A stretch of 64,000 nucleotides of DNA from Planctomycetota bacterium (lineage in GTDB: Bacteria; Planctomycetota; Planctomycetia; Planctomycetales; Planctomycetaceae), in NCBI GenBank assembly GCA_030836185.1, contig JAURQH010000039.1, positions 62,001 through 126,000 on the forward strand, in the 5' to 3' direction. This document shows positions 1 through 64,000 of the stretch, piece by piece (position 1 is the first letter of the stretch; each line of letters begins with the position of its first letter). The notes beneath the pieces are model-generated. The model did not search any database and had not been told where the DNA came from. It worked only from the letters and a program-made list of their open reading frames with translations. Both the position numbers and the translations under genes were made by a program.

Positions 1-1151
1 TGATAAATTCGATTTTGATTGCGATCGACAATCTCCCAACCGCTGCGGATCACGTCTGGCCTCGAATTTTCCAGGCCATTATCAATCAGATAGACTCCAC
101 CACGGATGCCTTGCAAAATATTCTTGATGTGATGACTGATGGCGGCAACAGTTTCTCCCATTGCTGCCATTCTTTCAGCCTTGATCAACGCGATTTGATA
201 TCGTTGATTTTCAACCGTCAGTGCAACATGACGACCTACGGCCATTAATAAATGCAGTTGAGATTCCGTAAAATGGTGCTGATAAGAGCCATCAAGCGGT
301 TCATTCCTTTGTGTTGTATCAACATAGATCACACCTACCGGTTCATACTTCCCCTGCATAGGCACACAAATCACTTCACGAATCCCCTCGCGCAGGATGC
401 TTTGCCCGGAAGAGAATCTTTGATCCTCTTGGGCATCAGACGTTCTCACGCCCCGCTGTTCCTTCTGCACAAAATCGACAATCGTCCTGGAAACGGGAAT
501 TTTATGAGTGGTGTTCTCATCCAGTGTCACTACGGCAGAGGCTTCCATTTCTCCGGTCGTTGAATTTTTCAACAAGATGCAACCACGATCAGCACCCACG
601 ACCTGTAGCATTTCATCAAGAACGACTTGCAGTACTTGTTCCATTGAGCGAGAGGGACTGACCGTCTCTTCTGTAATTCGATAGAGAGCCTGTAAATTCG
701 CCAGCGTATTTGATTCTGAAAGATTTTCGGACAACTTCTCCGTAGAGAAGACCGACTGTGCTTCATCGAAGCTTGTCTGAGAAATAATACTCGAACGATC
801 TTGCTCAGAAGGTTCGCTGAACAAATTGATGCGATCAATGACTGCCGAAGAATGTGTCTCCTGCTGTGTGAATAAGACAGTAGTACGTCCTAATAACAGC
901 GTGTCACCATCTTGAAGGTCGTGTTGGTTGACAGTCTGCCCATTCACGATCGTCCCATTGGAACTATTCTCATCGACAATCAGATACCGACCATTCTGCT
1001 TCTTGACCGTTGCATGGAGTCTTGAGACTTCCGTATCAGCAAGACGTATATCGGAACCGATTCCACGGCCTATTCGATAAAGAGATCTGGGCAGATCAAA
1101 TCGTGTCCCCTGATCTTCACCATGTAAGATCAGAAGAGATGCAGAATTCAC
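1..1151 (-). CDS. FHA-GAF sensor histidine kinase, C-terminus cut off by the window edge
   Basis: The reading frame is open on the minus strand from an in-frame stop at 1200-1202 to the left edge, so the kinase end is missing. An N-terminal FHA domain (about residues 1-95) has the expected GRGIGSDI, SRLHA and NSSNGT blocks and should bind phosphothreonine. A GAF domain follows (about 145-310). Next comes an H-box, MGETVAAISHHIKNIL, whose first His is the likely autophosphorylation site. The ATP-binding domain would lie outside the window. I chose the GTG at 1151 because it sits just before the FHA fold. A TTG at 1163 is also in frame and neither has a clear ribosome binding site. The GNAT gene ends about 60 bases upstream on the same strand, so the two may be co-transcribed. 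There is no transmembrane segment in the visible part, so the sensor is probably cytosolic. The domain calls are firm; the signal sensed is unknown. Confidence 0.85.
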   Translation of the reverse strand, partial: MNSASLLILHGEDQGTRFDLPRSLYRIGRGIGSDIRLADTEVSRLHATVKKQNGRYLIVDENSSNGTIVNGQTVNQHDLQDGDTLLLGRTTVLFTQQETHSSAVIDRINLFSEPSEQDRSSIISQTSFDEAQSVFSTEKLSENLSESNTLANLQALYRITEETVSPSRSMEQVLQVVLDEMLQVVGADRGCILLKNSTTGEMEASAVVTLDENTTHKIPVSRTIVDFVQKEQRGVRTSDAQEDQRFSSGQSILREGIREVICVPMQGKYEPVGVIYVDTTQRNEPLDGSYQHHFTESQLHLLMAVGRHVALTVENQRYQIALIKAERMAAMGETVAAISHHIKNILQGIRGGVYLIDNGLENSRPDVIRSGWEIVDRNQNRIY

Positions 1152-1212
1152 ATGATCATTCAAACTAAATGTCGCCAGATAAAAACGATAAAAGAAGCAC
1201 TAAGCTGAATAC

Positions 1213-1929
1213 TCAGAATAAATTCGAGGGCTGCTGTGATGTTTGGGGCTCGGCATCGCGATACATCGTACGCACAATACGAAAACCGATTTTCTTATAG
1301 AGATCAATCGCATGACGGTTATCGGCTGTGACTTCCAACGACACGCGAGGGATCCCAATCTGTTGGAAGCCACGCAGACACTGTAAGACCAAAGCTCGCC
1401 CCAATCCCTGGCTTCGATGATCGGAAACAACGCCGATATTCTGAATCGCACCAACCATCGATGTATGTGCCAGCCCCTGGATTGTTCCGACATCATGAAT
1501 GATGTCATCAAAATTACGAAACGAAAGCAACCAGGTGGCTTCTGGTAAAAAACTGGATTGACGTGCGATATCATTCATCAACCGCAAACACCCCTCGCGA
1601 TCACCGAGACACGGAAAGACATTGGCATCGAGTTCATTCTGAAAACAAAGATGCTTGGTCTCCGCATGTCTTTCAAGAATTGTGGAGGCATAAGGATCCG
1701 TCGTCCATGCCGTCCAGAAATATCGCTCTGGTAAGACAGGAATTGGCAGCTCGACCTGACGGAGATTAATCTCCATGCGAAATCGTCTGAAATATGTGAC
1801 ATCCTTTAACATGGATGGCTGCCTGCGAGGAAAATACATGGTGCGAAAATTGTTGAATTGCAGATATCTGATTTTATCACCCCCTGTGTGAAGGTCAATC
1901 AGTTTGTCTGACAATATGACATAAATCAC
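1213..1929 (-). CDS. GNAT-family N-acetyltransferase
   Basis: The C-terminal half (about residues 130-225) is a GNAT fold that should transfer an acyl group from acyl-CoA to an amine. The acyl-CoA pyrophosphate loop reads VVSDHRSQGLGRAL (Arg-x-x-Gly-x-Gly/Ala pattern). It is followed by the typical LEVTADNRHAIDLYKKIGF segment of beta-5 and alpha-4. The N-terminal 100 residues are less conserved and may be a substrate-specific region. The longest start is at 1929, but Met codons at 1839 and 1812 are also possible and none has a strong ribosome binding site, so the true protein may be about 200 residues. It lies directly upstream of the FHA kinase gene on the same strand. The substrate cannot be told from the sequence. 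Confidence 0.8.
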   Translation of the reverse strand: MIYVILSDKLIDLHTGGDKIRYLQFNNFRTMYFPRRQPSMLKDVTYFRRFRMEINLRQVELPIPVLPERYFWTAWTTDPYASTILERHAETKHLCFQNELDANVFPCLGDREGCLRLMNDIARQSSFLPEATWLLSFRNFDDIIHDVGTIQGLAHTSMVGAIQNIGVVSDHRSQGLGRALVLQCLRGFQQIGIPRVSLEVTADNRHAIDLYKKIGFRIVRTMYRDAEPQTSQQPSNLF

Positions 1930-2194
1930 GACTCAATAGTGATTTATGCACATCAGGATGAAAACACCAACACAACACAACGCCCAATATCTATGCTGGC
2001 TCCGTCTTTTACGATCATTTCGCACAGTTTTGCTTCGAATAGGAAAAGCGGAAGTGAACATTGAACCCGCTGATTCTGTCATAATTCCTATGATCGAAAT
2101 CAGAAGTCCGTGCATCATAGATTCTTCTGGCGAGAAGACGTTCTGCTGGCTTGATCCTGCGAAAAGATACGATAAGATTTGAATCGATCTGATT

Positions 2195-2268
2195 GGCGGA
2201 GTAGCTCAGTTGGTTAGAGCAGCGGAATCATAATCCGCGTGTCGGGGGTTCAAGTCCCTCCTCCGCTA
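2195..2268 (+). tRNA. tRNA-Met (anticodon CAT)
   Basis: The 74-base cloverleaf folds completely. The acceptor GGCGGAG pairs with CTCCGCT through one G-U pair, the D-arm is GCTC/GAGC, the anticodon stem is GCGGA/TCCGC around loop ATCATAA, and the T-arm is GGGGG/CCCTC around TTCAAGT. CCA is not encoded. The anticodon stem lacks the three G-C pairs of an initiator, so this is elongator Met. A lysidine-modified Ile tRNA with a CAT anticodon is a less likely alternative. Confidence 0.93.
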
Positions 2269-2337
2269 CTGAATTGATTCTTGATGGTTAGCCCGCAAGC
2301 CGCAACTTTGATAGAATCGTATTCGAGTTTGTAGATC

Positions 2338-2411
2338 GGGCGTATAGCTCAGTTGGTTAGAGTGCGTCGTTGACATCGACGAGGTCACAGGTTCGAATCC
2401 TGTTACGCCCA
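2338..2411 (+). tRNA. tRNA-Val (anticodon GAC)
   Basis: Complete cloverleaf with acceptor GGGCGTA/TACGCCC, D-arm GCTC/GAGT, anticodon stem CGTCG/CGACG with loop TTGACAT, and T-arm ACAGG/CCTGT around TTCGAAT. CCA is not encoded. It lies 69 bases after the tRNA-Met gene on the same strand, and a terminator hairpin follows within 6 bases, so the two tRNAs probably form one transcript. Confidence 0.95.
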
Positions 2412-2416
2412 TTCCG

Positions 2417-2447
2417 AGCCCCTTCAATTTGCGAAGGGGCTTTTTTT
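2417..2447 (+). terminator. Rho-independent terminator of the tRNA pair
   Basis: A 9-bp stem AGCCCCTTC / GAAGGGGCT with a 7-base loop is followed directly by seven T residues. It sits just after tRNA-Val and should end the tRNA transcript. Confidence 0.92.
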
Positions 2448-2474
2448 ATTGCGCACATTTTGTAGCCGAGCGCA

Positions 2475-2509
2475 CAAAAAAACCGGACTGATCTTGCGAT
2501 CAATCCGGT
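2475..2509 (-). terminator. Rho-independent terminator of the barrel-protein gene
   Basis: Read on the minus strand, the stem ACCGGATTGATC / GATCAGTCCGGT with loop GCAA is followed by a run of seven T residues. It lies about 40 bases after the stop of the outer-membrane protein gene and faces the tRNA terminator. Confidence 0.9.
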
Positions 2510-2546
2510 CTGTTTCCTGACATAGGTCTCAGCTACAGGATGACAC

Positions 2547-3830
2547 TCAGAACGTGATGATCACGTCGGTACCGAATGTCGTGTAGTTGATCTGAGCTTC
2601 ACCATCGACGAAGTCTCCACCAGTTGACCAGTCGTGGCGAACTTCAGGTCGAATGATCAGCCAGTCACCTGATGTTTCACCACAGCAATCAGTGGAAAGC
2701 AATGGTTTGATGTTCAGACCAGCAGTCACTTCACAGATTCCAACACTTTGGCTGTTGTCGAGCATTCCAGTTGTGTTGGAGTTGAAGTTGTTCGTCTTCC
2801 ACCATTCTCCACGAAGACCAGCAGACAGTTTGTTGTTGATCGTGTAGAAGAGGTACTGGTTGATGGCCAATTGATGATCACCACCAGAGTTGGTGTTGAC
2901 GGTATCCATTTGGAACACGTAGTTCAGGTCGTCTGTCAGGACAACGTCTAAGACGAGACTTGAAGACCAGCCTTCTCCACGCCATCCAAGATCACCGGCT
3001 GTGATGATGGTCGTTGCAGTGACATTGTCACCCAAACCAACGCTAGCACCACCGAGGAAACTGCTTCCGCCATCGAAACGGTCGAAGCCTGTGTCCCAAC
3101 CAGCAGTCCAACCACCATAAACCTCAACATTGTCGCTGGCAGAATAAGTTGCCAATGCACCAGAGTGAGTGAACGGCTCGTTATTGAACATGGTGTAAGC
3201 GTGACTGTAGAAGAAGTTATCCGGGGCGGTCACAACTTCGTAGCCAACCAATGTGTAGAAATGACCGAACTTCACGTTCCAGTCGCCATTGGCCACTTCA
3301 CCGTACAACTGAGGAATGGCAAAGCCGTAAAGGCCTTTGTTAAAATTCCCTTGATTATCAAAACTGTTTGATGCACCAAAGGCGTTGGTGTCATCAGCAT
3401 CAAGACCGTACATGGCATCAACGCGGAAACCGAAATCAGTTCCACATGATCCATCAGCAACCTTTTCGGCGTATAACCAAGCTTGGTTCAAGCCATGACG
3501 TTGATCTGATCCACCGAATTGTTTGTCGTTGAAGTTGAGATCGAAACGACGTTCAGAATCGCCTTGGTAACCGTACTGCAACCATCCACCGAAGTCGATT
3601 CCAGAATCGCCGCCACCGAGAAGGCTTCCACATCCTGTAGATGTGCAAGTATCTCCACAGGTGTCACCGCAAGCATCGCCGCATCCGTTGCCGAACACGC
3701 TGTCAACGCTTAAAGTTTCGAACAGATCGAGTTCGACAGCAGATGCCTGCCCCGTTCCCGCTGTCAGCATCCCGGCAGCTGCGACGCAGCCAAGAAGCCA
3801 TTGTTTTTTAAACAAGTTTGTCAAAATCAT
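2547..3830 (-). CDS. Planctomycete outer-membrane beta-barrel (porin-like, BBP2-type) protein with Cys-rich N-terminus
   Basis: A 427-residue secreted protein with a signal peptide (about residues 1-31, ending ...GQASA). A short Cys-rich segment follows (about 47-70) with the repeated unit GCGDACGDTCGDTC. The remainder is a chain of amphipathic strands rich in Gly, Asn, Asp and aromatic residues that ends in a Phe, as expected for an outer-membrane barrel. Members of this family occur in many copies in planctomycetes and are thought to be porins; this comes from family knowledge, not from the sequence. The start is supported by an AGGAGGA ribosome binding site 8 bases upstream, and a strong terminator follows the gene. 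The gene stands alone, which together with the strong signals suggests high expression. The function of the Cys cluster is unknown. Confidence 0.8.
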   Translation of the reverse strand: MILTNLFKKQWLLGCVAAAGMLTAGTGQASAVELDLFETLSVDSVFGNGCGDACGDTCGDTCTSTGCGSLLGGGDSGIDFGGWLQYGYQGDSERRFDLNFNDKQFGGSDQRHGLNQAWLYAEKVADGSCGTDFGFRVDAMYGLDADDTNAFGASNSFDNQGNFNKGLYGFAIPQLYGEVANGDWNVKFGHFYTLVGYEVVTAPDNFFYSHAYTMFNNEPFTHSGALATYSASDNVEVYGGWTAGWDTGFDRFDGGSSFLGGASVGLGDNVTATTIITAGDLGWRGEGWSSSLVLDVVLTDDLNYVFQMDTVNTNSGGDHQLAINQYLFYTINNKLSAGLRGEWWKTNNFNSNTTGMLDNSQSVGICEVTAGLNIKPLLSTDCCGETSGDWLIIRPEVRHDWSTGGDFVDGEAQINYTTFGTDVIITF

Positions 3831-4226
3831 CCTGTATTTCCTCCTGAATTTGTAGGTTTTGATCCGTCCCTTGAAGTCCTCAGGTCTTGTGCATCGTTCT
3901 CCTTTGCATCGCTGCTCAGGAAGATACTCACCCTGTCAGGAAATCCTCTATTTCAAATTGAAGTAGAAAGAAAGAACGCGAGCGCACATGTTAGGACTCT
4001 CAATCACTATCGGAACCAAATTCAATCACCCACACCTAATTGAGAAGAGGCCCTAAAGCAGAAACAATCGGCACAGTAGGACCTATCTTTCCCAGCACAC
4101 GAGATTCTTGGGATGCTAACCTTATCGACAGAAGTAGGGCCGTAAATGAGACATAACACTGTATTCACAGCGTTTTGAGCAGTTTATCGAGACATGAAGC
4201 AGTGACATGAGATGCGGAAGTCTATG
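3831..4226. other. Intergenic region upstream of the barrel protein and downstream of thrS
   Basis: This 396-base stretch holds the ribosome binding site and presumably the promoter of the barrel-protein gene. I see no convincing coding frame, RNA gene or strong hairpin in it, and no clear terminator for thrS. Confidence 0.5.
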
Positions 4227-6425
4227 TTAGTACTCATTTTCGACGGCAGATTCTGACTCGATTCCCGAGAAATCAGTTTCAAAACTTTGTCGAATAATTT
4301 TCTCTTCCACTTCGCTTTTTAGTTTCGAAAGTGCCTCTTCCACGGGCATCACACCTAAATCGCCATCAATACGGTCTCTCAAAGCGACCGCATCGGCTTC
4401 TTCTTCTTTGGCGCCCACGACGACCATGTAAGGAATCAAATCTAATTGAGCCTGTCGAATTTTGGCGTTGACCTTGGCACTGTGCTGATCAACAGACACC
4501 CGAAATCCCGCAGAACGGAAGCGAGATTCTGTCTTCTTCGCATACTCCAAATGCTTATCACTGAGTGGAAGGATGCGGACTTGTTCGGGAGCCAACCATA
4601 GTGGAAACGCTCCCGCAAAGTGCTCAATCAGCATCCCCACGAAACGTTCCATCGATCCGAAGGGAGCACGATGAATCATGACGGGGCGATGAGCTTTATT
4701 GTCGCTACCAATATATTCCAGTTCGAACCGTTCCGGCAAAGTGTAATCTAACTGGACGGTCCCCAATTGCCATTCACGACCAAGACAATCTCTCACCATA
4801 AAATCAGCTTTGGGGCCGTAGAACGCAGCTTCACCCGGTTCTTCGACAAAACTGAACCCAGCCTCAGTCAAGACATGCCTGAGATTCTCTTCAGCGCGAT
4901 TCCAATTCTCTTCCGATCCGACATATTTGTCACTGTCAGGATCTCGTAATGAAAGGACCACTCGATAATCTTCCAAGCCCACACTCTTGAGAACAAACTG
5001 GACCAATTCAAGAGTGGAACGAAACTCTTCTTCGACTTGATCAGAGGTGCAGAAGATGTGTGCATCATCTTGAGTCAGACCACGAACACGCAGCATTCCA
5101 TTCAGTTCACCAGATTGTTCGTGACGATAGACTGTTCCAAATTCGGCCAAACGGACTGGCAAATCTCGATAACTGCGAGGCTGTGCTTTGTAGATTTGCA
5201 CGTGATGTGGGCAGTTCATCGGTTTGAGAAGATAGCGTTCTTGCTGATCCTGCCATTTTTTCAGAACCTGTAACTTTTCCGCAGAAGTGCCTGATGTTGG
5301 ATACTCCTCCAGTTCAACAGCCATGACTCCAGCCGCTTCCAGAAGTTTTTGTTCTTCCTCTGCGGTTGGCTCGGCATACTCTTCATCATCGGGATCCAAC
5401 TTGCGGATCCAGAAGTCGATCAATTGACCGCCATCATGTCCAAAAATGGGTGTGAATTGGGAATCACGGTAATACGGAAAGTGCCCACTCATCTCGTAAA
5501 GCTTCGCACGTCCGATATGCGGAGAATAAACGGGTTCATACCCCCGACTGAGGAGTTCTCGTTTGATAAAGTCTTCTAGTAAAGAACGGACAATGGCTCC
5601 CTTCGGCTGCCACAGGCAAAGTCCTTGCCCAACTTCGTTGGAGATTGTGAACAATCCCAATTTCTTTCCCAGGACTCGGTGATCGCGTCGCTTGGCTTCT
5701 TCAATTTGATTCAGATAGGCTTTCAGATCTTTCTTGCTGAACCAGGCAGTTCCGTACAGACGCTGCAAACTGCGATTATGGGCGTCACCCTTCCAGTATG
5801 ATCCAGCGACAGAAAGTAATTTGAAGGCTTTGATCTTGCCAGCATCAGGAATATGCGGACCTCGGCAGAGATCAACGAACTCTCCCTGTCGATAAAAACT
5901 GAGGGAATTGTGATCTGAAAGTCCGGTATCGATATGCTCGACCTTAAGACTTTGATCCATTCCATCGCAAAATTTGAGGGCTTCTTCTCGATCGAGCGAG
6001 AACCGTTCAAAAGGCTCTTTCGATTTGATGATCGACTTCATTTCCGATTCGATTCGTGCAAAGTCATCTTCGCTGAGATGGTGATCTAAATCGAAATCAT
6101 AGTAGAAGCCCTGCCCCAATGTCGGACCGAAGGCCAGATTGACTCCCGGAAACAGTTTCATCACCGCACGGGCCATGATATGAGCACATGAATGACGTAA
6201 GACTCCCAACGCTTCCGCATCTCGTTCGGTTAGAAGCCGCAAGGGAATGGGCCGTGCTTCAGTCACTTCGTCCATGGGGCGCATCGCATCGACAATGGTG
6301 CCGTCAATTTCGGCAGCGACAGTGGCATCAGCTAATCGTGAGCCAATACTCGCAGCAACATCCAAGGCAGAAGAATCATCGGGATACTCTTTTTCAGTTC
6401 CGTCCGGCAGCTTTACGGTAATCAT
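4227..6425 (-). CDS. thrS: Threonyl-tRNA synthetase with a central insertion
   Basis: Class II synthetase that charges tRNA-Thr in the cytosol. Domains in order: TGS (about residues 1-62), editing domain (about 65-240, with [11 protein letters not shown] and the LCRGPHIPD block), catalytic core (about 255-620) and anticodon-binding domain (about 630-715, [18 protein letters not shown]). The core keeps the zinc Cys405 in KPMNCPHH and the class II blocks [18 protein letters not shown] and [13 protein letters not shown]. At 732 residues it is about 90 longer than usual. Most of the excess is an acidic insertion at about 328-396, between YRDSQF and [11 protein letters not shown], a place where most ThrRS have only a few residues. 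The gene stands alone on the minus strand. Identification is certain. Confidence 0.97.
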
Positions 6426-6677
6426 GTTTTTCTCAGAGAGATGAGGAAGACCGGCCGAGCCGCCGATACAAAGGGCGCCACTCTGTTAAGCACGATCAAT
6501 TTACCACAAAATGTTATATCTGAGAGACATGAATCGAGTCAACCATCCCACAGAGATTCATTCATTCTCAACGATATGAATGAAATCCTCAGGTCATCAA
6601 GGGTATCTTCGCGGACACCAACACGATAAGTTGTCAAATGATTCAGTCAATCGCGGGATAACTGCTGGGAATAAGAC

Positions 6678-7439
6678 ATGAAAATTCTGCTCACCAACGA
6701 CGATGGCATCAACTCTCCCGGTTTACAGGCCTTATACGATCAATTGCAGCGCCTGGGGCAGGTTCAGCTCGTCGCCCCGGCTGTCGAACAAAGTGGGGTA
6801 GGGCTGTCAATCACGTATCTCCACCCATTGCAAGTCCGCGAGGAAAGACGACACGACGAGCATTACGGCTGGGCCGTACACGGTAGCCCCGCTGATTGCG
6901 TCAAAATGGGAGTCTTGGAATATTGTGAAGAGCGACCTGATCTGGTCGTGAGTGGTATCAACTCTGGCTCCAATGTGGGAATCAATGTCCTCTACTCGGG
7001 GACTGTCGCCGGTGCGATTGAGGGATCGTTTTTTGGCATTACCTCTGTCGCTGTTTCCAAAGCGATTGATTCACAACCCGATTATGACAAAACGGCTCGT
7101 TCAGCCGTCGATGTGATTGCCCAGGTTCTCGATCAAGAACCACCCCAAGGCTCTCTCTGGAACCTGAATTTTCCTGATGAATCATTCGGTCATCCGAAAG
7201 GACTCAAAGTTTGCAAGCTGGGAGTGAGAAGATTCAAAGAAGAGTTGGAAAAACGTATCGATCCACGAGGACGGCCCTACTATTGGAGCGGCATCGATTA
7301 CCTCGTCAATAAAGAGATGGAGCCCGGCACTGACATTCGCGAAGTGGCCGACGGATTTGTCACGCTGACCCCCATGCATTTCGATTTGACCAACCATCCC
7401 GGTGTCGAAAAATATACTGAGGTCGACTGGGCACTTTGA
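6678..7439 (+). CDS. surE: 5'/3'-nucleotidase SurE (survival protein)
   Basis: SurE removes phosphate from nucleoside monophosphates in the cytosol. The start MKILLTNDDGINSPG carries the metal-binding Asp pair (residues 8 and 9). It is followed by the conserved VAPAVEQSGVG, HGSPADCVKMG and SGINSGSNVGINVLYSGTVA blocks. At 253 residues the length is normal for the family. The gene starts about 250 bases after the divergent thrS and is followed by a sulfatase on the same strand with a 147-base gap, so the two need not be co-transcribed. Confidence 0.96.
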   Translation: MKILLTNDDGINSPGLQALYDQLQRLGQVQLVAPAVEQSGVGLSITYLHPLQVREERRHDEHYGWAVHGSPADCVKMGVLEYCEERPDLVVSGINSGSNVGINVLYSGTVAGAIEGSFFGITSVAVSKAIDSQPDYDKTARSAVDVIAQVLDQEPPQGSLWNLNFPDESFGHPKGLKVCKLGVRRFKEELEKRIDPRGRPYYWSGIDYLVNKEMEPGTDIREVADGFVTLTPMHFDLTNHPGVEKYTEVDWAL

Positions 7440-7586
7440 ACGGCTGGTCATTCAAGTTCGTTCTATTCTCCAGAGTTCGTGGCTTCTCGCAATCAGCCTG
7501 ATGCTTCAAGAGATTTTGAATTCGCTGCTTGAGGTGACAATGTCGGCGTGACACAATGATTAGGTCACACCCAACAGGAGTCATCC

Positions 7587-9008
7587 ATGTCCGGCTTGCG
7601 TTTTTTGCTCATCTGCCTTTTTTCGCTGCTCGCATCGCATCTTCAACTCGCAAACATCGAGGCGGTCGATCGCCCGAATGTTCTGTTCATTGCCGTAGAT
7701 GATTTGAATGACTGGATCGGCTGTCTTGGCGGACATCCACAATGCAAGACACCCAACATTGATGCCCTCGCGGCCAGAGGCGTCATCTTCACGAAAGCTT
7801 ATTGTGCTGCTCCCGCGTGCAATCCTTCTCGCGCGGCCCTCCTCTCGGGCAAACGACCATCGACATCTGGCGTCTATGTCAACCCGCAACCCTGGCGTGA
7901 ATCGATGCCGGATGTAATAACGCTCCCCCAACATTTTCAGTCGGAATACAAAGTGCATGGCGGCGGAAAAATTTATCACGGTGCCTTCAAAGATCCTCAA
8001 TCTTGGCATCACTACGAGAATCGTCCCGGTGACCCCAAACCTTCGAAAGAGGTCCAAGAAGATCCGCACAGCAAAGCGGGCGGCATTGTGTTTGGGCATC
8101 TGGACGTAGACGACTCGGAAATGGGAGATTACGTCATCGCGGACTGGGCTGGCGGCTTTTTGCACAAGAAGCACGAGAAACCATTTTTCCTTGCCTGCGG
8201 TTTTTATCGACCACACATGCCATGGCAAGTCCCGCGAAAATATTACGACATGTACCCTTTAAATGAGATTGTCTTACCAAAGGTTCCCGAAAACGACCTT
8301 GATGATATCCCCGCAGCCGGCGTTAAAATGGCCAAGCCGAAGGGCGATCATGCAACCATCAATAAGACTGATAATTGGCGTCATGCAGTCCAGGCGTATC
8401 TTGCCAGCATTACTTTCGTTGATGGCCAGGTTGGGCGGTTGATCAAGTTTCTGGATGAGAGCCAGCACGCTGACAATACCATCATTGTGCTATGGGGAGA
8501 TCACGGTTGGCATCTTGGTGAGAAAGAGCACTGGCGAAAATTTGCTCTTTGGGAAGAAGCAACACGAGCCCCGTTAATCATGGTTGCACCCGGCGTCACA
8601 AAACCCAACTCTCGCTGTGAACGGACAGTCGATTTTATGAATATCTATCCGACACTAAGCAGCCTTTGTGATTTGCCGCGACCTGGTCACGTCGAAGGCT
8701 TCGATATGACAGCACTACTCAAAAACCCGAACGCAGAATGGTCTCATTCTGCCATTACGACACATGGTCGGAAAAATCATGCGGTCAGAACAGAACAGTA
8801 TCGCTATATTCAGTATGCAGACGGTTCACAGGAACTGTATGATCATAATAACGATCCCAATGAATGGATGAACTTGGCAGCGAAACCCGCGATGCAACCA
8901 ATCATCTCCCGCCTCCAAAGCCACCTCAAGCCGCTCAAAGATGTCCCAGATGGTCCTTACGTGAAAGATTTGAAAAAGTCGAAATCGAAAACAAAATCTG
9001 GAAAATAG
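7587..9008 (+). CDS. Secreted Cys-type sulfatase (iduronate-2-sulfatase-like)
   Basis: A hydrolase of sulfate esters, probably acting on a sulfated polysaccharide outside the cytoplasm. A signal peptide (about residues 1-27) precedes the NVLFIAVDD metal-binding strand with Asp38 and Asp39. The signature CNPSRAALLSGKRPS places the formylglycine-forming Cys at residue 78 and follows the C-x-P-S-R rule, so it depends on an anaerobic or aerobic maturase not seen here. WGDHGWHLGEKEHWRK supplies the late metal and substrate residues. Length (473) and motif order match the iduronate-2-sulfatase-like branch that is abundant in planctomycetes. A good ribosome binding site (AGGAG) precedes the ATG. The next gene, a secreted dehydrogenase/cytochrome, follows after 55 bases and may be co-transcribed. 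The exact substrate is unknown. Confidence 0.93.
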   Translation: MSGLRFLLICLFSLLASHLQLANIEAVDRPNVLFIAVDDLNDWIGCLGGHPQCKTPNIDALAARGVIFTKAYCAAPACNPSRAALLSGKRPSTSGVYVNPQPWRESMPDVITLPQHFQSEYKVHGGGKIYHGAFKDPQSWHHYENRPGDPKPSKEVQEDPHSKAGGIVFGHLDVDDSEMGDYVIADWAGGFLHKKHEKPFFLACGFYRPHMPWQVPRKYYDMYPLNEIVLPKVPENDLDDIPAAGVKMAKPKGDHATINKTDNWRHAVQAYLASITFVDGQVGRLIKFLDESQHADNTIIVLWGDHGWHLGEKEHWRKFALWEEATRAPLIMVAPGVTKPNSRCERTVDFMNIYPTLSSLCDLPRPGHVEGFDMTALLKNPNAEWSHSAITTHGRKNHAVRTEQYRYIQYADGSQELYDHNNDPNEWMNLAAKPAMQPIISRLQSHLKPLKDVPDGPYVKDLKKSKSKTKSGK

Positions 9009-9063
9009 TTCGAGTTTGGCAAGTGCTCTACTTATCGGTCTCTGAAAATAGAGGAAGCCCACC

Positions 9064-12000
9064 ATGCGCCGGAATCCATCCCGTGCAGATCATCCCGTCT
9101 CCCACCTTTGTCTGCTGGCAAGTATTCTGGTTCTGACCGCAACCATACTTCAACCTCCCCTGAGTCAGGCCAAAGAACCAGACACATCACCCGACCTCTC
9201 CCAAGAACTTAAACGACTGCCGGGAGTCGAACCGCCCGATGCATCCGCGACTCTTGCCGTACAAAATGGTTTTGCACTCAAGCAAGTTGCTTCGGAACCG
9301 CTGCTTTCCGATCCGGTCGATGCTTGTTTCGATGCGTCTGGAAATCTCTATGTCGCAGAAATGCACGGCTATCCGTTCTCTTTCGAACCTCGACAACGAC
9401 AGCCGCAAGGGGGAGGTAAAAAAGATGCAGGGATCATTCGATTGCTCGAGGACACCAACGACGATGGCCTTTTTGACAAAAGCCATGTCTTTGCCGATCA
9501 GATCAGTTGGGTCACGTCCGTCTGCTGTTATGACGGAGGAGTGTTCGCGTTGGCTCCCGACATGATGTATTACTTCAAAGACACCAACGGCGACCACAAA
9601 GCAGATCTCCGCAAAATTATCTTTACCGGCTTTGGACGACAGAACGTGCAAGGTCTTGCTAACAACTTGAAGTGGGGAATCGACCACCGTATCTATGGTT
9701 CGGTCGGAAGTAACGGAGCCAATCTGACTCAAGATAACAAACCGTTCATGAATCTTGGGAGACGAGACTTTGCTTATGCTCCCTATACCAATCAATTGGA
9801 ACCACTCTCTGGAGGCGTACAGTTTGGGAATTCCATGGATGACTGGGGACATCGCTTTGTGTGTAGTAACAGCGATCATATTAGACATGTAGTTTTCCCA
9901 CTTCGATATCTCGAACGCAATCCGTCCCTCTCGACATCCTCCAATGTTCGTAGCGTCGCAAAAGAAGGGGGCGCCGCACCGGTCTTCCGTACAAGCCCTG
10001 CCGAACCGTGGAGAATTGTACGAACCCGTCGCCGAGCGGCTGACCCTAAGTACAACAAGCGATTGCCGGCCACAGAGTTAGTTCCCATCGGGTTCTTTAC
10101 CTCAGCCGTCAGCGTCACCATCTATCGCGGAGATGCCTTCCCGGAAACGTATCAAGGGAACGTCTTTATTGGCGACGTCGGCGGAAACCTCATACATCGC
10201 AAGAATCTCGCACCCAACAAATCGAGTTTTCAGGCTCAGCGAGCCGATGAGGGAGTCGAGTTTATCACTTCGACCGATACCTGGTTTCGTCCCACGAATT
10301 TCATCAACGCACCCGACGGGTCGCTTTACATTCTCGATATGTACCGAGAAACCATCGAGCACCCCGTTTCCATACCAGAAGACATTAAAGCGTATCTTGA
10401 TCTGGAAAGCGGCGACAATCGCGGACGCATTTGGCGTCTGGAACCTCCCAATTTCCAACATCGCTCGACGCCCAACTTGGCTCAATACACTTCAGCACAA
10501 CTCGTCCCGTTCCTCGAACACCCAAACGCCTGGCATCGAGAGACGGCGCATCGTCTTATCTGGGAGCGACAAGACAAAACAATCACGGATTCTCTACAAG
10601 CACTTCTCAGAGAGTCGGAAAGTCCTCTCGGACGACTGCACGCCCTCTGGTCTCTGGAAGGACTCGATGCAATTTCTCAAGACGATCTGATTGTAGGCCT
10701 TAAAGACACTCATGCCGAAGTCGCTGCCGCCGCGATTCGAATCGCCGAGCCAAAAGCCGTGGAAGACCAAGCTCTGCAACAACTGGTCATCGATTCCGTC
10801 AACACGAATGATTATGCAGTTCTCGAACAACTTGCGTTAACATTAGGAGAATGGAATTCCGAAATCGCTGCGGCCAAGCTGTTGGAAATTGCATCGGTCT
10901 GCCAGTCGGGTGATTTGCGAACCGCGTGGCTTTCCTCGGTTCCTTCGCATGCTTCTTCTGTTTTGAAGTTGGCAGTTCACCGACCGGATGCCGGGACAAA
11001 TCCACTCATCGCTGAAACCGCTCGCACTTTGGGTGTTGGTGGCAACGAATACGATGTCCAAAAAGTGATGGACGATATTCTGCAACCTCCCGCAACTCTC
11101 GACTTGCAAATGGCATTGCTATCCCCGCTCTCTGCGGGGTTACGACTACAAAGTAAGTCCCTCTCTTCGGTTTCAAGCTCAGGACAATCGACCGATATCG
11201 CCGGTCGTCTCGAAAAGTTCTTCGAGGCTGTTGCAACGCGAGTGCAGAATGAAGCACTCTCTGAGAAACAACGCAACACAGCCCTATTGATGCTCGGTGC
11301 GGCTCCTGCCAAAGCTGCTCTTCCCGTTCTCGAAAAGTTACTGACCCCTTCGACTTCTGTCACTCTTCAACAATCCACAGTCTCCTCTCTCTCATTAATT
11401 GGTGGAGAGTCGGCATCATCTCTAATGATCAAATCCTTTTCGAGCCTTTCACCCGCTCTGAAGAAGCAGATCACAGAGGCATTAATGAGTCGTCAGGATT
11501 GGACCTCGCAACTGCTCACTGCCATCAGTGAGAAAAAGATCCCCGCCATCGAAATGCCGCGCGAACAAAAGGAGATTCTCCTCAATCATCCGAACACGAC
11601 AATTCGTACTCAGGCTCGTAAAGTTCTTGCCGCTGAGATTGCCGGTGACCGATCTGCTGTGATCAAAAAATACCTTCCCGCGATTTCAGAAACCGGGCAG
11701 GTTGTCAACGGCCACAAACTCTACACCAAGCATTGTGCTTCCTGTCATCAGGCTGGCAAAGAAGGGAAAAAGGTCGGACCAGAACTCGCTTCCGTCAAAA
11801 ACAAATCTCCCGAAGACCTGTTGATTGCGATGATGGACCCGAATCGAGAAGCGCAAGCCAATTATCTCAGCTATTCCATCGTGACAGATGAAGGTCGAGT
11901 ATTGACCGGAATCATCACCGGTGAAACCACCACTGCGGTCACCTTAAGGAAAGCGAAAGGGGAAGAGGAAATTGTTCTGCGGTCGCAAATCGAGATCATG

Positions 12001-12111
12001 AAGTCGAACGGCATCTCTTTGATGCCCGCCGGGCTGGAAAAAGAACTCAAGCCGGAAGACATTAACGACCTGATCGCCTTCATCAAGTCGCTCGAAGCAG
12101 CATCTAAATAA
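9064..12111 (+). CDS. PVC-type secreted dehydrogenase with HEAT-like repeats and C-terminal cytochrome c domain
   Basis: A 1015-residue exported protein. The signal sequence spans about residues 1-36. A beta-propeller dehydrogenase domain of the planctomycete/verrucomicrobial type follows (about 55-455, with DVGGNLIHRKN and FRPTNFINAPDGSLYILDMYRETIEHP). Alpha-helical HEAT-like repeats fill about 465-875. A cytochrome c domain ends the protein, with the heme motif CASCH at residues 891-895. These families were named from planctomycete genomes and are presumed to oxidise sugars or sugar derivatives with electrons leaving through heme; this is family inference. It lies right after a sulfatase, which fits polysaccharide breakdown. 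The gene ends only 7 bases from the convergent korB stop. Confidence 0.9.
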   Translation: MRRNPSRADHPVSHLCLLASILVLTATILQPPLSQAKEPDTSPDLSQELKRLPGVEPPDASATLAVQNGFALKQVASEPLLSDPVDACFDASGNLYVAEMHGYPFSFEPRQRQPQGGGKKDAGIIRLLEDTNDDGLFDKSHVFADQISWVTSVCCYDGGVFALAPDMMYYFKDTNGDHKADLRKIIFTGFGRQNVQGLANNLKWGIDHRIYGSVGSNGANLTQDNKPFMNLGRRDFAYAPYTNQLEPLSGGVQFGNSMDDWGHRFVCSNSDHIRHVVFPLRYLERNPSLSTSSNVRSVAKEGGAAPVFRTSPAEPWRIVRTRRRAADPKYNKRLPATELVPIGFFTSAVSVTIYRGDAFPETYQGNVFIGDVGGNLIHRKNLAPNKSSFQAQRADEGVEFITSTDTWFRPTNFINAPDGSLYILDMYRETIEHPVSIPEDIKAYLDLESGDNRGRIWRLEPPNFQHRSTPNLAQYTSAQLVPFLEHPNAWHRETAHRLIWERQDKTITDSLQALLRESESPLGRLHALWSLEGLDAISQDDLIVGLKDTHAEVAAAAIRIAEPKAVEDQALQQLVIDSVNTNDYAVLEQLALTLGEWNSEIAAAKLLEIASVCQSGDLRTAWLSSVPSHASSVLKLAVHRPDAGTNPLIAETARTLGVGGNEYDVQKVMDDILQPPATLDLQMALLSPLSAGLRLQSKSLSSVSSSGQSTDIAGRLEKFFEAVATRVQNEALSEKQRNTALLMLGAAPAKAALPVLEKLLTPSTSVTLQQSTVSSLSLIGGESASSLMIKSFSSLSPALKKQITEALMSRQDWTSQLLTAISEKKIPAIEMPREQKEILLNHPNTTIRTQARKVLAAEIAGDRSAVIKKYLPAISETGQVVNGHKLYTKHCASCHQAGKEGKKVGPELASVKNKSPEDLLIAMMDPNREAQANYLSYSIVTDEGRVLTGIITGETTTAVTLRKAKGEEEIVLRSQIEIMKSNGISLMPAGLEKELKPEDINDLIAFIKSLEAASK

Positions 12112-12118
12112 TCAGAGA

Positions 12119-13150
12119 TTAAGTGTTTTGCGCTTCAACTTCCCAAGTATCTCCCGCACGGAACAAGGCGTTCAAATCTCCTTGTCCTTTTTGAACCGTC
12201 ACTTCATCCATCTGTGCGATCACACCGTCATCGTAAGTGGGATGTTCCACAGAACGTAAAACTCCAATCGGCTCAGGAAACCCGTCGTCCATTCGCATTC
12301 GACTCAGTAGATACGCGAGAGTCGGTTCGGTTGCTTTTTCATCGTGGAACAACAGATCGTCTTCCTGAACTCCTTTTCCTAATTCAACCACCTCCGGCTC
12401 CATTCCGTTCAAGCGAATTCCTTTGTCTCGGTTCTTCCCGAAGATCATTGGTTTGCCATGTTCGAGTTCCAGCAGATGATCGGCTTTAATATTTCGATCA
12501 GTCGCGTACGACCAGGCACCATCGTTAAAGACATTACAGTTTTGATAAACTTCAACGAACGAAGTTCCCTGATGCTCGGCTGCCCTTTCTAATGTTGCTC
12601 CCAAGTGTTTGATGTAAGTGTCAATGGAACGAGCAACGAACGTGGCTTCGCAACCCACCGCCAGAGATAGTGGATTAAGTGGATTATCAATCGAACCGTA
12701 AGGCGTTGACTTTGTTCGTTTTCCGGCGGGCGACGTGGGAGAGTACTGCCCCTTCGTCAAACCATAAATTCGATTATTGAACAGCACAATGTTCAGATTC
12801 ACATTGCGACGAATCACGTGCATCAGGTGATTACCGCCAATCGAAAGGGCGTCACCATCGCCGGTAATGACCCAGACTTGCAGATCGGGGCGGGCCAGTT
12901 TGAGTCCCGTCGCGAAAGCCGGCGCTCGTCCGTGAATGCTGTGCATTCCGTAAGTATTCATGTAATACGGAAAACGACTGCTGCATCCAATGCCCGAGAC
13001 AAAAACAATTTTTTCTCTCGGCACTCCCAAATTGGGAAGCATTTTTTTCATCTGGGCGAGGATCGAATAATCCCCGCAACCGGGACACCAGCGGATATCT
13101 TGATCGCTGCTGAAATCAGCAGCCGTTAGCACAGGCAGGTCGGTACTCAT
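12119..13150 (-). CDS. korB: 2-oxoacid:ferredoxin oxidoreductase, beta subunit (KorB type)
   Basis: The thiamine-diphosphate subunit of a 2-oxoacid (most likely 2-oxoglutarate):ferredoxin oxidoreductase, which forms acyl-CoA, CO2 and reduced ferredoxin in the cytosol. It opens with WCPGCGDYSILAQMKK, and the ThDP-Mg motif reads GDGDALSIGGNHLMH. FNNRIYGLTKGQYSPTS is the typical continuation. At 343 residues it has the usual length of the two-subunit type. It lies 47 bases downstream of korA on the same strand, which implies one operon. Pyruvate or branched-chain oxoacids remain possible substrates. Confidence 0.93.
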   Translation of the reverse strand: MSTDLPVLTAADFSSDQDIRWCPGCGDYSILAQMKKMLPNLGVPREKIVFVSGIGCSSRFPYYMNTYGMHSIHGRAPAFATGLKLARPDLQVWVITGDGDALSIGGNHLMHVIRRNVNLNIVLFNNRIYGLTKGQYSPTSPAGKRTKSTPYGSIDNPLNPLSLAVGCEATFVARSIDTYIKHLGATLERAAEHQGTSFVEVYQNCNVFNDGAWSYATDRNIKADHLLELEHGKPMIFGKNRDKGIRLNGMEPEVVELGKGVQEDDLLFHDEKATEPTLAYLLSRMRMDDGFPEPIGVLRSVEHPTYDDGVIAQMDEVTVQKGQGDLNALFRAGDTWEVEAQNT

Positions 13151-13197
13151 CAGTCAACTCCATGTGGAAGAATTGGCGTGTGTTATCTAGCAGGACG

Positions 13198-15093
13198 CTA
13201 TTTTAATAAATCGATCTCTTCCCGAATTCGTCTCAAAATTTCTGACACTTTGAAAGGTTTGCCCTTCACTTTATTGAGCTGAGTCGCATCAATCAGATAC
13301 TTCGCACGAATCAACAAACTCAACTGCCCCATGTTCAATTCGGGAATGAGAACTCTCTTATATTGTTTGAGGACTTCCTCCAAGTTTGCCGGGAACGGAG
13401 CCAGCCAACGCAAGTGAGCATGAGCCACTGACATTCCATCTTCGCGAGCACGCCGACAGGCCGTGATGCAGGCTCCATAAGTGCCTCCCCAACTGAGGAC
13501 TAACAAGTCTCCCGAAGCGGGGCCACTCACCTCGACAGGGTCAATGACATGAGCAATGCGATCAACTTTTTCCTGTCGAATATTGGTCATGTGCTGGTGG
13601 TTGTCGGGATCGTAACTAACATTCCCAGTCAGGTCTTCTTTCTCTAATCCTCCCAAGCGATGCATGAGAGTATCCGTTCCTGGGAGAGCCCAAGGGCGGG
13701 CAAGATCCTCATTGCGCGAGTAAGGCAGAAATGTCTCCCCTTCCTCGATGGGACCAGGATGCGAGATCGAAATCTTTTCCAACTGCGCCACATCGGGAAT
13801 TTTCCACGGCTCGGCACCGTTGGCAATATAACCATCCGAGAGAATTATCACGGGAATCATAAACCGGCTCGAAATCCGCCAGGCTTCTTGTGCCACATCG
13901 AAGCAATCACTCGGACTGCGAGCGGCGATCACCGGTAATGGGGATTCTCCATTTCTGCCAAACATCGCCTGTAGCAAATCTGACTGCTCGGTCTTCGTCG
14001 GTAATCCTGTACTTGGACCTCCCCGCTGCACATTCAGGATCAGCATCGGTAATTCGAGAATCATGGCCAGCCCCATGGCTTCCCCTTTGAGAGCAATCCC
14101 CGGACCGGACGATCCTGTTAATGCCATCGAACCACCAAAGGCGGCTCCAATCGCCGAGCAGATCGCGGCAATTTCATCCTCTGCCTGAAAGGTTTTCACT
14201 CCGTAATTCTTAAAATTACTCAACTCTTCCAAAACAGGACTGGCTGGCGTGATCGGGTAGGAACCGTAGAACAGTTCTTTGTTGCTCAAGTTTGCCGCTG
14301 TCACCAGCCCCCATGCCAATGCTTGATTGCCCATGACGTTGGTATAAGTACCGGGTGTTAAATGAGCCGGTTGAACCTGATAGTTTCGCTCAAACAGTTC
14401 TGCGGTTTCGCCGTAATTCCAACCTGCTTTTAACGCCAGTGTATTTGCCTCAGCCACATCAGGACGCTTCTTGCCGAACTTGTCGTTCAAAAAGCGGATT
14501 GTCGGTTCCAGGTTCCGACCGTAGAGCCAGCAGATAATCCCGAGTGCAAAAAAGTTCTTACAGCGATCAGCTTCCTTTGTCCCGAGAGTATTCCCTTCCG
14601 CGTTTTTCACTTCGCTGACGGCGGTGCGTGTCAGACTGGTAATCGGAACCTTGATCAGGTTGTACTTTTTCAGATCGTCGGACTCCAGTGGATTCCGATC
14701 CAGGTTGGCCAGCTTCAAATCTTTGTCGGCGAAGCTGTCTTCATTGGCAATCAGGACACCGCGATCTTGCAAGTCGCCGATGTTGGTCACAAACGCGGCC
14801 GGATTCATCACCACTAGCGCGTCCAATTCATCGCCGGGAGTAAAAATATCCTCCGAGGAAAACTGTAGCTGGAATCCACTCACACCGGCACGAGTCCCGC
14901 GAGGAGCGCGAATCTCCGCCGGGAAATCCGGGAAGGTGGCCACGTCATTTCCCGCGAGTGCGGACGTGTTGGTCAGTTGTGAGCCAACAAGTTGCATGCC
15001 ATCGCCGGAGTCACCAGCGAGTCGAACTGTTGCGCCTGAGAGAGATTCCGTATCTTTATCCGAGTGGAGCGTATCCTGTGGTGTCGTGGACAT
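13198..15093 (-). CDS. korA: 2-oxoacid:ferredoxin oxidoreductase, fused gamma-alpha subunit (KorA type)
   Basis: The partner of the downstream korB. The N-terminal gamma-type domain (about residues 20-205, RLAGDSGDGMQLVGSQL) is fused to the pyrimidine-binding alpha domain (about 245-480, GSYPITPASPVLEELSNF, AEDEIAAICSAIGAAFGG and TSSGPGIALKGEAMG-like blocks) and a C-terminal transketolase-C-like domain (about 500-620). The frame is open upstream to 15156, but I prefer the Met at 15093 (MSTTPQDT...), because residues before it have no family counterpart. This gives 631 residues, which is normal for fused KorA. It probably provides reduced ferredoxin or runs an oxidative TCA step. Confidence 0.93.
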   Translation of the reverse strand: MSTTPQDTLHSDKDTESLSGATVRLAGDSGDGMQLVGSQLTNTSALAGNDVATFPDFPAEIRAPRGTRAGVSGFQLQFSSEDIFTPGDELDALVVMNPAAFVTNIGDLQDRGVLIANEDSFADKDLKLANLDRNPLESDDLKKYNLIKVPITSLTRTAVSEVKNAEGNTLGTKEADRCKNFFALGIICWLYGRNLEPTIRFLNDKFGKKRPDVAEANTLALKAGWNYGETAELFERNYQVQPAHLTPGTYTNVMGNQALAWGLVTAANLSNKELFYGSYPITPASPVLEELSNFKNYGVKTFQAEDEIAAICSAIGAAFGGSMALTGSSGPGIALKGEAMGLAMILELPMLILNVQRGGPSTGLPTKTEQSDLLQAMFGRNGESPLPVIAARSPSDCFDVAQEAWRISSRFMIPVIILSDGYIANGAEPWKIPDVAQLEKISISHPGPIEEGETFLPYSRNEDLARPWALPGTDTLMHRLGGLEKEDLTGNVSYDPDNHQHMTNIRQEKVDRIAHVIDPVEVSGPASGDLLVLSWGGTYGACITACRRAREDGMSVAHAHLRWLAPFPANLEEVLKQYKRVLIPELNMGQLSLLIRAKYLIDATQLNKVKGKPFKVSEILRRIREEIDLLK

Positions 15094-15433
15094 TGTTTGC
15101 GAGCGTTCTTTCGTGTCTTCGGGGCGATGGTGTGGGATAACCCTAAGAAACTTCAAGCCGGTATTGGCATCGGAATCAAAATGTCATCTCTCAGTCAAAC
15201 AAATCGTATCGGCGTCTCTTTTCTATCAATTATGCGATGTATCACACTTGGCAATTTATTTCGCAGGTTGTCTATCCCATGCTGAATCAGGCGAGGCCCC
15301 AATTCTGCGTCTCCCTAACTTCGACGATACTCCCAACGATTCCCCAAAAGCAACATGAGTTCCGGGAAACCTGATACAGTTTTTGTAAGATAAATAGATT
15401 GAAAGTTTTGTCCTTGATTCAGGAAACAGACCG
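15094..15433. other. Divergent promoter region between korA and the creatininase-like gene
   Basis: About 340 bases that separate two divergently transcribed units. It must hold the promoters of both, but I cannot single out boxes with confidence. An AGGA ribosome binding site lies about 9 bases before the ATG at 15434. No RNA gene is seen. Confidence 0.4.
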
Positions 15434-16219
15434 ATGCGAAAGTGGATCCTGCAGGAAGTCAATTACGGGTTTGTCAAAGACAATCCCTATGATGTCGCCG
15501 TTCTACCCATGGGAGCCACGGAACCGCACAACCTGCATCTCCCCTATGGAACCGACACATTCGAGGCGACCGAAATCGCCTCACGATCATGCGAGGCGGC
15601 TTGGAAACAAGGGGCAAAAGTCGTCATGTTGCCGACCATCCCATACGGCACCGAGACCAATCAACGAGAATTTTACCTTTCGATGAACGTGAATCCCACC
15701 ACTCTTGGCCAGATCATTAAGGATCTGACAGCCTCGATGGAGTATCAGGGGATCCGCAAACTCGTCATCCTCAACAGCCACGGCGGCAACGACTTCAAGC
15801 CTTTATTAAGAGAGATGAGCGGCACAACAAAAGTCAACATGTTCCTGTGCAACTGGTTTAAGGAGACTTCTGCCGATGTAAAAACCGAGATTTTCGATCA
15901 CCCCGACGACCACGCCGGTGAAATGGAAACTTCGCTGGGGCTGGCCTATTTCCCGGAGTTCATCGACCGAGACCCCGAAAGTGGAAAACTCAACGCCGAC
16001 GATGGCACCTGCCGACCAACCCGCTTCGAGGCCGTCAACAAAGGCTGGGTCTCGATCACTCGCCCCTGGCATCTACTCACAACGAATTCTGGTGCCGGCT
16101 ATCCCCATGAAGCAACGGCTGAAAAGGGAGAGCAGCTCATGAAAGTTCTGGTGGAACGCATTTCCGGCTTTCTGGTTGAGTTGGCGGACGCAGAAGTGGA
16201 TGAGTCATTTCCGTTTTAG
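15434..16219 (+). CDS. Creatininase-family metal-dependent amidohydrolase
   Basis: Belongs to the creatininase / MftE / ArfB family of two-metal hydrolases that open cyclic or linear amides. The metal-site blocks are present: GATEPHNLHLPYGTDTF (Glu, His and Asp ligands), LNSHGGND and DDHAGEMETS (His and Glu ligands). A length of 261 residues is typical. No signal peptide is visible, so it is cytosolic. It stands alone downstream of a divergent promoter region. True creatininase activity is not implied. The substrate in planctomycetes is unknown. Confidence 0.9.
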   Translation: MRKWILQEVNYGFVKDNPYDVAVLPMGATEPHNLHLPYGTDTFEATEIASRSCEAAWKQGAKVVMLPTIPYGTETNQREFYLSMNVNPTTLGQIIKDLTASMEYQGIRKLVILNSHGGNDFKPLLREMSGTTKVNMFLCNWFKETSADVKTEIFDHPDDHAGEMETSLGLAYFPEFIDRDPESGKLNADDGTCRPTRFEAVNKGWVSITRPWHLLTTNSGAGYPHEATAEKGEQLMKVLVERISGFLVELADAEVDESFPF

Positions 16220-16339
16220 TCTTTGTTATGCCGTTCGTATTCGGAGTTGAAATGGGATAGGCTCAGGCTCTCCCTATTCAAACGCTGAACCGCCAATTCA
16301 AGATTTGAAGATTCGATGATTTGTGGGGGTGCCATTTCC

Positions 16340-16396
16340 AAATCTTGAAATCAAATCTTCCCAAATCTTGATTCCGAATCTTCCCGAATCTTGAGC
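16340..16396. repeat. 23-base tandem repeat with AAATCTT units
   Basis: Two and a half copies of a 23-base unit start at 16340, 16363 and 16386. The first two copies match at 19 of 23 positions. Each unit contains two RAATCTT words, so the words recur at alternating 13- and 10-base steps. An inverted relative of the unit lies just upstream at about 16299-16315. Confidence 0.8.
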
Positions 16397-16562
16397 AAGT
16401 TGATGTCTTCGAACGGTTTGTGTCAAAACGCGTGGGGAGTGAAAAAGTACCCCAATGTCGCTGCGCATTTCCCACGCCACGCGAAATCGCCTCCTTTTTC
16501 ACGTTGCAGCGATCGTCATTGGTAAACAGGCGACGAGACAAAAAGCCAACAAAATCACACTT

Positions 16563-16583
16563 GGCCGGTGGAACCGGCCCTAC
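16563..16583 (+). repeat. REP-like palindrome, copy 1
   Basis: The stem-loop GGCCGGT-GGA-ACCGGCC followed by CTAC. The whole 21 bases recur exactly, in reverse orientation, at 50033-50053, next to a REP-associated transposase remnant. Confidence 0.85.
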
Positions 16584-16695
16584 AAATTCTGCGCTCGTTG
16601 GCTATGGCGGAGTAGCCGCGTTCGTAAGAACGCTGGGGATCGCGGATACGACTTTCAAACCACGAACACCTGTTCCAACTCTCTCGACATTCCCC

Positions 16696-16723
16696 TGCCG
16701 ACTGCCGTCGGCGGCTCATAATG
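16696..16723 (+). repeat. Dispersed repeat TGCCGAC...CGGCGGC, copy 1
   Basis: The stretch TGCCGACTGCCGTCGGCGGC and the next 8 bases have a close relative on the minus strand at 50841-50867 (about 85 % identity by eye). It contains a short GCCGAC/GTCGGC palindrome. Confidence 0.65.
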
Positions 16724-16802
16724 ACGTTCAAATTGCCAAAGATCAATTGTTCTGGATTCACGACTTCCAAAATCGGAAATCAAAAATCCAAAATCGATAA
16801 AC

Positions 16803-16862
16803 GCTAACTCTGGTAGATCACCTTTGGCAAGATGAATTATGAGAGAGGTGTTTGACGCAAAG
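16803..16862 (+). repeat. Dispersed repeat GCTAACTCTGGTAG...TTTGACGCAAAG, copy 1
   Basis: GCTAACTCTGGTAG is followed after 16 bases or so by GCAAGATGA and, 48 bases from its start, by TTTGACGCAAAG. The same three words in the same order and nearly the same spacing occur at 50753-50813. Confidence 0.8.
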
Positions 16863-16957
16863 ACGACGAGACGCGCAGCGGAGTGGTGACACAGGGGAAA
16901 AAGAACGGGAAAACCGCAGAGTTCGCGGAGAACGCAGAGAATTACAGAGAGCCGTAG

Positions 16958-16993
16958 GTCGGATTAGCCGAGCGAAGCGAGCCGTAATCCGAC
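16958..16993. repeat. REP-like palindrome GTCGGATTA...TAATCCGAC
   Basis: A 9-bp perfect inverted repeat GTCGGATTA / TAATCCGAC encloses an 18-base centre made of CGAG/CGAA words that can extend the stem. This type of element is common in intergenic DNA of environmental bacteria. A weaker relative (TTGGGTGACGTTGCGCTAACCCAA) lies at about 17079-17102. Confidence 0.75.
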
Positions 16994-17307
16994 AAGCAGT
17001 TCGATGCCCATTTCCGGTTCGCAGCTTACGAATGGCTTGCAAACATTTTCTGTATGAAACGGGACAACCGTTTTGGTATTGGGTGACGTTGCGCTAACCC
17101 AAATCACTTGACTCACGCAGAGACGCGGCGGCGCAGGGAAAAATAACTGGCTCTTCACGGAACTTCGTGGCTCGTTGGAGTAGAATGATTAAGACCACCC
17201 GTTTGTGAGCGTTGAAGATCGAGTCTACGTGCAGCCAGTGTTCTGTGATTTGATTGCATTTTTAGCCTCGGCCGGTTTTCTCCCGCCACACAACACATGC
17301 GACAGCC

Positions 17308-17391
17308 ATTCGTACAATTCGAGTTATTCGTGGTTTGTTTCCCCGCTGATTCACCTTCAAGAGGACCACGAATCAAACGAATAACACGAAT
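17308..17391. repeat. Inverted repeat built from ATTCG words
   Basis: The left arm (17308-17333) carries ATTCG three times at 9-10-base steps and ends in TTATTCGTGG. The right arm (17365-17391, CCACGAAT...) is its imperfect reverse complement. The arms are 31 bases apart. Confidence 0.6.
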
Positions 17392-17453
17392 ACTTTTCAG
17401 AGGATGGGCCACTCTGCGGTGGGTCACTTAAATCGAACATCAAATCTTCGGTT

Positions 17454-18557
17454 CTAACCAGCCAAGGGATGCTGGCGATTTTTGAGCGGTAGGGTCACGA
17501 CATCGTTTTGACGATAGGACTCGTACACCGAGAGAATCAATTCCATCGAAGCGCGTGCATCGTCGGCGTTAGACTGAGTGGGCAGATCTTTTTCAATCGC
17601 GTTCACCAGATCCAAAACGGCGGCTTTGTTGCCGCCCGTCATCCCACGGTCAGGTTTCACTTCGGGAAGCCCGATGCCGGCTGACGAAATCTGTTCCCAG
17701 GTTTTTCCGGTTCTTCCCGGAGACCAACTGGAATCTTTCAGAATAAACGCTGGCGTCAGATAATTGGGATAATAATCAATGACTCCTTGGGATCCATAAA
17801 TCTGCAATCCAAATCGTGACGGACTGCCTCCCATATTTCGGACCGATGAAAAATAGCCACGCACCGAAGAATCCTTGAACGTATACTCGGCGTGCAACTC
17901 GTCTCCCAATAACGGGCCGAGCCCTTCATTCCCTTCCACGACTTGACTCATTTTAGCCGGCTTTCCTGCATTCATGACGGTCGCTCGACACGAATCCACA
18001 TCGCCAAAGAATCCTCGGAACAAATCGAGCACATGCGAGCCGAGCACCCACAAGTCTTCTCCTCCGCCGCGATGATCTTCTTTGCCTCGTCCGCGAATTT
18101 CGAGTGGCGTGCCAATGGCCCCCTCTTTGATCAACCGTTTCGTCAATTTGAGAATGGGCGAATAGCGAGACTGGTGAGCGATAGCCAGTTTCAGATGTTT
18201 CATCTCAAGCGTACTGACGACTTCGTCGGCCTCAGCCATTGTTCGACAGAACGGCTTTTCCATGAAGATGTGGCAATTATAATCGGCGGCCGCCATCGCC
18301 AATTCGTGATGTCGTGAGATCCAGCGGGGACAGACGGCAACAATATCAGGTCGCGACTGTTTGAGCATCTTTTCGTAATCGGTGAAACCCTTTTCGGCAC
18401 CCGTTTTCTCGACAGCTTTTGCCAGCCCTTGCTCATTCAGGTTGGTGACACCGACAACATCAAAATGTTCAGGCAGTGATTTCCAGACGGTGTCGAGGCC
18501 GTGACCGAAGTTTCCCTGCCCGGTATGGCCGATGATGGCAACGCGATATTTCTTCAT
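17454..18557 (-). CDS. Gfo/Idh/MocA-family NAD(P)-dependent oxidoreductase
   Basis: An NAD(P)-binding oxidoreductase for sugar-like substrates. The Rossmann start is KKYRVAIIGHTGQGNFGHG. The EKPFCRTMAEADEV block carries the family's catalytic Lys, and HVLDLFRGFFGDV lies in the C-terminal domain (about 130-340). I chose the Met at 18557, because the 28 codons before it have no family counterpart and the Rossmann strand begins three residues later. No Tat signal is seen, unlike many planctomycete members, so it is cytosolic. The gene is alone on its strand between a repeat-rich stretch and the divergent transporter operon. The substrate is unknown. Confidence 0.9.
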   Translation of the reverse strand: MKKYRVAIIGHTGQGNFGHGLDTVWKSLPEHFDVVGVTNLNEQGLAKAVEKTGAEKGFTDYEKMLKQSRPDIVAVCPRWISRHHELAMAAADYNCHIFMEKPFCRTMAEADEVVSTLEMKHLKLAIAHQSRYSPILKLTKRLIKEGAIGTPLEIRGRGKEDHRGGGEDLWVLGSHVLDLFRGFFGDVDSCRATVMNAGKPAKMSQVVEGNEGLGPLLGDELHAEYTFKDSSVRGYFSSVRNMGGSPSRFGLQIYGSQGVIDYYPNYLTPAFILKDSSWSPGRTGKTWEQISSAGIGLPEVKPDRGMTGGNKAAVLDLVNAIEKDLPTQSNADDARASMELILSVYESYRQNDVVTLPLKNRQHPLAG

Positions 18558-18817
18558 GGAGAGAGCTTTCCAGGGTGATGACAGACAAACTTTCGATGTT
18601 TTTAGAGTGGTCTGATCGAGATCCTGATGGTCTCGACTCACAAGAGCAATTGAAATCTATGAAAGTCATTCCAACGAGGAGTTCTTTCCCGGCGTAAAAC
18701 ATTGAAGAAAAAGGGGTTGCGGCATTGTGCCAGAATTGACACAATCGGCTCAGCGAGCCTGTTTGGTTCCGGGCGAACACCCGACAATATGATCGACATC
18801 GAAGTCAAGGAGTTCTC

Positions 18818-21220
18818 ATGTCAACGCTGCCTCAATGGTTACGTCTCTTTACCGCGCTGCTCTGCGGTTTCGTTCTGGTTGGATGCGGTGGTGACGATCA
18901 ACAGACTGGCGGATCCGGTTCGTCGGGAAACTCGAGCAGCTCCTCCACCGATTCGGGAGAAACCCGCCAGTTCAACGAGACTTACGAAGATGTCCCCACA
19001 TATGAAATTCTGGATGAAGTCGCCGGCATTCCGATTCCACGCGTAGAACGAGAAGGAGAAACTCTGGTTATTGGAGAGCCTATTGCCGTCGATGTCGGCA
19101 ATCCTGATGCTAAAAACTCGTCTGCGAAACCGGTCACGGGTGGCCGAATTGTGATGCGAGTGCCCTCTGAGCCGAAAACAATGAACCCGATCACCGAGTC
19201 ATCGGCGGTTCAATCGATTATGTCTGACCCGTATTTGGTTCAGGCACTGGTGACCCAAAATCCAGAAACATTTGAATTTGAAGGGCTGATGGCCAAGAAC
19301 TGGATCGAAGAGGACTCCATCAAACTTTCACCAGAGTATGATGGTAAAGAACGATTTGTCAGTATCGAAGGTAAAAAACCAGCTCCTCACATCGAACTGG
19401 GTTACCCGAAGTCCGAAAAGGACGCGACGCCTCCTGAGATCACGCTGGTCACCTATGGTTCAAATCAGAAACCCATTGGCGATACTTGGGTTGGCTTGTT
19501 CCCGATTGGCGATATTGTGGGGGCTCCCCAAAATGGTTACCACCAGTGGAGTGATGATGCCGGGAAGATTACTGTTTCGGGAATTACTCCTGGTAAATAC
19601 GAAGTCAAAACTGGCTATGAGATTATTGGATCTGCTGAAGAGAATGAAGATGGCAGCTTGAAGGTGATGGCACTCTCTCCCAAATCACCGCTCAAAGAGT
19701 TTATGGGTGATAAAGAATACCTGTCACTGTCCAAGGACGACTATGTCGATATCCAACGAGGCACAGTCTACACCTACAATCTGGATGAACGGGTTCGCTG
19801 GTCTGATGGAACCCCCTACACGGCCGATGATCTTATTTTTGCCTACCATGTCATCAACAACAACTATGTCGATGGCGATTCGATTCGCGTCTATTACGAC
19901 AATGTGATTCGCTGTGACGCTTTAGACAAACTCACGGTGCGCATGCAGTATCGTGAACAGTATTTCAAAGCATTCGAAGTGACAGCAGGTCTGCCGGTTT
20001 ACGGACCGCCGCTGCATCTCTTCACAAAGTTTTTCAAGGAAGACGGGTTGACCCTGGTGATGGAGGGCCTGACCGAAGAGGAGGAAACCGCTCAGAAAAA
20101 AGTAAGTGTGCACGGTGCCAAATTTGGCGACTTCTTCAATACCGACACACGGTATAACATGGCTCCTATGGGAACCGGTCCCTATGTCGTTGATTCTTGG
20201 AAATCGAATGACCGGCTGACACTTGTTCGCAACGAGAACTATTGGACTGACAAATACAAAGGGTATCTCGATGAGATTGTATTCAAGTTTATCGATGAAG
20301 ATAATACCGCCTTACTGGCCTTAAAATCGGGTGATATCGATTTCCTTTACCGCATGACTTCCGAACAGTCATTTGAAACCCTGGAGCCAGAACCGGACTG
20401 GTTCAAAGGCAAATATGTCAAAGCCCATTGGTATGTCCCGTCGTTTTCTTATATCGGTTGGAACATGCGAAAGCCAATGTTTCGGGATCGAGAAACACGT
20501 CTGGCACTCGCTCTGTTACTCGATACCCAAGACTTTCTGGACAAAAAAATGTACGGGCAAGGAGTTTTGGTTTCAGGCTCGGCGTACTACTTTGCTCCGG
20601 CTTATGACCAAAAGGTCAAGCCCATTGGCTATGATCAAGAGACGGCCAGAGACCTGCTGGAAGAAGCCGGTTGGGCCGATACTGATGGGGACGGTATTTT
20701 GGACCGGGATGGTCAGAAGTTCGCGTTTGATTTGTTGATCTCGACTGGACGGGAATCGACGAAGATTTTGGCGGGAATTCTTCAAGAAAACTGTAAATCA
20801 ATCGGAATTGACATCAAAGTGAAGGAATTGGAATGGGCTTCTTTTCTGGAAAATGTCTTAAATCGGGAATTCGATGCTGTCACCCTCGGCTGGATGAGCC
20901 CATTAGAAAGTGACCCTTATCAGATTTGGCATTCATCACAAGCTGATGAGGAGCGCAGCAGTAATCATGTGGCGTTTGTTTCCAGGGAAGCTGACGAACT
21001 GATCGAACAAGTCCGGGTGACCATCGACAAAGATAAACGATCAGCCATCTTCAATTCCTTGCACCGCATTCTCGACCGCGAACAGCCTTACACATTCCTA
21101 TACACGGGCAAAGACCATGGCGCTTATCACAAACGTTTTCGTGGCGTCAAATGGTATCGTATCCGTCCGGGATTCGATCTGACCGAATGGTGGGTTCCCA
21201 AAGAGTTGCAACAGAACTAA
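18818..21220 (+). CDS. Oligopeptide ABC transporter substrate-binding lipoprotein with an inserted Ig-like domain
   Basis: An extracytoplasmic solute-binding protein of the SBP_bac_5 (OppA/DppA) family. The signal ends in the lipobox LVGC with Cys23, followed by a Gly/Ser-rich linker to about residue 50. The binding fold starts at GGRIVMRVPSEPKTMNPITESSA and resumes at RGTVYTYNLDERVRWSDGTPYTADDLIFAYH, the family signature. Between them, at about 185-290, sits an extra domain that resembles a carboxypeptidase-regulatory or Ig-like beta-sandwich (ending SGITPGKYEVKTGYEII). At 800 residues the protein is about 250 longer than usual. It is the first gene of a three-gene unit with two permeases. 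The ligand may be a peptide or another small molecule. Confidence 0.9.
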   Translation: MSTLPQWLRLFTALLCGFVLVGCGGDDQQTGGSGSSGNSSSSSTDSGETRQFNETYEDVPTYEILDEVAGIPIPRVEREGETLVIGEPIAVDVGNPDAKNSSAKPVTGGRIVMRVPSEPKTMNPITESSAVQSIMSDPYLVQALVTQNPETFEFEGLMAKNWIEEDSIKLSPEYDGKERFVSIEGKKPAPHIELGYPKSEKDATPPEITLVTYGSNQKPIGDTWVGLFPIGDIVGAPQNGYHQWSDDAGKITVSGITPGKYEVKTGYEIIGSAEENEDGSLKVMALSPKSPLKEFMGDKEYLSLSKDDYVDIQRGTVYTYNLDERVRWSDGTPYTADDLIFAYHVINNNYVDGDSIRVYYDNVIRCDALDKLTVRMQYREQYFKAFEVTAGLPVYGPPLHLFTKFFKEDGLTLVMEGLTEEEETAQKKVSVHGAKFGDFFNTDTRYNMAPMGTGPYVVDSWKSNDRLTLVRNENYWTDKYKGYLDEIVFKFIDEDNTALLALKSGDIDFLYRMTSEQSFETLEPEPDWFKGKYVKAHWYVPSFSYIGWNMRKPMFRDRETRLALALLLDTQDFLDKKMYGQGVLVSGSAYYFAPAYDQKVKPIGYDQETARDLLEEAGWADTDGDGILDRDGQKFAFDLLISTGRESTKILAGILQENCKSIGIDIKVKELEWASFLENVLNREFDAVTLGWMSPLESDPYQIWHSSQADEERSSNHVAFVSREADELIEQVRVTIDKDKRSAIFNSLHRILDREQPYTFLYTGKDHGAYHKRFRGVKWYRIRPGFDLTEWWVPKELQQN

Positions 21221-21263
21221 AAGACGCTGAAGGAATGTTCCGAATTCACGGAGGATGTGAAAG

Positions 21264-22268
21264 GTGATTCAATATATCGCCAAACGATTGCTACTGATGA
21301 TTCCGACACTAATGGGAATCATTGTGCTCTCGTTTTTTGTCATCAAGCTGGCTCCCGGTGACCCGACTTCCATGAAGTTTGGTGCAGGTCAGGGAGCAGG
21401 TGGCATGGATTCACAAAAGAGCACTCAAGACGCGATGAAGCGATTTCGCGAACGCTGGCATTTTGACGAGCCCGTACATATTCAGTTTGGATATTTTCTG
21501 AAACGACTCGTCACGATGGACCTCAAAGAAATTCTGCGCAATCAGCCGATCTGGCCGGAACTAAAATCGAGCCTTTTGATTACTCTCCAACTCAATCTGA
21601 TCGTCTTCATTCTGATTTACTTAATTGCGATCCCGTTAGGGATAATGAGCGCGGCTTTTCCGCGTTCCAAAGCAGATATTATCTCGACGATCACGCTATT
21701 TGTATTGTACAGCCTGCCGTCGTTCTGGATTGCCGAACTATTGAGAATGACCTTCTCGGACCGCTCACAAACGATCTGGTTTCCGATTCTCGGACTCACG
21801 TCTGATAATTACAACGAACTATCTGCATTCGGAAAGTTCACCGATTACTTGCACCATATCTTTCTGCCGATCCTCTGCTTGACCTACGGCGGGTTGGCTT
21901 ATCTGAGCCGTCAAATGCGAGCCGGAATGCTGGAGGTGATTCACCAAGATTACATCCGCACTGCTGAGGCAAAAGGTGTGAGCAAAAAGCGTTTGATTTT
22001 GGTTCATGCCCTGAGAAACGGCCTGTTCCCGGTCATCACATTATTTGCCTCTCTACTCCCATTTTTGATTGGTGGGAGTGTGATCATCGAATACATTTTT
22101 CAGATTGACGGGATGGGTGCTTACACAATCAACGCCATTTTTCGACGTGAGTACGACATCGTCATGGCGACACTCATTTTGTCGGCTGTTATGACACTGA
22201 TTGGAATTCTCATTTCGGACATTCTTTATGTGCTCGTCAATCCGCAAGTCACCTTTGAGAACCGCTAA
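21264..22268 (+). CDS. ABC transporter permease, DppB/OppB type
   Basis: An inner-membrane permease with the usual six helices. The first is MIPTLMGIIVLSFFVIKLAPGDP, and the EAA-type loop for the ATPase reads DYIRTAEAKGVSKKRLILVHALRNGLFP (about residues 231-258). The start codon is GTG, with GGAGGATG 4-10 bases upstream. It lies 43 bases after the substrate-binding gene and 18 bases before the second permease, so the three are an operon. It is about 334 residues, normal for the family. No ATPase genes follow, so it must share ATPases encoded elsewhere. Confidence 0.95.
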   Translation: MIQYIAKRLLLMIPTLMGIIVLSFFVIKLAPGDPTSMKFGAGQGAGGMDSQKSTQDAMKRFRERWHFDEPVHIQFGYFLKRLVTMDLKEILRNQPIWPELKSSLLITLQLNLIVFILIYLIAIPLGIMSAAFPRSKADIISTITLFVLYSLPSFWIAELLRMTFSDRSQTIWFPILGLTSDNYNELSAFGKFTDYLHHIFLPILCLTYGGLAYLSRQMRAGMLEVIHQDYIRTAEAKGVSKKRLILVHALRNGLFPVITLFASLLPFLIGGSVIIEYIFQIDGMGAYTINAIFRREYDIVMATLILSAVMTLIGILISDILYVLVNPQVTFENR

Positions 22269-22286
22269 CGAAGACCGGAGGATACG

Positions 22287-23999
22287 TTGAGCCGTCAGGA
22301 ATCTGCCCCCGCGGAAGCACACGTCAAAGAACAGAGCCAGTGGTCGCTGGTGATGCGGGAATTCCGCAAGCGCAAACTGGCGGTCGTTTCAGGCTGGGTG
22401 ATTATTCTGCTCATCGCAGTGAGCGTGTTTGCTCCCTTTATCGCCAACAATAAACCGCTGTGGTATTACGGCATTAATCGTTATGAGATTGACGAATCGT
22501 TTCGCACGATCACAACACTGGCATTGAAAATCAGTCGTCTCCCTGAGGAACCCGATGCGGAAGAGTTAGTAAATGCTCGTCGTGAAGCAAGTGTGATTGC
22601 CCAAACCGGTCGCTTTATCGCCTCGCGACTTCCGTCTGAGCATCGTGATTCATTTTCCGAACAGGCGTCTCAGATTGCAGAGTTGTCCAAACGGGCCGTG
22701 ATAGATGCTTCTGTACGGAGTGAACTCAAAGAATTACGTTCAGATTTTCGCAAAGAGTTCCGGGATGTCTCAGATTATCTGATCAGCAAGAACTATTGGC
22801 CCGTTCTCGGGTCACTCAACTGGGCCGAAATCGGGTTTATGTTGTTTGTACCGATTGTTGTCTTCTCCCCCTTCTGGAAACCAGTCGTTGATCGATTCGA
22901 TCCGGCGGGAAAGAAAAAATTTGTCCCACTGGTCTTTATTGTGATTCCTGCTCTCGGTGCTGCTTGCTGGAAACTGACGGTGATCGAACGAGTCGATATC
23001 ACACCGTATCGTGCCGGTTTATACGCGGACTCGGGAAATGCCGAGGATGCCGATGTCATCTATAAGAGTGTGTTATGGCCCCCCGTCCCTTTTGCACTCG
23101 ATGAAAGTAATCTCGACATGCTGTTTGCGGAACCACAGAAATTGGCCGGGATCACCAGCTCGATCCTGACTCCTGCGGAACTCAAAGAGCTCAAAAAAGA
23201 AGCTGCTCAACGGAAAATCAATCTGCCTCTCGAAGAGAAAATCGATTCGCAGCAAAGTGACAAAAACCTTCAAAGCCCAAAAGAAGAAGATGTTCGCCAC
23301 AACGCTCTGCCGTGGTCTCGACCTCACATCATGGGGACCGATGATAGCGGACGCGACCTGTTCACCCGTATGATCTGGGGAGGACGTGTGAGCCTGGCAG
23401 TTGGTATCGTTTCCGTTTCAATTGCTTTAACAATTGGAATCATCGTGGGAGCGTTTGCGGGATACTTTCGAGGAACCGCCGATATGTTGATCTCCCGAGT
23501 CATTGAAGTTGTGATTTGTTTTCCCAGCTTCTTTTTAATTTTGGCCATTGTCGCGTTCCTGGGGCCGGGGATTTTCAAGATCATGATGGTGATCGGATTG
23601 ACCAGTTGGACGGGCATCGCTCGTCTGGTTCGGGGTGAATTTTTGAGACTGTCTAATCAGGAGTTCGTTCTTGCGGGACGAGCATTGGGGTATTCCCCCT
23701 TGAGGATTATCTTCAAACACATTCTCCCAAACTCGATGGCGCCTGTCTTAGTCTCAGCGACATTTGGAGTTGCCGGTGCAATTTTGACGGAATCGGCACT
23801 TTCCTTTCTCGGCCTGGGAATCAGCGTGCCGACTCCTTCCTGGGGCGGCATCCTTTCGACCGGGCGTCGCTACATCATTGACGCACCTTGGATCATCTTT
23901 TATCCCGGGATGGCCATCTTCTTGACAATCACTTCTTACAACCTGGTTGCCGAAGCCTTTCGCGATGCTGCCGACCCTCGGTTACGCGGAAAACATTGA
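22287..23999 (+). CDS. ABC transporter permease, DppC/OppC type, with a large insertion after the first helix
   Basis: The C-terminal part (about residues 350-570) is a standard DppC core, from GTDDSGRDLFTRMIWGGRVSLAVG to the loop FVLAGRALGYSPLRIIFKHILPNSMAPVLV. The first helix is at about 33-54. Between these lies an insertion of about 250 residues, where usual DppC proteins have about 50. It carries a charged helical segment (about 65-165) and two further hydrophobic segments (about 175-200 and 210-232). The start codon is TTG with GGAGGATACG before it. It is the last gene of the transporter operon; the stop is only 10 bases from the convergent TgpA stop. Confidence 0.92.
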   Translation: MSRQESAPAEAHVKEQSQWSLVMREFRKRKLAVVSGWVIILLIAVSVFAPFIANNKPLWYYGINRYEIDESFRTITTLALKISRLPEEPDAEELVNARREASVIAQTGRFIASRLPSEHRDSFSEQASQIAELSKRAVIDASVRSELKELRSDFRKEFRDVSDYLISKNYWPVLGSLNWAEIGFMLFVPIVVFSPFWKPVVDRFDPAGKKKFVPLVFIVIPALGAACWKLTVIERVDITPYRAGLYADSGNAEDADVIYKSVLWPPVPFALDESNLDMLFAEPQKLAGITSSILTPAELKELKKEAAQRKINLPLEEKIDSQQSDKNLQSPKEEDVRHNALPWSRPHIMGTDDSGRDLFTRMIWGGRVSLAVGIVSVSIALTIGIIVGAFAGYFRGTADMLISRVIEVVICFPSFFLILAIVAFLGPGIFKIMMVIGLTSWTGIARLVRGEFLRLSNQEFVLAGRALGYSPLRIIFKHILPNSMAPVLVSATFGVAGAILTESALSFLGLGISVPTPSWGGILSTGRRYIIDAPWIIFYPGMAIFLTITSYNLVAEAFRDAADPRLRGKH

Positions 24000-24009
24000 T
24001 TCACAGAAC

Positions 24010-26409
24010 TCAGGATGCGACAGCGGCCGGTTTCGGTCTGGTGGTTGGTTGTTGATGAAACGCCTTTTCCAAATTTTTGAGCGTCTCTAACAATTCCTGC
24101 TCTTCACTTCTCACGAGCGGGTCATCGCCATATCTGATCGCATAAAACTTCTCAATAATTGAACGAGGCAACGATCCCATTCCATTGGCGGACAAGATCG
24201 GATTCCATTCCTGAGAGACTAAAGCAGCGAACTCACGTGGAGTTTGCTGCGGTTTTTTGAGGAGACGGTTTCTCTCACACAGCCGTAAGAAGCGTTCGTA
24301 AAACTCAACCTGTCGTCGCCTGCGAGTCATTCGGTTTCGCCTGCGAAAGACTTTCATGAGCTGGCGATAACACCATTTCAGCAGAAAGAAAAGTCCTGTG
24401 AGCAGACTGAGAAGCACAAAAGCTGTCACTCCCCCCCGCAAACTGAACCAGCGTTCGGGATGTTTGATAAAATCGACAACTTGCATCACGGCTCGTTTGA
24501 CAGAACTCACCAAAGAGCGGCCGAACGCCTTGAGTTCATCAATCGTCATCCGATAGATATTCTGACGTTGGAAATTAAAACTCATACTGACGAAGTATCG
24601 CGACCACTGGCTCTGAAGATATTGCTTGAATTCCGCCCAACTCATTCGTTCGCTACCAACAGCGGCCACTGATTCTTCCCGTTCCGCTGCAGGAGTCGCA
24701 TCGAGTGTATGCCAACGGTTTCCGTAAAACGCTTCAATCCAGGCATGAGCATGTCGTTGCTGCACATGCCAGATCCCTGTTGATTCGTTAGCATCTCCTC
24801 CTTTGTATCCGTTGACGATGCGTGTCGGCACGCCAATCGACCGTAACATCAATGCCAATGAGGATGCGTAATATTCACAATGCCCACGTTGACGATTGAA
24901 GAGGAAGTCTTCCACCGGATCAATTTGGGGATCGATAATCTCAGCACTGAGTGAATAAGAATATTTCCCTGAATCCCGCAGATGAGACACAATTCGCTGG
25001 ACGGCCATTTCCGTCGGAGCACCATACGCGAGCGGCAAGTCATCTTCATTGAGGTTGGCGGCTTCGAGAGAAAGTTGACGAATTCGGGGTAAACGATCTT
25101 CAGGAAACTGAAGGAAGATCCCGTTGAGATCACTTCTACGTGGCAGATCCATATAACGCTCGACATAGAAGATTTGAGCCATCTTGTATTTGGGAGAATA
25201 GGCGTCGTAAATCATTCTTGAAGAGAGATTACGTTTGTTCCGACGTAACAGAGTCGAGTACACCCCGTCAAAGAAATAATCTTCATTGCCGGGAGATCGG
25301 ATTTTCAATGCCCCTACGGGGTGCAGGCAAAAGAGAAACGGAGTGCCCACGGCTTCCAGCTCGATGTGCTGCCTGAAATGTGAATCTCGTTCGTTAATCG
25401 AAGGAACGACTGGAACCGTTGTTTCTTTCGAGGAACTCCATGTATGGTCTTCCGAATATAAATCCATTGACGTCCCGCGGAAGTAGGGTTCGTCCAGACC
25501 GTGACGCGACAGGAAAGACTCCATTGGAACGGGCAAATTATCGGCACTATCAAATATCTGAATCTTCAATGCGGGTTGTCGGCTTTCCAGAATCGCTCCC
25601 ATATCACCCAAGCGAACTTTCTGATCGAATTTGACTTGTCTCCCTTCAAGAGATTCATTCTCGAACGGATTCAGATCGGCCCAAAGTCGTGGGATGCACA
25701 TAAAGAAACCCACACCAATCAGCAGGCAGGCAAAAGTAATTCCCAACGCTCGCCCGGCAAAACGTAAGCCAATCCATTTTGCATGAGCATCATACTCCAC
25801 ACCACCAATTGATCGACTCGGCATCCCAAACAAGACTCGCCCTTGCGAGGAGACGACATGATGAGGATTCAGCCGTTGCGACATCCCAGACTCGATCTTC
25901 GGTAACTCAGAGTCTTCATGATCGAGCTCATCATCGAGCTCATCTCGATACGCTTGAAACAGAGTGAACAGAGAAACCGTCCAAATCGACATTAACGCGA
26001 AGATCATCAGGAAGAAACCGTATTCGACACTGTCCATCAACACCGAACTCACGGCAACCTGTAGCAGACTGAGGGCAATCGTCCACCAATAGTGCTGTCG
26101 AGATTTCGTTAAGAAGATTACTAACCACGAGAGGTAAACCAACAAATGTGCTCCCGATAGCAACCGCCCCTCGGGGTTATCCGACAAAAATTCACGAGCT
26201 GCAGCAGCCAAGGCTAACAATCCCATGAGATTGGCCAGCCAGCCAGAAAGCACCAGAACTGATTTTCGTTCGCTGTAAAGATAACCGATGAAAGCAAAAG
26301 GGATCGTGAGGACTGCGGGAAACGGAGTGCCTTCTGCATACATCAGCACAAACGAGGACATCGCCAGCATCAGATAAACGCTCAGCGGGAACATGGTTGC
26401 CAAGGACAT
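24010..26409 (-). CDS. TgpA-like membrane transglutaminase (DUF3488/transglutaminase-like/DUF4129)
   Basis: Domains in order: an N-terminal block of about six membrane helices (residues 1-160) plus another at about 215-240, an extracytoplasmic transglutaminase-like domain (about 465-585) and a later helix (about 665-690) with a cytosolic DUF4129-like tail. The catalytic triad is visible as GHCEYYASSLALMLRSIGVPTR (Cys), HAHAWIEAFYG (His) and LDATPA (Asp). Proteins of this type are co-inherited with a DUF58 protein and a MoxR ATPase. Here the DUF58 gene ends 2 bases upstream, so the two are co-translated. A MoxR gene is not found nearby. The role of such sets is poorly known; envelope protein processing or cross-linking is likely. 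Confidence 0.93.
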   Translation of the reverse strand: MSLATMFPLSVYLMLAMSSFVLMYAEGTPFPAVLTIPFAFIGYLYSERKSVLVLSGWLANLMGLLALAAAAREFLSDNPEGRLLSGAHLLVYLSWLVIFLTKSRQHYWWTIALSLLQVAVSSVLMDSVEYGFFLMIFALMSIWTVSLFTLFQAYRDELDDELDHEDSELPKIESGMSQRLNPHHVVSSQGRVLFGMPSRSIGGVEYDAHAKWIGLRFAGRALGITFACLLIGVGFFMCIPRLWADLNPFENESLEGRQVKFDQKVRLGDMGAILESRQPALKIQIFDSADNLPVPMESFLSRHGLDEPYFRGTSMDLYSEDHTWSSSKETTVPVVPSINERDSHFRQHIELEAVGTPFLFCLHPVGALKIRSPGNEDYFFDGVYSTLLRRNKRNLSSRMIYDAYSPKYKMAQIFYVERYMDLPRRSDLNGIFLQFPEDRLPRIRQLSLEAANLNEDDLPLAYGAPTEMAVQRIVSHLRDSGKYSYSLSAEIIDPQIDPVEDFLFNRQRGHCEYYASSLALMLRSIGVPTRIVNGYKGGDANESTGIWHVQQRHAHAWIEAFYGNRWHTLDATPAAEREESVAAVGSERMSWAEFKQYLQSQWSRYFVSMSFNFQRQNIYRMTIDELKAFGRSLVSSVKRAVMQVVDFIKHPERWFSLRGGVTAFVLLSLLTGLFFLLKWCYRQLMKVFRRRNRMTRRRRQVEFYERFLRLCERNRLLKKPQQTPREFAALVSQEWNPILSANGMGSLPRSIIEKFYAIRYGDDPLVRSEEQELLETLKNLEKAFHQQPTTRPKPAAVAS

Positions 26410-26411
26410 TT

Positions 26412-27911
26412 TCAGGAATTCCTTTCCGTGCGTTCTGAACCATCGACAGAGGCGACTCGTTGTCGAGGATCGCTGGAGATCCCTTCGTAAGTGATGAGGT
26501 TTTCAGGAGGCTCAAAGAGCCCATCCAGTCCTCCTTTGGTGGCCGAGTAAATCAACAAATCCATTTCAAAGGAAAGTTGAGTATTCTCGGAGTCAGCACT
26601 GGAGTCTCCAAATATCTCTGACAACTCGGGAAGCGAGCGAGTCGTGATTAACAGGCACCGGGTGTCGGCTTTCCGCCGAGACTTCCAGTATTGATGCAGA
26701 TCCCCCAACTCAGTGGTTGGTCCCGCCTGAATCAAAGCCAGATATTCCAGGACCGACTCCCAGCCGCTCATTCCAGCAGCTCCCGACCATTCCGAGAATT
26801 CAACACCCGATCCGGCAATCTGAATCTCGGAATCGCGTACGGCTGCCAAATGATCTTTAATGATCGTTGTGGCAAAACTGATCGCTGTTTCAACATATTC
26901 CAGATGCTCAGTATCAGGGTATCGAGGTTGCCATAAATCGAGAAGGATCATCAAGTTTTCATCACGACTCTCGTGAAACTCTTTGACCATCAGTTCATTT
27001 CGACGAGCCGAAGAACGCCAGTGGATCGCTTTAGGGTTATCACCATAACGATACTCGCGAATGCGATGAAACTCATCGTCGTAGGCTCCTACTCGCGTTG
27101 TGTTCCGCATCACAAGCTGATCCTGAGAACGGAGCGACTGGCGACTCACTAACAGAGTTCCTGGTCGCGGACAGACAATGACTTCTTCCGTGATATGCAC
27201 AAGAGCTGATCGTTCGACGATCCCCAACGGAAACCGCGTCGAAAACACAACCGGCCCAATTTGGTATTTACCGCGTTGCATTAACTGAACGCGATATTGA
27301 CCCAGTTTTTTTCCGTATCCCGGAACACGTGTAAATACAACAGACGCACGTAAGCTCTCATTTTCATTCACAATCGAATCGGTCACCGTCAACACCCATA
27401 CGGTCATCATTTTTTGGTTACTGACTTCAATATAGAAATTGGCGGGATCTCCCGCGGTGATCAACGACGGTAATTGACGCTTCACGGAAAGGTGTCGCAA
27501 AAGATTAAACGAGATGAATCCATTCGCGATAAAGGCACCCGCCATGAGCGAAAAGACGAGCAATAACATATTCTGCTTACCAAGCATTGCACCGATAAAC
27601 ATGACCGACATAATCACCAGAAAAACAATCCCCTCAACAGGAATGTTGACCCGATATTGCTTCCGTCGCCCTGCGCGAGATCCATGAGTGCGAGCCGGGC
27701 TGGATTGCCACTCTGCCACAATTTGCTTCAGCCCCCAAAGTGTGAGACAAAATGCCACGGCATAGTTACCGATTCGCAGACCATCATCCCAGCCACTGGT
27801 GTAGGACCGAAATTTCCAGGTCGCGAAAATCTGACCACACCCGGCCAACAACGCCAGCAGTCCTGGTAGCGAAAAGCTACGTGAGTCAGCCTGCCTGAAA
27901 GAGTCTGGCAT
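26412..27911 (-). CDS. DUF58-domain membrane protein
   Basis: Two hydrophobic pairs in the N-terminal 140 residues (about 15-65 and 90-135) anchor the protein. The DUF58 core follows, with the signature RIREYRYGDNPKAIHWRSSARRNELMVKEFHES (positions about 283-315). The C-terminal part has a von Willebrand A-like fold (LMILLDLWQPRY...). It lies directly upstream of the TgpA-like gene. DUF58 proteins are usually paired with MoxR ATPases, which are not in this window. A short CCCCGA-A-TCGGGG palindrome lies about 40 bases upstream of the start. Confidence 0.9.
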   Translation of the reverse strand: MPDSFRQADSRSFSLPGLLALLAGCGQIFATWKFRSYTSGWDDGLRIGNYAVAFCLTLWGLKQIVAEWQSSPARTHGSRAGRRKQYRVNIPVEGIVFLVIMSVMFIGAMLGKQNMLLLVFSLMAGAFIANGFISFNLLRHLSVKRQLPSLITAGDPANFYIEVSNQKMMTVWVLTVTDSIVNENESLRASVVFTRVPGYGKKLGQYRVQLMQRGKYQIGPVVFSTRFPLGIVERSALVHITEEVIVCPRPGTLLVSRQSLRSQDQLVMRNTTRVGAYDDEFHRIREYRYGDNPKAIHWRSSARRNELMVKEFHESRDENLMILLDLWQPRYPDTEHLEYVETAISFATTIIKDHLAAVRDSEIQIAGSGVEFSEWSGAAGMSGWESVLEYLALIQAGPTTELGDLHQYWKSRRKADTRCLLITTRSLPELSEIFGDSSADSENTQLSFEMDLLIYSATKGGLDGLFEPPENLITYEGISSDPRQRVASVDGSERTERNS

Positions 27912-28044
27912 AATGAAAGGGAATCTTGTGATCGGTGACAGTGAACCCCGAATCGGGGGAGGGAAAGATGGCTGACCCCATTATTTCATCGCAGAGTCGA
28001 ATCGTCACCTGCGGAATTCTGAATTTCAGCGAAATGGCCGAGAA

Positions 28045-28587
28045 TCAGCGAAATTTCAGAGTTGGCAATCCTCGTTCGGCCCGTGATTTCTCGAAATATC
28101 CGCGTGCTGTCGAAAATTTTGCCAGAAACTTGAGTAACTGTGTTCCCGAACAACCGAGTTGACGGGCCACTTCCGTGTGAACAAACCCGTGTTGTCGGCA
28201 GCAAACAATTGCCTCTGCCAGCATCGAAGGCGCGTCCTTATGTTCCTCATTACAATAGATTTTTCCACCCCGACAGCGTTCTCTCCACAACTTTGTGGGG
28301 ATCTCTCCATCAGTTGCCGAGACTTCCAATTCAACGGCCAGTTGGATTTTGAGACGAAAGATTGCAACTTTTCGATTCTCTTTCTGACTGCGACGTTCAA
28401 CCGCAGAAGCCTGCACTCCTGTCGAAAGATGTCGAATCGTGACGGCAGTCTCGACTTTATTGCGATGTTGGCCCCCAGGACCACTTGCTCGACCAAAGGT
28501 CAATTCGCAATCTTTCAGAAGGGTTTCGTCTGCCTGTCGAGCCGGGTGGGAAGACAGATTCCAGTCTGATTCCGGGATGGAAGGCAT
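28045..28587 (-). CDS. Short GGQ release-factor-like protein with C-terminal helix-turn-helix-like domain
   Basis: The first 110 residues form an RF-1-type catalytic domain with GRASGPGGQHRNKVETAV; the GGQ is at residues 38-40. This domain releases peptides from peptidyl-tRNA on the ribosome. The protein has no codon-recognition domain. Its tail is not the basic helix of ArfB but a helical domain (about 120-170, MLAEAIVCCRQHGFVHTEVARQLGCSGTQLLKFL) that looks like a helix-turn-helix. Such proteins are seen in planctomycetes and relatives (recognised from memory) and are annotated only as release-factor-like. A ribosome-rescue role is the best guess. A GAAGGAG ribosome binding site lies about 13 bases before the ATG. 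Confidence 0.85.
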   Translation of the reverse strand: MPSIPESDWNLSSHPARQADETLLKDCELTFGRASGPGGQHRNKVETAVTIRHLSTGVQASAVERRSQKENRKVAIFRLKIQLAVELEVSATDGEIPTKLWRERCRGGKIYCNEEHKDAPSMLAEAIVCCRQHGFVHTEVARQLGCSGTQLLKFLAKFSTARGYFEKSRAERGLPTLKFR

Positions 28588-28678
28588 TGCAGGCAGAGTC
28601 TCTCCTTCGTACGGTGTGAAGAATTGAATGTGTGAAGAATTGAATCTTACACTCCCCTGTTCAGCGGAGCGCGTCTCG

Positions 28679-29179
28679 ATGCGAACTATACACTATATAA
28701 CCATAATTACTATCTCATGCTTATTGGCAGGATGTGGCGGTGATCCCGAAAACTATGGCGAAAACCGAAATGCTGCTCTCTTGGTACTGACAAAGGGAGG
28801 ATACGTTCGAGCCCAAGATGTCGGCTACCTCATCAAGAAGCAAGGACAACTGACTCAAGAGGAACTGTTAGTGACGGAGGTGAATGTTTCAGAGAAAGAA
28901 TTTAGCGATTTGGACTTAGTCAGTTTGAAACCTCTCAGCGAACTGGAAGTACTGAATCTCTATGGGACTCAAGTCACGAATGAAGGTATGAGTTCCATTG
29001 CTGAGATGAAAAGTCTCAAGAGTTTAGAGCTCTCCTACACAGCAATTACAGATGAGGGGCTTGAAAAACTCTCGACTTTGGAAAACCTTTCAGAACTTTA
29101 CTTGCACGGAACTCAGGTTTCCTCTGAAGCGATTGATGTACTTAAGAAAAAACTCAACGGTTGTAAAGTTTCACATTAA
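28679..29179 (+). CDS. Leucine-rich-repeat lipoprotein
   Basis: A small lipoprotein with signal MRTIHYITIITISCLLAGC (lipid-carrying Cys19). Three to four leucine-rich repeats follow (about residues 75-160), in the pattern LEVLNLYGTQVTNEGMSSIAEM, LKSLELSYTAITDEGLEKLSTL and LSELYLHGTQVSSEAIDVL. Repeats of this form (GTQVTDEGL) are typical of planctomycetes. I place the start at 28679, because an upstream extension (to 28628) has no signal character and a GGAG lies about 9 bases before this ATG. The function is likely protein or cell-surface binding. Confidence 0.85.
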   Translation: MRTIHYITIITISCLLAGCGGDPENYGENRNAALLVLTKGGYVRAQDVGYLIKKQGQLTQEELLVTEVNVSEKEFSDLDLVSLKPLSELEVLNLYGTQVTNEGMSSIAEMKSLKSLELSYTAITDEGLEKLSTLENLSELYLHGTQVSSEAIDVLKKKLNGCKVSH

Positions 29180-29185
29180 GATTTT

Positions 29186-29830
29186 TTACGATGTAGCCAC
29201 GGGGTGCTTTCGCAAATGATGCACCCAAGCCGGTGAGAGGTTCAACCAGACCCAACTGCGATCAAAACGCATCTCGTCGTGAAACGGTTGAATCACTTGA
29301 TCCATTTCCCGGAGTCGGTCTCGATTCGATTTTTTATCGATGTATTTACGCATCTGACGCAGATACATGTACTCAAAATACGAGAGCTCACCGCCAGGAG
29401 CCAACAACTCCACAAACGTCTCGAAGATTTCCTTCACTAATGGGACATCAAAGTTTGTGGTTGGTAAGCCAGAAATAATGATATCGTACGGTGCATCGTA
29501 CTGAAATTTCTGCAACGGGGTTTCATGCACCTTCGAAATGTCGGCGACTTTTTGATACGCAGGATTTTGTTCAAACTGATCGCGAATCACAGCCGCGAAT
29601 GTCGGATTGATTTCGACGATGTCAAATTGATCATCAGGACGAAGCTGTTTGACGATTTTTTGCGTGAAAGCCCCAGTTCCCGGACCAATCTCCAGAACAC
29701 GTCGGGGGCCTTCCCGCTTGGCAAGAGGCTTCGTAATGGCCGTCGCAAGAAAGCGACTACTTGGGATAATCGATCCGGTTGTGTAATACCGCTGACGAAA
29801 CTCGGAATAAAAAGTCGACAGGTTTCCCAC
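29186..29830 (-). CDS. Class I SAM-dependent methyltransferase (phospholipid N-methyltransferase-like)
   Basis: The AdoMet motif I reads RRVLEIGPGTGAFTQKIV (about residues 43-60) and the acidic motif II IVEIN ends with Glu and Asn. The motif IV region reads IISGLPTTNF. That fits the PmtA / rRNA-dimethylase superfamily, but the usual N-x-P-Y/F motif of rRNA dimethylases is replaced, so a lipid or other small substrate is more likely. PmtA makes phosphatidylcholine from phosphatidylethanolamine. At 214 residues it has PmtA size. It converges on the LRR lipoprotein gene with a 6-base gap. Confidence 0.75.
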   Translation of the reverse strand: MGNLSTFYSEFRQRYYTTGSIIPSSRFLATAITKPLAKREGPRRVLEIGPGTGAFTQKIVKQLRPDDQFDIVEINPTFAAVIRDQFEQNPAYQKVADISKVHETPLQKFQYDAPYDIIISGLPTTNFDVPLVKEIFETFVELLAPGGELSYFEYMYLRQMRKYIDKKSNRDRLREMDQVIQPFHDEMRFDRSWVWLNLSPAWVHHLRKHPVATS

Positions 29831-29875
29831 AACGCTCCTTCACGGTCATTTTAGAAAATCGATGGTTTCTGAACT

Positions 29876-30181
29876 TCATGCGGGAGAAAGAATCTGCAGG
29901 CTCGTTCCCCCAACCATCTCTTTGACCTTCTCGCGGTAGGTTTGCATGTGATCGGCCACGAGATGCGCTTCAAGATGGGAAACCGACTCCCACTTTTCGA
30001 CAACCACGACCAGATTCTCATCGGTCACTTGTGCATCAATCGGTGTCGCTGCATCAATGGCAGGCCCGTACTCCAGACACCCTTGCTCGGCATGAACAAG
30101 GGGGACGAGTTGATGAAATTCAGCGAGAAAATCAGATCGACATCCCGGCTTGAGTGTAATCTGTGCGATGACGTGGATCAT
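29876..30181 (-). CDS. Antibiotic-biosynthesis-monooxygenase (ABM/YgiN-like) domain protein
   Basis: A single ABM ferredoxin-like domain of 101 residues that forms dimers in this family. The pattern is MIHVIAQITLKPGCRSDFL, then QGCLEYGP, then VVVEKWESVSHLEAHLVADHM. Members act as quinol monooxygenases or as detoxifying enzymes without cofactor. The start overlaps the stop of the upstream thioesterase gene as ATGA, so translation is coupled. The two genes form a small operon. The substrate is unknown. Confidence 0.88.
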   Translation of the reverse strand: MIHVIAQITLKPGCRSDFLAEFHQLVPLVHAEQGCLEYGPAIDAATPIDAQVTDENLVVVVEKWESVSHLEAHLVADHMQTYREKVKEMVGGTSLQILSPA

Positions 30182-30582
30182 TGGTTCTCCAAATTGCTCA
30201 TTCGAAGAGATTCCAAACGACTTTTTACTCCTGCTCTGTCAACAACTCGCCGTTTGTGAAGCCCCTGAGAGAGACACTTCCCATTGACCTCAGCAGCAAT
30301 ATGAAATGTCACCAACGGGCCTTCTCGATGAACGACTTTGGCGGTACAAATCACATGGTCGAGTTCAATTGCCATGGAGCGATGCTCCAGATCAACTTGC
30401 ACACCCAGAGACAGTTCACCTTCCTCCAACGACTCTTGCAGCAGGTCGAGAGCACAATGCTCCATTTCCCAAAGCAAATGAGGGGTGGCCAGAATTGAGA
30501 TGCCGTCAAAATCGATGCAATGTTCCTGAGAAACGAAAAATTCGTGTTCCCGTAGACTGCCTATTTTTGGGGAGACTTTCAT
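30178..30582 (-). CDS. Hotdog-fold thioesterase (fluoroacetyl-CoA thioesterase-like)
   Basis: A 134-residue hotdog protein that should hydrolyse an acyl-CoA thioester. The block LSLGVQVDLEHRSMAIELDHVICTAKVVHREGPLVTFHIAAE resembles the FlK branch, with Glu66 and His67 at the conserved place. Downstream HKRRVVD closes the fold. It is the first gene of a two-gene unit with the ABM monooxygenase and overlaps it by 4 bases. Fluoroacetyl-CoA itself is unlikely to be the substrate; the family is broad. Confidence 0.75.
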   Translation of the reverse strand: MKVSPKIGSLREHEFFVSQEHCIDFDGISILATPHLLWEMEHCALDLLQESLEEGELSLGVQVDLEHRSMAIELDHVICTAKVVHREGPLVTFHIAAEVNGKCLSQGLHKRRVVDRAGVKSRLESLRMSNLENQ

Positions 30583-30729
30583 GATCGTCCTGAAAATCGG
30601 TCTTCAAAAGGAGATACCGGTCAAACTGAGGCTGACTTTCTAGTCAGATCTGTACTAGAATTCGGTTTCATTTACTACTAAAAAATCCATTTTCCATGGA
30701 ATCTCTGCTGATGCAAGGGAGTGAATCGG

Positions 30730-32646
30730 ATGCCTGCCTCTTTTCGTTCAATCATTCTGCTGATAACCATCTTCTCGGTTTGTACGGCAAACTCAACCTC
30801 TTTCGCCCAAGAGGTCACCCCTGAAATTGTCTTAAAATATAATCCTCGACAGAAGTATGTCGAATTTGACACACCTTCACAAAGTGAAGTTGCGAACTGC
30901 ACCGTCCAAGTGATTCAGGAAAAAAGTGGTTCGGGATGGATCGTCCTAGGTCCACAAGGCGAGACTTTGCGAAAGTTTATGGACACCAACGGGGACAATA
31001 CCGTTGATCGCTGGAGTTATTTTCGTGGTGGAATTGAGGTGTATCGCGATCAGGACTCCAACAACAATAAAAAAGTCGATCAATCGCGTTGGATTAATAC
31101 AGGAGGAACACGCTGGGGAATCGACCAAAATGAAGACGGGACGATTGATAGCTGGAGACAAATCTCTGTCGAAGAGGTTTGCGAGTTGGCATTTTATTCA
31201 CTCAAAACGGGAGACACAAAACTTCTGCAATCCTTGATGGTCACTTCTGCGGATTTACAGGGTTTGGGTATCCGCACCGATCTCGCCAGAGAAATTCTGG
31301 AACAAACCAGCAACCTCGAACGCAAAATGCAAACCATCACATCATCCAAAGCCATCAACAAGTCCACTGTCTGGCTTCGTTACGATGCCGGTCTTCCCGG
31401 AACGATTCCCGGAGATGAAGGTAAAGCGAAACAAGATCTTCAAGTCTATGAAAACACTCGTGCCTTGATGGAAAATGACGGACAAGTGGATTTGCTTCAA
31501 ATCGGAGAACTCGTTTTAGTCGGGAAGACATGGAAACTAGCATCATTCCCCCAATTGATCGATCAGAATTCTGGTCCCATTGAGTTCGGCGGTGTCCTGC
31601 TTCGGCCCTCACAATCGACGAGTGAAGGTGAAGTCATGGCACCAACGGCAAGTTCGGCTGAGGCCCGCGAACTGCTCGACCAACTTCAGAAACTGGACGA
31701 GAAAAGTCCGCGTTTGGAAGACGGTGTCGAAGCTCTGGGCACTTATAACAAACGTCGCGCCGACATCCTGCAAAAGTTGGTGTCCCTCTCTGAGACACCG
31801 GAAGAACGTGAGCTTTGGATGAAACAACTGGTCGATGGCATCACAGCAGCCGTCCAGATTGGAGCCTACGCAGAAGGCGTGCAACGCCTGAAAGGATTTG
31901 AGGACTCCCTCAAATCACGTAGCCCGGAAAGTGATCTCATCCCCTATGTCACGTATCGACGCTTGACCTCGGAATATAGCCAACGCGCCACTTCAACTCC
32001 CACGGAAGAGCAAGAAGATTTGCAGAAGTGGTGGATGAGTTCTCTCGAACAATTTGTCGGTCGTTATCCCAAAACCGAAGAAGCCGCCGATGCTGCGTTT
32101 CAAATCGCCTCCTCTTATGAAATTAGTGGACGCACTGATGAAGCAAAAACATGGTATCGCCGCATCGCTTCGTCTTACGAAAAGACAATTCTCGGACAAA
32201 AAGCCGCTGGCGCACTCAAACGAATGGGCCTCGAAGGACAAGTTCTGGAGTTTTCCGGTAAGACTTTGACCGGTCCAACACTCGATCTCTCTCGCTATCG
32301 AGGCCGTGTGGTCGTCGTAACTTACTGGGCCACATGGAGTCGTCCATTCCTGGAAGAACTTCCACAGTTGCAGGCACTTTCTAAAGAGTATCGCTCTAAA
32401 GGCTTTGAGATTGTCGGTGTGAATGTCGACTTGGTCTCGGACGGACTGGCCGAGTTTGTCAAAGAAAATGAAATGCCCTGGCCCCATATTCATGAAGAGG
32501 GAGGCCTCGACAGCCCTCCTGCCGTAAAACTCGGTATCCTCATGCCTCCCGCCATGATCTTGATTGATCAAAAGGGAAAAGTGGTCTCGGCAGCGGCGAC
32601 CATTGAGCTATTGAAGGAGCAAGTCCCGGCACTGTTGAATAAATAA
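30730..32646 (+). CDS. Secreted protein with EF-hand-like calcium motifs and a TlpA-like thioredoxin fold lacking cysteines
   Basis: A signal peptide (about residues 1-27) leads into a domain with two DxNxDxxxD-type loops (DTNGDNTVDRW and DQNEDGTIDSW, about 85-145), which look like calcium-binding repeats. A middle region (about 200-480) is helical and TPR-like (AADAAFQIASSYEISGRTDEAKTWYRRIASSY). The C-terminal 140 residues are an AhpC/TSA- or TlpA-type fold (LDLSRYRGRVVVVTYWATW). The usual active site WCGPC is replaced here by WSRPF, so both cysteines are gone. An ATG at 30730 fits an AGGGAG site 8 bases before it; a GTG at 30721 overlaps that site and is less likely. A binding or structural role is inferred. 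Confidence 0.85.
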   Translation: MPASFRSIILLITIFSVCTANSTSFAQEVTPEIVLKYNPRQKYVEFDTPSQSEVANCTVQVIQEKSGSGWIVLGPQGETLRKFMDTNGDNTVDRWSYFRGGIEVYRDQDSNNNKKVDQSRWINTGGTRWGIDQNEDGTIDSWRQISVEEVCELAFYSLKTGDTKLLQSLMVTSADLQGLGIRTDLAREILEQTSNLERKMQTITSSKAINKSTVWLRYDAGLPGTIPGDEGKAKQDLQVYENTRALMENDGQVDLLQIGELVLVGKTWKLASFPQLIDQNSGPIEFGGVLLRPSQSTSEGEVMAPTASSAEARELLDQLQKLDEKSPRLEDGVEALGTYNKRRADILQKLVSLSETPEERELWMKQLVDGITAAVQIGAYAEGVQRLKGFEDSLKSRSPESDLIPYVTYRRLTSEYSQRATSTPTEEQEDLQKWWMSSLEQFVGRYPKTEEAADAAFQIASSYEISGRTDEAKTWYRRIASSYEKTILGQKAAGALKRMGLEGQVLEFSGKTLTGPTLDLSRYRGRVVVVTYWATWSRPFLEELPQLQALSKEYRSKGFEIVGVNVDLVSDGLAEFVKENEMPWPHIHEEGGLDSPPAVKLGILMPPAMILIDQKGKVVSAAATIELLKEQVPALLNK

Positions 32647-32796
32647 CAGTGATCACTGGCACATCTCCATCGCTTCATCTGATACAATTGCATCGTGTGG
32701 AAGAGACGCAGTATGATGAGCGGTCACAGACAGCGGACCTGTTAATGAAATGGTATTCACACTCCTTAGAAAATCGCGCTACAGAGAGTTCTTTAC

Positions 32797-34014
32797 TTGT
32801 CTAATTTCGTTCAAAAATGGCTGGAAAGGCTGGTTAAGCCTCTCGTGATCTCTCATCACAAACGCTCGGGAGCGGTCCTGTTCAGTGACACCACGCTGCG
32901 TGACGGGGAGCAGATGCCCGGCGCGACCCTCGAACCCGAAGAAAAAGTTCAGATTGCCCTCGCCTTGGAAGCGGCCGGCATTCATTCGATCGACGCCGGC
33001 TTCGCCGCCTCCTCCGAGAATGACATCAAAGCGATGCAAATGATGGTCGGCAAAGTGAAGGGACCGGTCCTCACCTCTCTGTGTCGTACCCTGAAAGGGG
33101 ACATTGATGCGGCCGACCGGGCGCTCGATGGTCAACCAAACCACAAGCGTGGCGTCAGCCTGTTTTGCGGAACGAGCCCGCTGCACCGCCGCGATAAATT
33201 ACAAAAGTCAAAAGAAGAAATTCTCGACCTGATCGTCGAGACTGTCGGCTATGCGGCTGATAAATTTACGGTCGTTGCGTTCAGCCCCGAAGATGCCAGC
33301 CGAACAGAAGTTGATTATCTCTGCGAATGTTATACGAAAGCGATTGAAGCGGGTGCAACAACCGTCGGTTTCCCTGATACCGTCGGCATTTTGACTCCCG
33401 AAAAAGCGCGCGTTTTCATCAAGCAGATTCAGGACAACGTCCCGAATATCGATAAAGCACTTCTCGCGGTCCATTACCACAACGATCTGGGTTTGGCCGT
33501 CGCGAACACGTTGGCAGGAATTGAAGAAGGTGCGAACGTGGTTCAATGCACGGTCAACGGTATTGGCGAGCGTTCCGGTAATGCCTCACTCGAAGAAGTG
33601 GTGATGGCGTTGACCCTGCATCAGGATCAGTTCAATCGTACCCACAAGATTGATACCACCAAACTCGCTCCGCTCTGCCGCATGGTGGCCGAGTTAACCG
33701 GGATTCGCCTCTCACCACAAAAACCTATTGGTGGATCCAATATTTTCGCGACTGAAGCCGGCATTCATCAGGATGGCCTCCTTAAAAACCCCGACACCTA
33801 TCTCCCGTTTCGACCGGAGACGGTCGGAGAGTCGGGCATCAAACTGGTTCTGGGAAGACATTCGGGCAAAAAGGCTGTCGAACATCGTTTAAAAGAAATC
33901 GGCTTCGCCGCAACGGACGAAGAAGTCGCCACGGTTCTCAATGGCATCAAAGAAATACCGAAGGGCGAAGTCGTCGATGATGAACGACTGAAGTCGTTCT
34001 TGACGGACGGGTAA
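32797..34014 (+). CDS. 2-isopropylmalate synthase-like acyltransferase without a regulatory domain
   Basis: The HMGL-like barrel condenses acetyl-CoA with a 2-oxoacid. [17 protein letters not shown] carries the catalytic Arg and metal Asp, and [16 protein letters not shown] holds the two metal His residues. [20 protein letters not shown] and [15 protein letters not shown] are normal for LeuA and homocitrate synthase. The C-terminal LeuA leucine-sensing domain (about 130 residues) is absent at 405 residues, so it should not be leucine-inhibited in the usual way. Homocitrate synthase or citramalate synthase is possible. The start is TTG at 32797; a GTG about 17 codons later is an alternative. 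It stands alone. Confidence 0.85.
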
Positions 34015-34070
34015 GCTCGCCGACTCAACAATATTTTCCTGTAGAACAATTCTTGGCAATATTTGGCTTC

Positions 34071-34649
34071 TTACTTTCTACTGCCACTCCACCAACCTGG
34101 CTCTTGGAATAATTCGCCGACGGACATACTGAATCCAGGAAGCGACGCATCATCGGTCAATTGATCGGCTTCTGTCAGACGACTCTGAGTTCCCTCGGCG
34201 TCCAGCACCAAGACGGCTTGATCGTTCTGGTCGACAATCCAAACCGTCTCCACACCGACGGTCCAATAAACTTCGACCTTGGAATTGATTAACTTTCGAC
34301 GATCTGTGGACGAAACAATCTCCACAACCAATGTCGGACATTGTTCCGTGAGAAATTGATCGGCCAGATCGAACGGCCCCACATCGGGAATCACCGACAA
34401 TGCCGGAAGAAAAACACTGTCAGGTTGACGGGAGACAACCAATCCTTGATCGAAACAGGCCGCTCCAGAAATTTCCGGGTTTCGTTGCCGATGTTCGGCA
34501 AGACGTTTGGAAAGATTGAGGACCGATGTGCCGTGCATCGAATCGGGAGGCGATAGCTGCACAATCTCTCCCGCAATCAATTCACTCCAACGACCGTCTT
34601 CAGGAAGCTCCCACCGTTGTTCGGAAAACTGTTCAGCAGTCAGGGACAT
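34071..34649 (-). CDS. Uma2-family restriction-endonuclease-like protein
   Basis: A 192-residue PD-(D/E)xK-fold protein of the Uma2 (DUF820) group. The usual blocks are visible: ELIAGEIVQLSPP with the early Glu, VIPDVGPF with the metal Asp, and VEIVSSTDRRKLINSKVEVYWTVGVETVWIVD with the Glu and Lys of the active site. Members are common in cyanobacteria and planctomycetes, in many copies, and lack a firmly proven function. It is convergent with the LeuA-type gene and lies 22 bases after the stop of nothing on its own strand. The downstream neighbour on the same strand is upstream of it in transcription: the sigma-54 activator stop is 22 bases before its start, so the two may be co-transcribed. 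Confidence 0.85.
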   Translation of the reverse strand: MSLTAEQFSEQRWELPEDGRWSELIAGEIVQLSPPDSMHGTSVLNLSKRLAEHRQRNPEISGAACFDQGLVVSRQPDSVFLPALSVIPDVGPFDLADQFLTEQCPTLVVEIVSSTDRRKLINSKVEVYWTVGVETVWIVDQNDQAVLVLDAEGTQSRLTEADQLTDDASLPGFSMSVGELFQEPGWWSGSRK

Positions 34650-34671
34650 CGGCTATCCTCTAAGTTCCAGA

Positions 34672-37600
34672 TCAATCAGTGTATTTCTTTAGCTTACTAT
34701 AAAATGTGCTGCGAGGCATATCGAGCAAGCGGGCTGCCTGAGCCTTATTTCCATTCGCTTTTTCGAGTGCTTGGAATAAGTGAAGACGCTCATCGTCACC
34801 GGAGAGCGAATGTTCGAGTGCGGGTAATACCTTCGTCGATTCCTGCGGCCTCTCCGGGAGTCTTTTAAGACTCGTTGACAGAAGCGATTTTGGCCGTGAC
34901 GCAGGCTTCGGAGAATCAGAATCCCCAGCAAGAAGCTCCTGCGGCAAATCGCTCAAGCTAATGACTTCAGACTCTGCCAACACAACAGCCCTTTCGATCA
35001 CATTCTGAAGTTGTCGCACATTGCCGGGCCAGTGATACTCTTCCAATGCGCGAGCCACTTCATCACTAAGCCGCAAGCGTTTTCCTAATCGCTCAGCAGA
35101 TTGATTAAGAAAATGGACTGACAGGTCGAGCAGGTCTTCCGGGCGTTCTCGCAAAGAGGGAAGCGTCAGGCTGATGACATTCAGCCGATAATAAAGATCT
35201 TCACGAAACCGACCTTCAGAAATCAATTGCTCCAGATTCTGATGCGTGGCCGTCACAAGTCGCACATCGACATGAACCGTTTCACTGATCCCGACAGGCT
35301 CAAAACTTCGAGTTTGCAACACGCGTAGCAGCTTCACCTGTGTCTCGGGAGAGATGTCTCCAATTTCGTCGAGGAATATGGTGCCTCCGTTGGCGGCGGC
35401 AAACCGCCCTTGCTTATCTTGATGGGCTCCCGTGAAGGCCCCCTTAACGTGTCCAAATAACTCACTCTCTAACAAGTTCGCTGAGAGTGCAGCACAATGA
35501 ACTTTCACAAGCGGCTTTTCGGCTCGCTCTGAATTCAGATGTAAAATTTCTGCCAGTAACTCTTTACCGGTTCCGCTCTCGCCACGAATTAAAACAGAAG
35601 ACTCTGAACGGGAAACCTTGGAAACCATTCGCATCACATTGTCGATGGCCGGACTGTCACCAATCAACTTGCCGCGAGAGAGAGTATCTATCGGTTGGTC
35701 AACCGTTTTAGGCTCTTCTCCTGTGCGGAGACTTTCCAACTCTGCCTGTAACAACGAAATTTGTCGACGTTGATCGCCGATTCGGTCCATTTTACTCTGC
35801 ATCTCTTCGTTGAGATGCACCATCTCGTCCTGTGCTTTCAAGCTATGCAGCCCAATGTTGGCAATCTGACTAAGAGCTTGTAGAAACGCATAATCCTCAG
35901 CCGAGTAAGGAGTATGATTCCGCTTCTCCCCCAGAACAAGAAGGCCACGAATCACGCCTTCCATTTCAACGGCTTGCGCAATCTGCAAATCCAAGGCTTT
36001 CAAATCGAGAGCTTGCTCAGCCCTTCCCCCCATGCTGCCTGAAGATTGTCGTTGAATATGCCCCGATTCCTCTAATAGCTTGATATCTTCCTCCGAAAGC
36101 ATGATCGCATCGGGGGCTTTCAACTTGCCGTTCCTCGCAGAGAGTATGAAGCGAGACGAACTCTCTTCACGAATATAAAGTGCGGCCTGATCAACCTGCA
36201 AGACTTCCCGACAGATCCCAAACATCATTTGTCCGAGGGAACCGAGGTCTGCAAACTGTCCCACTGCGTTTTGCATGCGACGCAAGGCGTTATCGAGCTG
36301 ATATTTTTCACGATAAAAACGGCGGTCGATTAATTGTTGCATGCGATCTCGCACACCGAGTAACAGCAAGGTCGCGATCACAAACAAACCAACCACAGCC
36401 AGATACTGAAATGTATTCAGAGATATTTTCATCCGTAATGCGATCAGAGTCACCGTCGCAATCAAACAGGCAAAGCCCACAGTCAAACCCATTGAGGAAA
36501 AGTAGTACACAAATCCCCGAGTCAGGAGTTGATCAGCAAGCATCAGCTTGTAACGAATAATGCCGATGACAAACGCAAGTTGGAAAACGAGGCTGGCCAT
36601 CAACATCGGAATGCGTGCTTCCCCCATCACAAACTTGACTCGGGCAAAGTGTGCCAGCCAGATCGAATACCCAATGGGTAAGATTGCCACGCATCCGGCG
36701 ACAAGCATGACTGTCAGTTGCATCCGTTCGATGCGGGTTGTCGCTCTCAAACGACTAACCCCCAAAGCAGACACAGTTCCCAGAAAATATAAACCAGAGA
36801 TCAACAAAGAGTACCAGACTGCATCACTGAGGAAGTGAAGGCATTGGCGTAAATGCGTGACGAGTTCAAAGTCCACATTCTCAGGAACAATTTGCGAATT
36901 GATGGCTCGCAAATATTGCAGCAAGGCTCCAATCGCGACTAAACCGATCGCGGGTGGAGAATAAATGAGAGTGAGAGTCAGTTTTTTATACTGATTCAGA
37001 AATTGAAACGAGCGTGGATAAACCAAGAAGAAGTGTAACAACACTGCCGGCAGGAACAGCCCCATGATAATAAAAGGAGCATTCAACAAAGGACTCCCAC
37101 CAATCATCCACCAATGAAAACCGCCAACAAATGCTCCCAGGCCAAACATGCAAACGATAAAGAACATCTGCGTCGAGGCATCGAAGGGACGATTCCAAAA
37201 GGCGACACCGGCAACTGCAAAAATCGATAATTGGAGCAAAAACCAGATAATCGTAGGAATCATCTCACTCCAAGGGAGTGACTTGATCACGACAAATGAA
37301 CGATGAACGGGTTGCCCCGGTTGCGACATGGATTGAAATCGGATCTCTGCCATGCGGGGACCGTTATGAATCTGCACAACGGGCGCAATCCAGTCTTCGG
37401 GGAGTTCAGATGGATCGGAATTTTCAGAGAGCAAATTACTCCCACTCGGATCTTCTTTGGGCAGATAGAGATCAAACATGACCGATGCCAAATCCAGATA
37501 TGTATGGATGGATTTGTCGGCAACTTCCAGCAGAACATCCTCATCGTCGGGCTGCTCACCCATGACTTCCAGACCATCGACGATCCAAATCGGAACACCT

Positions 37601-37749
37601 TGTTCTGGCAAAGTGACTTGATCCGGGGCAGACACCAACCAGCGGAGCCTCAAATCAGGGCTGGTGATGACAAATGCAAGAACAAACACCGAGTAGATTA
37701 CGACCAGAATGCCGAGCGTGGCGAGAAGATTTCGTCGATAACTGTTCAT
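34672..37749 (-). CDS. Membrane-embedded sigma-54-dependent activator (multi-helix membrane domain, GAF, AAA+, Fis-type HTH)
   Basis: A 1025-residue enhancer-binding protein. It begins with a membrane helix (MNSYRRNLLATLGILVVIYSVFV), an extracytoplasmic region of about 130 residues, then about nine further helices up to residue 470. A GAF domain follows (about 485-640) and a coiled coil (about 645-680). The AAA+ domain shows Walker A GESGTGKE, the sigma-54 contact loop FGHVKGAFTGA and Walker B IFLDEIGD. A C-terminal Fis-type helix-turn-helix ends it (ANGNKAQAARLLDMPRSTFYSKLKKY). The frame is open to 37839, but I prefer the Met at 37749, because the upstream codons run through the GCGCCGA repeats. 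Membrane-anchored activators with so many helices are unusual. It should respond to an envelope or membrane signal. Confidence 0.9.
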   Translation of the reverse strand: MNSYRRNLLATLGILVVIYSVFVLAFVITSPDLRLRWLVSAPDQVTLPEQGVPIWIVDGLEVMGEQPDDEDVLLEVADKSIHTYLDLASVMFDLYLPKEDPSGSNLLSENSDPSELPEDWIAPVVQIHNGPRMAEIRFQSMSQPGQPVHRSFVVIKSLPWSEMIPTIIWFLLQLSIFAVAGVAFWNRPFDASTQMFFIVCMFGLGAFVGGFHWWMIGGSPLLNAPFIIMGLFLPAVLLHFFLVYPRSFQFLNQYKKLTLTLIYSPPAIGLVAIGALLQYLRAINSQIVPENVDFELVTHLRQCLHFLSDAVWYSLLISGLYFLGTVSALGVSRLRATTRIERMQLTVMLVAGCVAILPIGYSIWLAHFARVKFVMGEARIPMLMASLVFQLAFVIGIIRYKLMLADQLLTRGFVYYFSSMGLTVGFACLIATVTLIALRMKISLNTFQYLAVVGLFVIATLLLLGVRDRMQQLIDRRFYREKYQLDNALRRMQNAVGQFADLGSLGQMMFGICREVLQVDQAALYIREESSSRFILSARNGKLKAPDAIMLSEEDIKLLEESGHIQRQSSGSMGGRAEQALDLKALDLQIAQAVEMEGVIRGLLVLGEKRNHTPYSAEDYAFLQALSQIANIGLHSLKAQDEMVHLNEEMQSKMDRIGDQRRQISLLQAELESLRTGEEPKTVDQPIDTLSRGKLIGDSPAIDNVMRMVSKVSRSESSVLIRGESGTGKELLAEILHLNSERAEKPLVKVHCAALSANLLESELFGHVKGAFTGAHQDKQGRFAAANGGTIFLDEIGDISPETQVKLLRVLQTRSFEPVGISETVHVDVRLVTATHQNLEQLISEGRFREDLYYRLNVISLTLPSLRERPEDLLDLSVHFLNQSAERLGKRLRLSDEVARALEEYHWPGNVRQLQNVIERAVVLAESEVISLSDLPQELLAGDSDSPKPASRPKSLLSTSLKRLPERPQESTKVLPALEHSLSGDDERLHLFQALEKANGNKAQAARLLDMPRSTFYSKLKKYTD

Positions 37750-37811
37750 GATCTGCTCGAACGTAACTTGGAACTTGTTGAAATATTGCTGCGGGCTGCT
37801 CCTCTCAGCAT

Positions 37812-37908
37812 GCGCCGAACTGCGCCGAAAAGCAATCATTCAGCGCCGACAGCGCCGAAACATGGAATATCAAGGATGGTTTCAGCGCCGAAACCATCAG
37901 CGCTGATG
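37812..37908. promoter_or_regulatory. Cluster of six GCGCYGA elements, putative enhancer sites (UAS)
   Basis: GCGCCGA starts at 37812, 37822, 37843, 37852 and 37885, and GCGCTGA at 37900. The best copies sit in palindromes: TTTCAGCGCCGAAA at 37880-37893 and the perfect CATCAGCGCTGATG at 37895-37908. They lie about 80-180 bases upstream of a -24/-12 promoter and just upstream of a sigma-54 activator gene, which is where enhancer sites are expected. The first four starts are 10, 21 and 9 bases apart, close to whole helix turns. Confidence 0.65.
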
Positions 37909-37987
37909 AGACACCCAGAACTCACTACAACCAATAAGTTATATATTGATAACACTTTATGATCTAATCATAAATTCTCAACAGGAA

Positions 37988-38004
37988 TTGGCACGCTCAA
38001 TGCA
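37988..38004 (+). promoter_or_regulatory. Sigma-54 (-24/-12) promoter, plus strand
   Basis: TTGGCACGCTCAATGCA matches the sigma-54 consensus. The GG at 37990-37991 and the GC at 38002-38003 are exactly 10 bases apart, and TTGGCACG is a perfect -24 box. Transcription should start near 38015 and run rightward. A one-mismatch IHF-like word lies at 37939-37951 (minus strand), between it and the GCGCYGA cluster. The target transcript is not obvious; it would run antisense to queD. Confidence 0.7.
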
Positions 38005-38249
38005 ATGTTTATTCTTGAAGAAGAAAGCCCATTACCACGGCTTTCTGCCCACTTGACCCCTTGTGTTGGTTAAGACATCGCGGCGAATGGAAGATTCCCC
38101 TGTTTGTGAGATGACCCAATCTCTCAAGCACTTCCGACTCGCTCACCTTCTCGAAATTCGAGCCACGATGTCCGCCACACAAGGGTTTTTCTATGCGCTG
38201 AGCAAAACAATGGGCAAAAATGGACACATGAAGCTGTTCTTGGCCTCTC

Positions 38250-38663
38250 TCAGTCAACAAAAGATTCCGAATAGGTGGCGAATGACTTTGGTGTTTCCCA
38301 GAGAGTGACTTCTCGGATGGGGAAATTTTCTTGTTTTGCCTGTTCGTAGATCAGCCTGGCAATGTTCTCTGCCGTGGGATTTGAATCCACGATATAAAGC
38401 GGTTCTCCCAGTTCCTGCAAAAATGGGATTGTGGGATCATCCTGATGAAGAATCATTTTGTGGTCGAGATGATCATCAATCCAGGTTCTTAGTGAGGCTT
38501 TGATATCGCTGAAATCGACCAGCATGCCACGTTTATCCAACTCTTCTCCTTCTAACACAATCACTGCCCGACCGTTATGTCCGTGTAGTTTTTTGCACTT
38601 TCCTTCGTAATTGAGCAAACGATGGCCATAACAAAAGTCGATTTGTTGAGTTACGCGGTACAT
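38250..38663 (-). CDS. queD: 6-carboxy-tetrahydropterin synthase (QueD/PTPS family)
   Basis: A 137-residue enzyme of the PTPS family that converts dihydroneopterin triphosphate for queuosine or a related pterin pathway. Zinc ligands His14, His27 and His29 are visible in CYGHRLL and CKKLHGHNG, and the catalytic Cys23 is four residues before His27, as in QueD. The second half keeps DFSDIKASLRTWIDDHLDHKMIL and NPTAENIARLIYEQ. The protein is a little longer than E. coli QueD. It lies alone, and other queuosine genes are not nearby. Confidence 0.9.
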   Translation of the reverse strand: MYRVTQQIDFCYGHRLLNYEGKCKKLHGHNGRAVIVLEGEELDKRGMLVDFSDIKASLRTWIDDHLDHKMILHQDDPTIPFLQELGEPLYIVDSNPTAENIARLIYEQAKQENFPIREVTLWETPKSFATYSESFVD

Positions 38664-38782
38664 AGATAAAATCCTGAAGCAGTGATAACGGAGAAACTCG
38701 CAGTCATTGAATTGTACAGAAAACTCGGTGAAGATCGAGAACCGCGAGACATGATCACCACTTCTCAGATGAAATCATTTTC

Positions 38783-39514
38783 ATGGCATGGACCACACAA
38801 GATATCAATGGCAAGCACGCGGACGTTTACGTCCCTGAAAAGGCAGAATCCGAGCCCTATGTGATTCTGCACCTTCATGGCCATTCCGAGCAGACCTTAA
38901 AAGACAATCCAACATTCACGACCGTACTGGAACAAAGAGGATTGAGGTGTATTTGCCCTCACGGGAGACGCTCTTGGTGGCTCGATCAGCTTTGCACCGA
39001 ATACGATCCCGAAGTTTCCCCACAGTCTTACCTTTTAGAGAACCTGATCCCCTGGATTGAGCAGACTTGGAAAATCTCTCCTCCCGCCATCGGTCTCACC
39101 GGAATCAGTATGGGAGGCCAGGGAGCGCTACAACTGGCCTATCGAAATGCTCGGATGTTCCCAGTTGTCGCGGCATTAGCCCCGGCCGTCGATTTTTATC
39201 AGTGGCACGGACGGGGGCTTCCGATTGATGAGATGTTTGCATCGGCAGAAGCCGCCCGGCAGGCCTCTGTGATCTTACACCTTCATCCGCTGAGTTGGCC
39301 CCGTCATCAATTTCTCGCCTGTGACCCGGCTGACGATGAATGGTTCGATTCCTCCGATAAACTCTCAATGAAGCTCTCTTCATCGGGTATTCCCCACGAA
39401 GTCGATTTCGCAACGAGTCATGGAGGGCATACCTGGGACTACTTTGAAGCGATGGCTGAGAAGATGATCGGCTGGACTCACGAAAAATTACAGTCCGTCG
39501 CACGAAGCGTTTAG
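38783..39514 (+). CDS. Alpha/beta-hydrolase esterase
   Basis: A 243-residue alpha/beta hydrolase, cytosolic, with the nucleophile elbow GISMGGQGAL (Ser113) and a late GGHTW His. The oxyanion loop is HLHGHSEQTL. The Asp is probably in the VDFATSHGGH or DEWFDSS region. It resembles esterase D / putative esterase families. Its stop overlaps the convergent glpK stop by 4 bases. No good ribosome binding site is seen before the ATG. The substrate is unknown. Confidence 0.85.
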   Translation: MAWTTQDINGKHADVYVPEKAESEPYVILHLHGHSEQTLKDNPTFTTVLEQRGLRCICPHGRRSWWLDQLCTEYDPEVSPQSYLLENLIPWIEQTWKISPPAIGLTGISMGGQGALQLAYRNARMFPVVAALAPAVDFYQWHGRGLPIDEMFASAEAARQASVILHLHPLSWPRHQFLACDPADDEWFDSSDKLSMKLSSSGIPHEVDFATSHGGHTWDYFEAMAEKMIGWTHEKLQSVARSV

Positions 39515-41010
39515 CTCGACTGATTCCAATCGAGCGACCGTTCCACAGCGCGATGCCATTGCGTCATCAATTGCTCACGTTCTGAGGCGGTCATGTTGGG
39601 AGTAAACTCGGCATCAAGTTCCCAGAGATTAGCGATTTCTTCTTGAGACTCCCAAAATCCGACAGCAAGCCCAGCCAGATAAGCGGCTCCCAGAGCGGTC
39701 GTCTCGGGGACTTTGGGACGTCGCACAGTGACATCTAACAGGTCAGATTGAAACTGCATCATCAGGTCGTTCACGGATGCACCACCATCGACTTTGAGTT
39801 CTTTGAGGGGCAAACCACTCTCCTCATTCATAGCCTGTAACAAATCGTAAGATTGATACGCCATCGAATCGAGAGCCGCCCGCGCCAAATGCTCCCGTTT
39901 CGTGCCACGCGTCAGACCGATGATGATTCCACGCGCATCCTGATTCCAATAAGGCGCCCCCAAACCGACAAACGCGGGTACAATGATGACTCCCCCCGAA
40001 TCCTCAACTTGAGCCGCAAGCGTTTCAATTTCCGACGAATGTTCGATGATTTGCAGACCATCTCGCAACCATTGCACAATAGCTCCGGCAATGAAGACCG
40101 ATCCCTCCAAGCAATACGTCACCTCATCACCAATCTGCCAGGCAACGGTTGTCAGCAATCCTTTTGTGGACTCCACTCGTTTCTGGCCTGTGTTCAGGAG
40201 CATGAAGCAACCAGTGCCATAGGTGTTCTTGCTGGCTCCCGGCTCGAAGCAGCATTGCCCAAACGTGGCCGCCTGTTGATCGCCGATCATGGAGGCCACC
40301 GGAATCTTGCCTCCAAACAAGCCTTCAAATGTTTCTCCCACAACACCACTGGAAGGGACAACCTTTGGCATCATCGCGCGGGGAATCTTGAACAGATCGA
40401 GTAATTCATCGTCCCAGTCCATCGTTTCCAGATTGAACAACATCGTCCGAGAGGCATTACTGACATCGGTAGCGTGAACATCGCCACCGGTCAGTTTCCA
40501 AAGTACGTAACAATCGATGGTACCGAAGAGTATTTCCCCTTGACTGGCCCGAACACGATCAGGGTCCTTCGCATCGAGTAAGTATTCGATTTTGGAAGCC
40601 GAAAAGTAAGCATCAACCACCAATCCCGTTTTCTGACGGATCATGTCTGCATAACCATCGGCCTTCAGTTGATCACAGCGGGGTGCCGTAATCCGGCTTT
40701 GCCAGACAATAGCATTGGCAATGGGGTCTCCACTTTCAGCTTCCCAAATGACAACCGTTTCACGTTGATTGGTAATCCCGATGGCTGCAATGTCCGACGC
40801 GGTCAGAGAATTGTTTTTGAGCAATTGCTGAGAGACTTCAAGTTGCGTATCCCAGATTGTGATCGGGTCATGCTCCACATGTCCCGGCTGGGGATAAATT
40901 TGCTCAAACTCTTCTTGCTCAACCCCCCGAACCTGGCCCGCATGATCGAACAGAATCGCTCGGCAAGAGGTCGTTCCGGCATCGAGAGAGAGTATGTATT
41001 GTTCGGACAT
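39511..41010 (-). CDS. glpK: Glycerol kinase
   Basis: Phosphorylates glycerol to glycerol 3-phosphate in the cytosol. The start MSEQYILSLDAGTTSCRAILFD carries the phosphate-1 loop of the FGGY family, followed by ITNQRETVVIWE, the substrate block and GTIDCYVLWKLTGG. NTYGTGCFMLLNTG and DGGASVNDLMMQFQSD are typical of GlpK. I chose the Met at 41010; the frame is open to 41121, but the 37 residues before this Met have no counterpart. The length is then 499, normal for the family. The gene is alone, with no transporter or glpD near it. Confidence 0.95.
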   Translation of the reverse strand: MSEQYILSLDAGTTSCRAILFDHAGQVRGVEQEEFEQIYPQPGHVEHDPITIWDTQLEVSQQLLKNNSLTASDIAAIGITNQRETVVIWEAESGDPIANAIVWQSRITAPRCDQLKADGYADMIRQKTGLVVDAYFSASKIEYLLDAKDPDRVRASQGEILFGTIDCYVLWKLTGGDVHATDVSNASRTMLFNLETMDWDDELLDLFKIPRAMMPKVVPSSGVVGETFEGLFGGKIPVASMIGDQQAATFGQCCFEPGASKNTYGTGCFMLLNTGQKRVESTKGLLTTVAWQIGDEVTYCLEGSVFIAGAIVQWLRDGLQIIEHSSEIETLAAQVEDSGGVIIVPAFVGLGAPYWNQDARGIIIGLTRGTKREHLARAALDSMAYQSYDLLQAMNEESGLPLKELKVDGGASVNDLMMQFQSDLLDVTVRRPKVPETTALGAAYLAGLAVGFWESQEEIANLWELDAEFTPNMTASEREQLMTQWHRAVERSLDWNQSS

Positions 41011-41195
41011 GGCAACAATCCTTCGCGAAAGCAAAAAAATGGGTCTATCTGTGCAGCAGAAGCCACACGCTGTCATGCTGATCAAATTGCTTGCCCAGTG
41101 CAAGAACTCTCTGACGCACAATTTCTCTGGGCGATATTGAACCCATCAGTTAGAATGTATCTCGAACCGCTTTAACAACGACCGGAGTGATCGAG

Positions 41196-41747
41196 ATGAG
41201 ATTGATTCAACGCAGTCTGATGACATTACTGATTGTGATAATCCCTGCGAATGTGAAAGCGCAAGACTGGCAGAAGTACACGAATCAAGAGGGGCATTTT
41301 TCCGTCAACATGCCCTCCAAGACCGAATTGGAATCGCTCACACAGCCTATCATTGGTGGGAAGTTGACTTACCACTTTTATATTTCGGAATTGGAAAATG
41401 GAGACCAGGTCTTCATGATCTCGCGAAATGACTTTCCTGCCAAGAATATTGCAAAGAGTGATTCACAAGTGATGCTTGATGCTTGTGTGGACGGGGCCGT
41501 CAAGTCGCGACAGGGAAAGTTACTGACACAAGAGAAGGTGAAGCTGAATGGGTATCCTGGTCGAAAGTGCTCGTTCGAGGGAAGGGCTGGTGGAAAACCT
41601 CTCATGGTCTGGCACGAATGTTATCTGGTCAAAAATCGGCTTTATCAGATCATGGTGATGTCCAAGAAAGAGAACCCACCGGTTGAAAAAATGCGGAACC
41701 GTTTTTTTGATTCGTTTGAACTTCTAAAACCCGAAAAAACAAAATGA
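41196..41747 (+). CDS. Secreted protein of unknown function
   Basis: A 183-residue protein with a signal peptide (about residues 1-24, ending NVKAQ). After it comes one domain that starts QDWQKYTNQEGHFSVNMPSKTE, a pattern found at the front of many small secreted planctomycete proteins. Two Cys residues (in DACVDG and RKCSFEG) might form a disulfide, and a third lies in WHECYLV. No known fold is recognised with confidence. The ATG at 41196 follows GGAG by about 9 bases. A GTG three codons earlier overlaps that site and is less likely. The gene is convergent with maf (9-base gap). Confidence 0.75.
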   Translation: MRLIQRSLMTLLIVIIPANVKAQDWQKYTNQEGHFSVNMPSKTELESLTQPIIGGKLTYHFYISELENGDQVFMISRNDFPAKNIAKSDSQVMLDACVDGAVKSRQGKLLTQEKVKLNGYPGRKCSFEGRAGGKPLMVWHECYLVKNRLYQIMVMSKKENPPVEKMRNRFFDSFELLKPEKTK

Positions 41748-41755
41748 GAGACCAC

Positions 41756-42430
41756 TCAAGCCTGGATTAACTCTTCCAGTGCTTGAGCCGTCTCTTTCAG
41801 TGGGAGTCCAATCACATTACTCGGGCTGCCATCAATGTTTTCCACAAACAAGCTGCCTCCCGCCTGAAGTCCGTAACCCCCTGCTTTTCCCAGAGACTCT
41901 TCCGTCTTCAGATAGTTCTCCAGCCAGTGGTTGGCATCTGCAGAAAATGTGACTGCCGTTTTCACACACTTCGAGATTCTTTTTCCACGGAGAGTGGTGA
42001 TGGCCACATAGCTGACTGCCCAATGAGTGCGTCCGGTGAGGTATTTCTCGAACCATTCTGTGACCGTCTGCTCCCAACCATCTGTGGGAGGTTGACCGAG
42101 AACTCTCAATTCTTCCGAATCCGAATCCTGAACGACAATCTCGGTATCGGCACAAACGATTCCCAAAATGTCGGCGAGATCCTGAGGAAGATTACGGGAA
42201 GAGAGTTGGTCCCGCACATCATCCGACTTCTCATGCACAATCTTCGCAAGTTGCGTTTCGATCCCTTCCCAATCTGTGATTCTCTCGAAGCCTGCTTCTT
42301 CGGCAACCAGAGGGGGAACAATCATGATTTGATCACCGGGAATCAAAAGTTCTAACAGCTCACGTCGTCTGGAAGAACGTGAGCCGAGAACAAAACGATG
42401 ACCGGCGGGAATCTTCACGAGAGTCGACAT
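41756..42430 (-). CDS. maf: Maf-family nucleoside triphosphate pyrophosphatase
   Basis: A house-cleaning enzyme that hydrolyses non-canonical or canonical nucleoside triphosphates. The N-terminal block VLGSRSSRRRELLELL, the central ADTEIVVQ with the catalytic Asp and the late YGLQAGGSLFVENIDGSPSNVIGLPL block define the family. The protein has 224 residues, about 25 more than usual, with the extra length around DSDSEELRVLGQPPTDGW. It lies alone, divergent from the small 2TM gene. Confidence 0.92.
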   Translation of the reverse strand: MSTLVKIPAGHRFVLGSRSSRRRELLELLIPGDQIMIVPPLVAEEAGFERITDWEGIETQLAKIVHEKSDDVRDQLSSRNLPQDLADILGIVCADTEIVVQDSDSEELRVLGQPPTDGWEQTVTEWFEKYLTGRTHWAVSYVAITTLRGKRISKCVKTAVTFSADANHWLENYLKTEESLGKAGGYGLQAGGSLFVENIDGSPSNVIGLPLKETAQALEELIQA

Positions 42431-42663
42431 GGAACACCTTCATCTGTTTGTAGTTCTTTGAGACTGCGGACTTATAGTCATACACTGTCAGAGTGACACA
42501 CACGAGAATATTCTGGAAGGATCTCTTTTGTATCGCAAAGAATGTTATGAGATTAAAGTCCACCCTCTCGTATCGGTGGTCTGACATGGTAAGATGAATT
42601 TCATCAGCGTTTTGCCACTGCTTTAAGACAATGCCTTTGGAATTGAATGAGAGCTCACACATT

Positions 42664-42957
42664 ATGAACGATTCTTTTAGCGAACCTGCCACGCCACCGG
42701 TCAGTCCTCCTCCCGATCCGCAACAGTCAAGCACGATCACGACGGAAGCAGAGCAAAAAGAAAAGAAACGCGACGCAAAGAGAGGGTTTCTTATTCATTT
42801 GATCATTTATGTGCTGGTGATCGCGGGCCTTACCTATCTCGATTACGGACGTTCAACAGAAGGGGAAGGTCACTGGGTACAATGGCCAGCAGCAGGCTGG
42901 GGAATTGGAGTTTTCTTTCATGGACTGGGACTGTTTCTCGGCTCCCGAAAGAAGTAA
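42664..42957 (+). CDS. Small 2TM-domain membrane protein
   Basis: A 97-residue protein. The first 40 residues are Pro/Ser-rich and then charged (EAEQKEKKRDAKRG). Two membrane helices follow (HLIIYVLVIAGLTYLDYG and WGIGVFFHGLGLFLG), which match the 2TM domain pattern. The end is GSRKK, probably in the cytosol. I chose the ATG at 42664; an earlier start at 42631 has no ribosome binding site. The function is unknown. Confidence 0.75.
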   Translation: MNDSFSEPATPPVSPPPDPQQSSTITTEAEQKEKKRDAKRGFLIHLIIYVLVIAGLTYLDYGRSTEGEGHWVQWPAAGWGIGVFFHGLGLFLGSRKK

Positions 42958-42966
42958 TCGACTCCC

Positions 42967-43128
42967 TCATTCAACCGGGTTGAGTCCGACCAGCAAATCC
43001 ACCACATGTTTTGCCGCGTCTGGTTTTGCCAGCCTCCTCATCATCTGTTGCATTTCTGTAGCGGTTGATTGAGGAGTTCGGAGATGGTCACAGATCGCCT
43101 CCCAACAGAGTGGGTCGTCATAAATATT
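42967..43128 (-). pseudogene. Detached second copy of the murG 3' end
   Basis: On the minus strand, a frame that opens at 43128 and stops at 42967 encodes TEMQQMMRRLAKPDAAKHVVDL near its end. It matches the true MurG tail TDMQQAIRTLAKPDAAKHVVDL. There is no start codon or MurG body. The copy shares 36 exact bases with murG (42997-43032 with 44219-44254) but only about two thirds elsewhere, so it is a diverged, not a fresh, duplicate. The sulfotransferase gene lies between it and murG. Confidence 0.8.
42997..43032. repeat. 36-base direct repeat in the murG tail, copy 1
   Basis: Identical to 44219-44254. It begins ATCCACCACATG and ends TTTTGCCAG, and lies 1222 bases from the second copy. It codes for the LAKPDAAKHVVDL part of the MurG tail. 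Confidence 0.9.
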
Positions 43129-43173
43129 TTAGAAATGATATGCAACTGACAATTCTGGCATTGAGCCACATTA

Positions 43174-43950
43174 TTAAAAAGCGTATTTAAAAATATCGAT
43201 GTCCTTTTCAAATTTCTTGGCTATGGTTCTCTGTGTACGATCATTATAGAGAGTTCGGTAAGCCTGCGATTTTGAATTCGGATTATGGTTCAGCAGGATG
43301 TTTTCCAATTGGATTCTTCCATTGGTTTGTTCATAAATCTCTGAAATCGCCTGATCGAATTCTTCAATTTTATACACGTAATCCATAAGACATTCTTCAC
43401 GCTCGTCACAGAGCCAGTCACACTGATTGCGATGTAAAGTCGGGTGTATACAGGTATCGCTGGCATAGAGATGTTGTTCACAAAACTGTTCAAACGACAT
43501 CGTCTCGCTCGCTGAGATGCTCTCTCGACGCGAATACAATGACGCTGCACGAGCCCACGGATTTCTCACCGCTGAAAACTTATAGTAAGAGTCAAACATT
43601 TCTTGCGACTGTCTTTGGATCTGTTGGGTTGTCAGAATATTACTCGTTGGAAATGCCTTGTTTTGGTGTAACGCGCGACGAAGCGTCAAGGTAAACAGCG
43701 TTTCACGAATCTCCAATATATTCAGATGAGAGTTTGGAATCAGCGGAGTACCGACTGGGCGAATTTGAGACCGAACCGTGGTGGTTCCTGTTTTCGGAAT
43801 AGCAATAAAGATCGCTCGCAGTTCTTCGTTGACCGCTTCGTTCAAAATCAATTTTTGTTCCGCCACGACTTGCTTCACAGATTCCTCTGGTTCATCCTGG
43901 TCGCTTTGCCTTGATAGCAGTTTTCTGAATTGCGAGGTCAGTCGGCTCAT
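43174..43950 (-). CDS. Sulfotransferase-family protein
   Basis: Transfers sulfate from PAPS to a carbohydrate or similar acceptor. The 5'-phosphosulfate loop is IPKTGTTTV (residues 51-59) and the 3'-phosphate block FSAVRNPWARAASLY (about 125-139), as in the carbohydrate sulfotransferase (Sulfotransfer_2) group. The length is 258 residues. It appears richer in A and T than its neighbours, and it sits between two versions of the murG 3' end, which suggests insertion. No signal peptide is seen. The acceptor is unknown. Confidence 0.85.
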   Translation of the reverse strand: MSRLTSQFRKLLSRQSDQDEPEESVKQVVAEQKLILNEAVNEELRAIFIAIPKTGTTTVRSQIRPVGTPLIPNSHLNILEIRETLFTLTLRRALHQNKAFPTSNILTTQQIQRQSQEMFDSYYKFSAVRNPWARAASLYSRRESISASETMSFEQFCEQHLYASDTCIHPTLHRNQCDWLCDEREECLMDYVYKIEEFDQAISEIYEQTNGRIQLENILLNHNPNSKSQAYRTLYNDRTQRTIAKKFEKDIDIFKYAF

Positions 43951-44179
43951 CTCTCAAATCCTTGAATCCAGGAAATTCAGAATCTTGCATCACTCCAATT
44001 GCGTAATCACAGGACGAAATCTATTGATATTCTCCGAAAGTGTCAAAGGAAGTTCTGTCGAGGAAATTCTTCTGCACGACGGAACGCGTTGCTTATAAGA
44101 CAATGCCCTTGATGCCTTCTTCCTGTCAAACCTGACTCAAGTCAGCAACAGATTGAAACAGACTTGAAAATAAATTTGA

Positions 44180-45283
44180 TCAATTTTCCTGAAGAGAGCC
44201 TATTATTTCTGTGACAAGATCCACCACATGTTTTGCCGCGTCTGGTTTTGCCAGAGTTCGTATTGCTTGCTGCATGTCTGTCAGTGGTTGATTGAGGAGT
44301 TTAGAAATGATCACTGTGAGTTCAGAAGACTCCTCATTCTCGGCAGTCTGTATGACAATTTTTGCGGCACCTGAGGTCGCAAACAACTCGGCGTTTTTCT
44401 GTTGATGGTCGCCAACTGAATTATGGTAGGGAATCAAGATCGCCGGTATCCCCGCACAGGCAACCTCTGCAAGTGTTGTGGCTCCCGCGCGAGAGATCAC
44501 CAAATCGGCTTGTCGATACAAAGTGGGAAGGACTTCGAAAAACGGTTCTGTAATCGATGAAAATCCTCGCTGGCGGTATTCTTCTCTCACCATCTCGCAG
44601 TCACTCTCCCCAGTTTGATGAATGATCTGGAGGCTATCCAACTCTGCTCCCAATTCTTGTACGACAGAAAGCCATATACGATTGACGGCTTGAGCGCCCT
44701 GTGAACCGCCTAAGATCAAGATAGTTTGTACGGTTGAAGATTGTCGTTCACGCGACACTAACTCCTGGATCACCTTCCTGACCGGGTTCCCTGTCACGAT
44801 ATGTTTTTGTAGATTGGCTCCTGTGGGAACACTCTCCTCGAATGAATGACACACCTTATCCGCTCGATTCATGAGCCATTTGTTGGCACGTCCGAGAACG
44901 GTGTTTTGTTCAAGCAGCAGAGTGGGAATCCGCATTGCTTGAGCCGCACGAACGACGGGCACACTGGCGAAGCCTCCCAAACCAATGACGACCTCTGGTC
45001 GGAATTTTTCGAGTGTCTTGGCAGCAAGCTGTTTGGACTGCCAATAACTCCTGAGAAAAGAGATCGGAGCGCGTCTTAAATCTGACGACGAACGAATCGG
45101 TAGCGATTGATGCCTAAGACCGGCCTCTTTGAGAATGCGTTTCTCGATTCCTCGTTCAGAACCGACAAACCAAGGCGTGAAGTCAGGAAAACGATCTCGA
45201 AGTTCCTCAACGACAGCCAAGCCGGGAAAGAGATGACCTCCCGTACCGCCTCCCGTGAAAATTGCTCGTTTCAAATCCGTCAC
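44180..45283 (-). CDS. murG: UDP-N-acetylglucosamine--lipid I GlcNAc transferase
   Basis: Makes lipid II at the inner face of the membrane for peptidoglycan synthesis. The N-terminal loop FTGGGTGGHLFPGLAV, the central LILGGSQGAQAVNRIW and the C-terminal SRAGATTLAEVACAGIPAILIPY blocks are all present, and the length (367) is typical. Its gene lies 157 bases after mraY; murD and ftsW, which usually lie in this gap, are missing. Its last 15 codons include a 36-base stretch repeated exactly beyond the sulfotransferase gene. Confidence 0.97.
   Translation of the reverse strand: MTDLKRAIFTGGGTGGHLFPGLAVVEELRDRFPDFTPWFVGSERGIEKRILKEAGLRHQSLPIRSSSDLRRAPISFLRSYWQSKQLAAKTLEKFRPEVVIGLGGFASVPVVRAAQAMRIPTLLLEQNTVLGRANKWLMNRADKVCHSFEESVPTGANLQKHIVTGNPVRKVIQELVSRERQSSTVQTILILGGSQGAQAVNRIWLSVVQELGAELDSLQIIHQTGESDCEMVREEYRQRGFSSITEPFFEVLPTLYRQADLVISRAGATTLAEVACAGIPAILIPYHNSVGDHQQKNAELFATSGAAKIVIQTAENEESSELTVIISKLLNQPLTDMQQAIRTLAKPDAAKHVVDLVTEIIGSLQEN
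44219..44254. repeat. 36-base direct repeat in the murG tail, copy 2
   Basis: The copy within the intact murG gene; identical to 42997-43032. The flanking bases on both sides are diverged between the copies. Confidence 0.9.
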
Positions 45284-45440
45284 GCTGCCTGCTCCTGATG
45301 ATTCAGAGTGAATAGACAGAATAACGAATCAAACAGCAAGAATCAGTCATCAGCGGGACTGATATGCGTGGGAAGGGTGGGAAGTCGATGAGGACAACAC
45401 ATCCGGCATCGACTTCCCGAATCCCTCTCTCCCTAACGCT

Positions 45441-46544
45441 TCATCGTATTTTGAGAGTCGCCATTCCGACGATGGCGAGAATCGCCGCACCGATCCAGAA
45501 CCGGACAACGATTTTGATTTCATGATCCCCTTTGAACAAAAAATGGTTGTGCAAAGGGCTGCAACGAATCAGGCGACGCCCCGTCATCCGAAACCAGCCG
45601 ACCTGCAAGATCACGCTGAGTGTTTCGATGACAAAAACGCCTCCAATAACGACCCACAGAATTTCCTGTCGAGTCACAAGAGCAGAGAAAGCAAGTAGCG
45701 CGCCAATTGCCAAAGAACCGGTGTCGCCCATGAAAACTTGCGCCGGATAGCAGTTAAACCACAAGAAACCCAACAAGGCTCCTACCAAGGCGCCGAGCAT
45801 AATTGCAATTTCTCCACTTCCCGGAATGTAAGGAATACTCAAGTAGGAGGAGAGAACTTTATGACCGGCAAGATAGGCAATTGCGGCAAAGGCGGCTCCC
45901 GACATCAACGAACATCCGGTCGCCAAGCCGTCCAGCCCATCTGTCAGGTTCACTGCGTTCGAACTTCCTACGACCACGAACACCGCCCACAAGCAAAATC
46001 CGATCCCTAAAAACAGTCCTGAATTTCCCACTGGCGAGATCAATTCCAATCCGCGGGGAACTTGAGAGAGTTCCGTATACAGGAAGCCTGAAATCACTGC
46101 CGCCAATAACGACTGAACAATCATCTTCTTTCTGGCACGCATACCATTGCTTGTTGTGCTCAGTTTCGTCCAATCATCGAATGCCCCCAGTGTCCCGAAG
46201 CTGACGACCGTGAAGAGTCCGAGCAACGTAAAGGAGTTTGTCAAATCGCCCCACAGCAGAATGGCGATGACAATCGACGCGACGATGAAAATGCCTCCCA
46301 TTGTGGGAGTCTTTTCTTTCTCCGCTTGCAGTTCGTTGAGATAATCTGAGTCGCTGGCGATTCGCTCCTGGCACCTTCTTTTAAGCCAACGGATCGCAAA
46401 CGGTCCGATTAATAGTGACAGCAAAAAAGCGGTCACACTCGCCAAAGCAATACGAGCCGTGAGAAAAACTCGGGAATCGCCAGACGCATAGAATTCCAGT
46501 TGCTCCAGCAATGGAGCAAAATGGTCCAATAACCAGAGGAGCAT
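45441..46544 (-). CDS. mraY: Phospho-N-acetylmuramoyl-pentapeptide transferase
   Basis: Inner-membrane enzyme with about ten helices that makes lipid I. Its conserved loops are [17 protein letters not shown] (Asp pair), [21 protein letters not shown] and the C-terminal [22 protein letters not shown]. In most bacteria the last block reads HHH; here the middle residue is Asn. The length is 367, slightly above usual. It lies between murF and murG on the same strand, separated from murF by a 317-base gap with a long palindrome. Confidence 0.96.
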
Positions 46545-46861
46545 TGCGGGAGATCCTTCGGCAGGTTCAACTTTTCAGTGTTGAGAGTTCATTATACAGG
46601 AGGCTTCTGAAACCTGAAGACGTTCAGACTGAAAAGCCTCTTCTGTTGTATCATCACCTGCCAGGACATCATGTCCCGGCAGGTGATCGTAATGATTTCG
46701 TTGACAAGCCACATCTGGAGTGATCGACCCAAATTAATCACTGGATTCCAAATGCTTGATGGCTCCTGCTTCATCCGTGAAACATCGCGTCGGATCCCCG
46801 CAAATCTTAAACGCAAGACAACGAAATCACGATTGTATGATGTAAAACGAGTCTCCTTGAA
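46545..46861. other. Gap between murF and mraY with a long palindrome
   Basis: 317 bases with no convincing coding frame. It contains the near-perfect 35-base palindrome at 46653-46687 and a weaker GAGGCTT/AAGCCTC inverted pair at about 46601-46640. No T-rich tract follows on the minus strand. Confidence 0.6.
46653..46687. repeat. 35-base near-perfect palindrome between murF and mraY
   Basis: The arms ATCACCTGCC-A-GGACAT and ATGTCC-C-GGCAGGTGAT flank a single central C, with one mismatch in 17 pairs. It could form a long RNA hairpin in the mur transcript or a protein-binding site. There is no U tract on either side for a standard terminator. Confidence 0.85.
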
Positions 46862-48274
46862 TCAGGCCGCATTCAGCATTCTGCGGGAATGCTGAACTTC
46901 TTGGTTTGTATTGAGGTCTGTTATGAGATCGAGCACCCGCTCCATCTGCATAGCGCGTGAACCTTTAACGAGGACGACATCTTCTGGTTTCAACCAGCAG
47001 TCCATGACAATCTCAACCGTCTCGAACGAATCACAAACGGCGATCCGATGAGCGGGCATGCCAGCCTGAACGGCAGCCGATGCGATGCACTCTGAAAATT
47101 CTCCGTGAGCGATCAGGAAATCAATCTTCGAATCCGCAATCGTGTGCCCCAGATGTCGGTGGTATTGCACCGCTGATTCACCCAGTTCGAGCATGTCACC
47201 CGCCACCAGAATTTTCTGGGCACGCATATCGGGCCACTCGGCTAGTAAACGACAGGCAGCATGCATTGATCGCGGAGAGGCGTTGTAAGTATCGTCGATC
47301 ACCGTCCAGGTTCCGATCTGAAGCGGAGCACATCGGCCTGCGATTGGTTGGAAGTTTGAAAGACCGGACTGAATCTCTTCCACTTCCAGCCCTAATTCTG
47401 TGGCAATGGCAACAGAGATTGCGGCCGCGTTCAAAAAATGACGCCCCAATACCGAAATCTGAAATTCCTGACCGTTGATTTCAAAAGTCATCCCCGTGGA
47501 AGACATCTCGACAGATTCAATCCGAAAGTGATTTTGTGGCCCAAAACCACACAAATAATAGGGTTTGTCGAGTCGCTTCGAATACTCTAACAGGCGGGGA
47601 TCGTCTCCATTCAGGATCGCAAAACCGCTGTCGCTGAGTGTGTCAATCAATTCACATTTGGATTCCAGGACTCGTTCCAATGATCCAAACCCGGCCAGAT
47701 GAGCCTCGGCGATCGAGGTGATCACGGCAACCTCATGTTCGGTAATTCTTCCCAATTGCGCCACTTCATCGGGAGCCGATGCGGCGATCTCGATCACTGC
47801 AAATTCATCGTCACTCGACATCGAGAGTAAGCTGAGAGGCACGCCGAATTGATTATTGAAGTTCTTGGGGCTTTGAATACCCTGATAGCGTCCTGAAAGA
47901 ACGGTATGAATCATGTGCCTGGTCGTTGTCTTACCGACAGAACCTGTCACACCAATCACCATCCCCGACTGCTGACTGCGATGCCAGTTGGCGAATTGGC
48001 CAAGGGCGACATGAGTGTCTTTCACAACAACTTGTGGTAATGGCTTATGGAGTGGTTGACTCACGACGGCCGCCACTGCTCCACGTTTGATGGCATCGGC
48101 AATGAAGTTGTGACCGTCCTGGTTTTCTCCGTGCACTGCCCAGAAAAGATCGCCGGGACGACAGTTTCGAGAATCGAGCTGCACCGATTCAAATGTCCCC
48201 GCAGAGATTTGACCTTGCGGATGTATTTGCCCGTTGATGGCTGAGATAAGTTGTTCGAGTGAGAGGGTATTCAT
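46862..48274 (-). CDS. murF: UDP-MurNAc-tripeptide--D-Ala-D-Ala ligase
   Basis: Adds D-Ala-D-Ala to the UDP-MurNAc tripeptide. Domains are the N-terminal UDP-binding part (about residues 1-95, DSRNCRPGDLFWAVHGENQDGH), the ATP domain with GVTGSVGKTTT and SPKNFNNQFGVPLSLL, and a C-terminal domain (from about 315, IAGRCAPLQIGTWTVIDDTYNASPRSMHAA). The ATG at 48274 overlaps the murE stop (TGATG), so translation is coupled. A longer frame to 48352 would enter murE and is not used. Confidence 0.96.
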   Translation of the reverse strand: MNTLSLEQLISAINGQIHPQGQISAGTFESVQLDSRNCRPGDLFWAVHGENQDGHNFIADAIKRGAVAAVVSQPLHKPLPQVVVKDTHVALGQFANWHRSQQSGMVIGVTGSVGKTTTRHMIHTVLSGRYQGIQSPKNFNNQFGVPLSLLSMSSDDEFAVIEIAASAPDEVAQLGRITEHEVAVITSIAEAHLAGFGSLERVLESKCELIDTLSDSGFAILNGDDPRLLEYSKRLDKPYYLCGFGPQNHFRIESVEMSSTGMTFEINGQEFQISVLGRHFLNAAAISVAIATELGLEVEEIQSGLSNFQPIAGRCAPLQIGTWTVIDDTYNASPRSMHAACRLLAEWPDMRAQKILVAGDMLELGESAVQYHRHLGHTIADSKIDFLIAHGEFSECIASAAVQAGMPAHRIAVCDSFETVEIVMDCWLKPEDVVLVKGSRAMQMERVLDLITDLNTNQEVQHSRRMLNAA

Positions 48275-49815
48275 CAGTTGTGAGACTTTGAAGTCATAGC
48301 CAGATGGGAACGAGTGACAGGTTGATCGAGGCAATCGCGGATCACGAGACAATCATCAAACGGGGTACGATCATTCCCGATCAATTGCTCTTTTTCGTGA
48401 CCTTTTCCGGCAATCAAAACAACATCACCAGATGACGCATAACGAACGGCTTGATCAATCGCTTTACGGCGATCAAGCTCACAAAGTACGTGCTCAGTCC
48501 CGACATCAAGACCTGCTTTAATGTCATCGGCAATCGAGTGTGGATCCTCAGATCGAGGGTTATCACTGGTGATGATCGAGATATCCGCCTGTTGAGAGAC
48601 TCTTCCCATCAATGGACGTTTTGTTCGATCACGATCACCGCCTGCCCCAAACACCAGAATGATTCGTCCTGATGTCAATCGACGTATGTGTGAGAGGCTT
48701 TGTTCGAGTGCGTCGGGAGTGTGTGCGTAGTCGACAAAATAGGAGACGCCCCGTTGTTGTTCGATAAGTTGAAGTCGCCCCGGAATTGACCGCAAGCGTG
48801 ACAAACCTCGCTGAATGTCTTCAGAAGAAATCTCCCATCGCATGGCAATGGTAATCGCCGCCAAGCAATTCGAGACTTGATGCCGACCAATGAGAGGAGT
48901 CGAGAAACTATGTTCTTCTCGATCGATAGTGACAGTGAAGCGACTACCACGGAGAGATTCTTCTTGAATCACGCCCTTCAAATCTGCCGGCATATTCAAG
49001 CCGTAGGTCAGAATCTGAGGATGTGAAACTGAAATAGCGGCTTCCAATGATCCGGGATCGTCCGCGTTAATCAGCATCAAACCAGTCTCTCGCAAATAAT
49101 GCGAGATTGAGGCTTTCGTTTTCAGGTAGGCGTCTCGTGTTTCGTGATATTCGAGATGATCGTGAGTCACATTGGTGATGACGGCTGCATCGAGCTCACA
49201 ACCGGCAAGACGATGTTGATCGAGAGCGTGACTGGAAGCTTCGAGAACCGCGTGTCGGCATCCATTGTTCTTTATTTTGCCAAGAATGGATTGAATGGAT
49301 TCGGCTGGGGGCGTTGTTAATAAAGAGGGGGAAATATTGAAGGTATCGTCGTACTCAATCGTCCCCATCATGCCGCAAGAGCCTTGAGACGACTGAACAA
49401 TGGCTCGTAAAATCCAACTGACACTGGTTTTCCCGTTCGTCCCGGTCACTGCTGCTAAATTCATGTTTCGTGATGGATGACCGGCCAGAGCACTACAAAT
49501 GATGGCATGAGCCTCTCTCGCATTGGAAACAATAATTTGAGGTAAACCACGCGAGTTGACAGGTTTTTCGGTAATGAGGACTGATGCCCCTTTGGCGATT
49601 GCCTCCGGCACAAAGTCGATACCATTTCGCTGCGTCCCGGAGATCACGATAAAAGCATCTTGGGGTTTGACTGTTCGTGAATCGGACGAGCAAGACGTAA
49701 TTTTAGCATCTGCACAGCCGATGTAACTCGCCAGAGGGAACAACACCTTGAGCCTCACAGGGCGTAAGCCGGGTGAGTGCCTCAGGAGATCACCAACAAC
49801 GGGCTGCGCGTTCAT
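48274..49815 (-). CDS. murE: UDP-MurNAc-L-Ala-D-Glu--meso-2,6-diaminopimelate ligase
   Basis: Adds the third stem-peptide residue in the cytosol. The UDP-binding N-terminus (DSRTVKPQDAFIVISGTQRNG), ATP loop AAVTGTNGKTSV and EASSHALDQHRLAG blocks are standard. The residue-selecting motif is DNPR (SDNPRSEDPHSIADD), which identifies meso-diaminopimelate as the substrate. At 513 residues it has the normal length. It is the first gene of this mur group; ftsI and mraZ/mraW are not upstream, where there is instead a remnant- and repeat-bearing stretch. Confidence 0.96.
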   Translation of the reverse strand: MNAQPVVGDLLRHSPGLRPVRLKVLFPLASYIGCADAKITSCSSDSRTVKPQDAFIVISGTQRNGIDFVPEAIAKGASVLITEKPVNSRGLPQIIVSNAREAHAIICSALAGHPSRNMNLAAVTGTNGKTSVSWILRAIVQSSQGSCGMMGTIEYDDTFNISPSLLTTPPAESIQSILGKIKNNGCRHAVLEASSHALDQHRLAGCELDAAVITNVTHDHLEYHETRDAYLKTKASISHYLRETGLMLINADDPGSLEAAISVSHPQILTYGLNMPADLKGVIQEESLRGSRFTVTIDREEHSFSTPLIGRHQVSNCLAAITIAMRWEISSEDIQRGLSRLRSIPGRLQLIEQQRGVSYFVDYAHTPDALEQSLSHIRRLTSGRIILVFGAGGDRDRTKRPLMGRVSQQADISIITSDNPRSEDPHSIADDIKAGLDVGTEHVLCELDRRKAIDQAVRYASSGDVVLIAGKGHEKEQLIGNDRTPFDDCLVIRDCLDQPVTRSHLAMTSKSHN

Positions 49816-50032
49816 GGCGTGTTCATATGTAGGAAGAATGTCAAATCAGGTCGAGCCGATTCCAAGGGAAGGGAAAACGGGAGGCTCTGAGGAAAATCCC
49901 GACTTGGGAAGTCTCGGAATTCTGTTGATTTGGCGGATCTGGTCAAGCGGGGATCGAGTCGAGAACCAGCAATTTGTAACTGTTACACGGAATCCACGAA
50001 CGAATGCCGATGAGCGACCAGTTTTTATAGGC

Positions 50033-50053
50033 GTAGGGCCGGTTCCACCGGCC
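50033..50053 (-). repeat. REP-like palindrome, copy 2, next to the RAYT remnant
   Basis: The reverse complement of 16563-16583, 21 of 21 bases. It lies 7 bases from the stop codon of the RAYT remnant, as expected for a REP element and its transposase. Confidence 0.85.
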
Positions 50054-50059
50054 ACAAAG

Positions 50060-50392
50060 TCATTCACCAACTCGATCTGAGATTTGTTCAAAATTGGGAA
50101 CAGTTTTACCACAGCATGCCCAGTCGTTCGGATAGACTCCCAATCTTCGATATTGATGAAAGCTTGACCATTTCCAATCAGCGGGACGCTCGACTAATCC
50201 ATGTTTGTAATGGATGTAATCAAAATGGGCCTCATAATCTTGTTCGGTTCCAATCGTGTGTTCCCAGAACTTGGTTTGCCAGACCGCTTTTTGCCCATCA
50301 TTCAATTGGCCTACCGCCGGAATTCCTTCACAGCCGCCTTGGGCTAACCATTCCTGCGGTTTGAGAAACTGGAACAATCTAGGTAAGCTCAT
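50060..50392 (-). pseudogene. REP-associated tyrosine transposase (RAYT) remnant
   Basis: A 110-codon frame that matches the C-terminal half of TnpA-REP/RAYT proteins: VWQTKFWEHTIG, DYEAHFDYIHY, KHGLVERPADWKWSSFHQY and LGVYPNDWA. The HUH (MPDHVH-type) N-terminal half is missing. The YIHYNPV block is shortened to YIHY followed by KHGLV, which loses Asn-Pro-Val. The tyrosine of this block is the expected catalytic residue, but without the HUH motif the protein should be inactive. A possible start at 50392 lies within the end of an IS4-like fragment. Confidence 0.85.
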
Positions 50393-50637
50393 CCCAAGCC
50401 GATGGATTCACTTTGCGGTAGTGCGGTAGACTGCACACCGAGAGTAATCAACTCATCCGCCACAATCCCCACCGAAGAATCCTGCTCGAAAATCGCCGGG
50501 AGTTTCACCACTTCACCATCATCATTGCAGACTGGATCGCTCAGAACCCGTCCATCATTGCGATTCAAGCGACAGACGTAATCGTGTCCGGCGTGATGAA
50601 TTTTGTTAAACAGAACCGCCGAGCGATCAGCGAGGAG
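50389..50637 (-). pseudogene. IS4-family DDE transposase fragment
   Basis: An open frame between stops at 50640 and 50389 without a start codon encodes DRSAVLFNKIHHAGHDYVCRL and about 55 further residues. The pattern resembles the DRG...LF..I...G..YVCR segment around the second catalytic Asp of IS4-type transposases. Both ends of a transposase are missing, so it is a fragment. The similarity is by pattern only and moderate. Confidence 0.5.
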
Positions 50638-50752
50638 TCAGGCCGAGGGCGCAAGTAAAAACGCTTCGTTCCTTCGGCAGGGGAGGCTGAATCAGAATCA
50701 ACGTCCCCTGCTTGCTCGCGCAAGCGGCTCAAAATATCAACGAACCACGAAT

Positions 50753-50813
50753 GCTAACTCTGGTAGTGAGAGTTTAGCAAGATGAGTTTGAGTAATCATT
50801 TTTTGACGCAAAG
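50753..50813 (+). repeat. Dispersed repeat GCTAACTCTGGTAG...TTTGACGCAAAG, copy 2
   Basis: The same three words as at 16803-16862, in the same order, with 49 bases from the first word to TTTGACGCAAAG. The spacers are diverged. Confidence 0.8.
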
Positions 50814-50840
50814 CCGCAAAGAAACGCAAAGGGTGGGAGT

Positions 50841-50867
50841 GATTATAGCCGCCGAAGGTAGTCGGCA
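50841..50867 (-). repeat. Dispersed repeat TGCCGAC...CGGCGGC, copy 2
   Basis: Reverse-complement relative of 16696-16723. Confidence 0.65.
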
Positions 50868-50955
50868 AGACCAGATTGTTGATGACTCATGCAGAGCGAC
50901 TGTGTCGCTTGTCAATTTGTAGCGGCTATCATGGATTTCAAATGGCGTTACGCTT

Positions 50956-53226
50956 TCATTTCACAGTCAGGATTTGCACCGCATCTGCGTGGGCATTTCC
51001 TCCCGCGTCTTCCGTCGAGACAATAACGGAGACCGGCTCGCCTTTTTTTAGTGAGAATTCGCCGAGAGAGACGAATCCGTTTTCCAGCGGGGCTGGTTCT
51101 CGCATGTCGAATGTCATGATTTTTGTCCCAGCCGCACTTCGTACTGTGACGGGAACTTTCGATCCCCGATTTTCGTGATGCCCGTAGGCGATCCGAATGT
51201 CAAACTTGCCCGTCGAGGGAGCTTTGAATTCAAACCGAACGGAGGCATTGGAATTATTGCCTGCGTAGAGATAGCCGTATCCGATGTAACCTTTCAAACC
51301 TTGGCCTTCGGCCCATTTCCCAACTTTGATCGCATCCCGGTCATCGATGACCAATCCCTCAAGTTTAGTCGGATCAACTCCCGAAGGAGGACCGTATGGT
51401 CCCGCGAGGGCGGGAATGTCCTTAGGGATTACAATTTCACCTCGAACAGTTTCTCGCCTCGCTTTTCCCGGTAATTCCAACAGTTCCTTGAGTTCATCAA
51501 GGTGAGTTTCATAGACATCTCGCGGAAGGCAATCGTACTTCCGACAGATGGAAGATGCTTTGCCGACGACTTCACCCATCATGCCGCAGGTCTTCATCAC
51601 GCGGACTGTTCCCAACGCTTGATGAGTCACACTGATGCACCGTCCCGCCATAAACAGATTGTTGATGTTACGCGAGTAGAAAGAACGATACGGCACCGGA
51701 TAACCATACTGTCGATCAACACGTCGGTCGTGGATCGCAATCGAGATAAACGGATTGTCTTCAAACTGACCGACGAATTGTTTTTTGGGATAATGCAAAT
51801 CAATCGACCAAGTGCTCGGCACGCAGCCATCCGGGAATTCTTTTTTGTTGACGATGTCTTCCTGATTGAGAACGACGTCGCCCATTAAGCGTCGCGATTC
51901 GCGAGGTCCACCGATGAAGGCAATCCACGTGAGGAAGGCCGTTTTGTGGGCATCGGCTCCATCGCGGTTTTTCATGGCATTGAAGGCTCCGTAGACGGCT
52001 CGCAAATTCCAGTCTCGGATTGCTTCCGCATCTTTGATGGGATCTTTATCAAAACCAGATTCCCAGAACCATTGACCATGATGATCGCGAGGGTAAGGGA
52101 AGTCTTTCATCTTCAAGTCGAGAGCCCACGGTGTTTCCGGGTAATCGGCTGGTTGATCTCCCTCGGCCCAGGCCCACATATTGCTCATTCCCATACGACC
52201 GCCGGGTTCCATTTCCCAATCGGCTTCCGCGAGATAGCCAATAGTTCCATGACCGGTACAGTCCACAAAAAGAGGGGCTGTAAACTTTTTGTGTTCGCTG
52301 GTTCGCGTATCAAATGCGTAAACGGCCGTCACTTGATTGCCGGCGGTATCTACTTGGTAAGCATGATGATTCAGGAATAGGTCGATATTTGGTTCTGCCC
52401 GGACGATCTGTTCTTTCTTCGCGTCTTCGAATTCTTCATAAGTTCCGGGAGATTTCTTTGCGCTGTCTGCAAACTCCTCGACCATTTCCCCGATTCGTGG
52501 GTACTTCCCGCGACGAATATTTCCCATCGCCCAAACGCGAACTTCGCTCGATCCATTACCTCCCAGAACCGGACGGTTTTGAATGAGAGCGACTTTGCAG
52601 CCCATCCGAGATGCGGAAATGGCCGATCCCATTCCCGAGTAACCACCACCAACAACGACCAAGTCGTAATTGTCTAACGAGGTTGGCTCTTTCTTTAATC
52701 CCAACAGTTCACGTCTCCAGCCGGGGAGAATCTTTCCGTCATTCGGCGGGACAGAACCTTTTTCAGTCGTGAAATAAATGGCATCACAACGTCCATCGAA
52801 TCCGGTCAGGTCGTGGATAGCCAAAGAGGCTTTCGGGTCGTTGATTTTCACTTCGCCACCATACTGCCATTGCCAGTTTTTCCCTTCGGTGCCGAATGTT
52901 GTTTTCAGCGGTTGACCGTTGATCTTCAGTTGAAAACGTCCTGGATGTCCGGGAGCATCCCATCTTGCCACCCAATCAAATGTACGAGCATAAACATGAT
53001 AGGTGCCAGTTGCGGGGAACGTCACGTCGGTCTTAGCATCATCGACGGGGCGTCCCAATCCGTGTGCCAGAAGATAAGGAGAGCCCATCGTGTTGATAAA
53101 CTGAGTGTCGAGCTTCCAGCCGCCGTGAGAGTTAAAACTCTCGGCTTCCACCAACAAGTCCGCTCCATCAGTGGCAGGAATGGCGGAAATCAGACAAATC
53201 ATGACTAAGAGCGCGGTTCTCAACAT
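50956..53226 (-). CDS. Secreted FAD-dependent oxidoreductase with flanking carbohydrate-type domains
   Basis: A 756-residue exported protein. Its signal peptide (MLRTALLVMICLISAIPATDGA) is followed by a beta-sandwich that resembles carbohydrate-binding domains (about residues 25-165). An FAD_oxidored domain comes next (about 190-590) with the dinucleotide loop DLVVVGGGYSGMGSAISASRMG and NLFMAGRCISVTHQALGTVRVM near its end. A C-terminal golvesin-like or CBM-like sandwich (about 640-755) closes it. The start at 53226 has AAGGATG upstream and is preferred to 53265. Proteins of this kind are common in planctomycetes and have no assigned substrate. It is divergent from the PAS-type activator. Confidence 0.88.
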   Translation of the reverse strand: MLRTALLVMICLISAIPATDGADLLVEAESFNSHGGWKLDTQFINTMGSPYLLAHGLGRPVDDAKTDVTFPATGTYHVYARTFDWVARWDAPGHPGRFQLKINGQPLKTTFGTEGKNWQWQYGGEVKINDPKASLAIHDLTGFDGRCDAIYFTTEKGSVPPNDGKILPGWRRELLGLKKEPTSLDNYDLVVVGGGYSGMGSAISASRMGCKVALIQNRPVLGGNGSSEVRVWAMGNIRRGKYPRIGEMVEEFADSAKKSPGTYEEFEDAKKEQIVRAEPNIDLFLNHHAYQVDTAGNQVTAVYAFDTRTSEHKKFTAPLFVDCTGHGTIGYLAEADWEMEPGGRMGMSNMWAWAEGDQPADYPETPWALDLKMKDFPYPRDHHGQWFWESGFDKDPIKDAEAIRDWNLRAVYGAFNAMKNRDGADAHKTAFLTWIAFIGGPRESRRLMGDVVLNQEDIVNKKEFPDGCVPSTWSIDLHYPKKQFVGQFEDNPFISIAIHDRRVDRQYGYPVPYRSFYSRNINNLFMAGRCISVTHQALGTVRVMKTCGMMGEVVGKASSICRKYDCLPRDVYETHLDELKELLELPGKARRETVRGEIVIPKDIPALAGPYGPPSGVDPTKLEGLVIDDRDAIKVGKWAEGQGLKGYIGYGYLYAGNNSNASVRFEFKAPSTGKFDIRIAYGHHENRGSKVPVTVRSAAGTKIMTFDMREPAPLENGFVSLGEFSLKKGEPVSVIVSTEDAGGNAHADAVQILTVK

Positions 53227-53394
53227 GTCAAAACATCCTTTGATCGGAAATCGAAGCTCGTACATTAAGTTGCTTTATCTTACCCGAAATCTGGAGTGAT
53301 CTGAACAGTCAGAGTGCAGACGGATGGATGCTGAGCGAACCTGTTTCGCTGCCTGCTTTTGACAATCGCGGAGGAAAACGCGACATTGTGAGAT

Positions 53395-54777
53395 ATGGAA
53401 CTCGACTTTCGCAAAGACCCAGAGGTTCTCAGTCGAATTGTGGATGAAATGGCCGATGGTGTGTTCACCGTCGATGCCCGAGGTCAATTTGTCGCTTGGA
53501 GTCAGGGGGCCGAACGAATCACCGGATATTCTCCAGAAGACATCGTCGGACGGCCGTGCAACATTCTTGAAGGTCCGAACTGTAAAGGCTTCGCCAAGAT
53601 TCACGACTTGCTGGCGATGCCTCCCGATGATGTCCCCGGTATTTGCAATCAGGAATGTAAGGTCCAGGCGAAGGACGGACGGGAAATTTATATTCACGGT
53701 AATTTGCGATTGTTGACTGACACCCAGAAACAAGTCATTGGCGCCGTCGGCACATTCAAGGATATGACCTCATTTCTGCTCACGAACGAGCGGATCACAT
53801 TACTCGAGGAACAAACGCGAGACCGTAGCGCTTTCGATCGGATGATCGGGAAAAGTGCCGTGATGCAGGAAGTCTTTCGGCGATTGCGATTGGCCGCACA
53901 AAGTGAGGTGACTGTCTTTGTCAGTGGTGAATCGGGAACTGGTAAAGAACTCGCCGCACGAGCAATCCATGCATTGAGTGATCGCAACGATCATCCATTT
54001 ATTGCGATTAATTGCTCAGCGATTCCCGAGACGCTTCTCGAAAGTGAATTGTTCGGACATGTCAAAGGTTCCTTCACAGGAGCCGTACGCGATAAATCAG
54101 GAATGATCCAGACTGCTAACGGAGGAACTCTATTTCTCGACGAGATAGGTGATCTCTCCCCACTGATTCAATTGAAATTGTTACGAGTCATTCAGGAACG
54201 CGAAGTCCGTCGTGTCGGCGACGAGAAACCAGAACATGTCGATGTTCGGCTACTGACTGCTACCAATCGTGATTTGAAGAGTCTCGTTGAAGAAGGTCAG
54301 TTCAGAGAAGACTTCTATTATCGTATTCATGTTTTTGAGATTCATCTACCAGCCATTCGTGAGCGACGCGAAGACATCCCCTTACTGATCGAATTTTTCT
54401 TAACCGAGCTTTCCGACGAGCTTGGGAAAAAGGTGACGGGGATCGCCCGTGATGCCCTCCAACTCATGATGGGATACACCTGGCCGGGCAACGTGAGAGA
54501 ATTGCGAAATGCGCTCGAGCATGCCTTTGTGACAGTGAATGGAGAGACAATTACCTTGTTGGATCTTCCTCCCGAATTGCGAGAAGAGAACCGTAATCAT
54601 TCCGGGGCTCACAATTCGGTCCCAAAAATATTGAGCGATGACGAGAATGCCGAAAAAGCTGAAATTGTTCGAGCATTACAACAGACTGAGGGCAACCGAA
54701 CACAAGCTGCGAAGCTGCTGGAAACCAGCCGAGTGACGCTCTGGAAGAAGATCAAGAAGTATGGCCTGAGCGACTGA
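53395..54777 (+). CDS. PAS-type sigma-54-dependent activator of the sulfane-sulfur operon
   Basis: A 460-residue enhancer-binding protein with an N-terminal PAS domain (about residues 10-128), an AAA+ domain (about 145-390) and a Fis-type HTH (about 420-460, EGNRTQAAKLLETSRVTLWKKIKKYGL). Walker A is GESGTGKE (178-185), Walker B is LFLDEIGDL, and the sigma-54 loop reads GSFTGA (225-230) in place of GAFTGA. The PAS domain has four Cys at 55, 63, 84 and 88. This recalls the sulfane-sulfur sensor FisR, which uses Cys residues to sense polysulfide and activates persulfide dioxygenase genes. The next gene is a persulfide dioxygenase with a -24/-12 promoter. The sulfur-sensing role is inferred from this. 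Confidence 0.9.
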   Translation: MELDFRKDPEVLSRIVDEMADGVFTVDARGQFVAWSQGAERITGYSPEDIVGRPCNILEGPNCKGFAKIHDLLAMPPDDVPGICNQECKVQAKDGREIYIHGNLRLLTDTQKQVIGAVGTFKDMTSFLLTNERITLLEEQTRDRSAFDRMIGKSAVMQEVFRRLRLAAQSEVTVFVSGESGTGKELAARAIHALSDRNDHPFIAINCSAIPETLLESELFGHVKGSFTGAVRDKSGMIQTANGGTLFLDEIGDLSPLIQLKLLRVIQEREVRRVGDEKPEHVDVRLLTATNRDLKSLVEEGQFREDFYYRIHVFEIHLPAIRERREDIPLLIEFFLTELSDELGKKVTGIARDALQLMMGYTWPGNVRELRNALEHAFVTVNGETITLLDLPPELREENRNHSGAHNSVPKILSDDENAEKAEIVRALQQTEGNRTQAAKLLETSRVTLWKKIKKYGLSD

Positions 54778-54877
54778 GTGTAAAGTTAGCGCTACCCGTT
54801 TACGGTTAACGAAAGAGATTAACAACATACTCTTCTGCTGATCATAACAGGCCCCAATAAATCGCATAAATGACTAT

Positions 54878-54937
54878 ATGGTATAGGGATACATCAATTA
54901 TCTGGTATTCCTGACTTCTTTGGCATCGGGATTGCGT
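54878..54937 (+). promoter_or_regulatory. Sigma-54 (-24/-12) promoter of the persulfide dioxygenase operon
   Basis: TTGGCATCGGGATTGCG at 54920-54936 has GG and GC exactly 10 bases apart, as sigma-54 requires. Transcription should start near 54947, 36 bases before the ATG at 54983. An ATGGTAT-AGGG-ATACAT inverted pair (54878-54894) lies upstream, and palindromes TAGCGCTA and CCGTTTACGG lie at about 54787-54808. Any of them might be an activator site. Confidence 0.8.
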
Positions 54938-54982
54938 TAACACTCCTGAGTACACGAAGGAGATTTAACAAGGAGTCGAACT

Positions 54983-56383
54983 ATGCAACTCAAACAATAT
55001 TATCTTGGCTGTCTCGCTCACGCTTCGTATTTGATCGGCGATGAAAAATCGAAAACTGCCGCAGTTGTTGATCCGCAACGTGACATCGCGCAGTACCTGA
55101 AAGATGCGGAAGCCCACGGCTGGACGATCAAACATGTCCTTCTCACACACTTTCACGCCGACTTTCTGGCTGGTCATATTGAATTGCGTGATCGCACTGG
55201 AGCCAATATTTACCTCGGAGCCAAAGCTGAGGCGGAGTACGAATTTACGCCACTGAAAGAAGGCGATGTGATTGAATATGGCGATGTTCGCCTCAAGACA
55301 TTGGAGACTCCGGGGCACACTCCCGAAGGAGTTTCTCTATTAGTCTACGACCTGGAATCGAGTGATCAGAATCCTTATGCGGTGCTCACCGGCGATACAC
55401 TGTTTATTGGTGATGTCGGACGCCCCGATTTGCTCGCTTCCATCGGTTTTACGGCTGATGAGTTGGCTGAGATGCTCTATGACTCGCTCACACAGAAACT
55501 GATCAAATTGCCAGATGACACACTGGTTTATCCCGCTCATGGGGCAGGATCTTTGTGTGGTAAAAACCTAAGCGACGAAACCGTCTCGACAATTGGCGAA
55601 CAGAAGAAATACAACTATGCCCTCCAACCGATGAGCAAAGAGGAGTTCATGGACATCGTACGGGCCGATCAACCAGATGCTCCCGAATATTTTGTCTACG
55701 ATGCGATTAAAAATCGCGAAGAACGAGTCTCACTCGAAGAGAGCATGAAGCGATCAATGGTTGCTCTCGGTCTCGAAGATGTATTGCGATTGAGAAATCA
55801 AGGTGCTCAGGTTGTCGATGTTAGAGAAGGAATTGATTTTGACGCGGGCCATCTCAGTGGAGTCCTCAATGTTGGTTTGCAGGGTAAATATGCCACTTGG
55901 GCAGGGTCGCTACTGAGTCACGATGAACCCATTGTTGTGATCGCAGAGGAAGGCGGAGAAGAAGAAGCGATTATGCGGCTGGGACGTATCGGATTCGATA
56001 ATGTTGTTGGTTATCTCGGAGGAGGTGTGACCGCATTGGATGGGCGCCCCGAACTGACTCAATCGGTCGAACGAATTACGGCAACTGCACTCCAGGAAAA
56101 ACTGGAAGCGGAAGAGAAAATCACGATTCTCGATGTCCGTTCACCACAGGAGCGAGAATCAGGTACGATCGAAAACAGTATTAGCGTTCCTCTCAATCAT
56201 TTGGCAGAACGGATCTCGGAAGTTCCCCAAAGCCATTCTGTGGTCGTGCATTGTGCCGGTGGATATCGATCGGCAATTGCCATCAGTATTCTACAACAGC
56301 ACGGATACGAAAACGTCTTGGACTTAGTTGGGGGCTTCAAGGCATGGAGAGCATCAAATCTTCAAACACAAACTCCTGCCTGA
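54983..56383 (+). CDS. Persulfide dioxygenase (ETHE1-type MBL fold) fused to two rhodanese domains
   Basis: The first 250 residues are a metallo-beta-lactamase fold of the persulfide dioxygenase group that oxidises glutathione persulfide to sulfite. Metal ligands are visible as HFHAD (His56, His58, Asp60), a later TPGHTPEG His and TGDTLFIGDVGRPDL Asp. Two rhodanese domains follow (about 270-355 and 370-460). The first has IAEEGGEEEA where the active-site Cys loop should be, so it is inactive. The second has VHCAGGYRSA with an active Cys. AAGGAG and GGAG lie upstream of the ATG. It is the first gene of a sigma-54 operon and should handle sulfane sulfur in the cytosol. Confidence 0.92.
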   Translation: MQLKQYYLGCLAHASYLIGDEKSKTAAVVDPQRDIAQYLKDAEAHGWTIKHVLLTHFHADFLAGHIELRDRTGANIYLGAKAEAEYEFTPLKEGDVIEYGDVRLKTLETPGHTPEGVSLLVYDLESSDQNPYAVLTGDTLFIGDVGRPDLLASIGFTADELAEMLYDSLTQKLIKLPDDTLVYPAHGAGSLCGKNLSDETVSTIGEQKKYNYALQPMSKEEFMDIVRADQPDAPEYFVYDAIKNREERVSLEESMKRSMVALGLEDVLRLRNQGAQVVDVREGIDFDAGHLSGVLNVGLQGKYATWAGSLLSHDEPIVVIAEEGGEEEAIMRLGRIGFDNVVGYLGGGVTALDGRPELTQSVERITATALQEKLEAEEKITILDVRSPQERESGTIENSISVPLNHLAERISEVPQSHSVVVHCAGGYRSAIAISILQQHGYENVLDLVGGFKAWRASNLQTQTPA

Positions 56384-56450
56384 AACTGTAGCAGGCAATA
56401 TTCCACATCATTCAGAATCTCTGGTTCCAAAAATAATTGAGGAGAACATT

Positions 56451-57008
56451 ATGTCGACGATCACTCAAACAACCATTTCACCCCGTGATCTTCAAGAAAA
56501 ACATGAGTCTGGCGAATCGGTCAAACTGATCGATGTTCGCACGCCGGTTGAGTTTCGGGAAACACATGTTGAATTTGCGTCCAACGAGCCTCTCGACAAA
56601 CTTGATCCGTCCGCCGTTATGGAGCGCCACGACGCTGGTGACGATCCTTTGTATGTCATGTGTCGTTCGGGCAATCGTGCTCAGCAGGCCATAGATCAAT
56701 TCCACAAAGCGGGTTACGAAAATGTGATCAATGTGGAAGGTGGAATGCAGCAATGGGAAGCAGAGGGGCAACCAGCGATTCATGGGAAGAAAGCGATTTC
56801 GCTGGAACGACAAGTTCGCATTGTGGCGGGATCTATCGTTTTTGTGGGTGCGATGCTCGGCTATTTTGTGGATCCTGCGTGGGTGTTTCTCTCTGCGTTT
56901 GTTGGAGCCGGGTTATTCTTTGCCGGTGTTTCTGACACGTGCGGCATGGGCATGATGCTGGCTAAAATGCCTTGGAATCAGGTCAGCCCGAGTTGCAACC
57001 CCAAGTGA
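56451..57008 (+). CDS. Rhodanese with C-terminal membrane domain (YgaP-like, DUF2892)
   Basis: A 185-residue protein with a rhodanese domain (residues 1-110, active-site loop MCRSGNRA). A C-terminal part follows (about 120-180) with two helices (IVAGSIVFVGAMLGYFVD and FLSAFVGAGLFFAGVSDTCG), which match YgaP-like DUF2892 proteins. I chose the ATG at 56451 with GAGGAG before it; the earlier frame start at 56328 lies within the previous gene. It follows the persulfide dioxygenase by 67 bases. It probably moves sulfane sulfur at the membrane. Confidence 0.93.
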   Translation: MSTITQTTISPRDLQEKHESGESVKLIDVRTPVEFRETHVEFASNEPLDKLDPSAVMERHDAGDDPLYVMCRSGNRAQQAIDQFHKAGYENVINVEGGMQQWEAEGQPAIHGKKAISLERQVRIVAGSIVFVGAMLGYFVDPAWVFLSAFVGAGLFFAGVSDTCGMGMMLAKMPWNQVSPSCNPK

Positions 57009-57149
57009 GCGAGACTCAGGATGAGAGACTTCTCACTTTGATGCTAGTAAAACGATTCGATCTTCGGATCAAGACTTGGGGCAACAGCCATAATTCTCAG
57101 CGTAGTGCATTCTTCGTTGAGGGTATTTAACCTTAAGCAGGAGAAAACG

Positions 57150-57738
57150 ATGGAGATTATCGCTAGGAAAAAAATGACACGCCGTCTCGCCATCGGATCT
57201 CTTTGCGTTTGGGGGGGCACTCGCTCTTGGTCCAGCTGTTATGGCAGAACCGGGACGAGGACTGGGAGGGCCTCCACAAAACGGTAAAGGACGTGGTAAT
57301 GGTAATAAAGGTGGTGGTTTGAGAAGACGTGGAGGAAATGGGCCGCATGATATCGATCACCAAGCCATCCAGACGCTCTTGCAAAATCGAGATCAGATTC
57401 AGCGAAAAGTCGAAAATCTTCCAGACGGCGTGCGGACTTTAACTGAAACGGATAATAAGGAACTTCGCCCAATTTTGATCGCCCATGTTGAAGCGATGTA
57501 TGACCGACTCGAAGAGGGCCGGCCAATTCATATGCGTGACCCGTTGTTTCGCTCACTGTTTGCACATGCCAAAGAGATTAAGCTTATCGCCAAACCAACC
57601 AAGAAAGGGTTGGTAGTCATCGAGACTTCAGAAAATCCAAAGGTAGTCAAATTGATTCAGGCTCACGCACAAGCAGTCACTCTGTTTTTGAAAAACGGTC
57701 CGGCGGAGGTTCGTAGGAATCATCCAGTACCGGACTGA
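57150..57738 (+). pseudogene. Secreted conserved protein with a frameshift in the signal-peptide G7 tract
   Basis: AGGAG at 57139-57143 precedes an ATG at 57150. The frame encodes a signal peptide start (RKKMTRRLAIGSLCVWG), but it leaves the main frame at a run of seven G (57211-57217). With six G the frame would read through to ALALGPAVMAEPGRGLGG and the rest of the protein. The main frame ends at 57738 and has a Gly/Asn/Arg-rich part (about 30 residues), then a helical domain with LEEGRPIHMRDPLFRSLFAHAKEIK and VVKLIQAHAQAVTLFL. That type of secreted protein is found beside sulfur or heme genes in planctomycetes (recalled), with no known role. The frameshift may be real, phase-variable, or a sequencing error. 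Confidence 0.7.
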
Positions 57739-57938
57739 AATCTTTTTCATTTCTGCCGACGGCGGGAGATTCTTATGAAGGTTTCGTTTCTGCGGTGGGC
57801 GGTTGGTGTTGTACCTGTACTCGTTGACTTCGTAGGAGGCCACTTGGACGGCCACTCGACTTTATCAAAGCGAGTCACATTTTGTGGGTACTAGTGGTTG
57901 GGTCGAGTCTGAAATAGATCGAAGACTTCTGAGATTGA

Positions 57939-58814
57939 TCAACCCAAATTCAACCAATCTTTGAGCAGGAAATTCATACGTCCGATGAGCAGCGAATATC
58001 GGCTCATCACGGTGAGCGCAAAACCGACACCAAAAGTGATCATCAACAGATAGATCCCCACACGAGAAATCTTGCCGACAACCCCCGTATGCTCTACTGA
58101 GAAAAAGAAGTAGGTCAAACAGCAAAGCGTCCCCAAGACCATTGTGGAATTCCACAATGAAGTCTTGAGGTCGAACGCCCCATCTTCGGCAAAGACAATG
58201 AGCGGCAGAATGGTCGATTTGATCTGCACGACAAAATCGGCTTCAAAGTGGCTGACCAGTCGCAAGCCTGCAAAGACGGCAATAAAGAACGCCAAAGGCC
58301 AACGCGAGATCCAGCCTCCCGCTGGCATTAACCGCCAGAGGAACATGATTCCCATGGCGAGTGGTATCAGCATCAGCCATTCTGGTTCAGTGCGATCATC
58401 ACCCGGCATAAAGGTATTCTGTGAAAACTGTGGCGCAAGCTGAGCCACAAAAATACCCATAAACGCCGACCAAAATCCCACGACCATCGCATACGCCGCA
58501 GACGATCCTACGAAAATTGATTCGGCAACTTTGTAGACGACATTATCGCCGAATAGAAAAGAGAAGATTGCCAACGTAAATAGCGCGGACAACCAGATGC
58601 CCAGAGTCCGCGGCCAACTGATTTCAACGCCTGGATTACTACTCTCCACACTTGGGACTTTACTCCAGGTTGTGAAACTTTTTCCGCTATCAGCATCGGC
58701 AACGATCTTCGGAGCAACGTAGACAGCACCAGCTTGATATGAAACGGCTCGCCAAGAAAGATACACTCCGGCAAGCAACATAACGACGACCCAGATGACA
58801 TTCGATTGTTTCAT
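57939..58814 (-). CDS. Polytopic membrane protein, last gene of the six-gene operon
   Basis: A 291-residue protein with about six to seven hydrophobic segments. The N-terminal helix (SNVIWVVVMLLAGVYLSWRAV) is followed by a soluble loop (about 30-60) and then helices at about 63-85, 90-130, 150-165, 180-200, 225-245 and 252-272. No domain is recognised. I chose the start at 58814, which overlaps the stop of the preceding gene as ATGA, so translation is coupled. The function is unknown. Confidence 0.8.
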   Translation of the reverse strand: MKQSNVIWVVVMLLAGVYLSWRAVSYQAGAVYVAPKIVADADSGKSFTTWSKVPSVESSNPGVEISWPRTLGIWLSALFTLAIFSFLFGDNVVYKVAESIFVGSSAAYAMVVGFWSAFMGIFVAQLAPQFSQNTFMPGDDRTEPEWLMLIPLAMGIMFLWRLMPAGGWISRWPLAFFIAVFAGLRLVSHFEADFVVQIKSTILPLIVFAEDGAFDLKTSLWNSTMVLGTLCCLTYFFFSVEHTGVVGKISRVGIYLLMITFGVGFALTVMSRYSLLIGRMNFLLKDWLNLG

Positions 58815-59677
58815 GATTGATCTCGCCTTCCACCGGTCTGCCACATCACGACATTCCCTAAAATGATGATGGCAATCAGCATGAAGTGAGCCACCTCTTG
58901 GCTAGTCATAAAGACATTGGCCATGTTGGAATTGGGACGTTTTTCAATCTCGGGGTATTTCTCAAACATCAGTTTTTCGTATTCGGCAGCAGGCTTGATG
59001 CCCGCAATCATCCCGATCATCTGGTTGGGGATGTAAGGATAGAGGGTCGAAGCCTGTACTCCCGTTGTTCCTCCCACAATCTCAATACTATCAAACGGGG
59101 TTGCCGCATATTGGACCCATTGTTTCAATCCCGGATCACCCGCGCTCACATTCACAATTAAGGGGAATTGCTTAATACTGTCGATGCCAGCCATCATCGG
59201 TATTTTGGCGACCGGAGTTCCCTGCTGATCAGAACCATAGAGTTTCGGTAGATCGCTAGTAATCAGCTTGATGACTCCTTCGTACCCCGGTCGATAGCCA
59301 AGATTGACATAATCTTCGCCATACACATATTCGGGATACTCCTTCTTCAACGTGGCGACTTGCCGCTGAATCATCGCGACGCCTGTCGGCCAGATGGTCA
59401 GGAAATAGAGTTTATGCTTCTTTTGTGCGGCGTGTCTGATGAACGCGTCTGCCATGGGCTGCAACTCTCCTTCCGCGGAAGGGTCATAATCGAGCGGCAT
59501 GAGAATTTTTGTTCCAGACGGAAGTTCATCGATGGCATTGAACACGTTTTCCACCATAGGGGTGACTTTTTGAGGTAAGACAATTCCTGTCAAAAGTGGA
59601 ATACTGATCGCCAGAAATGTGAGCGCAAAGAGCCAGCGACGGTCGAGATTCGCAAGGCTGTTCCAGAATTTATCCAT
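58811..59677 (-). CDS. Membrane-anchored extracytoplasmic protein of the six-gene operon
   Basis: A 288-residue protein with one helix near each end (about 14-35 and 263-283). The central domain has a mixed alpha/beta pattern, with LPSGTKILMPLDYDPSAEGE, HKLYFLTIWPTG and GTTGVQASTLYPYIPNQMIGMIAG. It probably lies outside the cytoplasm. GGGAGGTG lies about 10 bases before the ATG at 59677. The stop of the preceding gene is one base upstream, and the next start overlaps its own stop. No known domain is recognised. Confidence 0.8.
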   Translation of the reverse strand: MDKFWNSLANLDRRWLFALTFLAISIPLLTGIVLPQKVTPMVENVFNAIDELPSGTKILMPLDYDPSAEGELQPMADAFIRHAAQKKHKLYFLTIWPTGVAMIQRQVATLKKEYPEYVYGEDYVNLGYRPGYEGVIKLITSDLPKLYGSDQQGTPVAKIPMMAGIDSIKQFPLIVNVSAGDPGLKQWVQYAATPFDSIEIVGGTTGVQASTLYPYIPNQMIGMIAGIKPAAEYEKLMFEKYPEIEKRPNSNMANVFMTSQEVAHFMLIAIIILGNVVMWQTGGRRDQS

Positions 59678-59678
59678 A

Positions 59679-60386
59679 TCAATCACCTCCCAAGTATGAC
59701 TGATCGACACCCATCAGAACTTTTAACGATGTTGAGACAACTCCCAACGCAATCCCGATCATGACGGCTCTCGTCCCCAAGGTATTAAAGAGGTTGACGA
59801 GTACCCCTCGGATCGTATCAATTTTGAAAATAGCCCAGGTGCTCTCTTCAGGAATCAGATCAGACAGCATTGGTCCTGATGACGTTTGTGACACCAAAAC
59901 GACAAGTGCGGTCAACAACAGTAGAGATGCCTCGACATTATTGGCACGGAATGCACGAAACGCGGCCGAAGAAATATAGAAGGCCAATGTGGCAAACATG
60001 GTAGACGCTAACGGGACATAAACATAGTTGAAAATCCACCAGAAGGCACTCCCCTCAGCTTCGAAACTCCCCGACCAAGCATATCCGAGATACTGTTCGT
60101 TGGGAGGGACTCCCAGCTTTCCGATGCCGCAAATTAAAGTAATCCAGAAGGCCAACAATGTGATCGCCGCATATCCCCACCCCGCTTTTCGCTCGCTGAT
60201 TTTCTTCAAATTATTGAGGTTCAGGTTTCCAGCACCCAAGACAAAGGCAAACACCGCCAAGATGTCGAACCACATAACGACTTCAGTTTCCCAAGATTGT
60301 ATGGGAGGGGAAAATTTGGCGAGAATCAGTACGATGCCGACGATGCTGGCAATGATTAAAGGGACGGTTCTTTTCAACATATTCAA
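59679..60386 (-). CDS. Membrane protein of the six-gene operon
   Basis: A 235-residue protein with about six hydrophobic segments (for example LKRTVPLIIASIVGIVLIL, MWFDILAVFAFVLGAG, AAITLLAFWITLICGIG and SLLLLTALVVLVSQTSS). The start at 60386 directly abuts the stop of the upstream gene. No domain is recognised. The later part, NLFNTLGTRAVMIGIALGVVSTSLKVL, probably holds the last helix. Confidence 0.8.
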   Translation of the reverse strand: MNMLKRTVPLIIASIVGIVLILAKFSPPIQSWETEVVMWFDILAVFAFVLGAGNLNLNNLKKISERKAGWGYAAITLLAFWITLICGIGKLGVPPNEQYLGYAWSGSFEAEGSAFWWIFNYVYVPLASTMFATLAFYISSAAFRAFRANNVEASLLLLTALVVLVSQTSSGPMLSDLIPEESTWAIFKIDTIRGVLVNLFNTLGTRAVMIGIALGVVSTSLKVLMGVDQSYLGGD

Positions 60387-61640
60387 TCAGGTTCCCAACA
60401 AACTCTCGGTCATAAAGGAGATGGCATCTTGTAATGGTCCCGTTTTCTCGCCCGACGCGCCGCGATGGACAAATTGTGAAACGGTCATCAGGAGGGCACC
60501 TACAATCAGAAACAGGCCCGCGATAAATTTCCCGACATCCTGTCCTTTCAAAGAACCGAGCTGCTGAGGTTCTCCCGAGAGGTAAGCAGATGCCGCGAAA
60601 AACTCTTCACCAATCAGCACGTAATCGCAAGCCGCCACAAAGAACGGCAACTGTGAGGGCATCGCCGTGCCGGCAATTTGAATGGCACCGACTGTGTTGG
60701 CAGTTTCCGCGAAGATCAACGATTCGGCATAAAACGCCCCCATGTAGAAACAGGCAGCCGGTTTTTCACGTACCATCTTGCCCGTCACTGCCGCCACAAA
60801 ACCAAACTGCTCGTCGGTGACATAGTAGATGTTGTCAGGATTGTAGAGGTCTGGTCGACCGGCTGACGTGTACGCTCCGTCAACCGTTTCGCGAGCCACC
60901 GTCATCACGAGTGACCGGGTTGTCGGGACATCAAGCCCCGCATCGTATTCGGCGGTTAATTCCGCAACACGATTTAAGACAATGAGACCTGCCACGGTTT
61001 GAATGTCGTTGATGTCCTGAATTCCGGGGATGAACAAGCAATCTCGCCCCATTTCGGTGGCACGCCCGACGGCTTCTTCAATCGCTTCCAGACCGGCGAT
61101 TTTACGAACTTTGAGTTGCTTGCCAGCTTTGGCAGCCTCGATGAAGTAGACCACCGAACCGCAGACAACCAGCATGAAAAAACCAAAATAGATTTTTGAG
61201 CGATCTACCCATTGCCGAACAGGAGTGGCCGCAGAAATTCCTGTCGCTGTGGAGAAACTCCCATCCGCACCAATCGCCTTGACTCGATAGGAATATTCTT
61301 GACGTTCGAGATCGTCCGCTTTGAACTCCGAAACTCCGGCATCGACTTTTCCCGCTTCTGCGAACTCTTTCTGATTGCCGCTTTTGACTTCAATGAGATA
61401 GCCGACAACGGGGTTGTTTAACGTAGCCGGTGGTTCATTTGCGGACTCTTCTTTGACATCTTCCTTTGTCTCAGTGTTTGGGTCATCTGCCGAAAGGGTC
61501 CATGTCAGTCTTAATTCTTCACCCTTATCATTTTCAACATCAAAAACATTGAGATTTGAGGGAGGGGCCACCTCTTGTGCGGAGACATCGCTAGTCCCGG
61601 CAACAAGCAGTAAACAGATTATGATTGTGAAGCTTCGCAT
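60387..61640 (-). CDS. FN3-domain membrane protein with DUF6754-like C-terminal domain
   Basis: A 417-residue protein with a signal peptide (about 1-21) and a fibronectin type III-like domain (about 24-142, PPSNLNVFDVENDKGEELRLTW ... YSYRVKAIGADGSFS). A membrane helix (about 152-170) follows, then a cytosolic domain (about 180-375) with GRDCLFIPGIQDINDIQTVAGL and EQFGFVAAVTGKMVREKPAACF blocks. A last helix is at about 375-392. I recall the latter domain as DUF6754, but I cannot confirm it. It ends one base before the next gene and begins 5 bases after the previous one. Confidence 0.75.
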   Translation of the reverse strand: MRSFTIIICLLLVAGTSDVSAQEVAPPSNLNVFDVENDKGEELRLTWTLSADDPNTETKEDVKEESANEPPATLNNPVVGYLIEVKSGNQKEFAEAGKVDAGVSEFKADDLERQEYSYRVKAIGADGSFSTATGISAATPVRQWVDRSKIYFGFFMLVVCGSVVYFIEAAKAGKQLKVRKIAGLEAIEEAVGRATEMGRDCLFIPGIQDINDIQTVAGLIVLNRVAELTAEYDAGLDVPTTRSLVMTVARETVDGAYTSAGRPDLYNPDNIYYVTDEQFGFVAAVTGKMVREKPAACFYMGAFYAESLIFAETANTVGAIQIAGTAMPSQLPFFVAACDYVLIGEEFFAASAYLSGEPQQLGSLKGQDVGKFIAGLFLIVGALLMTVSQFVHRGASGEKTGPLQDAISFMTESLLGT

Positions 61641-61645
61641 GCCGT

Positions 61646-62773
61646 TTACTCCTCAATCAGTTCGACATTGGCCCGTGGAACTGTCAAATGCCGACCGTCA
61701 TCTAAATTGACAGTCAGCACACGTGCTTTCGAGCCTGAATCGAGCACTGTGAGTTCGTGAGGCAGGCTGTCAACTTTTCCCAGCAAACCGAAATAGGGGT
61801 CGCGAATCATCCGCACTCGGGCTCCCGGAACGAGTAATCCGTGTTCTGAGGATGTCTCTTCGTCGGGAGTTACTTCTTCGGGATTGAGCGGAATCAGGAT
61901 TTCCGGTCTCAGCACGCCAGCACGAATTTGTGTGGCGCCATTCACAGACGCTTCTCGAGTAGCAAAATGTTTGAAGAGTTCAAAGGTTCTCGCCGCCATG
62001 GCGATGTCGCCGAAGCCTTCCGTGATGACCAGCGAGGTACCGATTTTTTCGGAGCCAGTAATGGCGACGCCGAGATCTTCTCCCAGAATTTCTTTGAGGT
62101 CCTGATCGTCCATGCCGCCCGAGATGACGGCTGCTGTGCCGACTTCAATGGCCCGTTTGATGGCTTCTCCCGTCATGCGGGCACCACCGATGACGATTTG
62201 TCCTTGCATGTCCTGGTGGATTAAATCGGGTGTGAGTGTGATCTCGGGAGATTGGCAGGCGAGACGAATTGTTCCAAAGGCTTCGCCACCGATACCAAGA
62301 ATTCCCTGTACCATCGCGACATCGGCTTCGACATCGACTCCCTGTTCGGGGATGACTTCCACAACTTCGCCCGCCAGGTACGCTACGACTTCAATCGGTT
62401 CTGGTGCCCCTCGCAGAATGACTTGGCCCGTGATTTGCGAGATCGTCTCCACCGTCCCGTTATCGGGGCTAAACGCCTCTTTCTGGAACATTCCGAAGAT
62501 GCCGGGTGAGCGGGCGATTAACTCGGCCCTGCTAATCTCATCGCCCTGTTTTTTCAGCATACATCGCGGCACGTCGGTGGCCGCTACTCCCAATTGGTTG
62601 GAGAGATTGAAGGGGATCACCGGGCCGGGCAGGAATGTTCGGGCGACGACATCTTGAGCAGAGACACGATCACCCACCGAGACGACAACCTCTCCCGAGA
62701 TCGGTAGCATGCGCCTGGTGCGATGTTTCACGCAGCGGCTGACTCGTAATCTTGGTGTGTAGGCGTGTGCCAT
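61646..62773 (-). CDS. Protein with sandwich-barrel and KOW-like domains of the six-gene operon
   Basis: A 375-residue soluble protein. The N-terminal part (about 20-165) has repeated short beta segments, such as ISGEVVVSVGDRVSAQDVVAR and GEVVEVIPEQGVDVEA, that resemble biotinyl-lipoyl or barrel-sandwich folds. A central part (about 170-300) includes GMDDQDLKEILGEDLGVAITGSE. The C-terminal 60 residues look like a KOW domain (PGARVRMIRDPYFGLLGKVDSLP ... VNLDDGRHLTVPRANVELI). There is no signal or membrane segment. It lies 22 bases after the GlmL-like gene. No function is known. Confidence 0.7.
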   Translation of the reverse strand: MAHAYTPRLRVSRCVKHRTRRMLPISGEVVVSVGDRVSAQDVVARTFLPGPVIPFNLSNQLGVAATDVPRCMLKKQGDEISRAELIARSPGIFGMFQKEAFSPDNGTVETISQITGQVILRGAPEPIEVVAYLAGEVVEVIPEQGVDVEADVAMVQGILGIGGEAFGTIRLACQSPEITLTPDLIHQDMQGQIVIGGARMTGEAIKRAIEVGTAAVISGGMDDQDLKEILGEDLGVAITGSEKIGTSLVITEGFGDIAMAARTFELFKHFATREASVNGATQIRAGVLRPEILIPLNPEEVTPDEETSSEHGLLVPGARVRMIRDPYFGLLGKVDSLPHELTVLDSGSKARVLTVNLDDGRHLTVPRANVELIEE

Positions 62774-62795
62774 TGTTCTCGCAAACTCGTATCAA

Positions 62796-64000
62796 TTATT
62801 CGTAGACATTTAACTCGGCAACCCAATCCCCAATTTGCTCTCGGCGTTCCGATTCTTCTCCTTCGATCACCAAAGGGCGTCCGCGGGCATCAAGCACGAT
62901 TCCGACCGTACCGCCTCGGACCGTTCCTTTCACTGGTTTGCCGGGACCATCTCCCAAATCAAATCCGCGTTCGGGATCGATGACAATCTCTGCGGTGTGA
63001 TTGACTGGTAATGGTAACAACCGCATCTCACCAACCTTTAACTCTCCCGTTTCGTGAATCCCATCCCCTTTGATTTGATATCGAAAGCAGGGCTTGCCAC
63101 GTTTCCCGCGACCGCGCGGAGCCACACATGTTCCCAAATAGACCAGGCAATCTTTCTCGAAGACTTCCAACGCCGCTTGCGGATGAACTGACGCCAAGAC
63201 TCCAAGATGAGGCATCATGAAGATGCTGTCTTTTGCCAGGCTAGTAATCCCTTCTGGTTCAAAGGCATCAATCATCATCGCAACGGTCTGCTCCATTTGC
63301 GGAGCATGCGAAAGAACGCCTCCCGAACCGACAATTAAATCGAGGACCATGTTATCGACGATGGTCGCTCCCCCGGTTGATTGACTGAAGGTATCTCCCA
63401 CGGTTCGCTGTTGTTGGACTCCTTGTAAGGTCGTCGCGAATTCTTTGTGCTGGATGTAGGCCAATCGCAACGCTTCCCGAGCGACAGCTTGCTCAAAGAT
63501 GAGTGCTTCTCGTGTTTGGGGAATCGTGGTCGGGCGAATCATTTTATTTTTGACCCGATTTCGTAACTCACGCTCGTCCATATCAATGTGGACCCAACGG
63601 AGAACATTATCCATGCCGGCTTCTGCACAGACGTTAGAGATCGAGTAACTCATGCCGAGATTCGCAGAGACGGTACGGTTGAATTCTGTGCCAAAGACAC
63701 TGAAAACATCCGTTGTCGCACCACCGATATCAACACCGACCGCGTTGATGCCTTGCCGTTCGGCGATGGTTTGCAGAATGTTTCCCACTGCTCCCGGTGT
63801 CGGCATGATGGGGGCGTCGGCCCATTCAATCAGGCGTGGGTACCCCGGAGCGTGTGCCATGACATGTTCGAGAAACAGATCATGAATTCGGTCTCGTGCC
63901 GGTCCCAGGTTTTCTTGTTCGAGCACCGGACGAACATTGGGGATGACGGCCAGTTCGATGTTCTCACCGGCAAATGTATCACGGACGGCATCAGCCGCAT
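62796..64000 (-). CDS. GlmL/MutL-type ASKHA-fold protein, N-terminus beyond the window
   Basis: The frame is open past the right edge; at least 401 residues are visible. The block GVDIGGATTDVFSV is the second phosphate loop of an ASKHA ATPase fold, as in glutamate mutase accessory protein GlmL (MutL family). LIVGSGGVLSHAPQ is the adenosine motif. The tail (FRYQIKGDGIHETGELKVGEMRLLPLPV and VKGTVRGGTVGIVLDARGRP) is a beta-rich part typical of this family. Glutamate mutase genes (glmS/glmE) are not nearby. The neighbours are membrane proteins, so the role here may differ from mutase repair. It is the first visible gene of a six-gene operon. Confidence 0.85.
   Translation of the reverse strand, partial: AADAVRDTFAGENIELAVIPNVRPVLEQENLGPARDRIHDLFLEHVMAHAPGYPRLIEWADAPIMPTPGAVGNILQTIAERQGINAVGVDIGGATTDVFSVFGTEFNRTVSANLGMSYSISNVCAEAGMDNVLRWVHIDMDERELRNRVKNKMIRPTTIPQTREALIFEQAVAREALRLAYIQHKEFATTLQGVQQQRTVGDTFSQSTGGATIVDNMVLDLIVGSGGVLSHAPQMEQTVAMMIDAFEPEGITSLAKDSIFMMPHLGVLASVHPQAALEVFEKDCLVYLGTCVAPRGRGKRGKPCFRYQIKGDGIHETGELKVGEMRLLPLPVNHTAEIVIDPERGFDLGDGPGKPVKGTVRGGTVGIVLDARGRPLVIEGEESERREQIGDWVAELNVYE

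Follow-up and report, generated by a model that had tools for sequence, protein, structure and literature searches.

Named members of the MutL Pfam family are accessory proteins of mutases, as is GlmL/MutL of the B12-dependent glutamate mutase. In PilM-PilN-PilO-PilP and other ASKHA-membrane platforms, an actin-fold cytosolic protein is encoded in an operon with membrane proteins. Another arrangement is that of the ECF transporters, for which it has been proposed that different S components dock on one ECF module (PMC7755397).

The operon described here, A-B-C-D-E-F-G, bears some likeness to each of these. Protein B resembles GlmL/MutL in its family, in its ASKHA motifs and in an identity of ~34% to the single mutase-linked MutL in our tree. 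It differs from them in a C-terminal extension of ~115 residues, in standing without mutase genes, in falling below all curated GlmL cut-offs and in its tie to membrane genes. Like PilM-PilN-PilO-PilP, the operon combines an actin-fold cytosolic protein with membrane proteins, but Pfam scans of A-G found no PilM-, PilN-, PilO- or PilP-type domain. The likeness to group II ECF transporters is a works-like analogy, one shared energiser with several membrane modules. However, neither an ABC ATPase (Pfam scans) nor an S or T component was found in A-G, and the shared energiser is read from copy number only. Protein C is like RnfC and NqrA in its barrel-sandwich domain, which matches Biotin_lipoyl equally well, and no other subunit is in common. 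Protein D is a full member of DUF6754 (PF20539; 8.5e-120, 399 bits against a cut-off of 27), a family itself without known function and named in no paper found in our literature search.

The operon and its conservation

The window is the whole stretch of 64,000 nucleotides that was analysed (G000:C15:62001-126000). A sequence-only reading had placed six closely spaced genes at 57939-64000. The list of open reading frames, which puts all six on the minus strand, and our reading of the junctions agree with those positions and spacings. The genes are the 3′ part of B (62796-64000), C (61646-62773), D (60387-61640), E (59679-60386), F (58811-59677, with its start set at an ATG conserved in homologues) and G (57939-58814). 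All six are present as claimed, but the operon is larger. A seventh gene, A, lies outside the window upstream of B and overlaps it by four bases, and B is cut by the window end: its start lies 610 bases past that point, for a full length of 604 codons. Gene A is an open reading frame of 150 amino acids, with ~119 from its likely ATG. Junction B|C is 22 bases and C|D is 5 bases. D and E abut if E starts at TTG and are 6 bases apart if it starts at the ATG that matches the homologues. A single base separates E from F, with GGAGGTGA upstream of F, and F and G share a 4-base ATGA overlap. The genes upstream of A are divergent and unrelated, encoding an excisionase-like and an OmpA-like protein as judged by eye. 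Promoter and terminator scans gave results no better than shuffles. Elsewhere in the window, the plus strand at 54983-57008 encodes a metallo-beta-lactamase/rhodanese-like protein and then a rhodanese with a membrane tail; a PAS-sigma54-type regulator at 53395-54777 adjoins this pair (all three named by eye).

The same gene order, whole or in part, was found in more than 100 loci, far beyond chance. These include Planctomycetota, where the sequence-only reading had proposed to look for it. The full A-B-C-D-E-F-G order is present in 26 loci, with many more partial ones. Eight or more labels of phylum rank are represented among all these loci: the titles of the records give Planctomycetota, Zixibacteria, Neomarinimicrobiota, Gemmatimonadota, Latescibacterota, Eisenbacteria, Cloacimonadota, Acidobacteria and others, and some MAG labels may be wrong. 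Within D-E-F-G, gaps are at most 60 bases in 91-98% of cases. Flanking genes are lineage-specific only (named by eye): fatty-acid genes in Phycisphaerae, a PPDK-like gene in Zixibacteria and an ftsY-like gene in Planctomycetaceae.

Several loci depart from the basic arrangement. In several Planctomycetaceae (L099, L100, L037, L039), C-D stands beside FtsY-like and rhamnulokinase-like genes, and the rest of the set is elsewhere. A gene for a two-TM protein, weakly matching bacterial-PH, lies directly upstream of A in ~24 loci (e.g. L081:5964-6404, L076:304-756, L104:5301-5756). It is absent beside the window's operon and is probably an eighth member of the set. At L076:5561-11908, a four-gene block is inserted between D and E; its protein starts look, by eye, like restriction-modification or defence.

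Co-inheritance was assessed in 149 genomes of the window's phylum, in which B, C, D, F and G were searched. D was found in 41 genomes, F in 42, G in 41, C in 38 and B, over its cut-off, in 42. Both D and F are present in 41 genomes, F only in 1 and neither in 107 (Fisher p about 5e-36, not corrected for phylogeny). All pairwise p values among the five genes are below 1e-22, likewise not corrected for relatedness. In four relatives of the same family the set is scattered: B, C-D, F and G occupy four separate places in G024 and G137, and B-C-D lies apart from F-G in G087 and G105. Scattering in relatives had been named in advance as evidence against a unit. It does occur, but every searched gene (B, C, D, F and G) is retained in all four genomes, which points to a shared function rather than mere neighbourhood.

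Outside the window's phylum, among genomes reached via named loci, MutL/B accompanies D in 16/17, also where the two are not adjacent. In the phylum of the Zixibacteria genome G149, D occurs in 98/98 genomes with a median of 5 copies (counted as matches), and MutL in 94/98, mostly as 1 copy. D is also found in 56 of 100 genomes of the phylum to which locus L076 belongs and in all 7 of the small phylum of L133. It was found in 0/14 control genomes and was not found on plasmids.

A single A-B-C can be accompanied by as many as three D-E-F-G copies in tandem. Across Zixibacteria, the trees separate the module types into clades of their own, and whichever of the four genes is taken, its closest relative in another genome was of the same type (43/43 cases). 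The window's own module groups with the second type. D-E-F-G is a co-inherited module, multiplied in tandem into three ancient types. That A-G form one conserved functional unit, passed on as such in many little-studied bacterial phyla, is well supported; recurrence of the order and co-inheritance agree on this with the single unit first proposed.

Predicted architecture of the encoded proteins

The part of B within the window matches Pfam MutL at 2.4e-69. The whole protein does so at 2.8e-130 (435.6 bits against a cut-off of 27), and the match spans the whole core. Conservation of the ASKHA motifs DCGSTTTK, DIGGATTD and SGGVLSH ranges from over 90% to 100%. With the cut-off passed and the phosphate and adenosine motifs conserved, B belongs to the MutL family and to the ASKHA fold. 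It does not reach the cut-offs of the NCBIfam models GlmL (233 against 475), Or-4 (215 against 600) and GlmL family (160.5 against 204). The tree places the B proteins together in a single clade (57 sequences, support 0.97). Glutamate mutase had been reported absent from the set. No mutase gene lies beside the operon, the window's own genome has no glutamate-mutase E gene, and a glmS/glmE-type gene beyond position 64000, flagged earlier as the finding that would make this an ordinary mutase locus, was looked for upstream of B and none was found. A glutamate-mutase locus in this genome is refuted.

Protein C has barrel-sandwich domains and, at its C-terminus, a KOW/SH3-like part; the domain in its middle is highly conserved (TEGFG, NGATQIRAG), and a biotinylation motif is absent from the protein. 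B and C are fused in loci L076, L079 and L082, and the occurrence of such fusions in some lineages is good evidence that the two work together. A second, divergent MutL-C family (B2-C2) was also observed, mostly as one fused protein of ~930-990 amino acids and with no D-E-F-G nearby. It is fused at L158:9563-12358, L160:6965-9808, L161, L162, L163, L164 and L157:11844-14825, and adjacent but unfused at L154:2001-5017 and L155:8391-11332. These paralogues suggest that B-C may do something soluble. In Zixibacteria-type loci, secreted-looking proteins are encoded between B and C (L108:5158-5931, L147:863-1612, L138:15759-16499).

Protein D starts with a signal-peptide-like N-terminus. Its structure model (pLDDT 91) shows an FN3 domain, a TM helix, a (beta-alpha)6 domain, which is the Rossmann-like DUF6754 domain, and a second TM helix. 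The FN3 domain is weak by Pfam and clear by fold (Z about 14), and matches to FN3 filled the fold search with the whole protein. The domain calls of the sequence-only reading are thus borne out for MutL in B, barrel-sandwich/KOW in C, and FN3 and DUF6754 in D. The model of F (pLDDT 95) has two TM helices flanking a (beta-alpha)6 domain that is likewise Rossmann-like. Charge bias in ~145 sequences places the D domain inside and the F domain outside, so that with the models the two Rossmann-like domains lie on opposite sides of the membrane, that of D in the cytosol and that of F extracytoplasmic. Their secondary structures follow the same order in the models. A profile comparison gave no support for homology, and we therefore leave it as a suggestion that the two domains may be homologous.

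The conserved residues of F are mostly near strand ends, as in a putative binding pocket; this is a reading of their positions in the model. A fold search with F returned generic Rossmann matches only. Among them, a TON_0340-like metal phosphatase reached Z 8.1 (157 aligned, rmsd 3.5), a score that unrelated Rossmann proteins equalled. That phosphatase has six metal-binding acidic residues (PMC5132392).

Protein E is a six-TM and G a six- to seven-TM membrane protein. Neither these two nor F and A have a confident Pfam family, and none is over cut-off in NCBIfam or PADLOC; the earlier description of E, F and G as membrane proteins without known domains is correct. A weak TMD0_ABC match was seen in 7/27 E proteins (best 2e-6). 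Sequence searches of the PDB with B, C, D, E, F and G returned nothing significant, and the PADLOC anti-phage defence models had no match among 8 proteins.

A proposed machine and the alternatives

A literature search returned no description of the gene set, and related searches were empty or off topic. The set therefore appears to be a genuine cellular machine that has yet to be characterised, in line with the earlier claim of an undescribed system. Our best reading draws on gene order, co-inheritance, module types, B-C fusions, motifs, and predicted folds and topology. It is that A-G may be a conserved ATP-driven system in which B-C, with A, acts on a membrane complex of D-E-F-G, probably a transporter. 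We regard this as quite possible and hold it tentatively. B and C would form a cytosolic ATPase-adaptor pair, helped by A. We infer that B binds and hydrolyses ATP and that B-C contacts D-E-F-G physically; C, through its barrel-sandwich domains, would hand the change on to the domain that D has in the cytosol. The membrane core of the predicted complex would consist of E and G, and the FN3 domain of D and the extracytoplasmic domain of F would engage a ligand or a partner in the envelope. A single B-C energiser would serve one to several such complexes. Transport of small molecules or envelope parts would, by analogy, be the most likely job, since one energiser per several membrane modules resembles the ECF transporters. 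Against this machine, none of the seven proteins can be linked to a transporter fold already known or to a function established by experiment, and Pfam scans of A-G found no ABC or other translocator domain over cut-off. The B2-C2 pair occurs without D-E-F-G, and a few D-bearing genomes, including G150, recorded as a chromosome, have no detectable B.

A helper role of B-C in assembly or repair is a serious rival to transport, although we judge it unlikely. B-C would then use ATP to assemble or reactivate D-E-F-G, as a chaperone or repair pair, and the membrane complex would itself work without ATP. ASKHA reactivases act in this way on B12 enzymes, and the mutase accessory role of the named MutL proteins fits the analogy. 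One B per roughly five D modules would suit a catalytic helper, as would the existence of B-C paralogues without membrane genes. However, no recognisable cofactor enzyme is present, the corrinoid motif DxHxxG is conserved in none of the seven families A-G, and B and D are gained and lost together.

Transmembrane sensing or signalling is improbable. F and the FN3 domain of D would sense the outside, and the DUF6754 domain and B-C would relay the signal inside. Rossmann-like domains on both sides of the membrane, with conserved residues mostly near strand ends, are consistent with such a relay. But the set contains neither kinase nor cyclase nor any regulator domain, no regulator gene recurs constantly beside it, and it is universal in one phylum at about five copies.

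In a further reading, C would be the RnfC/NqrA-like subunit of an ion- or electron-driven relative of Rnf/Nqr; we consider this very unlikely. C matches RnfC_N in 17/23 members and NQRA_N in 8/23, but Biotin_lipoyl matches it as often as RnfC_N does (16/23), which indicates that the match is to a generic fold, and Pfam found no other Rnf/Nqr subunit. An ordinary glutamate- or ornithine-mutase accessory locus can be dismissed with near certainty: B does match the MutL family, but it lies far below the GlmL and Or-4 cut-offs, and mutase E is above cut-off in just 3/149 genomes of the window's phylum, all 3 with MutL and without D.

MutL proteins in mutase-free genomes are likely mis-annotated as glutamate mutase accessory proteins, and four of the seven families (A, E, F and G) have no family name. 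Genes that one phylum carries universally and in several copies, and that are retained as a set even where they are dispersed, must have an important role. Somewhat doubtfully, we suggest that the set could represent a class of ATP-powered membrane machine that has not been described, where several paralogous four-subunit complexes would be driven by a MutL-type ASKHA protein via a barrel-sandwich adaptor, as a core function in phyla such as Zixibacteria. If so, MutL proteins would have an explicit use in genomes without any mutase, and ASKHA proteins that power membrane complexes outside the known platforms would add a kind of energy coupling.
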